Positions 1 through 36,541 of a DNA stretch of 36,541 bases are shown here, piece after piece. Within the stretch, counting starts at the first letter, position 1, and each line of letters begins with the position of its first letter. The notes beneath the pieces are model-generated. The model did not search any database. It was given only the letters and a program-made list of their open reading frames with translations, and was not told where the DNA came from. The translations under genes were made by a program, and so were the position numbers. The stretch comes from a virus, in IMG/VR virus record IMGVR_UViG_3300047089_000124, positions 1 to 36,541 of that record, one strand, 5' to 3'.

Positions 1-400
1 CTTCGCCGTAGGTGTTGCGGACCTTCCACCAGAACGCGTTGCCGTCCATCGCATACGACAGCACGGTCGCCTTCCAGAGCGCATCGCCGTCGTACGCCTC
101 ATTCGGCTCGCAGATCAGTTCCTCGAGCGGATGGTCAAGCACACGTTCCCAGATGCCATCCTGCTTCCGGCGCTGCACGACCATCTCGGCTTCGGTGAAC
201 GTGCGCTGCATCCACATCACCGGGGCCATCACGACGTTCGCGTGCAACCCGCGGTTCGTGTCGATCCGCGTGACGCTCGCGTGTACCGCAGAAATCGGGA
301 TAAAGCCCGTGCGATCGCTCAGAATCGTCAGTGTCTTGCGGGCGAACGCCGTAATGCGCCGCGGAAGATCCTTAATCACGGTCAAAGCGGTCGACGCCAT
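1..400 (-). CDS. Portal protein, HK97 family (N-terminal part, cut by left edge)
   Basis: The first about 133 residues of a phage portal protein, the ring at the capsid vertex through which DNA is packaged and to which the tail attaches. After an N-terminal helix the translation has the HK97-portal pattern: a stretch VVMAPVMWMQ, then DHPLEELICEPNEAYDG, then LSYAMDGNAFWWKVRN, which matches the family's 'HPL..LL..PN' and 'GNA(Y/F)W' blocks. The ATG at 400 shares one base with the TGA of the upstream large terminase gene (TGATG), so the two are translationally coupled. The rest of the gene, and presumably protease and capsid genes, lie beyond the left edge. Confidence 0.85.
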   Translation of the reverse strand, partial: MASTALTVIKDLPRRITAFARKTLTILSDRTGFIPISAVHASVTRIDTNRGLHANVVMAPVMWMQRTFTEAEMVVQRRKQDGIWERVLDHPLEELICEPNEAYDGDALWKATVLSYAMDGNAFWWKVRNTYGE

Positions 401-2100
401 CAGAACGACCCCACGAGCCACGAACCGCCGGCGGGCGCGGGGGCTACCATCGCGCGGCCGAGTGCCATGATCGAACCGACCACGCCGTCGATACGGCCCG
501 AGGCGCGTGACTTGTCTGGCTTGATGTTGTCCGCCGGGTCACGTTTGACCGCGACGTTCGACAGCATCCAGCGCATGACGGGATTGATGCCCGTCGGCGT
601 CAGGTGGCCGCACTGCTTCGCGACGACGATCTTCTCAAACTCTTTCGAGGGCTCGGACATCGAAGCGAAGCCCTGCCGGAACTCCACGCAGGTCAGACCA
701 TCCGTCTGCAGGTCGGTCGCCGTCTGCGTCGCATTCCACGGATCGAAAGCGACTTCCTCGATCACGTACTCTTTCGCGAACTCGCGCAGCGCCGCTTTCG
801 GGAACTCGTAGTCGACGACGTTCCCCGGTGTCGCGGTCAGCCAGCCGTCTCGAGCCCACGCGTCATACGGCACGCGATCTTTCTTCGACCGTTCGGCGAT
901 CGTGTCTTGCGGACAGAAGAACCGATACAGGAAGTCGAACCCGCCGTCGACCGGGAAGCAGAGCACGAGGGCCGTGAGATCCAGCTTCGCCGAGAGATCG
1001 AGGCCGGCCCAGCAGCGGGAACCCTTCAACGTCTTGGGATCGACGACGCGCTCGCAGGCGTTCCACGATTCGACCGGGATCCACCGTTCGCGCTGCTGCG
1101 TCCAGATGTTCAGGTGATAGCGAAGAAACGTGTTCAGATACGAGGGCGTCGTCTTGGCGCGCGCGCACTGCTCGGCCATGTAGTCGTACTTGAGCGACAC
1201 GCCGAGGTTCGGATTCGCCTTCGCCCAGACCGTGGGGTCGGTGAAGTCGTCCCCCTCGTCCGCCGCGGCGATGAACGCGAAGAAGGTGTCGTCCTCCAGT
1301 GCGCCCTCGAGCACTTGAATCGCCCGCTCGTGCAGTTCCCAGCCGATCGAGTCAGGATCGTAGACTCCGGCAGTCGTGATGATGAACGCCAACGGTTGCC
1401 GACGCGCGCCCATCGAGGTCACGATCACGTCATGCACATGGCGATCGGTGTGGGCGTGTGTCTCGTCCTCGATCAGCCCGTGCGTATTCAGTCCGTCCAG
1501 TGTCGACGAGTCGGCGCCGAGCGGCTCGAACTTCGATCCCAGCCGCTCACACGAAATGTTGTTGCGGAACGTCCTGACGAAGCGCTTCAACTCGGACGAC
1601 GCCTTGACCATCTTCGTCGCGCCGTCGTGGACTATCTTGGCCTGGTCCTTCTTGGTCGCCGCGGAATAGACCTGGGCGCCGCCTTCACCGTCCGCGACTG
1701 TCAGGTAGAGGCCCGTCGCCGAGCCCTCAACCGACTTGCCGTTCTTTCGCGGGATCTCGATGTAGGCAGTCCGGTAGCGTCTGGTCTGGTCCGCGCGCAT
1801 CCAGCCGAACACGGCGCGATAGGTCTGCCGCTGCCACCCCTCGAGGATGACCAGTTGGCCCGCGAGCTCCCCTTCATGGTGGCGGCAAAACCGTTCCACG
1901 AAGTCGACGACTCGCTGGCCCGCCTCAAGGTCGAACCAGAGCCCCTTCGGGTGATGGCTATGCGACGGGTCGCCGTAGACGGTCGGGTCGTTCCACCGTT
2001 CGCCGTACGCTGCGCGCAAGTCCTTCTCGTGCCGCTCCCAGCATAGACGCTCGTATTTCCCCGCGACTCGCGCCGCGGGCTGCTCGAGCATCGTCCCCAT
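400..2100 (-). CDS. terL: Terminase large subunit
   Basis: ATPase and nuclease that packages DNA into the prohead. The 566-aa length is normal for the Terminase_1 (HK97/P27-associated) family. Seen: a deviant Walker A PRKNGKS at residues 117-123, Walker B LIEDE at 209-213, and an RNase H-like nuclease domain with acidic residues D368 (AGLDLSAKLDLTAL), D453 (VAFDPWNA) and D538 (GRIDGVVGSIMAL). It starts 3 nt after the TAG of the small subunit gene and its stop overlaps the portal start. A second in-frame ATG three codons in (MGTM) is an alternative start. Confidence 0.95.
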   Translation of the reverse strand: MGTMLEQPAARVAGKYERLCWERHEKDLRAAYGERWNDPTVYGDPSHSHHPKGLWFDLEAGQRVVDFVERFCRHHEGELAGQLVILEGWQRQTYRAVFGWMRADQTRRYRTAYIEIPRKNGKSVEGSATGLYLTVADGEGGAQVYSAATKKDQAKIVHDGATKMVKASSELKRFVRTFRNNISCERLGSKFEPLGADSSTLDGLNTHGLIEDETHAHTDRHVHDVIVTSMGARRQPLAFIITTAGVYDPDSIGWELHERAIQVLEGALEDDTFFAFIAAADEGDDFTDPTVWAKANPNLGVSLKYDYMAEQCARAKTTPSYLNTFLRYHLNIWTQQRERWIPVESWNACERVVDPKTLKGSRCWAGLDLSAKLDLTALVLCFPVDGGFDFLYRFFCPQDTIAERSKKDRVPYDAWARDGWLTATPGNVVDYEFPKAALREFAKEYVIEEVAFDPWNATQTATDLQTDGLTCVEFRQGFASMSEPSKEFEKIVVAKQCGHLTPTGINPVMRWMLSNVAVKRDPADNIKPDKSRASGRIDGVVGSIMALGRAMVAPAPAGGSWLVGSF

Positions 2101-2103
2101 GTG

Positions 2104-2592
2104 CTAGGCTCCCTTCTCTTTGGGCTTGCCGAACAGAAAATCGGCGGTGACGTCTCTCGGAGCATCCGGTTCGTCAGTGCCGAAGTTCGCCGAGTCCGGT
2201 GTGATGCCGAATTTCGTCCCGAACTGGCTCATCATGACCCGTTCTTTCTGCGACAGCGTGACTTCGGGCCGTTGGCACACGTAGCCCTTCTCGGTCGTGA
2301 AGGTCGTTCCCGACTCGTCCACGACCTTCTCATACTCGCGCCACCGCGCGCAGCTCTGGCAGTAGGCCGCCAGTTCGGTGACGTTCTGTTTCGTGAGCAG
2401 CCCGCGCCGAAAGAGAAATGGCGCCACCCGGCGCCATTCTTCCTTGGCGATCCTGCCCAGCCAGGAGGGCGGGGAGGGGCATTTCGCCCCGGCCGGCGGC
2501 CGTTTGACTTTCGGTTTGACGTCCCGATCCTTGCGGAGCGTTCCAGAGAGCAGTTTCAGCACCCGCGGCTTCCGAGGGCGACCGCCTGGCAT
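2104..2592 (-). CDS. terS: Terminase small subunit, P27 family
   Basis: DNA-recognition subunit of the packaging terminase, 162 aa from the ATG at 2592. The start MPGGRPRKPRVLKLLSGT is the typical P27/phiSLT TerS opening, followed by PPSWLGRIAKEEWRRVAP and a helical region with LAAYCQSCARWREYE. A TTG start at 2646 would add 18 residues that do not look like the family, so 2592 is preferred. The gene lies between an HNH endonuclease gene and terL, the standard order for HK97-like phages that cut cos ends. Confidence 0.9.
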   Translation of the reverse strand: MPGGRPRKPRVLKLLSGTLRKDRDVKPKVKRPPAGAKCPSPPSWLGRIAKEEWRRVAPFLFRRGLLTKQNVTELAAYCQSCARWREYEKVVDESGTTFTTEKGYVCQRPEVTLSQKERVMMSQFGTKFGITPDSANFGTDEPDAPRDVTADFLFGKPKEKGA

Positions 2593-2663
2593 CAGCGAAC
2601 CCCCCCGGTTGCCGAGTTTTGACGGACTGTCGCGAAACGTGGCCAAGCGGTCAATTGGGAGAC

Positions 2664-2693
2664 CCCCCTGAAAGAAAACCCGATTTCAGGGGG
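2664..2693. repeat. Perfect 10-bp inverted repeat at HNH/TerS junction
   Basis: CCCCCTGAAA (2664-2673), a 10-nt spacer, then TTTCAGGGGG (2684-2693). On the minus strand it overlaps the TGA stop of the HNH gene and lies about 70 bp before the TerS start. No U-tract follows, so a classical rho-independent terminator is unlikely. A run of seven C (minus-strand G) recurs at 2601-2607. The stretch between the two genes (2593-2685) holds no other open reading frame of note. Confidence 0.75.
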
Positions 2694-3060
2694 TAGCGTT
2701 GTCGTGGGACTCGGCAGCCCGCTTAACGCTGTGGCATCGCCACGGCGCTTCGTCACACATGGACTGCCAGTTGGTCTCATCCCAAAAGAGCACCATGTCG
2801 CCGCGGTGAGGGATGATGTGGTCGACCAAGCTTGCGGCCACGATCCGACCGTGACGTTGGCACTCTGCGCAGAGCGGGTGAGCGGCGAGGAAGGCTGCAC
2901 GTGCCTTGCGCCAGTGGTGATCATATCCGCGAGACGCAGATGAACCGCGTCGATCATCCCAAGCTTTCTGTTGTTGCTTATGGTGTACGTTGCAGCGTCC
3001 GCGTTGAACAAGGGTAGGGCATCCTGGCTCTGTACATGGACGGAGCGGTGCAGTGGGCAC
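2686..3060 (-). CDS. HNH endonuclease (packaging-associated)
   Basis: A 124-aa HNH nuclease of the type encoded beside TerS in many cos phages, where it assists terminase cleavage (known for HK97 gp74-like proteins). Seen: N-terminal CTEPGCP and GRCNVH zinc ligands, then YDHHWRKARAAFLAAHPLC, CAEC, VDHIIPHRGD and CHSVK. The usual 'LC..CH' knuckle appears as MCDEAPWRCH, with a few extra residues between the two cysteines. The GTG start at 3060 lies one base after the TGA of the upstream gene; no strong ribosome-binding site is visible, so coupling is likely. Confidence 0.88.
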   Translation of the reverse strand: MPTAPLRPCTEPGCPTLVQRGRCNVHHKQQQKAWDDRRGSSASRGYDHHWRKARAAFLAAHPLCAECQRHGRIVAASLVDHIIPHRGDMVLFWDETNWQSMCDEAPWRCHSVKRAAESHDNATP

Positions 3061-3061
3061 A

Positions 3062-3334
3062 TCAGGAAGGAGGCATGCCGATGAGGCGTCTCTTTCGCTC
3101 TAGATCGTCCAACGCGTTCTTTAGCTTGAGGATGTCGAGTTCGGCGTTCGACGTGTCGAGGTTGACGACAATCGTGAGCTGATCACTCAGGTTTAGCGCC
3201 AAAGCCTTCCGCGAAAGGAGAAGCGCGGAGCATCGCCGGCAGTGAACGCGGAACTCGTTGCGCTCGCGGGTCGGGCCGTCGGTGTAGAGATGCCGGGAAT
3301 GGCCGAAGACGCGGCAGAGAAGAGAGCCTATCAC
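3062..3334 (-). CDS. Small zinc-knuckle phage protein (DUF1660-like N-terminus)
   Basis: 90 aa from a GTG at 3334 that overlaps the preceding stop (GTGA). The N-terminus LLCRVFGHSRH plus a later CRRC pair resembles the short prophage DUF1660 pattern 'LLCkLFGHkw ... CrrC'. The C-terminal half is a predicted helical or coiled-coil segment (LDILKLKNALDDLERKRR). The function is unknown. It is the second gene of the HNH-terS-terL operon. Confidence 0.6.
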   Translation of the reverse strand: MIGSLLCRVFGHSRHLYTDGPTRERNEFRVHCRRCSALLLSRKALALNLSDQLTIVVNLDTSNAELDILKLKNALDDLERKRRLIGMPPS

Positions 3335-3621
3335 GCGACGTGGCGAATGGCTTGCGCGAGCCCTGTGTATCCCGATCGGATCGCCTTCTGCCGTTCGTGC
3401 TTCCGGCGGTTGGCCTGTCGAGTCAGTGTCTCCCGCGCGTTCGTCGGCGTCATCGCGCCGGGTGGATTGGCGGATGAGAAGAGTCGGTCCCAATCCAAGC
3501 GTGCTAGGAGGAGACGAGACGTTCCGATACGACGAACGCTCGCCACCAGGACGAGCGCTTCGAGTATTTCCCTGGACTCAATGTCGACCGGATCGGCGGC
3601 AACTCGGGAAACTGATGTCAA
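3331..3621 (-). CDS. Hypothetical protein, first gene of the packaging operon
   Basis: Open frame of 96 aa from a TTG at 3621; the start is uncertain because no ATG is present, and an in-frame GTG about 30 codons in is an alternative. The product is basic and helical, with no motif I recognise. The support is position: its TGA overlaps the next GTG start, and it sits directly downstream of an AT-rich intergenic stretch that may hold the operon promoter. An overlapping frame extending the next gene upstream to 3493 is arginine-rich and looks like a shadow. Confidence 0.5.
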   Translation of the reverse strand: MTSVSRVAADPVDIESREILEALVLVASVRRIGTSRLLLARLDWDRLFSSANPPGAMTPTNARETLTRQANRRKHERQKAIRSGYTGLAQAIRHVA

Positions 3622-3708
3622 GATGGGCTGAAGACTTATACTGTCTTGCCCGCTTTCCTAGACGCTTTCTACGTTATAACTGTTTATGCGTTAGTTGCAC
3701 GTGAAACG
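3622..3708 (-). promoter_or_regulatory. AT-rich intergenic region, candidate late/packaging promoter and operator
   Basis: This 87-bp gap separates the last early gene (LuxR-type HTH) from the packaging operon. It holds a 14-bp near-palindrome centred on CACGTG (GTTGCACGTGAAAC, 3694-3707, one mismatched pair) and the 8-bp palindrome GTTATAAC (3673-3680). The latter reads TATAAC on the minus strand and could be a -10 box. No good -35 is seen 17 bp upstream of it, where the CACGTG palindrome lies instead, as expected for an activator-dependent promoter. Promoter function is inference. Confidence 0.45.
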
Positions 3709-3945
3709 TCACGCGACCTTCTGCTCAAGCATCCACGCCGCGATTCGCTCACGCGGTCGTCCCTCGCCGCCGATGCGCTGAGCAATGCGATCGACGTGGT
3801 TCTGCACCGTCTCTCGGCTGATTGTTCCACCGCGGCGAGATCGGAGGTTCGGGAGCCGTGAGGCGATTTGGGCGCAACTGAGGCCGCGCGAGACCAGTCG
3901 CGCTACGTCACGTTCGCGGGGCGTAAGGTCGAAGAATGTCGTCAC
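3709..3945 (-). CDS. LuxR/GerE-type helix-turn-helix protein
   Basis: 78-aa stand-alone DNA-binding domain. Seen: LTPRERDVARLVSRGLSCAQ (canonical GerE opening and first HTH helix), then ISRETVQNHVDRIAQRIG (recognition helix pattern). About ten extra residues (NLRSRRGG) are inserted between the two helices. There is no receiver or ligand-binding domain. The GTG at 3945 overlaps the upstream TGA. As the last gene of the early run and immediately before the terminase operon, it occupies the position where phages often encode the late-transcription regulator; that role is inferred. Confidence 0.8.
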   Translation of the reverse strand: MTTFFDLTPRERDVARLVSRGLSCAQIASRLPNLRSRRGGTISRETVQNHVDRIAQRIGGEGRPRERIAAWMLEQKVA

Positions 3946-4502
3946 GCGTCCGGCTCCCAGGGCTTCCGCGGCTCCTCGTTGGCGTTGCGCGAGATGACGC
4001 AACTCGATACGTAGGAAGCGGTGTCCGGCAATGGAAAGAACCGTTCGGTGCGCCAGCCGCCGCCGTCTTTCGCCTTCGCCTTGATGAGCGCCGAGAACGC
4101 GAACATCGGGTAGAGCTGAGCCGCGAGACGGATCTTAATTCTCGCGTCTTCCCACCAGCGCATTTTGGTCTCCTCGAATCGCACCGATCGATCGTTCTCG
4201 ACAACGAAGAAGTCCGGCGTGTATCGACAATCCGGTGCGAGGGTCAGGGTAATGGCTTCGTAGGCCCAATGCTTGATTTCCCCGGCGCGTTTCAACGTCT
4301 CAAGCTCTTGCGCGCGTTTCGCTTCGGTGCGGTTCATCTGGCGCGCTTTGGGCGTCTTGGCTTTCTGCTCGGCGAGGGCATGCGAGGCGCCGACGTCGGG
4401 AAACTGGCGACGCGCGAACTCGACGGCCTTGTGCTCGGCGACGCCCGCGTTTCGCAAAGCGGCGAGCGTTGCATCGTATCCGGCGAGGTTGACGGTGCTC
4501 AC
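3942..4502 (-). CDS. DUF1064-like nuclease (PD-(D/E)XK fold)
   Basis: 186 aa from a GTG at 4502 that overlaps the upstream stop (GTGA). The conserved block starts at about residue 56 with NRTEAKRAQELETLKRAGEI, then TPDFFVVENDRSVRFEETK: candidate catalytic residues E60, D97, E111 and K113, in the order of RecU-like PD-(D/E)XK enzymes. DUF1064 proteins are common in phage recombination and packaging regions. A helical N-terminal extension of about 55 residues (ATLAALRNAGVAEHKAVE) precedes the domain. The usual 'EVKG' is replaced by EETKM. Confidence 0.7.
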   Translation of the reverse strand: MSTVNLAGYDATLAALRNAGVAEHKAVEFARRQFPDVGASHALAEQKAKTPKARQMNRTEAKRAQELETLKRAGEIKHWAYEAITLTLAPDCRYTPDFFVVENDRSVRFEETKMRWWEDARIKIRLAAQLYPMFAFSALIKAKAKDGGGWRTERFFPLPDTASYVSSCVISRNANEEPRKPWEPDA

Positions 4503-4708
4503 GAGCGATCCCATTCTTTCGGCGGCATCGCCGTGGTCATCTTCTTGAAGCAGTCGTCGCAAACCACCTCGCGCGGCGCCTTTGATGCCGCGGCGTGCGG
4601 AAAGAGCGCGCGATACTCCGCGTCGGCCTCTTCGTCAGACCACTCGCAATCGAAGGTTCCCTTGCAGGCGGCACATGTGAACGATCCATACTTCGGCGCG
4701 TCAGCCAT
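4499..4708 (-). CDS. Small zinc-ribbon phage protein
   Basis: 69 aa with two CxxC knuckles, FTCAACKGTF near the start and VVCDDCFKKM near the end, separated by an acidic helix (WSDEEADAEYRALFP). This pattern is frequent in small early proteins of actinobacteriophage-like genomes; no function is established. The stop overlaps the next gene's GTG. The 36 bp upstream (4709-4744) hold nothing evident. Confidence 0.7.
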   Translation of the reverse strand: MADAPKYGSFTCAACKGTFDCEWSDEEADAEYRALFPHAAASKAPREVVCDDCFKKMTTAMPPKEWDRS

Positions 4709-4744
4709 TGTCGGGCTCTATGCGGTGAGAGAGGGACGCGGGAA

Positions 4745-5032
4745 TCAGGACCACATCGCCACGTCGTCGCGCGGCGTGCGAGCCTTCGCGAACTGTTCGA
4801 GCCGTTCGAGGCGACGCTCGACGTCGGCCGCCGTAATCTCTTTCGTGTCCGTCACGATCCACGCGATGAACGCGGCGACGAAGCAAGCGTAGAGCGTTCC
4901 CGCGACGCCATAGAGCCATCCGGGCGCGTGGAAGTGATCCAGCGCCAGCCACCAGACGAGCGCCATGTTCAGATACAAACTCGGCCGTGAGGCGCCGCCG
5001 AAATAGGTCTTGCACGCTTTCGTGTCGCTCAT
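4745..5032 (-). CDS. Small membrane protein
   Basis: 95 aa from ATG 5032. Two hydrophobic segments are visible, LYLNMALVWWLALDHF and WLYGVAGTLYACFVAAFIAWI, followed by a charged coiled-coil-like tail (ITAADVERRLERLEQFAKAR) that probably lies in the cytoplasm. The ATG follows the upstream TGA by one base. Function unknown. A different reading frame over the same DNA is arginine-rich and was rejected. Confidence 0.65.
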   Translation of the reverse strand: MSDTKACKTYFGGASRPSLYLNMALVWWLALDHFHAPGWLYGVAGTLYACFVAAFIAWIVTDTKEITAADVERRLERLEQFAKARTPRDDVAMWS

Positions 5033-5033
5033 G

Positions 5034-5336
5034 TCAGGTCTCACGGGTCGATGTTGCGAGCGTCATGCGTTGTGATAGTTCGATCGCGTGGACGCGCGCG
5101 TCGGCGGCGAGCGAATACACTCCATCAAGCGGAACGAACGCGGTTAGCGCAGGAACGATGGTCAGCCGATGCCTCGTGAATCCACCCGCCGCCAGAATTA
5201 GATCGTCGACACCATCGTGATCAGAGAGGGCGCAGCGCACGATGATGGGCACGAATACCTCCGTCGCGTGCGGCTCACACCACACCGCAAGTCGGGTCAG
5301 CGGCTCATCAAACTTGGCGAAATCGTTGTAGGCCAT
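5034..5336 (-). CDS. Hypothetical protein
   Basis: 100 aa from ATG 5336 (MAYNDFAKFDEPLTRLAVWC). No family recognised. The composition is balanced, with alternating hydrophobic stretches (EVFVPIIVRCALSD, DLILAAGG, LTIVPALTAFVPLDGVYSLA) suggesting a small alpha/beta fold. It lies in the tightly spaced early run, 1 bp before the membrane protein gene. Confidence 0.55.
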   Translation of the reverse strand: MAYNDFAKFDEPLTRLAVWCEPHATEVFVPIIVRCALSDHDGVDDLILAAGGFTRHRLTIVPALTAFVPLDGVYSLAADARVHAIELSQRMTLATSTRET

Positions 5337-5340
5337 TGGG

Positions 5341-5583
5341 TCAGGTCTCATGGGTCTCTAGAGAGTGGCGCGGCAATTCGCGTAAGCAGGTCTCGAGGTA
5401 GCGCGGGCGCTTTCGGGTCGGGGCGCGGTTGGCGTTCGAGAGTCGGTGACACGTTACACAGCGGCCCGACCGTCCGCATTTCCGGGTGTTTTCGGGCGTG
5501 TCGGGATGACCGCAGCGGAAGGCTCTAGGCTGCATCGCGGTCATGTCGTTCACCAACGACTCGTACGCGGCGACAGCGCTCAT
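5341..5583 (-). CDS. Small Cys/His-rich protein
   Basis: 80 aa from ATG 5583, which overlaps the upstream TGA (ATGA). Seen: FRCGHPDTPENTRKCGRSGR then CVTCHR, a CGH...C...C..C zinc-binding pattern similar to the N-terminal knuckle of phage HNH proteins ('CRnGHP.tpeN.......CrtC.R'). No catalytic HNH residues follow, and the remainder is basic. Function unknown. Confidence 0.6.
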   Translation of the reverse strand: MSAVAAYESLVNDMTAMQPRAFRCGHPDTPENTRKCGRSGRCVTCHRLSNANRAPTRKRPRYLETCLRELPRHSLETHET

Positions 5584-5753
5584 CGAATCACCGCCCGCGC
5601 TAGCAACATCAGCGTGAGCACGAATCCGATCGCGGTCCCGATCCCTGCGAGAATCGTCATCCGCGCGGAGAAGCGGACGGCGGCGCTCGCGCCGAAGAAC
5701 GCCTGACCCCAGAGCCACCGCATCTCCGCGACGACTCGCTTGAGAATCGTCAT
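5580..5753 (-). CDS. 57-aa single-pass membrane protein
   Basis: A short gene running from ATG 5753 to the TGA at 5582-5580. The product begins MTILKRVVAEMRWLWGQAFF and ends with a hydrophobic segment ILAGIGTAIGFVLTLMLLA plus RAVIR. Both ends overlap their neighbours as ATGA (upstream gene stop at 5750, downstream start at 5583), which supports real translation despite its size. Function unknown. Confidence 0.65.
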   Translation of the reverse strand: MTILKRVVAEMRWLWGQAFFGASAAVRFSARMTILAGIGTAIGFVLTLMLLARAVIR

Positions 5754-6013
5754 CGGTCAGCCTTCGCACGTTCAGCGCGTGAGACCGCGTCCGCCCACGT
5801 CGCTGTACTCTCGTCGCTCGATCGGAGCGGGAGGTCGGGGCGGTAGCTCGCGTCGTGCGCATTGCGTGGATGCGCGATGGCGCCGCCGACTTCGGCCTGA
5901 ACGCCGCAGATTGAGCAGACGAAGATGCCGGGGCGCGGGAAGGCGTACGTGCAGGCCGGTGTCTGAATCACCTCCGTCACGGCGACGAAGTAGTGCTGAT
6001 GCTGGTCGCTCAT
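5750..6013 (-). CDS. Hypothetical protein with CxxC knuckle
   Basis: 87 aa from ATG 6013. It contains GIFVCSICGVQAEVGG, a single CxxC followed by histidine residues (IAHPRNAHD), possibly one zinc site. The C-terminus is hydrophilic. ATGA overlaps at both ends place it in the coupled early run. No family assigned. Confidence 0.6.
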   Translation of the reverse strand: MSDQHQHYFVAVTEVIQTPACTYAFPRPGIFVCSICGVQAEVGGAIAHPRNAHDASYRPDLPLRSSDESTATWADAVSRAERAKADR

Positions 6014-6168
6014 CGCTCAGCCTCCAGCAGCATCGCGCGCAGCTCGTTCCGGAGAATCGCGCGCTCTTTCGTGGTCTCGCTCAGAGCTGAATCGCCGCGC
6101 ACAACGACGGCTTCGCATGCTCGCTGGAACGCGGCCAAGAGGAAATCCACTCGTTCCCGTCGAGTCAT
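6010..6168 (-). CDS. 52-aa hypothetical helical protein
   Basis: The start at ATG 6168 (MTRRERVDFLLAAFQRACEA) is chosen because it overlaps the preceding stop at 6165 (ATGA) and because the longer frame upstream is Gly/Arg-rich noise. The product is almost entirely amphipathic helix. No function recognised. Confidence 0.55.
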   Translation of the reverse strand: MTRRERVDFLLAAFQRACEAVVVRGDSALSETTKERAILRNELRAMLLEAER

Positions 6169-6419
6169 CGCTTCCGCCCTCCCTTCGCCTTGAGCGCGGC
6201 CTTGAGTTCCGCGACCTCCGCAGTCAGCGCCCGAATGTCGACCTCGCGCCAATCGGCCACGGTGCGCAGCTGCTCGTGCGAGAGCGCGATCGCGAGGAAT
6301 CGCTCTTTGAGATCCGAGCCGGCGAGCGGGTAGCGCTGCGCGGACGCGACCCAGAGCGCGACGTCGGCGGGCGAGATGATCGTGGTGGACAAAGGCGAGA
6401 CGATCGTGGATTGGCTCAT
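6165..6419 (-). CDS. Hypothetical protein with C-terminal coiled coil
   Basis: 84 aa from ATG 6419 (MSQSTIVSPLSTTIISPADV). The last 25 residues form a coiled-coil-like helix (DIRALTAEVAELKAALKAK). The ATG overlaps the stop of the frameshifted gene upstream (ATGA), which is one reason to think that gene originally ended there. Function unknown. Confidence 0.55.
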   Translation of the reverse strand: MSQSTIVSPLSTTIISPADVALWVASAQRYPLAGSDLKERFLAIALSHEQLRTVADWREVDIRALTAEVAELKAALKAKGGRKR

Positions 6420-6648
6420 GGGAACATCGCTCGCATCATCTCGACATGGCTGTAAAGCGCGCCGAGAAGCGCGCACAGATCGGCCAGCTGCGCATGCGCT
6501 GCGCCGTGATCTCGTAGCCGAGAATCCCCATCTCGACGGCGCGATCTGCGTGCGCGTCAGAAGCGCGGCGGAACATGTCGGACGGCGACGGCGAGACCAG
6601 CGTGACTTCGGTAACCGTGCCGGAGCCGCTCAGCTCTGTTTGGGTCAT
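6416..6648 (-). pseudogene. Small gene interrupted by an apparent one-base frameshift
   Basis: From ATG 6648 the reading frame is sound to about residue 53 (GILGYEITAQRMR), then continues as SWPICARFSARF to a TGA at 6436. A shift of -1 near 6490 instead gives QLADLCALLGALYSHVEMMR followed by AMFP and a TGA at 6418-6416. That TGA overlaps the next start as ATGA, exactly like the neighbouring genes. The restored helix is much more protein-like. So either a base is missing (a sequencing error or a true mutation) or a frameshift is used. No slippery heptamer is evident. Function unknown. Confidence 0.55.
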
Positions 6649-6905
6649 CGGCGCCCCGGCAGCAATCGCATCGGCGTGACGTCGTACGCGGGCACCATGC
6701 GCCGGTAGTCGTCGATTCCCCGCAAGACGCGCTTGCCCTGCTTCTCCGCCCGTTCGCGCTCAACGCGATATGCCGTGATCGCGGCCCGGCGTTTCGGATC
6801 GTCGAGCCGTGCGCGACGTTCGGCTTCGGCGCGCAGCTCGCGTTCGGCCATCTCGCGTCGGCGCTGCTGTCGTTCGAGGCAGAGGACTTCGGACTGGCTC
6901 GGCAT
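6645..6905 (-). CDS. Highly charged helical protein
   Basis: 86 aa from ATG 6905. A long Glu/Arg-rich helix (LERQQRRREMAERELRAEAE) suggests a coiled coil. The tail MVPAYDVTPMRLLPGRR is less charged. It follows the upstream TAA directly and overlaps the downstream ATG (ATGA). No family recognised. Confidence 0.5.
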   Translation of the reverse strand: MPSQSEVLCLERQQRRREMAERELRAEAERRARLDDPKRRAAITAYRVERERAEKQGKRVLRGIDDYRRMVPAYDVTPMRLLPGRR

Positions 6906-7124
6906 TTATGCGTTCTCCGTCGGCGCGCCGGGATGCGGCATTGGCCGATGGCTCGGGTAATTGGCGTACTTGTCGAACGTCTCGCGTTGTTCAGTCGCGC
7001 GCTTCGCCGCCTTTCGGCGCGCGGCTTCGTTCTGCGCGATGCGTCGCTCGTGGCGAGCCTGGAGCGCCATCTGCGTGATCGCCTTGCCTTTCTTGACGCC
7101 GGCACGTCGTCGGGATCGTGGCAT
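6906..7124 (-). CDS. Small basic protein
   Basis: 72 aa, strongly basic at the N-terminus (MPRSRRRAGVKKGKAITQMA), with an Arg/Lys/Glu helix and a short proline-containing tail (YANYPSHRPMPHPGAP). It may bind nucleic acid, but that is only suggested by charge. The ATG at 7124 shares a base with the stop of the STAS gene (TGATG); the TAA abuts the next ATG. Confidence 0.5.
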   Translation of the reverse strand: MPRSRRRAGVKKGKAITQMALQARHERRIAQNEAARRKAAKRATEQRETFDKYANYPSHRPMPHPGAPTENA

Positions 7125-7561
7125 CAGCCGAAAGCCTCGGGAGAGTGAAATTCGGAGGGGAACGCGGGAGTAATCGCCAGCAAATCGGTCAACCGCTGTG
7201 CACCCAGATGTGCCGCTAAGTCGTCCGAGACGCCGACGACTGCGAACGTCCCGTGACAGGACAGGGCCTCGACGTGGTTCTTGAGCCGGACCAGTTCAGC
7301 CAGTCCTCGCCTAGTGCACTCGCGAACGGCGCTGCAGTCGAGCACGAGGTCGGTCATGCCTGCCGCGCCCCACTCGGCGGCGAAGAGATCCAAGCGGTGC
7401 ACATGGGCCTCGTCGAGCGCGCAGTCGAGAGTGATGACCAACGTCTTCCGGGCGTCTCGAGTCATCGGCTGTTCGGTGACTGAGGCCCAGGACGGGGCGA
7501 AGAAGCGGACCGAGAAGAGGCGCTCGGCGGGGGTGATCTGACGTGGCTGGAAGCGGGTCAT
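7124..7561 (-). CDS. STAS-domain protein (anti-sigma antagonist-like)
   Basis: 145 aa from ATG 7561; a second ATG at residue 33 would leave just the domain. The region from about residue 38 fits a STAS fold: KTLVITLDCALDEAHVHRLD, then MTDLVLDCSAVRECTRRGLA and FAVVGVSDDLAAHLGAQRL. In SpoIIAA-type antagonists the loop is 'D.S....DSSGL' with a phosphorylated Ser. Here it reads DCSAVRECTRRGLAEL, so the phospho-acceptor is absent or replaced (Thr). It may act in partner switching or simply in protein binding. First gene after a repeat-rich intergenic stretch. Confidence 0.65.
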   Translation of the reverse strand: MTRFQPRQITPAERLFSVRFFAPSWASVTEQPMTRDARKTLVITLDCALDEAHVHRLDLFAAEWGAAGMTDLVLDCSAVRECTRRGLAELVRLKNHVEALSCHGTFAVVGVSDDLAAHLGAQRLTDLLAITPAFPSEFHSPEAFG

Positions 7562-7596
7562 CTGCTGGTTCCCGCGCCGGAGATGGTTCCGACCCT

Positions 7597-7616
7597 CACA
7601 CCCCTAAAGGGGTGTG
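7597..7616. repeat. Perfect hairpin, 8-bp stem and 4-nt loop
   Basis: CACACCCC TAAA GGGGTGTG, in the gap between the primase-helicase stop (7710) and the STAS start (7561). It is GC-rich but not followed by a T run on either strand, so terminator function is doubtful. Confidence 0.75.
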
Positions 7617-7626
7617 TAGGGGATCG

Positions 7627-7653
7627 GGAACCACTTTCTGGCGAAGTGGTTCC
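7627..7653. repeat. Perfect 10-bp inverted repeat overlapping first iteron
   Basis: GGAACCACTT (7627-7636), a 7-nt loop, then AAGTGGTTCC (7644-7653). The right arm is also the first unit of the 11-bp tandem repeat that follows. Two further GGTTCC words lie at 7566-7571 and 7585-7590, so this 148-bp gap is saturated with one sequence word in both orientations. Confidence 0.75.
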
Positions 7654-7674
7654 GAAGTGGTTCCGGTGTGGTTC
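7642..7674. repeat. Three tandem 11-bp repeats (iteron-like) beside the primase-helicase gene
   Basis: CGAAGTGGTTC occurs twice back to back and a third time as CGGTGTGGTTC (two differences), giving an exact 11-bp period, about one helical turn. Such helically phased repeats next to a replication gene are typical of protein-binding arrays at origins or operators. The function here is inference. Confidence 0.7.
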
Positions 7675-7709
7675 CGGCCTGATACGACAGGCACTTAGCG
7701 TTGGAGGAC

Positions 7710-9470
7710 TCACAAGAACGCCGCCGCCGGCGCAAATGAGGGCAGTCTGAGGCGCGCGAGCCGGCTGTTTCCGTCGTTGACGAGGAGGCCGCTGGCGATC
7801 ATGTGCGTGATGCGAGTCAGCGTCTGCTGGCGTTGCTCGCCGACGGCTTCGGCGACGTCATTGGCTGAGCAGCCGGGTCGGTCGCGCACGATCGCTTGGA
7901 TGCGTTGATCGATCGGCGCTTTTTGCGGGCCGGATGGGTCGACGAGCGTGTACTCGTGGCCATCGTATCGGAAATCCACTCCGCGAGCGGGAACACGGCC
8001 AACGGGACGCACGCGGCGTCGCGATGGGTCGGTGGTCGCGAACTCGTCGGGCGGATACACTTCCGCGATGATGTCGACCGCGCCTCCAATGGCGGACGAA
8101 TCGCGGTACTTCCCGTCGGCTTTCCTGGCGTGGTGAATCACGATGAGCGCCACGGCTGTCGTGTGCGACAGGTCGGTGAGGCCCTGCACCACGTTCTGCG
8201 TCTGCGTTGCGTTGTTCGCGCTCTCGACGAGCCCCGCGGAATACGCCACAAGGCTGTCGACGATCACGAGGCTCGAGCGCACGGCCTCGATGTGCTGGCG
8301 AATCTCCGCCAGCCGATCCTCCGGCTCGCCGAGGAACCGGTCCACCAGATACACGCGTTCGGGCTCGGCGCCGAAGTCTTTGAGTCGACGCGCCGTGTCT
8401 CCGATGAACTCCTCGAGGCCAACGATCAGGACCGTTCCGAGCGTGCACGGCTCGCCGAGGAAATCCCCACCGTTCGAAACCTGCGCGGCCACGAAGCCGG
8501 TGAGCGTGGACTTCCCCGACTTCTCGCGCGCCGCGAGCAACGTCGATCGCGAGGCCCACGCGAGGTACGGAACCACCGGCGCCGGCGGTCGCATCATCTC
8601 GGCGTCCTGCCAGATCTCGTCTAAGCGCCAACGCGTGCGCTTCGAAGGATCCGGCACCCAGAAGCGCGTCGCGCCGATCAACTCTTCGAGCGAGTCGAAG
8701 TCGCCACCGGCCTCGAGCCAGTCGGAGACGTCGCCCTTCGGCGGGAGGTTCGGCAGGCCGACGATCTTGACGTGACAATTCGCCGCGGTAAGCGATGCCG
8801 CTACCTGCTCGGCGTGCGAACGGCCCGCGTCGTCGTTGTCGGGCAGGATGACGACCTCGGACCCTGCGAGCGTCTTCGAATAGTGCTCGCGCCATTTCCC
8901 CGCGCCCATCGGGTTCGTCGTCGCCGGATAGCCGTAGCCGGCGAGCGCGTCTGCGTCCTTCTCGCCCTCGACCACGAAGACGCGTTTGCCGAGGGCGACA
9001 GCTTCAGCGACTTCCGGCAGGCGATACAGAACGGTCGTGACGCCATTGAGATTCCACGTCCACTCGCCGGCGCCATTGCGGCGACGCTGCGAAAACTTCT
9101 TTGGTTCGAAGCGACAGGACTGAAACGCCAGCGAGCCGTCGAGGTTGGAGTAGTCGTACGTGGCCACCAAGCGCGCGCGCGTCTCGACGCCTTGCGCCTT
9201 CTCGGCGACAGGCGACGCAGGCTTCGCGGCGCCGACGAACAGCTCGGCCATCGTCAGGCCGAGCGCGGCGACGACCGCGCGCGAGTCGCACCCCGCGTGG
9301 CATTTCATCAGCACGCGCCGATCGGTGCCGATCGTGAGCGATAGCGATCGCTGCCGATCGTCATGTGATGGACACAACGCCATCCACCGTTCGTGGCCGG
9401 CCGGCTTGACGCCGTCCAGTTTCTCCAATACGCGATCGATCGCCGACTCGGCGACGGCCGGGAGCGGCAT
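7710..9470 (-). CDS. Primase-helicase (zinc finger, TOPRIM, RecA-like ATPase)
   Basis: 586-aa replication protein. In order: a CHC2-type zinc finger with C33-x2-H36 and C57-x3-C61; a TOPRIM domain with VFVVEGEKDADAL (E168-E170) and ILPDNDDAGRSHA (D211-D213); a RepA/AAA_25-like helicase domain with Walker A AREKSGKST (314-322) and Walker B SLVIVDSLVAYS (D405) plus VIHHARKADGKYRDSSAI; and a winged-helix-like C-terminus from about 525. It would synthesise primers and unwind DNA at the fork. ATG 9470 lies 6 bp after the TAG of the nuclease gene. It is followed by the repeat-rich gap 7562-7709. Confidence 0.9.
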   Translation of the reverse strand: MPLPAVAESAIDRVLEKLDGVKPAGHERWMALCPSHDDRQRSLSLTIGTDRRVLMKCHAGCDSRAVVAALGLTMAELFVGAAKPASPVAEKAQGVETRARLVATYDYSNLDGSLAFQSCRFEPKKFSQRRRNGAGEWTWNLNGVTTVLYRLPEVAEAVALGKRVFVVEGEKDADALAGYGYPATTNPMGAGKWREHYSKTLAGSEVVILPDNDDAGRSHAEQVAASLTAANCHVKIVGLPNLPPKGDVSDWLEAGGDFDSLEELIGATRFWVPDPSKRTRWRLDEIWQDAEMMRPPAPVVPYLAWASRSTLLAAREKSGKSTLTGFVAAQVSNGGDFLGEPCTLGTVLIVGLEEFIGDTARRLKDFGAEPERVYLVDRFLGEPEDRLAEIRQHIEAVRSSLVIVDSLVAYSAGLVESANNATQTQNVVQGLTDLSHTTAVALIVIHHARKADGKYRDSSAIGGAVDIIAEVYPPDEFATTDPSRRRVRPVGRVPARGVDFRYDGHEYTLVDPSGPQKAPIDQRIQAIVRDRPGCSANDVAEAVGEQRQQTLTRITHMIASGLLVNDGNSRLARLRLPSFAPAAAFL

Positions 9471-9476
9471 GCCGGG

Positions 9477-10091
9477 CTAGTCTGGAATGAGAAAGTGGAG
9501 GGCATGGACATTCGGGAATTCGGGCAGCGGCGACGAGACGATCGACGCGACATAGTGGTCGCCATCGTGTGCGCCGCAGCATTGGCACCTGAACGACTCG
9601 TCGCTATCGCAGAACCACCAACCGCGGCATTGCGTGCAGGCGAACAGCTCGACGCGCGACGGCGCCGTCGCCAGCACCACGTCGATCGGCGCGTCGACGT
9701 CAATCAGGCGACGACGCCAGCCGCGAAACACGCCCCCCGGCTCGCACGTTACGAGCGGTATGTCGGGGCACCACTCGCCCGTGTAGGTGCGCCGCGGCGT
9801 GTGTTTGAGCAGCGCGTTGAACTTGACGAAATCGCGACGCTCGAAGACGCCCTTCACCTCGACATACTGGCGCGACTTGGGCAGGTAGAAATCGGGCAGG
9901 TAGAACACGTCGCCGAAGTACCGGCCCTTGCGCTCGTATTCCCAAACGACGTCGAGCGTGTCGAACGCGCGCGCCCAATCCGCCTCGAGCTTTGACCGGA
10001 AGGTCAGGCCGTTGTAATCGGTCGGAATCGACCGTCGGCCATCGACTTGCCTCGATGGGTCGTTCGCGGGATTGCTGCCGTAGGCGCTCAT
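9477..10091 (-). CDS. PD-(D/E)XK nuclease with C-terminal zinc ribbon
   Basis: 204 aa. The N-terminal half has LTFRSKLEADWARAFDTL (E36), YLPDFYLP (D67) and YVEVKGVFERRD (E78-x-K80), the signature of a PD-(D/E)XK endonuclease like those beside phage replication genes. A zinc ribbon follows with CTQC (152-155) and CQCC (169-172). It likely processes DNA during replication or recombination. ATG 10091 overlaps the upstream stop (ATGA). The split of nuclease and DNA-binding ribbon in one chain is seen directly; the substrate is unknown. Confidence 0.75.
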   Translation of the reverse strand: MSAYGSNPANDPSRQVDGRRSIPTDYNGLTFRSKLEADWARAFDTLDVVWEYERKGRYFGDVFYLPDFYLPKSRQYVEVKGVFERRDFVKFNALLKHTPRRTYTGEWCPDIPLVTCEPGGVFRGWRRRLIDVDAPIDVVLATAPSRVELFACTQCRGWWFCDSDESFRCQCCGAHDGDHYVASIVSSPLPEFPNVHALHFLIPD

Positions 10092-10321
10092 TTGACGCCC
10101 GGCTCGCCGACGTGAGTTACTCCGACGTCCGGGCTTTCAACTGCCTGGACGTCTTCCGGCTCGCAGACGATCCGCCGTCCGCTCGACGCGATTTCGACGA
10201 CGATGGCCGAGTCGTCGGTGACGTACGCGATGACCGTCCCGAGCTCGCCAGCGGTGCCCGGAATGCCGGCCGAGGCACGCACCCGAACGCGCGCGCCGAG
10301 CACTGGACGCGGGGCGCTCAC
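10088..10321 (-). CDS. Small beta-rich protein
   Basis: 77 aa from GTG 10321. VLGARVRVRASAGIPGTAGE, then LGTVIAYVTDDSAIVVEI and RRIVCEPEDVQAVE look like a small SH3/KOW-like beta barrel (hydrophobic-Gly-Thr-Val pattern). The family was not identified with certainty. Its TGA overlaps the nuclease start as ATGA. Confidence 0.55.
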   Translation of the reverse strand: MSAPRPVLGARVRVRASAGIPGTAGELGTVIAYVTDDSAIVVEIASSGRRIVCEPEDVQAVESPDVGVTHVGEPGVK

Positions 10322-10557
10322 GCCACGCCTCCACCGATGACCGCGGAGGGCAGGGAACTCGCGCAGTTACGCGCCAGCATCGCGCGACCGCGATAACCGT
10401 CAGCTAGACGGGTTGTAGTCGCAGACTGACACGCCGCGGACCCTGGAGACGTCGCGATGCAGCGTGGATGCCGTAGCGACACTGGCGCTGGCGCCATCGC
10501 GACAGCACGGCGACAGGCGTATAAGATGTAATTCGTCTTTAATCGCGACAGTTGCAT
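10318..10557 (-). CDS. Doubtful ORF in repeat-rich intergenic region
   Basis: 79 codons from ATG 10557 to a stop that overlaps the next GTG (GTGA), which argues for translation. The product (MQLSRLKTNYILYACRRAVA...) is poor in acidic residues and rich in Ala/Arg/Ser, and the same DNA carries repeated GCGACAG words, so it may simply be an open stretch of regulatory DNA. A shorter start (MLARNCASSLPSAVIGGGVA) is also possible. If it is not a gene, 10322-10615 is an about 294-bp control region. Confidence 0.3.
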   Translation of the reverse strand: MQLSRLKTNYILYACRRAVAMAPAPVSLRHPRCIATSPGSAACQSATTTRLADGYRGRAMLARNCASSLPSAVIGGGVA

Positions 10558-10604
10558 GATAGTTTACTGATAGCAGTTGATAGTGGCGTCACTGTCGCTG
10601 TCGT
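10499..10604. repeat. Cluster of short repeats GCGACAG / CTGTCGC
   Basis: GCGACAG occurs at 10499-10505, 10510-10516 and 10545-10551, and its complement CTGTCGC at 10592-10598, with one more near copy (CTGTCGT) at 10598-10604. The first two copies are 11 bp apart. Together with the TGATAG array this marks the gap as a probable protein-binding region. Confidence 0.55.
10557..10583. repeat. Three phased TGATAG repeats
   Basis: TGATAG at 10557, 10568 and 10578, spaced 11 and 10 bp, in an AT-rich patch within GC-rich surroundings. It lies between the stop of one early gene (10616) and the next start on the minus strand. It may be an operator or activator array; function is inference. Confidence 0.6.
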
Positions 10605-10615
10605 CATACGGGGAG

Positions 10616-10936
10616 TCATGCCGCCCGCCCCCGAGAACGCGCGTATTCGGCCTCGCAGAACCGACAATGGGGCATCGTTTTCACCAGCGCCTCACTGAGC
10701 GCGAACCGGAGTGGAATCGGTGGAATGACGTCGCCGCAGGTTGTGTAGCCCTTCTCGCCGACGCGGTGCACCGCGGAGATGGCATCGGTGAGCCGGGACG
10801 TGTGTTGGACGATCGCCCAGGCGACGAACTGGCCGTACTCGAGGGGCACGAGTTCCATCGCTTCGCGGTCTCTGGTGGCCTGTTCAGCCGCGGCGAGTTC
10901 TATTTCTCGCATGCCGGGGATGTCGAGGGCGCTCAT
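10616..10936 (-). CDS. Hypothetical protein with CxxC
   Basis: 106 aa from ATG 10936, which has the best ribosome-binding site in the region (GAGGAGG about 9 bases upstream). The N-terminal half is helical (MREIELAAAEQATRDREA); the C-terminus has MPHCRFCEAEYARSRG with one CxxC. No family recognised. It is the last gene before the repeat-bearing gap 10322-10615. Confidence 0.6.
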   Translation of the reverse strand: MSALDIPGMREIELAAAEQATRDREAMELVPLEYGQFVAWAIVQHTSRLTDAISAVHRVGEKGYTTCGDVIPPIPLRFALSEALVKTMPHCRFCEAEYARSRGRAA

Positions 10937-10937
10937 G

Positions 10938-11108
10938 CTACCGTCCCTCCTCTGGGGCTTCGGCGCGCACGCTACACGCCAATAGGGCCGCGCGCGTTTC
11001 CAATAACAGAGATCTACTCACAACACACGTCGAGTCGGCGGGGTGGTGTGCAATCATTGCCGCGATGCGCATGGCGAGACCATGAAGATGAGAGTCCCAG
11101 GTGCTCAT
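10938..11108 (-). CDS. 56-aa hypothetical protein
   Basis: Starts at ATG 11108, overlapping the upstream TGA (ATGA), and ends with TAG one base before the next ATG. The product MSTWDSHLHGLAMRIAAMIA... is helical and contains LLLETRAALLACSV. The gene's 3' end carries the GAGGAGG ribosome-binding site of its downstream neighbour. Function unknown; short, but supported by its fit in the overlap chain. Confidence 0.6.
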   Translation of the reverse strand: MSTWDSHLHGLAMRIAAMIAHHPADSTCVVSRSLLLETRAALLACSVRAEAPEEGR

Positions 11109-11338
11109 GGCTGCCTCTCAGGGGTGCCGCCCGCCGAACGGAAGTAGTTGGTTATGAGTTTCATCGTGTCCTCGGCCAACGCCTTTTCTTTCTTCGTCAC
11201 TTTCTCGCGCGGCATGTAGAACGTGACCACGCCGTCACCGTTGTTGGCGCTCACCGTGACGTCGCCCGGCCGCGTTCGCGGCAACTTTCCCAAGTCAGCC
11301 ATTGGGTCTCTCAGGGGGACTGCGACTGGTCCCCTCAT
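11105..11338 (-). CDS. Small hypothetical protein
   Basis: 77 aa from ATG 11338, chosen because it overlaps the preceding TGA as ATGA; ATG 11302 (MADLGKLPRTRPGDVTV) is a good alternative, since the first 12 residues look less protein-like. The core has a beta-like stretch DVTVSANNGDGVVTFYMPRE followed by a lysine-rich helix. Unknown function. Confidence 0.55.
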   Translation of the reverse strand: MRGPVAVPLRDPMADLGKLPRTRPGDVTVSANNGDGVVTFYMPREKVTKKEKALAEDTMKLITNYFRSAGGTPERQP

Positions 11339-11574
11339 CGTTCCTCCTTTCCGGAATGCGGCGCGACGGGGAGCGGAGAGAGTTCGGACGCGAGGACGGG
11401 AGCGTTAGAACCGTCGTCGAACGTGACCCACCATGACGATGCCACGCCGCCATCGGTGACGACGCAATCCTCGCCGCTGTGCCGCGCGATGCGATCGGAT
11501 TCGTACCGTGGGTCGAACGTGAATCGCGCTCTTGCTCCCACGGAGGGGAACTCGGGGGACTGGTTAGCGGACAT
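11335..11574 (-). CDS. Small hypothetical protein, beta-rich
   Basis: 79 aa from ATG 11574 (MSANQSPEFPSVGARARFTF). GARARFTFDPRYESDRIARH, GEDCVVTDG and WWVTFDDGSNAPVLASEL suggest a small SH3-like barrel similar in style to the 77-aa protein at 10088. It overlaps the 3' end of the upstream gene by 11 bp. Unknown function. Confidence 0.55.
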   Translation of the reverse strand: MSANQSPEFPSVGARARFTFDPRYESDRIARHSGEDCVVTDGGVASSWWVTFDDGSNAPVLASELSPLPVAPHSGKEER

Positions 11575-12025
11575 GGGCGGGCTCCGTTGGCGCTTCTTCT
11601 TGCGTGTCGAGATCATCGGCGGGAGGCTGGTAGAGACCAACAGCGCGCTGCATATCGTAGAGCGTCGCGGCGGTTTGTTCGTCGCGCCATTCTTTCCACG
11701 AGTGGTCGCGAAGCAGGTGGTAGAGCCAGCGCGGGTGTTCGGGCTTCGGGTCGAATGGAAGCGGGCCATCTTCCAGTTGAAACTCTTTCCCGTCTTCGTC
11801 TTCATCCCACCACGCCGCGCATCGTTCGCAGCCGTGATAACGCAGATGCTCGGCGCAGAAATACAGGCCGCAGCCCTCGTCACCGCCGCACGGTTGCTCG
11901 TTGCAGCAGACATGCGCGAGGCCGCGATCTATCTGCGCGTCGCATCCCGGATGATCGCAATAGCACGGCACCATGTAGCCCACCCATCGCCCGTGCTGAT
12001 CGGGTCCACCAAGTCCCCAGCCCAT
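11564..12025 (-). CDS. Cysteine-rich protein with multiple zinc knuckles
   Basis: 153 aa. The N-terminal half is dense in Cys/His: VPCYCDHPGCDA, HVCCNEQPCGGDEGCG, LYFCAEHLRYHGCERC, likely binding two or more zinc ions. The acidic middle (WWDEDEDGKEF) is followed by EHPRWLYHLLRDHSWKEWRD, a block I associate with small proteins of actinobacteriophage type. Start ATG 12025 shares a base with the upstream TAA (TAATG). Confidence 0.65.
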   Translation of the reverse strand: MGWGLGGPDQHGRWVGYMVPCYCDHPGCDAQIDRGLAHVCCNEQPCGGDEGCGLYFCAEHLRYHGCERCAAWWDEDEDGKEFQLEDGPLPFDPKPEHPRWLYHLLRDHSWKEWRDEQTAATLYDMQRAVGLYQPPADDLDTQEEAPTEPAHVR

Positions 12026-12369
12026 TAGCCGATCCTCTTGTCGCGCGGGGCGGACGGGAAGTCCCGAGGGGGCTCAGCGCGGCGTTTCTGCTCGGCTTGA
12101 ATCGCGTCGATGTGCGCCCGGATCGCGTGCCGCAGGGCTGCGATTTCGTGGCTCATCCATTGGAGGAGCGCATCGTCGGGCATCATCCGCTGCATCTGGC
12201 GAGCGCCCCAGCTTTCCCCAAGTGCAACCATCGCGACAGATCCGCGCTGTACAATGCCCGTGCATTCGGAACACGTCGCGCTCGGACCAAGCGCATCACA
12301 CGCCCCATATTCCGCATGCGGGCGCGGGGCGGATGGGATGTCCCGAGGGGGCTCAGATACGTCAGGCAT
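12025..12369 (-). CDS. Hypothetical protein bracketed by repeated EPPRDIPSAPR peptide
   Basis: 114 aa from ATG 12369. Residues 5-16 read SEPPRDIPSAPR, and the C-terminus reads AEPPRDFPSAPRDKRIG, so the same peptide, and nearly the same 35-nt DNA word, is found at both ends of one gene. Between them are CSEC, helical MPDDALLQWMSHEIAALRHA and an Ala-rich coil. The repeats coincide with gene junctions and also occur in neighbouring genes. Function unknown. Confidence 0.6.
   Translation of the reverse strand: MPDVSEPPRDIPSAPRPHAEYGACDALGPSATCSECTGIVQRGSVAMVALGESWGARQMQRMMPDDALLQWMSHEIAALRHAIRAHIDAIQAEQKRRAEPPRDFPSAPRDKRIG
12043..12077. repeat. Junction repeat family 1, copy c
   Basis: 35-nt copy differing at two bases from copies a and b. 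It encodes the C-terminal EPPRDFPSAPR of the 114-aa protein, just before the next gene's start. Confidence 0.85.
12322..12356. repeat. Junction repeat family 1, copy a
   Basis: 35 nt identical to 13405-13439 (core on the plus strand: GATGGGATGTCCCGAGGGGG). It encodes residues 5-16 (EPPRDIPSAPR) immediately after the start codon of the 114-aa gene. Confidence 0.9.
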
Positions 12370-12607
12370 TCGCGGGCGCGACTTCCAGTGTGACGTACAC
12401 TTCCGCGCCGACTGGCAATGATTTGAGCGCCGCGTCGTTGATCGTCGAGAACTCGATTTGTCCACCGGGCGTGTATGTGTAGAACTCTTTGTTCTCGTCG
12501 CTGCCGCTCATGACTGGAACGAGCCGGACGGAGCCGATCAGCCCCATGCCGAACGAGTTTCTTTGTTGCTTCTGCTCGACGACGGTGAACTTGAGTTTGA
12601 TGGCCAT
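12362..12607 (-). CDS. Conserved phage protein of unknown function (TPGG-type)
   Basis: 81 aa. KFTVVEQKQQRNSFGM, then RLVPVMSGSDENKEFYTYTP and GGQIEFSTINDAALKSLPVG match a recurrent small phage protein whose core reads 'l.PV..gs.ENk.F..yTP.G.iels..N..A'. It is predicted to be mostly beta with no catalytic residues. It overlaps the next start by 8 bp. The family is common in siphophage early regions, with no assigned role that I know. Confidence 0.65.
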   Translation of the reverse strand: MAIKLKFTVVEQKQQRNSFGMGLIGSVRLVPVMSGSDENKEFYTYTPGGQIEFSTINDAALKSLPVGAEVYVTLEVAPANA

Positions 12608-12619
12608 TGTCGATGATCC

Positions 12620-12919
12620 TCAGAGTGGGTTATTGCTGCCGGGAAGCTCGCCCGGAGCGGGATACAGCTTCTTCAAGAAGTCCCAACGGCGCTCATCAGC
12701 GGCATGTTGCTCGCGCTTTCGATCAGCGATGTCCGACTTGAAGTCGCGACAATCGCAACGCGTCGTGTAGGCTATCCCGATAACGCCCTCAGACGTGACG
12801 CCGGAGTGAGAGACGAAACACCGAACCGCCCCCGCCTCCGTTCTGACATGCGCTTCTAGCGAGTGCTCGCAACCGGCACACGTAACGTCGCGGTCCCGAG
12901 GGGGCTCAGCGGCGCTCAT
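12620..12919 (-). CDS. Small zinc-binding protein with repeat-derived N-terminus
   Basis: 99 aa from ATG 12919. It starts MSAAEPPRDRDVTCAGCEHS: the EPPRD comes from the junction repeat, and the body has CAGC, HSLEAH and TTRCDCRDF (Cys/His ligands). The helical C-terminus (DIADRKREQHAADERRWDFL) ends in a Gly/Pro loop. The ATG overlaps the preceding TGA. Function unknown. Confidence 0.6.
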   Translation of the reverse strand: MSAAEPPRDRDVTCAGCEHSLEAHVRTEAGAVRCFVSHSGVTSEGVIGIAYTTRCDCRDFKSDIADRKREQHAADERRWDFLKKLYPAPGELPGSNNPL

Positions 12920-12937
12920 TTCGGCTCTCGTGGGGCG
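12893..12937. repeat. Junction repeats: partial family 1 (copy d) fused to family 2
   Basis: 12893-12909 repeats the 17-nt core GTCCCGAGGGGGCTCAG of family 1. Directly beside it, 12914-12937 is a 24-nt family 2 copy (starts GCTCATTTCGGCTCTCG) that spans the stop/start overlap, encoding REPK-stop of the upstream gene and the ATG-Ser of the downstream gene. An identical 24-nt copy is at 13794-13817 and a 17-nt copy at 13468-13484. Confidence 0.85.
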
Positions 12938-13152
12938 CGCGTTAGCGTGAATCCGAGCCGCTCAAGTCGGCGTGCGTTCTGTTCGCGGCAGTCGGAGCAG
13001 TCGGGATAACTCATCCCACGGACACCGTCTGCGCGCCGGTAGTGCAGCGATGCGACGTCGCGCGACTGGCGACCGCATGAGTAGCAGCGCGGCCATCCGC
13101 TGTCGTGTACAATCACGCCGCGCTCATCAGCTATTACGTTCGGTGAGTTCAT
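12916..13152 (-). CDS. Small zinc-finger protein
   Basis: 78 aa with PRCYSCGRQS and YPDCSDCREQ: two CxxC knuckles about 30 residues apart, a typical treble-clef or ribbon spacing. It ends in TRAPREPK, the peptide made by junction repeat family 2. ATG 13152 overlaps the TGA of the 39-aa micro-gene upstream; its own TGA overlaps the next ATG. Unknown function. Confidence 0.65.
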   Translation of the reverse strand: MNSPNVIADERGVIVHDSGWPRCYSCGRQSRDVASLHYRRADGVRGMSYPDCSDCREQNARRLERLGFTLTRAPREPK

Positions 13153-13268
13153 CGGTCCCTCACGAACCTGAGAGCATCCGTCAACGAGTCGCGGCGTAGG
13201 TCGGCCACACGCTTCGGCGAGAGCACGGGTGCTGCTCCTCGCCCCTCGGAGGACGGGCTATCTGACAT
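13149..13268 (-). CDS. 39-aa micro-gene
   Basis: ATG 13268 to TGA 13151-13149. The product begins MSDSPSSEGRGAAPVLSPKR and ends in an amphipathic helix (VADLRRDSLTDALRFVRDR). It begins inside the last codons of the upstream gene (11-nt overlap) and its stop overlaps the next ATG (ATGA). Translation is supported only by this packing; function unknown. Confidence 0.5.
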   Translation of the reverse strand: MSDSPSSEGRGAAPVLSPKRVADLRRDSLTDALRFVRDR

Positions 13269-13473
13269 CGGAGGGCTCCGAAATCGGCGCGGGGCGATAG
13301 CCGGTGCATCTGAATATCCCGCGATGGCAAACGCAATCGCAGTAGTCAGTGAGCCCTAGGCGCTCGGCGCACGTTGGCGAGTCCCACGCCGGACAAATCG
13401 CGGGGCGCGGGGCGGATGGGATGTCCCGAGGGGGCTCAGCGGCGTGTCTTGGGGTGCCCGAGGAGTCGCTCAT
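13258..13473 (-). CDS. Small Cys-rich protein with repeat-derived N-terminus
   Basis: 71 aa from ATG 13473, which overlaps the upstream TGA (ATGA). The order is MSDSSGTPRHA, then AEPPRDIPSAPRP (junction repeat copy b, 13405-13439), then CPAWDSPTCAERLGLTDYCD and CVCHRG, a Cys/His cluster. It resembles the other short zinc-binding early proteins around it. Function unknown. Confidence 0.55.
   Translation of the reverse strand: MSDSSGTPRHAAEPPRDIPSAPRPAICPAWDSPTCAERLGLTDYCDCVCHRGIFRCTGYRPAPISEPSDVR
13405..13439. repeat. Junction repeat family 1, copy b
   Basis: 35 nt identical to copy a at 12322-12356, in the same orientation and 1,083 bp away. Confidence 0.9.
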
Positions 13474-13799
13474 TTCGGCTCTCGGGCGGCGGCGGCCAGT
13501 TGTTGCTTCGCGCCACTCTCGCGCAGAAACGCGACGGCGGCAGTTACGACATCCCCGGGCGTTCGGCCGCGAAACTGCATAGGGACTGCATTGCCGGTGC
13601 AAGGCTTCCAGCCCTCTCTCATATGCCACCAATGCGCCGGAACATCGGGCAGCACAAGCCGCCACAGCGTTTCCCACGTCTCAGAGGCGCGGCCATGCGG
13701 CTCAAACCCATTCTCGCATGTGAGGGCGAACGCCACGCCGTCAAACGCGCCGCGATTCAGCAACCGCTCAAGAACTTGTAACTCCGATGTCATGCTCAT
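13470..13799 (-). CDS. Hypothetical protein
   Basis: 109 aa from ATG 13799 (MSMTSELQVLERLLNRGAFD). A globular sequence with WETLWRLVLPDVPAHWWHMR and CTGNAVPMQFRGRTPGDVV. No family recognised. It ends AAAAREPK, again from junction repeat family 2, and its stop and start overlap both neighbours as ATGA. Confidence 0.6.
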   Translation of the reverse strand: MSMTSELQVLERLLNRGAFDGVAFALTCENGFEPHGRASETWETLWRLVLPDVPAHWWHMREGWKPCTGNAVPMQFRGRTPGDVVTAAVAFLRESGAKQQLAAAAREPK

Positions 13800-14641
13800 T
13801 TCGGCTCTCGTGGGGCGGCAACGCGTAGGGTCTCGGCCTCCCGCGCCAATGCGTCGTAGTCCAATGCTTGTGAGTCGAGCGCGCGGCGCACAGATGCCTC
13901 TTCTTCGTTCGCGTCGCTGGCTGCTTGTTCCGCCTCGTCGAGCTGCTTGCGTAGGGTCTCGGCCTCCTGACGCGCGGCCAAAAGTTCGTCATTCCGCGAA
14001 TCGGAGGGGCGCACTAGAAACGCCTCCTCCTGCTCAGCGTCGTCGAGTTGCTGCCGGAGCGCGGAGACCTGAGTACGCGCGCGGCGTAGTTCGTTGACGA
14101 GGACGCGCGTGTTGATGCTGCCAACAGACCGCGCCCCGCCACGATTCAGCGCAGCCTCAATGGCGTCCAACTCGGCGAAGGTCAGCCCGTCAGGTTCATT
14201 CGGTGCGCCTCCCGAGGGCGCTTCCAGTTCTTTGATGCGCTGCCGGAGCGCGGAGACGGCGGCCCACGATTCCCGCACCTCTGCAACGAGCAGCCTTACA
14301 TGACCCGGCACGCCGAAAAGCGGGTCCTTGTCGAGCCACCACGCTTCGATCTTTGCGAGATCATCGGGAGTCAGCCGTCGATCCTCGTCCCATACGCCTC
14401 CCGAGGAGCGCGGCAAGACCTCGGCGGCGGCTTCCGTCTGAAAGAAACTCTGCGCGGCGGCGCACGGAGTAGCCGCGAGTTCAGCGTGAACGGGGCAGAG
14501 ACGCATCTCTTGGTCAGGATCTTCCGGTCCGTACGGCGTGTGGCAATCCGGGCAAACGATCGCCGCCTCGATCGGATCGTCGAGACCGCACACTGTGCAA
14601 TGATTGCCAGGCCAGCCCAGCGCCCATTTGTGCTCAGCCAT
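13796..14641 (-). CDS. Zinc-knuckle coiled-coil protein with internal duplication
   Basis: 281 aa. The N-terminal zinc-binding part has CTVCGLDD, VCPDCHTPYG and LCPVHAEL. Two copies of a roughly 50-residue helical unit follow: LTPDDLAKIEAWWLDKD...VSALRQRIKELE and LTFAELDAIEAALNRGG...VSALRQQLDDAEQ. Then comes a further coil with RQEAETLRKQLDEAEQ. It ends RVAAPREPK (junction repeat). It probably forms a rod or oligomer; role unknown. It overlaps the HTH gene's 3' end by 8 bp. Confidence 0.65.
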   Translation of the reverse strand: MAEHKWALGWPGNHCTVCGLDDPIEAAIVCPDCHTPYGPEDPDQEMRLCPVHAELAATPCAAAQSFFQTEAAAEVLPRSSGGVWDEDRRLTPDDLAKIEAWWLDKDPLFGVPGHVRLLVAEVRESWAAVSALRQRIKELEAPSGGAPNEPDGLTFAELDAIEAALNRGGARSVGSINTRVLVNELRRARTQVSALRQQLDDAEQEEAFLVRPSDSRNDELLAARQEAETLRKQLDEAEQAASDANEEEASVRRALDSQALDYDALAREAETLRVAAPREPK

Positions 14642-14885
14642 TCTTCACCGCATGAGGCTGTGATGGCGGGTCACGGAAGAACACGGTCACCCGACGAAAG
14701 CCGAGTTTCTTGAGAATGCGCGGGCCCGGCTCTGTCCGACCGCGGAGAACGTCGCTCAAAAACGGGGCGCTGACACCGAGCCCCTTCGCTGCCATCCGCA
14801 ACGACGGCGCATGGCACTCGATGTGTTCGCGGAGCACGGCGAGGACCGATTCCCGACCAGCGATGATGTCAGACTCGTATTTCAT
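14634..14885 (-). CDS. XRE-type helix-turn-helix regulator
   Basis: 83 aa from ATG 14885, preferred over GTG 14894 because it overlaps the upstream TGA as ATGA. VLREHIECHAPSLRMAAKGL then GVSAPFLSDVLRGRTEPGPR is a clear Cro/CI HTH ending in ILKKLGFRRVTVFF, the typical C-terminal strand of small phage XRE regulators. It probably regulates early genes in mid-operon; targets are not identifiable here. Confidence 0.75.
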   Translation of the reverse strand: MKYESDIIAGRESVLAVLREHIECHAPSLRMAAKGLGVSAPFLSDVLRGRTEPGPRILKKLGFRRVTVFFRDPPSQPHAVKNG

Positions 14886-15082
14886 TTTTGACACGTCTCC
14901 AAACGCGACGCGGCATCGTTAGACATATTCGCAGTCTCTTTGACGGGCGCGGGCGAGTACTGGTATCTGGCGCGCAGAATGCGACGCATGAGACATTTGG
15001 GATTCACACAATTCGCCCAGTGCTTCGACGTGACGCGCGTCGGTCCGCTACAGCGCGGGCATTTCGTGGCTGGCCTAGCCAT
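14882..15082 (-). CDS. Small zinc-ribbon protein, weakly Ogr/Delta-like
   Basis: 66 aa from ATG 15082. KCPRCSGPTRVTSKHWANC then VNPKC gives a C-x2-C...C-x4-C arrangement. Ogr/Delta late activators have a longer version of this pattern ending 'QC.n..C', so the relation is only suggestive. A basic segment LMRRILRARYQYSP follows. It overlaps the upstream gene by 8 bp and the HTH gene downstream by 4. Confidence 0.55.
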   Translation of the reverse strand: MARPATKCPRCSGPTRVTSKHWANCVNPKCLMRRILRARYQYSPAPVKETANMSNDAASRLETCQK

Positions 15083-15260
15083 TTTGGTTCCCCTCCGGGA
15101 CGGCGGCGCGCGGCAGACGTGAGTCGAGGACGAGCAATACGAACACGACGATTGCCGCGACATAGATCACCCACGTGTACCCGTCGTGCCTCGCTGTCGC
15201 CATGCCTGCCGCGAAACAGATCATGCCGAAGCCGACGAGGCGGACGAGTATTTCAGTCAT
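15075..15260 (-). CDS. Small membrane protein, two hydrophobic segments
   Basis: 61 aa from ATG 15260. LVRLVGFGMICFAAGMATAR and WVIYVAAIVVFVLLVLDS are two transmembrane helices with a short charged loop; the tail is hydrophilic. It is far from the lysis cassette, so a holin role is less likely than membrane modulation in early infection. Unknown function. Confidence 0.6.
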   Translation of the reverse strand: MTEILVRLVGFGMICFAAGMATARHDGYTWVIYVAAIVVFVLLVLDSRLPRAAVPEGNQNG

Positions 15261-15346
15261 TTCTTGTCTCTCTTGGGACGGCGGCAGGGGGAGTCGCGGC
15301 CAGATGAACTTGCCAAGCCTTCCGTGTCCTTCAGGGGCTCGCTCAT
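15257..15346 (-). CDS. 29-aa micro-gene
   Basis: ATG 15346 overlaps the upstream stop (ATGA) and its own TGA overlaps the next start (ATGA). The product MSEPLKDTEGLASSSGRDSP... is hydrophilic and ends in KRDKK. The MSEP start echoes other early genes here. No function can be inferred. It may be a remnant that preserves translational coupling. Confidence 0.4.
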   Translation of the reverse strand: MSEPLKDTEGLASSSGRDSPCRRPKRDKK

Positions 15347-15696
15347 GGCTGCACACGGCCGAACTGCTTCTCTAGTTCTCCGTTCCGTTCGGAGAGACGG
15401 GAGAGCTCGGCGCGGAGCGATTCGCAGGTGTCGAGTGCGAGGAGAATGTTGGAGCGAATCCCATCGTAATAATCACCGACTGGCGTCCCCGACTTCGAGG
15501 TGAAATGCGAGACCTGCCAACGCACTTCGGCCACCTCATCAGCGGATAGCACGCGCGATGCGGTTGAGACAGAGGACGCGGGACGCGGCGTTGCGTTTGG
15601 GATACCAAGGGCGTGCTCGCCATCGTGGCCCTCGTCGCGAATACAGCGATGGCCGGCGAGCGCATGGCCGCATTGAGATTTGATTCCGGCGCTCAC
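15343..15696 (-). CDS. Hypothetical protein
   Basis: 117 aa from GTG 15696, overlapping the upstream TGA (GTGA). The N-terminus SQCGHALAGHRCIRDEGHDG looks like a Cys/His zinc site of the type 'CG...aGh.C....gHdg.H'. The C-terminal part is a coiled coil (CESLRAELSRLSERNGELEK). Function unknown; the motif recurs in small actinobacterial and phage proteins. Confidence 0.55.
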   Translation of the reverse strand: MSAGIKSQCGHALAGHRCIRDEGHDGEHALGIPNATPRPASSVSTASRVLSADEVAEVRWQVSHFTSKSGTPVGDYYDGIRSNILLALDTCESLRAELSRLSERNGELEKQFGRVQP

Positions 15697-15845
15697 GGTT
15701 CCCCCTGGATCACGGCGCGACGGCAACGCTTACAATTGCGATACTGGTCTAGCCATCGACGCACGTTGCAATGCTGGCACAGATCGAGAATCCGCGCCCA
15801 CTTCTTTCGGCCGGGACGCCCGGCGTGCTTTCGCATTCTGCTCAT
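15693..15845 (-). CDS. 50-aa basic zinc-knuckle protein
   Basis: ATG 15845 overlaps the upstream TGA; TGA 15695-15693 overlaps the next GTG. Sequence features: MSRMRKHAGRPGRKKWARIL, then LCQHCNVRRW and NCKRCRRAV, two CxxC pairs in a very basic peptide, so likely nucleic-acid binding. It ends VIQGEP, which with the upstream gene's VIQGDQ marks junction repeat family 3. Confidence 0.6.
   Translation of the reverse strand: MSRMRKHAGRPGRKKWARILDLCQHCNVRRWLDQYRNCKRCRRAVIQGEP
15700..15715. repeat. Junction repeat family 3, copy 1
   Basis: 16 nt TCCCCCTGGATCACGG, identical to 15849-15864, encoding VIQG near the stop of the 50-aa gene. Confidence 0.8.
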
Positions 15846-16237
15846 TGGTCCCCCTGGATCACGGAGACGGCGCCAGACTGGTAGGACAGCCATGCGGCTT
15901 CGGTCACCGCCGCCGCCTTTTCTAGATTGATGCCGACGGTAATCGAGAATGTCCGCGCGCCCATGAAATGCAATTCCTCGTGGCACTCGTGGCAGAGCGG
16001 GATGATGAATCGCGCGTCTGCCTTCCGCCCCTTGCCGCCACTCTTGATGTGCGCGTTCTCGGAATTGCCGATGCCGTAGGCACACCCCATGCAGGGCAGT
16101 GACGCGACCCAATCACACCGCTCAGGCGAGCCGTACGCCCGCTTCCAGTTCGCTGAGTAGCGCCGTGCATTCCGCCGTTTGACGGGCTTCCGCGGCGACT
16201 TCTCACGCTTGGCTGGTTTCGGCACGGGATGGATCAC
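15842..16237 (-). CDS. HNH-type recombination nuclease (DUF968/NinE-like)
   Basis: 131 aa from GTG 16237, overlapping the upstream TGA (GTGA). ERCDWVASLPCMGC, ENAHIKSGGKGRKADARF then IIPLCHECHEELHFMG fits the DUF968-type HNH pattern '(E)RvRslPC..Cg....AHi..gG.g.K.dD...iPLC..CH.elH'. It has an Arg/Lys-rich N-terminus. Such proteins sit in phage recombination modules; here it neighbours the annealing-like protein. Ends VIQGDQ (junction repeat 3). Confidence 0.75.
   Translation of the reverse strand: MIHPVPKPAKREKSPRKPVKRRNARRYSANWKRAYGSPERCDWVASLPCMGCAYGIGNSENAHIKSGGKGRKADARFIIPLCHECHEELHFMGARTFSITVGINLEKAAAVTEAAWLSYQSGAVSVIQGDQ
15849..15864. repeat. Junction repeat family 3, copy 2
   Basis: Second copy of TCCCCCTGGATCACGG, 149 bp from copy 1 and at the same position relative to the stop codon of its gene. 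Confidence 0.8.
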
Positions 16238-16629
16238 GCGGCACCAGGGGTCAGGCGTGCTTCGGCCGCGAGTAGCATGGCATCGCTCTGGCGCATCCGA
16301 AGCCGCCAGTCGATCTCGTTCAGCTTCTCCTCAAGCTCAACCCACTCGGCGCGATCCCGGACGTCCTTCGTGAGTGCGGCGATGTACTCAGCGTCAGCTC
16401 GCGTCTCGGCATCGACCATCGGCTCGGTCACCTTCTTGCCTTCGACCGTCAGACGGGCGCGAACGGCGATGGCGACACGCGCCTCATCGAGCTTGAACAT
16501 CCGTTCGCCCATGTAGCCGTTGCCGCCGTAGAGCGCGCGGTACGGTGCGACGCGTTCGGTGATTTCCGCGCGACGGGCGAGCAGTTCGTCGGACGATGGT
16601 AGGGCGTCGATGATCGTGAAGTCAGGCAT
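16234..16629 (-). CDS. Helical protein in recombination module
   Basis: 131 aa from ATG 16629 (MPDFTIIDALPSSDELLARR). Mostly alpha-helical with repeated heptad-like segments (DELLARRAEITERVAP, RDRAEWVELEEKLNEIDWRL). No known family. It overlaps the 3' end of the annealing-protein gene by 8 bp, which suggests co-translation and perhaps a partner role. Confidence 0.55.
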   Translation of the reverse strand: MPDFTIIDALPSSDELLARRAEITERVAPYRALYGGNGYMGERMFKLDEARVAIAVRARLTVEGKKVTEPMVDAETRADAEYIAALTKDVRDRAEWVELEEKLNEIDWRLRMRQSDAMLLAAEARLTPGAA

Positions 16630-17362
16630 CTTCGGTCTCCACATTGTCCCACTCGCTGTCGTCCGACTCGCTCGGATCAAGGGCGCGATTCGCCAGCACG
16701 TTGCCGATCGCTTCCGCAAGGTCCGTCTTGCCCTTCTCGCGGCACCACTTCAGCGCCGACTCTAGGTCCTCGGTGACGATCTCGCCGAGCTTCGTGCCCT
16801 TATTCCGGCCGAATGGCATCACCTTCTCAGCATCGTTCTTCGGCGATCCGTTGCGAGACTCGCCGCCGTAGGACTTTCGGCTGCCGATTTCTTCGGCCGA
16901 GACTTCGCCCATGGCGATCAGGTTGGACACGGCGCGATTCGAGGCGCGCGTCATGGCCGTGGCGATCGCGTCGGCAATCGTGATGACTCGCCGGCCGGTC
17001 GCCTCGTCCGAGCTACACGCGGCCACGTCCGCCCACGACTGGCCCCACGGTGCGACGGCTCGCGCTCGGGCATAGGCGATGAATCCGTCAGGCGTTGACT
17101 CGATACGGCTATCGGCCAGTTCGCACTCGACGCTGATCCCGAAGTGACGGGCCAGCTTCCGCCATGCGCTTTTCTTCTTGAACTCCCGGTTTCCGTCCTT
17201 CTGCACATCGTTCGGCCCGATGAGCGCGTGGCACGCCTTGTCGTAGGCCGCGGCGAGCTGCTGTTGCTGGCTGAGCGATTCGCCGCTCGTAATGGACGCG
17301 AGATAGCTCGCCATGTCGGCGCGCACGACCGCAGTCCCTGGTTCCCGAAGATCAGTCGTCAT
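16622..17362 (-). CDS. Putative single-strand annealing/ssDNA-binding protein with ExoX-like C-terminus
   Basis: 246 aa from ATG 17362. Residues about 45-155 (NREFKKKSAWRKLARHFGIS, ...WADVAACSSDEATGRRVITI, then TRASNRAVSNLIAMGEVSAE) match a type of phage and archaeal-virus protein in which 'K.sGwrKla..f....' and 'tRA.nRAisdl.G.GevSaEE' are conserved, associated with Rad52/Erf-like annealing. The C-terminus MPFGRNKGTKLGEIVTEDLE resembles the small domain at the end of exodeoxyribonuclease X (DUF3820-like). Together they suggest a recombination function; annealing activity is inference. Confidence 0.6.
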   Translation of the reverse strand: MTTDLREPGTAVVRADMASYLASITSGESLSQQQQLAAAYDKACHALIGPNDVQKDGNREFKKKSAWRKLARHFGISVECELADSRIESTPDGFIAYARARAVAPWGQSWADVAACSSDEATGRRVITIADAIATAMTRASNRAVSNLIAMGEVSAEEIGSRKSYGGESRNGSPKNDAEKVMPFGRNKGTKLGEIVTEDLESALKWCREKGKTDLAEAIGNVLANRALDPSESDDSEWDNVETEDA

Positions 17363-17676
17363 GCTGCCGCGTCCTGTTTCGTTTCGAGGGATGGCAAAGC
17401 ACCAACTGCGAGCTCGCCGTATGACTCACGGACCCGCTGTGCTAAGGCCCGCATCGTGTCGATGTCTGCTGCTGTCACTGGACCACGCGGCTTCGACCCT
17501 TCGACGCGCGTGGCTTCCGTGCCGATCTTCGCGAATGGGTCAGTCTTTGAGTAGCTCGGCACTGTCACGAACCGCTCGCCGTTCCAGACCGAGTGAAAAC
17601 AGACGTTATTCTCTTGGCCGGCCCCGAAGCGAACGAAGCGTTCGTAGATGCCTTCGCGTGGTTCGCCGCGGGTCAT
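17359..17676 (-). CDS. Hypothetical protein
   Basis: 105 aa from ATG 17676; ATGA overlaps at both ends. GQENNVCFHSVWNGERFVTV suggests a beta-rich N-terminal half; the C-terminal half is helical (AADIDTMRALAQRVRESYGE). No family recognised. Its place beside the recombination genes is the only clue. Confidence 0.55.
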   Translation of the reverse strand: MTRGEPREGIYERFVRFGAGQENNVCFHSVWNGERFVTVPSYSKTDPFAKIGTEATRVEGSKPRGPVTAADIDTMRALAQRVRESYGELAVGALPSLETKQDAAA

Positions 17677-17939
17677 CGGAGATCCCCGGTGAGTTCCAGC
17701 CCGTAGGTATCGCCCTTCGCATCCACCACGCCCTTCAACGCGACCTGGAAGCCAAGGGTGCGATACTCCTCTGCGACCTTGACGATTTCACCCACGGTCC
17801 AGGACGGGGCGACGAAGTAGAGATGCAACTGATGCTGTTCCATCAGGACTTGCCGTTCGCCTCGGAGATGCTCGGCGAGGATACGCGCGTCGCGCTTGTT
17901 CTCGGCCTCAACCACGCCGAGCGGGAGAGTGTGATTCAT
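17673..17939 (-). CDS. Hypothetical protein
   Basis: 88 aa from ATG 17939 (MNHTLPLGVVEAENKRDARI), chosen for the ATGA overlap with the upstream stop. It looks like a small alpha/beta protein: LYFVAPSWTVGEIVKVAEEY then LGFQVALKGVVDAKGDTYGL. Function unknown. Confidence 0.55.
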   Translation of the reverse strand: MNHTLPLGVVEAENKRDARILAEHLRGERQVLMEQHQLHLYFVAPSWTVGEIVKVAEEYRTLGFQVALKGVVDAKGDTYGLELTGDLR

Positions 17940-18145
17940 CTGGCCAAGTGCCCCCGGCCGCTTTCTCGCATGGCGTCGCGGTAGGAGTCGCTGTCCTCGA
18001 TCCCAGGGCCTTCCTCGGCTGCTGAATCGTCCGTCCGGTCCATGTCCTGGGCGCACTCGAGACACAGGTCCGAGCCTTTCGCTTGCGGATTGCGCGGCGT
18101 GCCGACTTGGACACCGCACCGTGGACACATCTTGTGGTATGGCAT
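17936..18145 (-). CDS. Small zinc-ribbon protein
   Basis: 69 aa with MCPRCGVQVG and LCLECAQDMD: two CxxC pairs about 20 apart, then an acidic disordered tail (DSAAEEGPGIEDSDSYRD). A GGAAGGATA stretch just before the ATG may act as ribosome-binding site. Function unknown. Confidence 0.6.
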   Translation of the reverse strand: MPYHKMCPRCGVQVGTPRNPQAKGSDLCLECAQDMDRTDDSAAEEGPGIEDSDSYRDAMRESGRGHLAR

Positions 18146-18165
18146 TATCCTTCCCTCGTTGGTTG

Positions 18166-18200
18166 CGAAGCGCCGCTTCCTTTGCCGGGGTGGCGCTTCG
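18166..18200. repeat. 9-bp inverted repeat upstream of the zinc-ribbon gene
   Basis: CGAAGCGCC (18166-18174), a 17-nt loop, GGCGCTTCG (18192-18200), within the 60-bp gap between two minus-strand genes. It could form an RNA hairpin upstream of the ATG at 18145. There is no U-tract. Confidence 0.6.
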
Positions 18201-18205
18201 TGTGT

Positions 18206-18436
18206 CTAGCCTCGCTGCTTCACCCGCTGCGACATCGGCAGCACCTTGTTCACTACATCGAGGGCCCGTCGGCGACGTTCGGCCTCAAGGTCGGCTTCGT
18301 TTCGCCGCACCGCCTCATCGCTCCGATGTGCTGCCATCCACTGATCGAGATACCACAACGCGGTCAGGCCGAGCGTGATGACGATCAGGACGATGAGACC
18401 GATGCCGAGCCAATAGCCGAAGAACGGAGCATTCAT
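18206..18436 (-). CDS. Small single-pass membrane protein
   Basis: 76 aa: N-terminal transmembrane helix YWLGIGLIVLIVITLGLTAL followed by a charged helix (AHRSDEAVRRNEADLEAERR). ATG 18436 lies 2 bp after the upstream TGA. One of three tiny genes that follow the Cro-like gene; may act at the membrane early in infection. Function unknown. Confidence 0.6.
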   Translation of the reverse strand: MNAPFFGYWLGIGLIVLIVITLGLTALWYLDQWMAAHRSDEAVRRNEADLEAERRRRALDVVNKVLPMSQRVKQRG

Positions 18437-18438
18437 GG

Positions 18439-18579
18439 TCAGCGCCCTCGGTTGTATTCGTCCGAGTAGGCGCGCAGCTCGCGGGCAATCTTGTCGTCCT
18501 CACGGCGCCGGTGGCGATCACCGCACCACATCGCGGCGAAGTAGATCAATGCTGCGAATGCAATCGCGAGGAGGATCAT
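18439..18579 (-). CDS. 46-aa membrane protein
   Basis: ATG 18579 overlaps the TGA of the 27-aa gene upstream (ATGA). The peptide begins MILLAIAFAALIYFAAMWCG (one transmembrane helix) and continues with a charged tail (DRHRRREDDKIARELRAYSD). It resembles its downstream neighbour in design (N-terminal helix plus charged coil) although the sequences differ. Confidence 0.6.
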   Translation of the reverse strand: MILLAIAFAALIYFAAMWCGDRHRRREDDKIARELRAYSDEYNRGR

Positions 18580-18659
18580 GACTGCCCCCGCTTGCGAAAT
18601 GCCTGAAACGCTTTGGCGCTTGCCGAGATAGGAGACGGCTGTGACTGTCGGGGGCGCAT
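18576..18659 (-). CDS. 27-aa micro-gene after the Cro-like gene
   Basis: ATG 18659 directly follows the TAA of the Cro-like gene, and its TGA overlaps the next ATG (ATGA), so it fills the gap exactly. The peptide MRPRQSQPSPISASAKAFQA... is basic. Support is purely positional; it may only relay ribosomes. Confidence 0.4.
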   Translation of the reverse strand: MRPRQSQPSPISASAKAFQAFRKRGQS

Positions 18660-18884
18660 TTATGCAACCTCGCCAGTGGGTGTGCCGAAGTACTTGCCGA
18701 TCAGGGAGTCGATGGCGGCGTTTAGTTCGGGGCCACCCTGTCGCTCGCCGTTCAGGACTTCGTTGATATGCTGGTGGCTGACCGGGTACACCTCGGTTCG
18801 CCAGTACGACAGCGTCCAGCCAGCGAGGTCCAAGGCGGCGCTAAAGCGTTGCTTGCGTGATGGTTCCGTGGTGGGTAGAGTCAT
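18660..18884 (-). CDS. Cro-like regulator
   Basis: 74 aa from ATG 18884. KQRFSAALDLAGWTLSYWRT, EVYPVSHQHINEVLNGERQG then PELNAAIDSLIGKYF looks like a small phage HTH protein of the type 'kqrf..al...GwtL..wa.e.gvs..hl..vl.GeR'. It is the first gene of the leftward early operon and is divergent from the CI-like gene. Its promoter (18918-18946) is about 35 bp upstream. It probably represses the other direction and/or itself. Confidence 0.65.
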   Translation of the reverse strand: MTLPTTEPSRKQRFSAALDLAGWTLSYWRTEVYPVSHQHINEVLNGERQGGPELNAAIDSLIGKYFGTPTGEVA

Positions 18885-18917
18885 CTACGGCTCACTGTGG
18901 CGGTTATCACGGTGAGC

Positions 18918-18946
18918 AGTATGCTTGCGAAAGTCGCAAGCGTCAA
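18918..18946 (-). promoter_or_regulatory. Early leftward promoter with operator in the spacer
   Basis: On the minus strand: -35 TTGACG (18946-18941), exactly 17 bp, then -10 CATACT (18923-18918). The whole 17-bp spacer is a perfect dyad, CTTGCGA AAG TCGCAAG on the plus strand (18924-18940). A protein bound there would block RNA polymerase directly. A further half-site copy AAGTCGCAA lies at 18945-18953. It drives the Cro-like gene and the early operon; regulator identity (CI- or Cro-like) is inferred. Confidence 0.7.
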
Positions 18947-18980
18947 GTCGCAAATCGCCTTTCGGAGAAAGGTTTACAAA

Positions 18981-19304
18981 GTGTCCGCGAAAGGTGTCAC
19001 TCGGGCCGACGTGCTGGTGCGGCTCGCCGAGCGAGGCGGGCGAGTCCGTCAGGTCCGTGAGGCGATGGGGCTGACGGGGGCAGCATTCGCGATCGAGTTG
19101 TCGCGGCTGCTCAAGACGCTAGGCACGCCAGGGAAATACGACGAAGCCAAGGTCTCGAAAATCGAGGGCGGTACGAGAAAGTTGACGGCGGAAGAGGCGG
19201 CCGTAATCGCCTCTATCGACCCAGAGGAACGACCCGTCGCCTGGCTGGTGTTCGGGGACGTCTCGCGAAAGATGGACGCCAGGACGTGGCGCCAGACGGC
19301 CTAG
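18981..19304 (+). CDS. CI-like repressor (short, HTH)
   Basis: 107 aa from GTG 18981, preceded by GGAGAAAGG at a good distance. Starts at ATG 18921 or GTG 18897 would run through the operator and are less likely. VRLAERGGRVRQVREAMGLT then GAAFAIELSRLLKTLG and YDEAKVSKIEGGTRKLTAEE form an XRE-type HTH with an insertion between helices ('vSkiE.G.R.lt.eEa'). It ends soon after, with no protease or oligomerisation domain. The only well-supported plus-strand gene of normal size. Confidence 0.7.
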   Translation: MSAKGVTRADVLVRLAERGGRVRQVREAMGLTGAAFAIELSRLLKTLGTPGKYDEAKVSKIEGGTRKLTAEEAAVIASIDPEERPVAWLVFGDVSRKMDARTWRQTA

Positions 19305-19531
19305 ACGATGCGAATGTCCGGGACGGGGTCCGCAGCGTTCAGCCGGTCGAGCAGCACGTTCGCGGCATCGATCCGGCTAGCGCCATGCGGAACAACGATT
19401 GGCGCCTCATTGGATCGTCCATTGCGGCGCACGGCGACAAGCACGAGTTCGCCATCTGGGCCAAGATAGGGTGCCTGCCACACGCCGCGCTTTAGTAGTC
19501 CAGCGCGCCTTCGGTCGTTCCGGTTCTGCAT
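19301..19531 (-). CDS. Hypothetical protein convergent with the repressor gene
   Basis: 76 aa from ATG 19531. RRRAGLLKRGVWQAPYLGPD then GELVLVAVRRNGRSNEAPIV suggests a small beta protein; the C-terminus DAANVLLDRLNAADPVPDIR is helical. Its TAG and the repressor's TAG share the palindrome CTAG (19301-19304). It has a candidate promoter of its own at 19586-19614, so it may be expressed apart from the late operon. Function unknown. Confidence 0.55.
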   Translation of the reverse strand: MQNRNDRRRAGLLKRGVWQAPYLGPDGELVLVAVRRNGRSNEAPIVVPHGASRIDAANVLLDRLNAADPVPDIRIV

Positions 19532-19585
19532 CGGTGCTGTGCTCGCTCGCCTTCGGGTGGTTTCGGTTAGTGATTGGGGTCACAC

Positions 19586-19614
19586 GAAATAATCATCCGC
19601 AGATCAGACGTCAA
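19586..19614 (-). promoter_or_regulatory. Candidate promoter for the 76-aa gene
   Basis: Minus strand: -35 TTGACG (19614-19609), 17-bp spacer, -10 TATTTC (19591-19586). The -35 is identical to that of the early promoter; the -10 is weak. It lies in the 228-bp gap 19532-19759, which has an AT-rich patch around 19590-19650 and no other gene I can support. Confidence 0.4.
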
Positions 19615-19687
19615 GAAAGATTCACACTATGAGAACTTCTAATATTTCAATGGTCGCGTTCGCTGTTCTCGGCCCACCAAGACGCTA

Positions 19688-19718
19688 GGTAATGCGCCGC
19701 TTGAGGTCAGCGATTACC
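19688..19718. terminator. Hairpin downstream of the late operon
   Basis: GGTAAT-g-CGC (19688-19697) can pair with GCG-ATTACC (19710-19718), with one bulged base and a 12-nt loop; the 8-bp palindrome CGGCGCCG follows at 19718-19725. It lies about 40 bp past the stop of the last late gene (19760), where transcription should end. There is no clear U-tract, so this is a tentative call. Confidence 0.3.
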
Positions 19719-19759
19719 GGCGCCGAAGCCATCAGCGCAGACTCGCAACGGTTGTTACG

Positions 19760-19987
19760 TCATCGGCCATGAAAATTCTCGGTTAGTTGAGCCTCGCGGA
19801 ATCGCCCGCGCAGATCGCCGACAATCGGCGTCACGGCATCCAACGCCGCGTCGAACGTCGCGTGGCATTCGCCGGTCCATTTCGGAAACGGCCCGCCGTC
19901 GAATCGCGCGACGTGCCAGCACGGCGTGTCGGTATGGAGCACGCGTTCGATCTGGAATCCGTGGCGGGCGCCCTTGGGATGTGGCAT
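19760..19987 (-). CDS. Hypothetical protein, last gene of the late operon
   Basis: 75 aa from ATG 19987. PKGARHGFQIERVLHTDTPC then WHVARFDGGPFPKWTGECHA looks like a small beta-rich domain, followed by a helix (DAALDAVTPIVGDLRGRF). No family recognised. A different frame over this DNA is Arg-rich and was not kept. Confidence 0.55.
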   Translation of the reverse strand: MPHPKGARHGFQIERVLHTDTPCWHVARFDGGPFPKWTGECHATFDAALDAVTPIVGDLRGRFREAQLTENFHGR

Positions 19988-19989
19988 CG

Positions 19990-20325
19990 CTAGATCGCAG
20001 AGAGGAGGAGCGCGCGACGGCTTGGACTACGACTCTGTTGATGGCCTCGCCGCATTGGCCCCAAGGCGCACGCACCATGTCGGCGAGTCAACGTCGCGCG
20101 TGTGGCCACGTCGTCGGAGCACTGCATCACGGCCGACAGACGCCGCTCGACGAGCAGTTGCCACGGATCTCGGCGGGCGGCCAGCGTCTCGACGTCGAGG
20201 CGATATTGCGGCGGGAATGGGTGGAAGCGCTGCGCTAACGCCGCCCGGTCGAGAATGTCGCCGGCAAACGCACCGCGTTTCCCGAAGAGATCCATCACCG
20301 TGAGCGGCGGCGCGTTGCCGGTCAT
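19990..20325 (-). CDS. Hypothetical protein
   Basis: 111 aa from ATG 20325, overlapping the upstream stop (ATGA). The first 70 residues look sound (MDLFGKRGAFAGDILDRAAL, AQRFHPFPPQYRLDVETLAA, WQLLVERRLSAVMQCSDDVA). The last 40 are Arg/Ser-rich (RRGHQQSRSPSRRALLLSAI) and could reflect drift past an old stop or a frameshift, though no better continuation was found. Function unknown. Confidence 0.45.
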   Translation of the reverse strand: MTGNAPPLTVMDLFGKRGAFAGDILDRAALAQRFHPFPPQYRLDVETLAARRDPWQLLVERRLSAVMQCSDDVATRATLTRRHGACALGPMRRGHQQSRSPSRRALLLSAI

Positions 20326-21176
20326 CGCGTCAACCTCGAGACACTCGAGACCCCGGCGCTGTCGATCACGCGGAGCATGAGCGTCGTCGCGGCGCCCTTG
20401 ACGCCCGACGCGTCAAACGGCGTGATCGTCAGGACATGCGAGCCCACAGAGAACGTGCCGGCCGGACAGGTCGCCCAATCGCCGCAGAGCGCGTACGGCG
20501 CGGTCGCTTCCGAATGCGTGAACGCGTCGAGTTGAAAATCCAGGCGGCTCGCGACGCCCATCACGGTCGCGCCGATGTTCACGTCGCGCGTCGGCAGCGT
20601 GGCCAGGTTGATCGTCGTCCCATTGGAGAGCCCGGCCAGGAACACACCGTCCGGGTTGCTATTCAGCGTAATCGAGGCGACGGACGTCGTTGGCGGTGGC
20701 GCGTTACACTGTGCTGGCCGCGAGGCGACCGTCGAATCGTAGGCGCCGCCGGCGAGGGCAAGGGCGGTATCGCAGGCGTTCGTGAGCGTCGCGAGTGGGA
20801 CGGGGAGTGAGAGAGCCAGCGTGTCGCCGAGTGTGGCATTCGCGGGCGCAACCTTCCCGTGATACGCCCGCAGAAAGACGTGAAATCCGCGCGGGCCGCC
20901 GCACGACAAGGCGACGAGCTGGGAGTTCCCGATGGCCTTGAAGCACGCGCCCTCAGGGCCACTCCTGCTACTCGTGGTCATGGCGATCGTATCGCCCGGC
21001 TGCACCGTGAGGAACTGCGTTCCGCCGAGCGGCATAGACACCGGAGCGGGGCGGTTCACCGATGCTGAGGGCCGCGACGGCCTCCACGCGGCCGAGCCGA
21101 CGAAGACGGCGGGTTCCAGCGCGGTCCCCACTGCGACCGCGCTGAAGGCCGTAATGACTGCGAGTGCGAGCTTCAC
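20322..21176 (-). CDS. Secreted protein with C-terminal beta-sandwich module
   Basis: 284 aa. The N-terminus MKLALAVITAFSAVAVGTAL is a Sec-type signal peptide, with a likely cut after an Ala near residue 19; there is no lipobox. The middle has several Cys residues. Residues about 175-280 contain GTTINLATLPTRDVNIGATV, then APYALCGDWATC and HVLTITPFDASGVKGAATT, a pattern I recognise from extracellular beta-sandwich modules of bacterial surface proteins ('inLa.LPTr.lNirA...aPYaL.GD...y.lt.tPy'). A phage product exported by the host; it may act at the envelope at lysis. Function not established. Confidence 0.6.
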   Translation of the reverse strand: MKLALAVITAFSAVAVGTALEPAVFVGSAAWRPSRPSASVNRPAPVSMPLGGTQFLTVQPGDTIAMTTSSRSGPEGACFKAIGNSQLVALSCGGPRGFHVFLRAYHGKVAPANATLGDTLALSLPVPLATLTNACDTALALAGGAYDSTVASRPAQCNAPPPTTSVASITLNSNPDGVFLAGLSNGTTINLATLPTRDVNIGATVMGVASRLDFQLDAFTHSEATAPYALCGDWATCPAGTFSVGSHVLTITPFDASGVKGAATTLMLRVIDSAGVSSVSRLTR

Positions 21177-21613
21177 GGAACGGGCGCTTCGCCGTCCGGC
21201 GCCGTGCTGACCGGCGTCTGCGTCCCGTCCGGCTGTGTCACCGTCACCGGCGGAGCCGTCGGCGTCAGCGCCGGGTCATCCGTCGTGGCGAGCGTCTTGA
21301 GCGCCGCCGCGGCACTCGTCATCGTCGTGAGTGCCGGCTGTACGTCGGCCAGCGTGATGGAGCTCTTGTTCCCGAAGAGATCCGTGATCGCGGTGACCGC
21401 TGCGGTGAGCGCGTCGCCGACGACGTTCGTCGCCTGGTTGACCGCATCGACGACGTCCTGCTCGTTCTTGTTCAACGCCATGAGCATATCCTCTCGAAGT
21501 TGTGTGAGCTGGTTCTTGATGTCGCTCTGACCAGCCAGCAGAGCGTCGTTCTGCGCCACAAGGACGCGGAGAAGTCCCTTGCGTGAGAGGTTCGTCGTAT
21601 CGGTGGCCATCAT
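21173..21613 (-). CDS. Coiled-coil protein with Pro/Thr-rich tail
   Basis: 146 aa. The start is ambiguous between ATG 21613 (ATGA overlap) and the adjacent ATG 21610. A helical region (LSRKGLLRVLVAQNDALLAG, IKNQLTQLREDMLMALNKNE) predicts a coiled coil; the tail is Pro/Thr-rich (ALTPTAPPVTVTQPDGTQTP). No membrane segment. It is part of the post-endolysin run and could be a structural or lysis accessory protein. Confidence 0.55.
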   Translation of the reverse strand: MMATDTTNLSRKGLLRVLVAQNDALLAGQSDIKNQLTQLREDMLMALNKNEQDVVDAVNQATNVVGDALTAAVTAITDLFGNKSSITLADVQPALTTMTSAAAALKTLATTDDPALTPTAPPVTVTQPDGTQTPVSTAPDGEAPVP

Positions 21614-22353
21614 TTCCCCTTAGCGAGTTCGTAGCCGCCGACCGCGCCGAGCACGAACGCGCCGATCGCGACGACTTTGCGCGAAGGGCAGGACACAAAC
21701 GGCAGGAGTCGGCAGTCCTGACCAGCGTTCGACTTGGCGATGTCCTCGGCGGTGACGCGTGAGGCGAGCGCGGTGCGAAGGTCGTGGATCGTATTCGAGT
21801 CGGCTGCCATGCTGCTCGCCGCGATCGCGAGATTCCGCTCCGCCTTCGCGGCTTCGTCTACTTTCTCCGCGAGCGCGCGCCGGAGCTCGGCGCCAAGATC
21901 GACCACGAACTGCGGCACATCGTAGGGTCGCGGGTCGCCCTGGCGTTGGATCGTCGCGTACTTGGTCGTATCGGATTCTGGCTGCGCATCCCCGCCGAGG
22001 ATCGTTTCGCCGCGCGGAGCTGCTGGCCGCGAGGAGTGGATCACCGTGATGGTCCCGAGATGCGCCAAGGCGTGCTGCGCGTCGGAATCCGCCTTCGCTT
22101 TTGCGACGCGCAGGCTCTTCATCGAATCAGCGAAGACGCCTTTCACCGAATCGCCGACGTGCTTCGAGACCTTGGCCGCGTCCTCGCTCACCTTCGCTTG
22201 CGCGTCAGCCGCGTGCTGTTTGTCTTGGGCGCTCTGATGCCTCGCCCCGTCGCAGCGGGCGAGCCAGAGGGAGAAGAGCGCGATCGCGCCAGCCGCGACG
22301 ATGCGTGCCGCCGTGTTCTTGGCGAGGGCGGGCCAGTTGATCGGAATGGCCAT
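21610..22353 (-). CDS. Bitopic coiled-coil membrane protein, spanin-like candidate
   Basis: 247 aa. N-terminal hydrophobic segment ARIVAAGAIALFSLWLAR, a long Ala/Lys/Asp helical region (AKVSEDAAKVSKHVGDSVKG; AEKVDEAAKAERNLAIAASS), and a second hydrophobic segment VVAIGAFVLGAVGGYELAKG at the end. Two membrane anchors joined by a periplasmic coil resemble unimolecular spanins or other envelope-bridging lysis proteins of Gram-negative phages. This is inference from topology and location just after the lysin. Confidence 0.5.
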   Translation of the reverse strand: MAIPINWPALAKNTAARIVAAGAIALFSLWLARCDGARHQSAQDKQHAADAQAKVSEDAAKVSKHVGDSVKGVFADSMKSLRVAKAKADSDAQHALAHLGTITVIHSSRPAAPRGETILGGDAQPESDTTKYATIQRQGDPRPYDVPQFVVDLGAELRRALAEKVDEAAKAERNLAIAASSMAADSNTIHDLRTALASRVTAEDIAKSNAGQDCRLLPFVSCPSRKVVAIGAFVLGAVGGYELAKGK

Positions 22354-22668
22354 CTAATGCTTGTGCAAGAGGATTTCGAGCGCGGCGATCGCAAGCCCGA
22401 TTAGGACCGCGACCGCGCCGCGCCATCCATCCGGCGCGACGCCCATCCAATAGGGCGCGAGCATGAAGTGGACGGTGAGCCAGCACCACAGCGGCCAGAG
22501 GATGAACCGGCCGAGCAGGTCGAAGCGAATCGCGCGCGCCTGATAACTCAGCGTCCATTCGGTGTGCCCGGTGCCGAGCGCCCAGCCCTCGAACACGAGG
22601 AGCGCGAACATGAGATACATCCACGCGAGACCGGGATTGAACTTGGGCAGAGTGCTCGCGCCGGTCAT
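22354..22668 (-). CDS. Polytopic membrane protein, holin candidate
   Basis: 104 aa with three hydrophobic stretches: AWMYLMFALLVFEGWALG, LLGRFILWPLWCWLTVHFML and GAVAVLIGLAIAALEILLHK. The size and topology fit a class I holin. It immediately follows the endolysin gene (ATGA overlap). Its TAG is followed directly by the next ATG. Confidence 0.6.
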   Translation of the reverse strand: MTGASTLPKFNPGLAWMYLMFALLVFEGWALGTGHTEWTLSYQARAIRFDLLGRFILWPLWCWLTVHFMLAPYWMGVAPDGWRGAVAVLIGLAIAALEILLHKH

Positions 22669-23363
22669 ACGATGGTCCTCTGCGGGGTAAGAGCGAACGG
22701 CAAACCGCCGAGCGCGTCGGGGACGACGAGATCGAGATCGGTATCAGGCGGAAGAGAGATTCCGGATGGAACATCCGCAGTTGCCATGGCGTGTTGACGC
22801 ATACAGAAGCCGCGAGGCTGCGGGGACTGATCACCGTCGGCGTTGTACGCCGCCCAATACCGAGTGAATGGCAGCTCGCGATAGAAGTCGGGGCCGCTCA
22901 GCACAGAGTGCCACCCGATGTAGAGACCCGGCGCATATCCGGCATTCGCGAGCTGCAGATACCACGCGCGGCAGTAGCCGACGACGATCTTCGCATCGAC
23001 GCCGAGTGCGACCCCTTCGAGGTCGCACCAGACAGTCATTCCGTTGGGGAGTCCGATGGCCTTGCATGAGTCGGCCGCCGTCTTCCCGAACTGCGCACCC
23101 TTCTCCTGCGATGGCGTCCACGAATTCGCCGACTCGACATACTGGACGACGCTCAGCGCGAGGTCTCCCGCAAGAATCGTTTCGACTTCGGCCGCTGTCA
23201 GGTCGTAGATGTGTCCCTTGTCGCGCCGGATGTAGCGGACGACAAAGTCGTAGCCCCGCTTTCTGAACGCCGCAACGGTCGCCGCGTCGAGCGCGGCGGT
23301 CGTATCGAAGCCTTTGGCGCCAGCGGGAAGCGGTGCTACGGTTGCGAGGTCGAGGGCGCTCAC
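22665..23363 (-). CDS. Endolysin, DUF1906 (glycoside hydrolase-like)
   Basis: 232 aa, a single domain. GAKGFDTTAALDAATVAAFR, RGYDFVVRYIRRDKG, SANSWTPSQEKGAQFGKTAA then MTVWCDLEGVALGVDAKIVV and AGYAPGLYIGWHSVLSGPDF match the Rv2525c-like TIM-barrel family (DUF1906) used as catalytic domain of many phage lysins. D20, D114 and E116 are candidate catalytic acids. There is no signal peptide or transmembrane helix, so it needs a holin, and several small membrane proteins flank it. No separate cell-wall-binding domain is visible. Confidence 0.8.
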   Translation of the reverse strand: MSALDLATVAPLPAGAKGFDTTAALDAATVAAFRKRGYDFVVRYIRRDKGHIYDLTAAEVETILAGDLALSVVQYVESANSWTPSQEKGAQFGKTAADSCKAIGLPNGMTVWCDLEGVALGVDAKIVVGYCRAWYLQLANAGYAPGLYIGWHSVLSGPDFYRELPFTRYWAAYNADGDQSPQPRGFCMRQHAMATADVPSGISLPPDTDLDLVVPDALGGLPFALTPQRTIV

Positions 23364-23797
23364 GGATGCACCTCGATGTTGTCGGCGTGTTCCACCGCCG
23401 CGACGATCGGCGCCTTATCATCATCCGGCTCGGTCGAACCGTCAGACTTCTTGCGGAGCGACAGGCCGAGCACGGTCGTTCCCGACAGCGCGCCGATCAC
23501 CGTCGCGAAGATCCCCCCCATGCCCGTCGCGTCGTGGTAGACGGACGCGAAGTGGATGAACCCGACGACAAGAACCGCCGTGAGCCCCATTCCAATCCCG
23601 GCGAGAATACGCGCCATGCTCGCTTTCTTCTCGGCGACCGGATCATTGATCGCTGAGGCGACGAAGCCAATCGCGATGTCAAGTCGGCGCTGGAGCTCAT
23701 CAGCGGTGGCCACCACGCCGCGGCTGGCGTAGCGCACGATGACGAGCAGCACGCTCGCACCGATCACGAGGGCGGCGAGATAGGCGACAATTCTCAC
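23360..23797 (-). CDS. Membrane protein, holin candidate
   Basis: 145 aa from GTG 23797 (GTGA overlap). Hydrophobic segments: VAYLAALVIGASVLLVIVRY, ILAGIGMGLTAVLVVGFIHF and GIFATVIGALSGTTVLGLSL, then a charged tail (RKKSDGSTEPDDDKAP). Three membrane helices and a polar C-terminus immediately before the endolysin make it the strongest holin candidate by position. The ATG of the lysin overlaps its stop. Confidence 0.6.
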   Translation of the reverse strand: MRIVAYLAALVIGASVLLVIVRYASRGVVATADELQRRLDIAIGFVASAINDPVAEKKASMARILAGIGMGLTAVLVVGFIHFASVYHDATGMGGIFATVIGALSGTTVLGLSLRKKSDGSTEPDDDKAPIVAAVEHADNIEVHP

Positions 23798-24084
23798 CGT
23801 GGCTCTCCGGCTTGAAGAACGCGGCCCGGCTTCTGGTGCGCGCGCTCGATCGAGTCCACGGCCTGCCGGACGGCCTGTTGCTGCTTATCGCGAATCACGC
23901 GACGCAATGAGTCGGCCGTCAAATGATTCTCATACACGACGCGCTTGACGTAACGGGCATCGACCACGGCCACCGCTTTCTCCGCGACCCAGGCCACGCT
24001 CTTCACGACGGGCCAGGCGGCGACCAGCACGCTCACCGCGCCGATGATCCACGGGCGACGTGAGCGGCGGCGACGGTACGTCAT
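23794..24084 (-). CDS. Small membrane-anchored coiled-coil protein
   Basis: 96 aa: a basic N-terminus (MTYRRRRSRR), one hydrophobic segment WIIGAVSVLVAAWPVVKSVA, then a helical region (NHLTADSLRRVIRDKQQQAV). Positive-inside topology suggests the coil lies in the periplasm. It could be an i-spanin-like or antiholin partner. ATGA and GTGA overlaps on both sides. Confidence 0.55.
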   Translation of the reverse strand: MTYRRRRSRRPWIIGAVSVLVAAWPVVKSVAWVAEKAVAVVDARYVKRVVYENHLTADSLRRVIRDKQQQAVRQAVDSIERAHQKPGRVLQAGEPR

Positions 24085-24398
24085 GGGTCGTTCCGGCGCC
24101 GCCGTAGTGGCGCCTCCGTCGATACGTTCGCTTTCAGCGCGTCGACGAACGCACGCGCGAGTTCATGCGCGCCGCCGATCTTCGCGACTTCCGTCGACAA
24201 GTGATCGACCTTGCTATCAACGCGATCGAAGTTCTCGACGGCAACCTTGAGCGCGGCCAGCATCTCGCCATGCCCGGTGACCTTTTCGTTTGTGTCGCGC
24301 CCCTGCTGCAAGATGCTTCGCCCCATCAGCCCGATCAGAGCCAGGAAGGCCGCGAACACGGCCCCGAGAATCCAGAGGGTCAGATCGTTCGCGTTCAC
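24081..24398 (-). CDS. Membrane-anchored coiled-coil protein
   Basis: 105 aa from GTG 24398 (VNANDLTLWILGAVFAAFLA), overlapping the preceding TGA. One transmembrane helix, then a coiled coil with DTNEKVTGHGEMLAALKVAV and FDRVDSKVDHLSTEVAKIGG, the arrangement of hemolysin XhlA-like phage proteins. Probably part of the lysis cassette. Confidence 0.6.
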   Translation of the reverse strand: MNANDLTLWILGAVFAAFLALIGLMGRSILQQGRDTNEKVTGHGEMLAALKVAVENFDRVDSKVDHLSTEVAKIGGAHELARAFVDALKANVSTEAPLRRRRNDP

Positions 24399-24574
24399 GA
24401 CGCTGCCGGCGCAGTCTTGCGCTCGATGACGAGCCGGATCGACCCACCAGTCAGGAGTCGGCCAATCAGTAACGCCAGCGCGAGAAAGAAGTACGCGAGC
24501 GGCGTCCCGCCGACACGGGCGAAGGCTTCCAGGGCGAAGTAGATCGCGAGGACGAGAAAGTCGATCGGCTGCAT
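24395..24574 (-). CDS. 59-aa membrane protein
   Basis: ATG 24574 to TGA 24397-24395; the stop overlaps the next GTG. The peptide is almost all hydrophobic: IDFLVLAIYFALEAFARVGG and PLAYFFLALALLIGRLLTGG, then a short basic tail. First gene of the lysis/membrane run, 12 bp after the tail protein gene stop. It fits a small two-helix holin or regulator. Confidence 0.6.
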   Translation of the reverse strand: MQPIDFLVLAIYFALEAFARVGGTPLAYFFLALALLIGRLLTGGSIRLVIERKTAPAAS

Positions 24575-24586
24575 GGGATCTCCCGG

Positions 24587-26308
24587 TTAGGGTCCGTTGC
24601 CGTACGAGGCCGCACAAATCCGCGAGCTTGCGAGTACAGTCGAACCCGAGAGGGCGATGACGGCGAACCCGATGTCGACGGCGAGTTGACGAGGCGTGGG
24701 CGGTGTGTGGAACGGCTCAATATCGATGCCGACCGTGAAATCGTACGAGGCCGTGAGCGCCGGGAGGCTCGCGATGAACTCGAACCCGGAGACGCCGCGC
24801 TGCACGAAGATCTTGAACGTGGCCGCCGCATCGCCGGTCCACGTCCACGAAAACGCGATGTGGTTCGTGGTGTAGTTCGGCGTCTGCAGCAGCGAGGAGA
24901 AGCCCTTGGGGACTGGGTTCGTCCCATCGCCCTCCTGAGGAATTGTGCCGTCGATCGTCACGGGTTGCCGCGCGTACCAACGCCAATAGGCGCTCGCCGG
25001 CTTGCCGCGGAGCGTGAACTGCGACCGGCTCTTGCCGCCGGCACCGCCGTCGAGCGTGTGCCGGTAGGCCACGACGGCATACTGCTCGTCCGTGTCCGAG
25101 TGGACGAGGTTCGCCGGGAGTTTGATGATGTCGTTCAGGTCGACCGGCCAGAGGTACGGCGTCTCCAAAATCGCGTCGGCCTCGGGCTCTGAGATGTCCC
25201 CCAAGATGTCGAGCGCGAGGATCTGCGCACTGGTCGAGTCTTGAATCGCCGAGTCGCTCGCCTCTTGAACGATCATTGACTTCCGGCCGTACCGCGCGAC
25301 GGAATCGTCCGAGAAGACATTGACGGAGACTCGCGAGCCGTCCGGCCCATACCAGACCGTGATGTCGTTCCTGATATTCGTGCGGTCGATGCGGAATTGA
25401 GAAAAGTCGTAATAGCTCGCCGGCGGGATCGTCCAATCGGCCGTCGTCTTGTTGCGGCCGGGGTCGCGGAAGGTGAGCCGGAACGCGTTGTCGGCATCGC
25501 TCCATCGCATCCGAAGGTCCCAACCGATCGCGTCGGCGAGGCGCGTGAGGGCCGTGAGCGCGGACTCGACGTTCCACCGAAACTTGGAGAGGAAGGTGAG
25601 CGCGATCGGCGTCGCGTCGGGAATGACGAGCGGCAGTCGCACGTCCAGGTTGGCCGCGAGGAGAAGCGCGTCGAGGACGATCGCGATCGGGAGCGGCCCG
25701 ATGAGGAAGCTGGCCCCGATGACGCCGGGCTGCGTGAACCACGCGTCTGCGAGCGAGCCGGCGAGGTCGCGACAGTCGATTTGGACGATGGGCTTCGCCC
25801 AATCGATCGTCTCGATATAGCCGTCGAAGATCGTGTGATAGTCCGAGTCGCCAGGAACAACGCCGAGGTCGACCGTCGCCACATCGATCGTAATGCGCCG
25901 GCCAGCGTCCAAGCTCGGGCCGACGCCGAGCGCCAAGTCTTCGCTGACGAATGGGATGACGTTGTAGGCGCTATTCGTGCGGAACGGAGCGATGCTCCGA
26001 CCGCGGACTTCGCGCCAGAGTTTGACCGTTGCCGTGGCAACATTGTTGTCGATGCCGCCCGAATACTCGATCGAGTAGATCCAGTTGATCGAGTCCCGGT
26101 TGGAATAATCCCAAATGACTCCGGAGGGATCCTGAATGCGGACGCGAGCCGCGATGTTATAGCCAGCTCCCGTGAGAAGACGGGCAAGTTCTGCCGCGGC
26201 GATGAACCGCCCCGAACTCGGCGTGCCTGTGTGGCCGCCACCGGGGTCCGTGCCTGAGCCCCCCTCATTGATTAAGAGGGTGTTGAGGACTGAGGCGTTG
26301 AGGAGCAC
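24587..26308 (-). CDS. Tail protein (distal tail/baseplate hub type)
   Basis: 573 aa from GTG 26308. The N-terminal part is typical of a phage tail-tip protein: RVRIQDPSGVIWDYSNRDSI, then a large hub-like domain with DGYIETIDWAKPIVQIDCRD, FRWNVESALTALTRLADAIG and LRMRWSDADNAFRLTFRDPG. Residues about 480-570 look like a fibronectin-III-type domain (TTNHIAFSWTWTGDAAATFK, ASLPALTASYDFTVGI). It likely forms part of the tail tip contacting the host. Last gene of the tail module. Confidence 0.65.
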   Translation of the reverse strand: MLLNASVLNTLLINEGGSGTDPGGGHTGTPSSGRFIAAAELARLLTGAGYNIAARVRIQDPSGVIWDYSNRDSINWIYSIEYSGGIDNNVATATVKLWREVRGRSIAPFRTNSAYNVIPFVSEDLALGVGPSLDAGRRITIDVATVDLGVVPGDSDYHTIFDGYIETIDWAKPIVQIDCRDLAGSLADAWFTQPGVIGASFLIGPLPIAIVLDALLLAANLDVRLPLVIPDATPIALTFLSKFRWNVESALTALTRLADAIGWDLRMRWSDADNAFRLTFRDPGRNKTTADWTIPPASYYDFSQFRIDRTNIRNDITVWYGPDGSRVSVNVFSDDSVARYGRKSMIVQEASDSAIQDSTSAQILALDILGDISEPEADAILETPYLWPVDLNDIIKLPANLVHSDTDEQYAVVAYRHTLDGGAGGKSRSQFTLRGKPASAYWRWYARQPVTIDGTIPQEGDGTNPVPKGFSSLLQTPNYTTNHIAFSWTWTGDAAATFKIFVQRGVSGFEFIASLPALTASYDFTVGIDIEPFHTPPTPRQLAVDIGFAVIALSGSTVLASSRICAASYGNGP

Positions 26309-26333
26309 GGTCGGGGCGGACTAGATTCGGGCC

Positions 26334-26435
26334 ATGCGGAAAAACGCGCTCTTTATCTGGTTCTGGCTGCTCATCGCGGCGCTAGCGGTTGTTTCGCTCG
26401 CGTCCATCTGGAACCGACAGACGGGCATGCCCTAG
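26334..26435 (+). CDS. Possible 33-aa membrane peptide on the opposite strand
   Basis: ATG 26334 to TAG 26433-26435 on the plus strand, in the 123-bp gap 26309-26431 between two minus-strand genes. The peptide MRKNALFIWFWLLIAALAVV... is a basic start, one transmembrane helix and a polar end, like type I toxin or other small membrane peptides. Its TAG shares the palindrome CTAG with the stop of the convergent 56-aa gene. No good ribosome-binding site is visible, so translation is uncertain. Confidence 0.35.
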   Translation: MRKNALFIWFWLLIAALAVVSLASIWNRQTGMP

Positions 26436-26602
26436 CGATTCCCCACCGGGAACAACTGACCCGCGGTTGGACCGCCCGCCGCCACGTTGCCGGCCGGCGG
26501 CAAAACTGGTTTCGGCGTCCGGACCGGCTCGCAGGGCGGTGGAAAGTTGGTCGGAGGGATGGCAGCATGCGGGACGGTCGCCTGAACGATTTGGTTGGCC
26601 AT
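26432..26602 (-). CDS. 56-aa proline-rich tail-region protein
   Basis: ATG 26602 to TAG 26434-26432, in the frame that gives MANQIVQATVPHAAIPPTNF, then PPPCEPVRTPKPVLPPAGNV and AAGGPTAGQLFPVGNR. The other two frames here are Arg/Ser-rich noise. The start lies 9 bp after the stop of the upstream fibre gene. Pro-rich, likely extended; a small structural linker or minor tail component by position. Confidence 0.5.
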   Translation of the reverse strand: MANQIVQATVPHAAIPPTNFPPPCEPVRTPKPVLPPAGNVAAGGPTAGQLFPVGNR

Positions 26603-26611
26603 GATGGATGC

Positions 26612-27457
26612 CTAGTCGTAGAGCCACGCACTACGGTTGTTCGTGGTAACGCCGTTGGGATTCGTTACTAACGCGACCAAGAACGTCCGCGACACGCTGT
26701 AAATGCTCACCGTCATCGTGGTAACCACAGTCGAATCGGCCGACCCGACGGCGATGATCGCTGGGACCGGATTGAGACCGCCGGATTCCGTATAGAGAAT
26801 CGGGCAGAAGACCATCGTATGCGAGCCAATGACGTTGGATGTGGCGTTGTTCGTCGCCATCGGAACCAGGGTAAGCGCCGCGGGCACCGTGCCGCTCGCC
26901 GGAAGCGTTTGGGAGAACCACGTCGGGCTGTTCGTGAAGCCGATCAGTTGAATGCCGGTCGTGGTATTCGCGCCTGTTGCATCCACGTCGACGTGGATCG
27001 ACCACCCAGCCGCGTTCGACCCGTTGAGATCCGATGCCGGACCTCCGATGAGCATGAAGCGTCCAGTCGCGACGGCCATGTAGAGCGAGCGAGAACCCGA
27101 ACTGCCGTTGGTCGCGACCTTCTGCTGCGTGCCGACTTGGCCGGTCAGCGTGCCAGACCCATTCACGCCCGAGCCGAGTTGGATCTTCCACATCGGGCCA
27201 TTGTTCGACGCCGCGCGACCGAAATCAATTCGCAGATACCACGTCACGCCGCTGATCGTGGTTGTGTAAACGCGGAAGCATGCGGTCGCGTCGGCGGACG
27301 GCGCGGTTGCCGCGGCCGGGTCACCGTCTCCGGTCTGCGCGTCATAGGTCCATCCGCCGAGCCCTTGCAACTGTGTATCAACAGCGCCATGCAACGCTTG
27401 AAAGTTCGCGTTGACGGAGCAGTCCCATACGAGAACAAGGTTTGAATAGATGGCCAC
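26612..27457 (-). CDS. Tail fibre/appendage protein
   Basis: 281 aa from GTG 27457. Rich in Gly/Ser/Thr/Asn and predicted beta: AIYSNLVLVWDCSVNANFQA, GWTYDAQTGDGDPAAATAPS, SGVTWYLRIDFGRAASNNGP, SHTMVFCPILYTESGGLNPV. There is no specific family call, but the composition and location between two other tail genes fit a receptor-binding or fibre protein. The gene 3 bp upstream ends at 27461. Confidence 0.5.
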   Translation of the reverse strand: MAIYSNLVLVWDCSVNANFQALHGAVDTQLQGLGGWTYDAQTGDGDPAAATAPSADATACFRVYTTTISGVTWYLRIDFGRAASNNGPMWKIQLGSGVNGSGTLTGQVGTQQKVATNGSSGSRSLYMAVATGRFMLIGGPASDLNGSNAAGWSIHVDVDATGANTTTGIQLIGFTNSPTWFSQTLPASGTVPAALTLVPMATNNATSNVIGSHTMVFCPILYTESGGLNPVPAIIAVGSADSTVVTTMTVSIYSVSRTFLVALVTNPNGVTTNNRSAWLYD

Positions 27458-27460
27458 GGC

Positions 27461-28471
27461 TCAGGTCTCCAGCGGGAGGAAGTGGATCGTCACGGCCACG
27501 GTGCTCGTCGCCTGACTGAGATTCACGATTTCGTAATAGATCGACGACGCGGGCGAGCCATCGGCGTTGTAGAACCCGACACTCAGGCGTCTGAGGGATT
27601 GCGTATTCGCGCCCACGGTGCCGCTCTGGAACGACCATTCCGCGAGCATGCTGGTCGTGGTCGGGCAGGGCGTCCCGAGCGGCCGTGAGGCATCCGCAGT
27701 GCGATCGGCACTCGTTGCGTAGAGGCGGACCCGGCAGTCGCGGTCGACGCTGATCTCGCCCATCTCGCCCCACTTCGCCATTGTGACGGTGCCCGTCTCA
27801 GCGGCGTTGTTCGCGAGGCTCGCCGTCGTTTTCGTGACGCTCGAGCGGGCGATGCCACCACCTGTCGGCGCGGCATTTATCCAATGGCCCGAACCGTTAT
27901 CGAACGTCAGGACGTCGCCGTCTGACGGTGACGGCACCACCACATCGGACAGGCCGTCCAGCGTGCTCGACACACCCCCCACCGCCGCATCAACGTACGT
28001 CTTGACCGCTTTTTGCGTCGGGATATTCGCGTCGCTATCCGCGGCGAGCGTTCCGTCCGTGTCCTTCGTGAGCAGTGTGGCCGTCCCACTGCCCGTGAAC
28101 TCCGGAATCTTGTTCGCCGCCGACGTGAGCCCCGCAAGCGCTAACAACTCGGCGTCGTAGACCATCGCCTCAATCGTTGCCAATGCGCCCGCCGTCAGCC
28201 GGCAATCGAACTTGTCGCCCGCTGCGAATGTCCCGGCCGACGTGCCTTCCTGCGCTCGCGTGACGGTCATCGTGTCCGTCGACCGTCCCGTGACCTTTAC
28301 GATCTCTCGCGTCGTGCCGTCGATGCTTTCCAGCGTCGCGATGAAGAAATCCGATCCCGAAGGCGTCGAGAACTCGGTACCCTGACCGGCCTGCACATCG
28401 AACGTCAGATCGCCGGGCGCGACCGAGGCCGCGAGTTTGGCGCTCGCGTTGTTCGTGAAGAGTTGTGTCAT
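27461..28471 (-). CDS. Tail fibre protein with common phage N-terminal domain
   Basis: 336 aa. The N-terminus LFTNNASAKLAASVAPGDLT...FDVQAGQGTEF, then EIVKVTGRSTDTMTVTRAQE and GTSAGTFAAGDKF is the attachment domain seen at the start of many tail fibre and baseplate proteins. Then NIPTQKAVKTYVDAAVGG, a frequent fibre shaft element, and a beta-rich C-terminus. It likely trimeric and attached to the tail tip. Confidence 0.7.
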   Translation of the reverse strand: MTQLFTNNASAKLAASVAPGDLTFDVQAGQGTEFSTPSGSDFFIATLESIDGTTREIVKVTGRSTDTMTVTRAQEGTSAGTFAAGDKFDCRLTAGALATIEAMVYDAELLALAGLTSAANKIPEFTGSGTATLLTKDTDGTLAADSDANIPTQKAVKTYVDAAVGGVSSTLDGLSDVVVPSPSDGDVLTFDNGSGHWINAAPTGGGIARSSVTKTTASLANNAAETGTVTMAKWGEMGEISVDRDCRVRLYATSADRTADASRPLGTPCPTTTSMLAEWSFQSGTVGANTQSLRRLSVGFYNADGSPASSIYYEIVNLSQATSTVAVTIHFLPLET

Positions 28472-28477
28472 GGGCCG

Positions 28478-29638
28478 CTAGGGAAGGGGCGGGTCGCTCG
28501 TCGCGCCGCGCATGTAGTCGTACCAGCTCCGCCGCTGCGCCGGGGTGAAAACGCCAGCGTTTAGGACGATGTCGCGGACGACACCGACCATGTACTTGTC
28601 GCCACCGTTCGACACCTTGCCGATGCCGGGACTCCCGTTGACCCAAAACCCGTTGCCGAGAATGAGCGTCGGGTCATCATAGATTATGGAATTGTTGTAG
28701 GTGACGACGTAGCGCTCTTGGCCCGAGACACCACTGGCGCCGACGCTGTACACGATGAGGTCTGCGGACGGATCGGTCGGCGGCGTCCCCAGGTCGAGCG
28801 TGCTGCCGCCCGAGTCCAAAAAGGCGCCTTCGAGGATATGCCCGGTCGTCGTCCCGAAGAGCGTGCCGTTCGCGCCGGACTTCTCAAGATCCCAGAAGCC
28901 CGCCGTCGTATCCGATATTGCCGGGAATGTCGTGAGACGAAAGGACATCATGCATTCGGCCGCGCCAAGCGCCGCATAGCTGCCCGCAGGCGTGTCGATC
29001 TCGAACAACAGTCGCCCGCCTGGGCCATCGAGCAGCGCGGACGTCCCGAACCGCACCGTATCGCCTTCGCGCGTCGGGATCTCGTGCGGCCCCGCGAATA
29101 CCGTTCCGACATGCAGGTGGCGACCATTGCCGCTCTGGTCATCCCACACCTGCACCTGATCCCCGTCGCCCGCTGCGGTCGTGCGCGTGAGGTCCTGCCA
29201 GTATCCGCGACCGCGCAGCGCCGCAAAGAAGATCGTTGCCGACGTGTCAGCCGGCAGTGCGGCAGGTGTTTCATGCAGCGCGAATTGCAATTGATGCTTG
29301 ACCAGTCCGCCGCCCGCTTGCACGCGCGTTCGCGTCCCCGGCACTGGAACAACAGAAATAGGACTGTTGTCGATGCAATCGCCGTCCATCACCAGCGGGA
29401 TCGAGTCGCCGTTCACCAACCCCTCGATCGCATCGGCATCCGAGGACGAGAGGAGACGCGTCGTCACGTCGAACTGGCGATACACGCCCGCGCCGTATTT
29501 GCCTGCCATTCCGCCTCGAATCACGCGCATGCTCCCGTCGAACATCCGGTCACGATCTAAGCGATGCTCGTTGTTCTTTTGGCCGAGCGCGTTCGACTTC
29601 ACCGGCACCGTGGTGCCGTTCAGCGTGAGGAAGGGCAT
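28478..29638 (-). CDS. Minor tail protein with LamG/ConA-like lectin domain
   Basis: 386 aa. An N-terminal about 130-residue tail domain (MPFLTLNGTTVPVKSNALGQ...; RVIRGGMAGKYGAGVYRQFD) resembles distal tail proteins. The C-terminal part from about 140 has features of a concanavalin-like jelly roll: VQVWDDQSGNGRHLHVGTVF, LLFEIDTPAGSYAALGAAEC, VGVVRDIVLNAGVFTPAQRR. It may bind host surface glycans. It follows the tape measure gene, as distal tail genes do. Confidence 0.65.
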   Translation of the reverse strand: MPFLTLNGTTVPVKSNALGQKNNEHRLDRDRMFDGSMRVIRGGMAGKYGAGVYRQFDVTTRLLSSSDADAIEGLVNGDSIPLVMDGDCIDNSPISVVPVPGTRTRVQAGGGLVKHQLQFALHETPAALPADTSATIFFAALRGRGYWQDLTRTTAAGDGDQVQVWDDQSGNGRHLHVGTVFAGPHEIPTREGDTVRFGTSALLDGPGGRLLFEIDTPAGSYAALGAAECMMSFRLTTFPAISDTTAGFWDLEKSGANGTLFGTTTGHILEGAFLDSGGSTLDLGTPPTDPSADLIVYSVGASGVSGQERYVVTYNNSIIYDDPTLILGNGFWVNGSPGIGKVSNGGDKYMVGVVRDIVLNAGVFTPAQRRSWYDYMRGATSDPPLP

Positions 29639-29645
29639 CCGGCGA

Positions 29646-32153
29646 TTAGCCTAGAGCGAACACGCGGCCCGAGACGGAGCCGAGTCCGCGATCGCGATTG
29701 ACTTTCTGTTTGATCTGCCCGTAGATGTCGTCGATGCTCGTGGCCCCACCGATTTCAAACGTCACTGGGCCGTTGAAGTGCATGTCGCCGCTCGGGACTT
29801 GATCGGGATGACTGCCGCCGATCGCCGGGTTGCCTCGGAAGGGGATCTGCGCCGGCGGATAGACCGGAGGGAGCGCCGAACCCGGCTTTGGCGGCGAGGC
29901 GATGAAATCGTAATAGCCGATCTTGAACGCTGGCGGGGTGTTCGTGATTGATTCGGTGAGCGCATTGACCGCGAGCGTATTCGCATTCACGGCCGTCGTG
30001 TTGTGGTCGAACACGGAGCCGATCTGGCCACCGATCGCCGTGCCGAGGAAGCCGCCAACTTCTGCCCCGATGGGGCCGAAAAACGAGCCGGCGACGCCGC
30101 CAATCAGTCCGCCGATGCCGCGACCGTTGCCCGCGTTCTTCCCGCCGCCACCGATCCGGCTCAGGATCGCTTGGCCGATCTGACTCGCGGCATTGTACAG
30201 ATTGACGACCAGGTTCTGCATCCCGGCCGAGAAACCATCCAACGCAGAGCCGAGCGGCCCGAGCTTGATCTTGATCGTCTCGAAGGCGAGTGCCGTGTCT
30301 TCCTGCGCCTGTCGCTGCGCCTCGGCGTACTGAACTGAGGCGAGCCCCGCGGCGTCGAAGCCGTCGGTAAGTCCGAGCAGCTTTCGCCTGTACTCAAGGT
30401 CGTTCTCGACTGAGCCGGCGATATGCGTGCCGCCCACATCAACGCCGGCGAGCGCGCGAGACTTGAGCCCCGCTTCGGCCTCGGCATCATAGGGCGTGCC
30501 GAACTGGCTCGCCCCCTGGCGCGTGGCGAGACCTTTGTAATAGTCCGTGTAGGTCTGCGCGGCCGACTGAGAGCCGAGCAGCCCCGCGTCGACGGGGCGT
30601 TGCGAGATGCCCTTGAGCACCCCGAGTGCGGCGCCAGGTGCCGCGTTGTTCAGGGCCACGGCGTCGCGAATCAGCTGCAGCTTGTCGGCGAGCGCTTGCG
30701 CCTTCACCGACTCCTCGCTGAACGCCTCAGCGCCGCTCTTGATGAATCCGACCGCCTCGGCGTGGTACTGGTTGATCTTCTCCATCACCGGATAGACCGA
30801 CGTGCCGTAGTCCGCGGCGCGCGAGAACGCCGTCTGCGCCAGCCCCGCGTCCTTCTCGAGCTGCTGGAACGGTGACCCGGTGCGAATGTCCGACGGTCCG
30901 CCCTTCGTGCTCAGCGGCTTACTCAGCGGGCCCCTGGCAAACGCCGCGAGGGCGTCGTCGCGATTGAGGACGCCGTAGTCACGCGCCTGGTTGAACGCGC
31001 CTTGACTCGTGAGCCCGAACGATGCCGTTCCGGGAAGCATGCCGACAAAACCCGTCGGCGATGAGGGCAGCAGTCCGCGCTTCCCGAGGAAGTCCGTCAG
31101 CGAACTCGAAGCGGCATCCCACGCTGCCGATAGTCCCCACACGACGGCGGCGAGGGCCGCAATGCCGAGCGCCATTGCACCGATCGGGTTGGCGCCTGCC
31201 GCGAAGACGGCCGCGATGCCCTCGGCGCCGCTCAGTAGCTTCAGTGCTGCCCGCATCTCGAAGAGCGCCTTCGTGATCTTGCTAAGTGCCAGCACGACAG
31301 GGCCGACGATCGCGATCAAAGACGCCATGTCAATCAGGAACTGCTTCGTTCCGGTCGACAGATTGGCGAACCAGTTCACCACGCCGCGGGCGGCGTTCAC
31401 GATGTTCACGAACGCAGGGAGAAGTAGCGTCCCGACGCTGACGCCCAGTTCCTTGAGATCGCGGGACAGGAATTGCCACGATTTGCTGCTTTCGTCGGCC
31501 GTCCGCGACGCCTCGCCGGTAATGAGGCCGGCCTTCTGCATGATGAGACTAAAGGCAGCCTGCGCCGTTCCGGACTCGGAGAGCGTGCTTCCGACGTGCA
31601 ATAGGTTCAGCCGATAGGCTTCCTGTTGCAGTTGGAGTTTCGTAAACCCGAGCCCCGCCGTAATGAGCCCGCGCGACTGACCGGCGAGTCCCTTGTCGAG
31701 CGCTTCGAGGGCTTCGGCGATGGGGATGTGCTCGACGGCCGCCATGTCGGCGGCGAGTTTGAGCATGGCCTGGGACATCGCCGCCGCCTTTGCCGGCGCG
31801 ACCTCCATGCCCTGGAGCATGATGTCGGTCTGCGTGGCGAGCTTCTCGAGCTCGTCGGTCGTCTCTGGAACAACTTTCTTCATCGCTTCAAGCGAGGACT
31901 TGACGGAGTCCGCGGCCGAACCGAACGTGCGTTCAAATCGCGCCGACGAGTCCTCAGAATCGGCCGCGAATTTGGCCATCGCCGTCGCGGCTGCCACGAG
32001 GGGCACCGTGAGCCCAATCGTGAGCTTTTCGCCCAGCGCGGCAACGCGGTCGGCGGCCTTGTCGACGCCCTTGGTCATGGCGTCGAGTTTCTTCGAGAAG
32101 TCGTTGATGTCCGCGCTGATCGTGACGACCAGCGACGCAGGGCTACCGGCCAT
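29646..32153 (-). CDS. Tape measure protein
   Basis: 835 aa, the longest gene of the window, in the expected place after the tail assembly chaperone. The N-terminus has VVTISADINDFSKKLDAMTK and the TMP core ATQTDIMLQGMEVAPAKAAA...MSQAMLKLAADMAAVEHIPI, EALEALDKGLAGQSRGLITA. Hydrophobic segments are near 270-345 (IDMASLIAIVGPVVLALSKI; MALGIAALAAVVWGLSAAWD) and a Gly-rich channel-like stretch RIGGGGKNAGNGRGIGGLIG is near 670. It sets tail length and likely helps DNA cross the membrane. ATG 32153 shares a base with the TAA of the GT product. Confidence 0.93.
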   Translation of the reverse strand: MAGSPASLVVTISADINDFSKKLDAMTKGVDKAADRVAALGEKLTIGLTVPLVAAATAMAKFAADSEDSSARFERTFGSAADSVKSSLEAMKKVVPETTDELEKLATQTDIMLQGMEVAPAKAAAMSQAMLKLAADMAAVEHIPIAEALEALDKGLAGQSRGLITAGLGFTKLQLQQEAYRLNLLHVGSTLSESGTAQAAFSLIMQKAGLITGEASRTADESSKSWQFLSRDLKELGVSVGTLLLPAFVNIVNAARGVVNWFANLSTGTKQFLIDMASLIAIVGPVVLALSKITKALFEMRAALKLLSGAEGIAAVFAAGANPIGAMALGIAALAAVVWGLSAAWDAASSSLTDFLGKRGLLPSSPTGFVGMLPGTASFGLTSQGAFNQARDYGVLNRDDALAAFARGPLSKPLSTKGGPSDIRTGSPFQQLEKDAGLAQTAFSRAADYGTSVYPVMEKINQYHAEAVGFIKSGAEAFSEESVKAQALADKLQLIRDAVALNNAAPGAALGVLKGISQRPVDAGLLGSQSAAQTYTDYYKGLATRQGASQFGTPYDAEAEAGLKSRALAGVDVGGTHIAGSVENDLEYRRKLLGLTDGFDAAGLASVQYAEAQRQAQEDTALAFETIKIKLGPLGSALDGFSAGMQNLVVNLYNAASQIGQAILSRIGGGGKNAGNGRGIGGLIGGVAGSFFGPIGAEVGGFLGTAIGGQIGSVFDHNTTAVNANTLAVNALTESITNTPPAFKIGYYDFIASPPKPGSALPPVYPPAQIPFRGNPAIGGSHPDQVPSGDMHFNGPVTFEIGGATSIDDIYGQIKQKVNRDRGLGSVSGRVFALG

Positions 32154-32739
32154 TACTCAATCATCTCCGTCGGTTCTGCGTCCGCTGATTCCCCCGCGGC
32201 TTCATACGCGGCCCGTTCGTCATCGGCTTCCAATCTCTCGAAGATCATCCATTCCTCGAGCTCGCGCGCGCTCACGGTTCCAAGGAGCTGCGCGACGGTC
32301 ATGCCGAGGTGCTTGGCGATCCGGAAGTGCCATCGCCGATCGCCGCGTCGGAGTTTTTTTCCAGCACCTTCTTTTCCGTCTTGGTCATGCCGTTAAGCCG
32401 GAGCGCGACCGCAGTGATGGCGTCGAGCGCTTCGGCCGATTTGTTCTCGATCCCGGCAGCGTCGGCATCCTCAAAGACCTTTTCCCCTGTCTCGGGATCG
32501 AAGCACGATGCGATGACAAGGAGCGGATTCAGAATCCGCGAATCGACCTTTGAGGTCTCCTCGATCTCGCCCTTGTCGTTGACCGCCTTCGACGTCACCG
32601 TCGCGGCTTCCACGAGGACCGCGCGCTGTGCGCCCGTGAGCCCTCGAATCTCGAACGTGCAGTCCCACGCGGGAATGGTGAGCGGTTCGGACTTGATGTC
32701 CTTTGCGTCGAGCGCTTTCGAGCGAAGTGCGGATGCCAT
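32153..32739 (-). CDS. Tail assembly chaperone GT (-1 frameshift product)
   Basis: Ribosomes slipping -1 on A AAA AAC (32359-32353) leave the short G frame after codon 129 and read 66 more residues, RRWHFRIAKHLGMTVAQLLG...TVSARELEEWMIFERLEADD, to TAA 32155-32153. This extension has the hallmark of lambda gpT-like extensions ('riA..LgmTv.eLl..ms..El.eW..yerle'). The 195-aa product would help assemble tail tube around the tape measure. The extension has no good start of its own, which supports programmed frameshifting. Confidence 0.85.
32299..32739 (-). CDS. Tail assembly chaperone G (unshifted product)
   Basis: 146 aa from ATG 32739. FEIRGLTGAQRAVLVEAATV, RILNPLLVIASCFDPETGEK then VFEDADAAGIENKSAEALDA is the usual TAC-G pattern of HK97-like and actinobacterial siphophages. 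The frame ends with a low-complexity tail (GDGTSGSPSTSA) after the slippery site. It lies between the tail tube genes and the tape measure gene. Confidence 0.85.
   Translation of the reverse strand: MASALRSKALDAKDIKSEPLTIPAWDCTFEIRGLTGAQRAVLVEAATVTSKAVNDKGEIEETSKVDSRILNPLLVIASCFDPETGEKVFEDADAAGIENKSAEALDAITAVALRLNGMTKTEKKVLEKNSDAAIGDGTSGSPSTSA
32353..32359 (-). promoter_or_regulatory. Slippery heptamer A AAA AAC for -1 frameshifting
   Basis: On the minus strand CTG GAA AAA AAC TCC is in frame with gene G, so the heptamer A-AAA-AAC is correctly phased as X-XXY-YYZ. It lies 18 codons before the G stop codon. Confidence 0.88.
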
Positions 32740-32760
32740 ACCGACCCTGAGTGAAGGTTG

Positions 32761-33396
32761 TTAACCGAGTGAAATGACGCGGAGGTCGGCGTCCGACGAG
32801 CCGACGAATGACAGATCCTCGCCGATGATTGACCGGGTCGCGATGCTGATCGCCTGCTTGGTCGGTCGCGCCCAGAACAGCACATCGGCCGCGGCGTTGC
32901 TGTCGTGAAAGATCTGGATCACGAGGAGCGATCCGTTGACGATGGCGGCCTTGAAGATCGCCGCGTACGTGGTCTCCCAATTCCTGCCGAGAGATGCCGT
33001 CACGGAATGGATGCCGGGGATGTTCTCCTCGTATCCAGCCGAGTCGAACGTCGTATCGTCCAGCACTTCATTGCCCTTCTGCCAGGTGATCGACTTGGAC
33101 TTGGCGATGGTGCTCATGGGCAAGTACGTGCCGCTGATCGTGATGACCCTCGCCGTGGTGGCCGTGAACGTCACGGCGCCCGTGAGGCGGTTGATGACGT
33201 ACGGATCTGCGCTGGCATCGACCGCGACGCCGCCGTCTTTCACGGTGATCGTGGCCGTCGGCGACCAGACGCGCTTGCTGGTATTTGTGATCTGATACTT
33301 TTTGTTGGCGGTCAGCGCGGAGACCGCTTCGTCAGTAAAGGCCGTGGGCGTGCCCCCGATCTTCACCAACCCAATTTTGCCCGCTGTCGAGGACAT
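32761..33396 (-). CDS. Major tail tube protein (candidate)
   Basis: 211 aa from ATG 33396. KKYQITNTSKRVWSPTATIT, VKDGGVAVDASADPYVINRL, TGAVTFTATTARVITISGTY and DLSFVGSSDADLRVISLG suggest a beta-rich tail tube/major tail protein. It directly precedes the assembly chaperone. It begins MSSTAGK, like the two paralogous genes upstream (MSSSTAGR), which hints at a shared N-terminal arm. Confidence 0.65.
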   Translation of the reverse strand: MSSTAGKIGLVKIGGTPTAFTDEAVSALTANKKYQITNTSKRVWSPTATITVKDGGVAVDASADPYVINRLTGAVTFTATTARVITISGTYLPMSTIAKSKSITWQKGNEVLDDTTFDSAGYEENIPGIHSVTASLGRNWETTYAAIFKAAIVNGSLLVIQIFHDSNAAADVLFWARPTKQAISIATRSIIGEDLSFVGSSDADLRVISLG

Positions 33397-33402
33397 AGAC
33401 CG

Positions 33403-33849
33403 TTAGGGAAGGGTGACAGTACCGAATTGCAGGAAGGCGCCCGTCGTCATGCCCTCAATCGAGATGTTCGTCTTGTCGCGGACCTTTGTATCTGGCGCGA
33501 TCTTGGTGATGTTGACCGCGGCCTTCCATCCTTTCTTCGTGCCCGCCGAGCTGTCGAAGATGACCGCGATGTAGCCGTTCGGAGACGTCCCGGCGATGTT
33601 CGCGGCCATGATGGAGTCTTGGCCATTCGTGTCTGAGCCGAGCCGCGATCCGCCTGACATGGCGAACTTGAGCCCGATGACACCGGTCAGCGATTGCTCA
33701 TACTCGATCCCGAACTCGTCGTCGGTGATTTCCGGTGACTCGGGGCCGCCACTCACCGAGTCGATGCCGGCGACCAAGTGATACGAGGACGCACCGTTCG
33801 TGGCGGACCAGTAGACGACCGCGCGCCGGCCTGCCGTCGAGGAGGACAT
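33403..33849 (-). CDS. Tail protein, paralogue A of a tandem pair
   Basis: 148 aa. SYHLVAGIDSVSGGPESPEI, TDDEFGIEYEQSLTGVIGLK, GSDTNGQDSIMAANIAGTSP, NGYIAVIFDSS, RDKTNISIEGMTTGAF. It is about two-thirds identical by eye to the gene next door (33859-34299) over the full length, so the pair arose by tandem duplication. The fold is likely that of a small tail tube protein (lambda gpV/HK97 type). Which of the three tail candidates forms the tube is not decided by sequence alone. Confidence 0.65.
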   Translation of the reverse strand: MSSSTAGRRAVVYWSATNGASSYHLVAGIDSVSGGPESPEITDDEFGIEYEQSLTGVIGLKFAMSGGSRLGSDTNGQDSIMAANIAGTSPNGYIAVIFDSSAGTKKGWKAAVNITKIAPDTKVRDKTNISIEGMTTGAFLQFGTVTLP

Positions 33850-33858
33850 GACGTCTCC

Positions 33859-34299
33859 TTACGCAGTCGGCAACGTGACAGCGCCGAACGTGAACGCGCC
33901 CGTCGTCTTGCCGTCGATCGAGATGTTCGTCTTGTCGCGAGTCTTGGTATCGAAGCTGACCTTCGTGATGTTCACGGCGCCGAGCCAGCCGACCGTCGAC
34001 CCGTCGAAGAGCACGGCGAGGTATCCGTTGGGCGTGCTGCCCGCAAGTTGCGCGGCGATCATGGCGTCTTGGCCATTCGTGTCCGCGCCGACGCGTCCGC
34101 CGCCCGACATGGAAAAGGGCAGTCCGATGATTCCGGTGATCGACTGTTCGTACTCCACGCCGAACTCGTCATCCGTGATCTCGGGAGATTCGGGTCCACC
34201 CGTGACGGTGTCGATACCGGCGACGAGGTGATACGAGTCGTCGGTGTTGTCGGGCGACCAGTAGACTTTCGCTTTTCTGCCAGCAGTGGATGATGACAT
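33859..34299 (-). CDS. Tail protein, paralogue B of a tandem pair
   Basis: 146 aa. SYHLVAGIDTVTGGPESPEI, TDDEFGVEYEQSITGIIGLP, GADTNGQDAMIAAQLAGSTP, NGYLAVLFDGS, RDKTNISIDGKTTGAFTFGA. Compared with paralogue A it differs mainly in the N-terminal loop (SPDNTDD versus SATNGAS), in a two-residue gap and at the C-terminus. A 9-bp gap separates the two genes. A terminator-like hairpin lies upstream at 34329-34356. Confidence 0.65.
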   Translation of the reverse strand: MSSSTAGRKAKVYWSPDNTDDSYHLVAGIDTVTGGPESPEITDDEFGVEYEQSITGIIGLPFSMSGGGRVGADTNGQDAMIAAQLAGSTPNGYLAVLFDGSTVGWLGAVNITKVSFDTKTRDKTNISIDGKTTGAFTFGAVTLPTA

Positions 34300-34328
34300 T
34301 GCAGGAATCTCCGAAGGGAAAAGACGAA

Positions 34329-34356
34329 CGCCCCGTCGGCGGAAGCCGGCGAGGCG
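34329..34356 (-). terminator. Terminator-like hairpin before the tail tube genes
   Basis: A 12-bp imperfect stem (one A-C mismatch and one G-U on the minus-strand RNA) with a 4-nt loop, followed on the minus strand by TTCGTCTTTTCCC. It lies in the 82-bp gap 34300-34381. It could terminate or attenuate transcription entering the tail genes, or mark a processing site. No promoter is evident beside it. Confidence 0.35.
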
Positions 34357-34381
34357 CGTTGAGCAGCAGGGAAGGGATCAG

Positions 34382-34843
34382 TTACGAATTGTTGTCTTCG
34401 AGCAGAAGGAGGAACGTCTGCTTGATGCAGCGCGCGTTGAGCGTGTCCGTCACGGCAATACGCTCACCGTGCTGATCCTCCATCGTGATCGCGATCGTAT
34501 CATGCCCCGATACAGTGACGCCGGTGTCGAAGATCACACCCTTCACCGCGTCGGCGATGGTCTCGGCGACCTTGTAGCCCGCGGCTCCCGTCGCGGCGGT
34601 CGTTTCCTCGCCGTCGGTCGACCAGGACTGGATCTCACAGCGAACTTCGTGGCCATCTTTGCCGAACGTCGGGGAGTCCGTCTCCGACATCTCCCCGATG
34701 ACGATCATCGGATATTGCGCGCCCTGCGGTACGTTATCATAGACCCGCGCGGGATTTCCAACGAGCGCCTGAATCGCGGCCGAGCCGGTCAGGGCCGAAT
34801 AGAGACCCGCCTGCAGGAATGGGGCGCCCGTGTAGGTCGTCAC
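34382..34843 (-). CDS. Tail completion/terminator protein (DUF3168)
   Basis: 153 aa from GTG 34843, overlapping the upstream TGA (GTGA). The N-terminus PFLQAGLYSALTGSAAIQAL...VGNPARVYDNVPQGAQYPMI, VIGEMSETDSPTFGKDGHEV is the DUF3168 pattern ('l..aL..d..l.al.gg.....vy...p.......P.i.ig'). It caps the tail tube and joins it to the head in HK97-like phages. Confidence 0.85.
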   Translation of the reverse strand: MTTYTGAPFLQAGLYSALTGSAAIQALVGNPARVYDNVPQGAQYPMIVIGEMSETDSPTFGKDGHEVRCEIQSWSTDGEETTAATGAAGYKVAETIADAVKGVIFDTGVTVSGHDTIAITMEDQHGERIAVTDTLNARCIKQTFLLLLEDNNS

Positions 34844-35289
34844 CCGATGTCCTTCGTCACGTTGTCGATCGCCGCCGTGATGTCCCGCATGATCTGGGGC
34901 TTCCTCGCAACAAACGCTGGCTCGAGGAACGGTTCGGGCCTGTGGTGCCGACGCGGATCGCCGTGCTCGACGACCGGCGCGTAGGCTCCGGGGCCCGTCT
35001 TGACCGTTCGGCGTCGATGCCGCTTGCCGGTCGACGAGGAGCGACGCTTGAGCTTCCCGATGCCGACCTTGACGTAGCCGATCAGTCCATTGGCCGAATA
35101 CTCGGCGCGGATCGTTCCAGCCATCTCGCCCGTGAGCTTTGGCGCGGCCGAGCGCGCCGCGTTGGCGATGGCGACCGTGTCGCGCTGAATCGCTGCGGCA
35201 ACACGGGCGTGGGTGGCCGGATTCGCCAGTTTGAGTTGTCGGATCAGTTCGGGGGCTCCCCGAAGGGCCATCGAGAACGAGACGGTCAT
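34840..35289 (-). CDS. HK97 gp10-like head-tail joining/tail protein
   Basis: 149 aa from ATG 35289. LRGAPELIRQLKLANPATHA, RVAAAIQRDTVAIANAARSA then APKLTGEMAGTIRAEYSANG and PEPFLEPAFVARKPQIMRDI match the HK97_gp10 family. The basic insert KLKRRSSSTGKRHRRRTVKT in mid-sequence is longer than usual. ATG overlaps the adaptor gene's stop. Confidence 0.85.
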   Translation of the reverse strand: MTVSFSMALRGAPELIRQLKLANPATHARVAAAIQRDTVAIANAARSAAPKLTGEMAGTIRAEYSANGLIGYVKVGIGKLKRRSSSTGKRHRRRTVKTGPGAYAPVVEHGDPRRHHRPEPFLEPAFVARKPQIMRDITAAIDNVTKDIG

Positions 35290-35636
35290 ACAGGCGCGAC
35301 CTCGGCACAGAGGAGGACGAGCTGCTCGTTCTCCTCGTGCGGATCGATCACCGCGTGGATCGAGAAGGACCGGGCCACACCGTTGGGTGCGTACTTGAGT
35401 TTGTGCTTGCTCGTGACCCCAGTACGAAAGTGGATGCGGACGACGTGTGACAATTCCGGCTGCATCTGCTGCGCGGCCACGAACTCGCGACCTGACCCCG
35501 GTTCGATCGAGGCCCAGACCGTGGTGACGTCGGACCATGCGCGATCCTGTCCGCCCGCGCCGTCGGATGTCTCCGTCAGGGCTTGGATGGTCACCCGTCG
35601 ATCCAATCGCCCAGACTCAATCCGCTGGTAGGCCAT
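35286..35636 (-). CDS. Head-tail adaptor (SPP1 gp16-like)
   Basis: 116 aa from ATG 35636, which shares a base with the upstream TGA. GRLDRRVTIQALTETSDGAG, GQDRAWSDVTTVWASIEPGS, GREFVAAQQMQPELSHVVRI match the Phage_H_T_join family. The protein forms the stopper ring between portal/adaptor and tail. Confidence 0.87.
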   Translation of the reverse strand: MAYQRIESGRLDRRVTIQALTETSDGAGGQDRAWSDVTTVWASIEPGSGREFVAAQQMQPELSHVVRIHFRTGVTSKHKLKYAPNGVARSFSIHAVIDPHEENEQLVLLCAEVAPV

Positions 35637-36541
35637 CAGGCCGTCCGCTTCCACATATAAACGGCGATGTACGGTTGCACCACGCTCGAAGCATCCCCCG
35701 TGAATGCCGGGGCCGTGTTCGTGCCCTGCGGCGTATAGCTGTGATTCGAGGGCTGCGTCACGGAATGCGTGAGCGTGGCGCTCGGGCCACCAGACGTCAC
35801 GGCGTTGTTCGTGACCGAATGGGTCAGCGTCGCATTCGGGTTGCCCGTCGTGCCGGAAGCCGCTGCACCGCTCGACGTGTTCGTCGTCATTAACTTCGGC
35901 GATGCGGCACTGCTCGAGGCCGTGAACGTGTGCGTGTGCGCGGCATGATCGCCCACCGCGACATTGCTCGTCACGGAATGCGTGTGGCTCGCGTGATCCG
36001 CGACTGCCGTCCCGCTGTGCGTCAACGTGGCGCCGGTTCCAGTGAACGTCGGCGCCGCAACGGAACCCGACGACGCGACGGTCTTTGTCCCCCCGGTCTT
36101 TTCGCTCGTGTCGAAGTCGCTGTCTGAGCCGTTCACGCCAACGAGCACGCGACCCGCGCCGAATGCCGCCCACGTTCCACGGCCGAGCAGCGTTGCCGGG
36201 TTCGTGCTCAACGTGCTCGTGTAGAGCGAGCCGACCGGATAAAACGTATCGATAATCGTCGCGATTGTCGGAGCATCGGCGCCCGCCGGGCCCGTGTCGC
36301 CAGTATCCCCCTTGACTCCCTGAGCGCCAGTCGCGCCGGTGGCACCCGCCGCACCGTCTGCGCCAGCGGACCCCGCGTCCCCGGTGTCGCCCTTCGCGCC
36401 CTGGGATCCTTGCGGACCCGTGGCACCATCGGCGCCCGCAGACCCGGTATCGCCCTTGTCGCCTTTTACGCCTTGAATTCCCTGCGGGCCCGTCGCGCCG
36501 TCGGCCCCATTCGCTCCGGCAGGGCCCGTGTCACCGGTGCC
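35636..36541 (-). CDS. Collagen-like fibre with tail-collar C-terminus (5' end cut by right edge)
   Basis: The frame is open through the right edge (302 codons visible including the stop), so no start is seen; a TTG at 36211 is internal. It begins with 29 consecutive X-Y-Gly triplets ([15 protein letters not shown] types), then [20 protein letters not shown]...[20 protein letters not shown], a phage tail-collar motif, then His-rich repeats ([21 protein letters not shown]) and ATLTHSVT repeats as in short tail fibres with metal-binding His. It lies between the expected capsid genes and the head-tail adaptor gene, an unusual place for a tail fibre; it could decorate the head. Confidence 0.75.

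Follow-up and report, generated by a model that had tools for sequence, protein, structure and literature searches.

A stand-alone GerE-type protein beside the packaging genes of a soil phage as a candidate late-gene activator

Organisation of the packaging region and a probable cos site

The window analysed here, 36,541 bp with 64% GC, is the entire IMG/VR virus record IMGVR_UViG_3300047089_000124, from a soil phage. Its minus strand holds nearly all well-scoring genes and carries, between 36 and 24 kb, the genes for the head-tail connector and the tail, then an endolysin-like gene at 22.7-23.4 kb and replication genes that include a primase (7710-9470). A Cro-like ORF (18660-18884, minus) and a probable repressor ORF (18897-19304, plus), both read by eye, face each other, and this divergent pair suggests a switch as in temperate phages; none of the window genes was recognised as an integrase. 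Matches to window positions 1 and 36541 were separated by ~5.4 kb in two relatives, L003 (2616-8075) and L007 (1282-6745). The full genome is therefore probably ~42 kb in length and the record an incomplete, permuted piece of it. Several 6-bp palindromes (CCCGGG, CACGTG, GGATCC, GAATTC, CCATGG) were ~3- to 14-fold rarer than expected in the window, as in restriction-avoiding phages.

Within the packaging region, a resolvase/DUF1064-like nuclease gene (3942..4562, minus; phrog_190 Holliday junction resolvase, 3.9e-17) lies upstream of a small HTH gene (3709..3945, minus), which is followed in order by a promoter-like gap, two small ORFs, an HNH endonuclease gene, a probable cos site, terS and terL. 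From the gap through terL, every gene lies on the minus strand. The first small ORF past the gap (3331..3621, TTG start) has no family match, and its stop overlaps, as GTGA, the probable GTG start (at 3334) of a DUF1660-like zinc-ribbon ORF (3062..3334). A longer version of this second ORF matched phrog_2670 (E 0.006) and DUF1660 (E 0.03). The HNH endonuclease is of the packaging type (2686..3060; phrog_144, 4.6e-32) and is followed by terS (2104..2592; phrog_83, 2.5e-33 for a longer ORF) and terL (400..2100; phrog_9, 3e-170). Codon-usage scores were uninformative in the stretch around the HTH gene, where the HNH and HTH genes themselves scored negative.

Comparison with related contigs revealed a probable DNA end between HNH and terS, which the initial annotation had missed. 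Position 1 of each of three contigs from different metagenomes (L002, L003 and L004) aligned to window position 2639. A fourth contig, L032, was 96% identical on the HNH side and matched the window to 2638 (L032 ~390), beyond which its terS side was different. Because three contigs start and a fourth diverges at 2638/2639, we regard this position as a probable cos site; it lies ~47 bp beyond the stop of HNH. The mosaic joint of L032 falls exactly on it. The HNH gene thus adjoins both terS and a fixed DNA end, deduced from the contigs, as in cos-type, HK97-like packaging; HK97 itself packages through HNH-TerS-TerL (PMC11331095). The start of terS was placed at ATG 2592 rather than TTG 2646, since the former lies downstream of the probable cos site. 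More distant terL relatives (L012, L018 and L022) open with GCAGGTTT as well; a G-run comes next, 600-700 bp ahead of terL, and they perhaps share the same cos design.

A stand-alone GerE protein in the slot of late activators

The HTH gene encodes a protein of 78 aa. Its GTG start is preceded by a GGGAG motif and overlaps the stop of the upstream resolvase-like gene as GTGA. As first proposed from the sequence, the product is a stand-alone GerE (LuxR/NarL-type) DNA-binding domain: PF00196 (GerE) scored 34.3 bits against a curated cut-off of 23.5, and the autoinducer-binding N-terminal domain of LuxR-type quorum receptors was absent, leaving the GerE domain alone. All NCBIfam matches fell below their cut-offs. 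In a single-sequence AF2 model (mean pLDDT 79.5), helices spanned residues 9-19, 24-33, 44-58 and 64-77, a predicted four-helix GerE fold that includes the fourth (dimerisation) helix. The best Foldseek match of this model was NarL (1je8, TM 0.71/0.83), and the nearest solved structures were NarL, LiaR, DosR, VpsT and CviR, with the GerE fold also among the best. No structural match passed E 0.001, which is unsurprising given the short chain.

The short canonical HTH turn of the GerE domain was absent from the 78-aa protein. Alignments with phmmer to both NarL and DosR placed a 9-residue gap (~residues 33-41) between the scaffold and recognition helices, and in the model this turn forms a low-confidence loop (residues 34-43, pLDDT ~59). 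The insertion, which lies within PNLRSRRGGT (3823..3852, minus) and carries three arginines, had been reported as 10 residues long; its presence stands, and these alignments shorten it by one residue. Since the profile still matches above its cut-off despite the insertion, the sequence argues for a GerE variant that is still a member rather than a non-member. NarL contacts DNA through K188, V189 and K192. The equivalent positions of the 78-aa protein are occupied by Q, N and D, and the Arg-rich loop may compensate for these replaced contact residues.

Relatives of the 78-aa protein were sought in several collections. There was no PHROG match at E 0.01, no relative among viral contigs by homology search and none in a single phylum represented by 398 genomes. 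Viral contigs scanned with two degenerate motifs for the HTH returned only unrelated matches, and all six matches from an insertion-specific scan of GTDB genomes were due to chance. The best tblastn match against phages had an E of 0.1, and those against plasmids were host LuxR proteins without the insertion. This absence is weak evidence, because exact-pattern scans miss diverged relatives. Using terS, primase and resolvase as bait yielded no relatives. Relatives were found with terL and HNH as bait; the close ones end within HNH or at the probable cos site and stop short of the HTH gene, which this cos site would place near the other virion DNA end. No homologue with the gene order of the window was found in the collections searched. 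The best match to the window HTH among the fetched loci, with the insertion left out, came from G009 (L030; L135 ~6340-6500, minus), a phage with a related terL. Here, the GerE domain is fused to a zinc-ribbon-like tail, and its gene lies near an integrase and outside the packaging slot.

We also took a census of the slot itself, using HNH relatives fetched with their flanks; 40 of these supplied 82 ORFs lying immediately ahead of the HNH gene. The commonest families were phrog_36 (10 members) and phrog_248 (9), both transcriptional regulators/activators (ArpU/RinA/sigma-like), counts that are not independent because several of the relatives are near copies of one another. One slot gene scored above the cut-off for TIGR01636 (RinA), and others matched TIGR01637 (ArpU) below the cut-off. 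The slot also held resolvases and nucleases, as it does in the window, and in some relatives Rz-like spanins, i.e. a lambda-like order. Among the HNH relatives examined, GerE genes were present elsewhere, and none was at the slot beside HNH. The 78-aa protein matched neither TIGR01636 nor TIGR01637, and its gene lies where ArpU/RinA genes do, just upstream of HNH-terS-terL. It therefore shares the position, not the family, of late activators. RinA binds upstream of terS and is needed for the late operon (PMC9867676). By analogy, a late-switch role for the 78-aa protein would be well founded by position, because the slot in HNH-bearing relatives most often holds ArpU/RinA-type activators. The positional argument of the initial annotation, that this is the slot of late activators, thus holds.

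The AT-rich gap and its palindrome

Downstream of the HTH gene lies the short AT-rich gap described at the outset (3622..3708, minus; 45% GC versus 64% for the window). The 100-bp stretch from 3607 has the second lowest GC content in the window (43%, tied with that at 10520), the lowest being found at 19552 (40%). Of the three TATAA motifs that the minus strand of the window contains, two fall within the gap. This gave two candidate -10 boxes: TATAAC (3673..3678), already recognised in the first reading and located 19 nt after CACGTG, and TATAAG (3635..3640), which that reading had overlooked and which is embedded in a weak AAGAC/GTCTT inverted repeat. At the usual spacing, neither is preceded by a -35 box (best ~3/6 by hand count). 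A sigma-70 scan of the minus strand of 1-12000 likewise found no two-box promoter, a result that suits an activator-dependent promoter. The gap has the look of such a promoter region; functionless AT-rich gaps also exist.

Directly after the HTH stop codon, at 3694..3707, lies an imperfect 14-bp palindrome, GTTgCACGTGaAAC, which is a candidate operator. Although the palindrome proposed initially is indeed present, with 6/7 pairs of GTTGCACGTGAAAC matching, it is not significant alone and does not exceed chance. The window contains 62 14-mers with at least 6/7 pairs, these are present in 11.5% of 87-bp stretches, and one arises in 8.3% of gap sequences after base shuffling (5.6% with a perfect 6-bp core). 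The palindrome stood alone in the window, where allowing up to 3 mismatches yielded no further copy (9 matches versus 12.8 expected), and it was absent from the 132 other loci compared. CACGTG occurs three times in the window versus 13.7 expected. This rarity was rejected as a specific signal, since CCCGGG, ATGCAT, GGATCC, GAATTC and others are likewise rare and it does not therefore single the palindrome out.

The position of the palindrome depends on which -10 box is considered. Relative to the start estimated from TATAAC, its centre lies at ~-34.5, i.e. over the -35 region, and relative to that estimated from TATAAG at ~-72.5. Activators of the NarL/LuxR type commonly lie near -41.5/-42.5 or farther upstream, a site over the -35 region is more usual for a repressor, and ~-72.5 is a usual class I position. 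The placement of the palindrome at the -35 position of TATAAC was correctly noted, but this is not a usual position for an activator. If the palindrome is the site, TATAAG would fit activation better than TATAAC, because of its class I spacing. As an operator the palindrome is unproven; the sequence allows this role and does not favour it over chance.

A candidate late switch

We propose that the end of the early operon makes the 78-aa protein as a stand-alone GerE-type transcription factor, which would most likely dimerise via its fourth helix and act on the AT-rich gap next to its gene. Once bound, it would switch on the small ORFs, HNH, (cos), terS and terL together with the structural genes beyond, and would so do the job held by ArpU/RinA or Q in other phages. 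The evidence for this late switch consists of position and sequence, and we infer DNA binding, dimerisation, activation and the bound sequence in the gap. Chiefly by position, activation of the late genes by the 78-aa protein is the best single explanation of the locus, one that we advance tentatively and to which we give close to an even chance. The protein with its insertion, its slot and the promoter-like gap are supported, and the protein is plausible as a variant of the phage late activators.

A function read from position is an analogy, and a small GerE protein can also repress or act elsewhere. The 78-aa protein may thus be a DNA-binding regulator other than a late activator, repressing the gap promoter or the early operon or acting on host genes, while transcription of the late operon depends on a different factor or continues into it from the early operon. 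We consider this possible, if doubtful. Centred at ~-34.5, the palindrome would overlie the -35 region belonging to TATAAC, a usual position for a repressor; the early genes share a strand with the late genes, making read-through possible; and the related phage G009 carries its small GerE protein away from the packaging slot. However, the slot is typical of late activators and the HTH gene is immediately followed by a promoter-like gap. A further reading, which we hold unlikely, is that host RNA polymerase, by itself or together with an unseen factor of the phage, uses the gap as an ordinary promoter, the palindrome having arisen by chance and the HTH gene being an unrelated accessory. The chance-level frequency of the palindrome, the quality of TATAAC and TATAAG as -10 boxes and an HTH protein without a known phage family would agree with this, whereas neither box has a recognisable -35 box at the usual spacing and the HTH gene abuts the promoter. 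Finally, action of the small inverted repeats at the RNA level, as an attenuator or terminator in the manner of Q-type antitermination, is highly improbable. The weak folding of the gap RNA (z -1.67) and its AAGAC/GTCTT repeat speak for it; against it, 15/200 shuffles fold equally well, no T-run follows a stem and no terminator was called in the gap.

The likeness of the 78-aa protein to known systems is partial. The ArpU/RinA super-family (phrog_36, phrog_248, TIGR01637, TIGR01636) is alike in its slot upstream of HNH-terS-terL, in consisting of small HTH proteins and in its proposed target upstream of terS, whereas the window protein has no sequence match to it and is GerE-type, not sigma-region-4-like. 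With NarL, DosR and GerE (PF00196), the protein shares the modelled four-helix fold, a score above the Pfam cut-off and the fourth helix, but it has no sensor or receiver domain, carries the 9-residue insertion in the HTH turn and has the NarL DNA-contact residues replaced. LuxR-type DNA-binding domains are also encoded by Aeromonas phage Apop (LuxR) and VP882 (VqmA). These are full-length receptors with ligand-binding domains that serve in lysis-lysogeny control (PMC6456758, PMC10432266), in contrast to the DNA-binding domain alone found here. Stand-alone 'LuxR C-terminal' or 'CsgD HTH' proteins of uncultured Caudovirales (A0A6J5RGA1, 77 aa; A0A6J5RW13, 91 aa), found by structure, are similarly small phage GerE-fold proteins, although they share 17-32% identity with the window protein at weak E-values. 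A literature search found no LuxR-type late activator beside a terminase.

The fullest form of the proposal is that the late switch of a cos phage has passed from the ArpU/RinA or Q type to a GerE/NarL-type protein whose HTH turn is extended and Arg-rich, and that this protein activates a -35-less promoter via a CACGTG-cored operator; this we judge to be unlikely in all its parts. If the 78-aa protein does switch on the late genes, the phage late activators described so far would be joined by a GerE/NarL-type switch, and HTH folds unrelated to one another could evidently occupy the position ahead of the packaging genes. A concrete job would also be at hand for the stand-alone LuxR-type proteins that uncultured phages encode and that are as yet unstudied.
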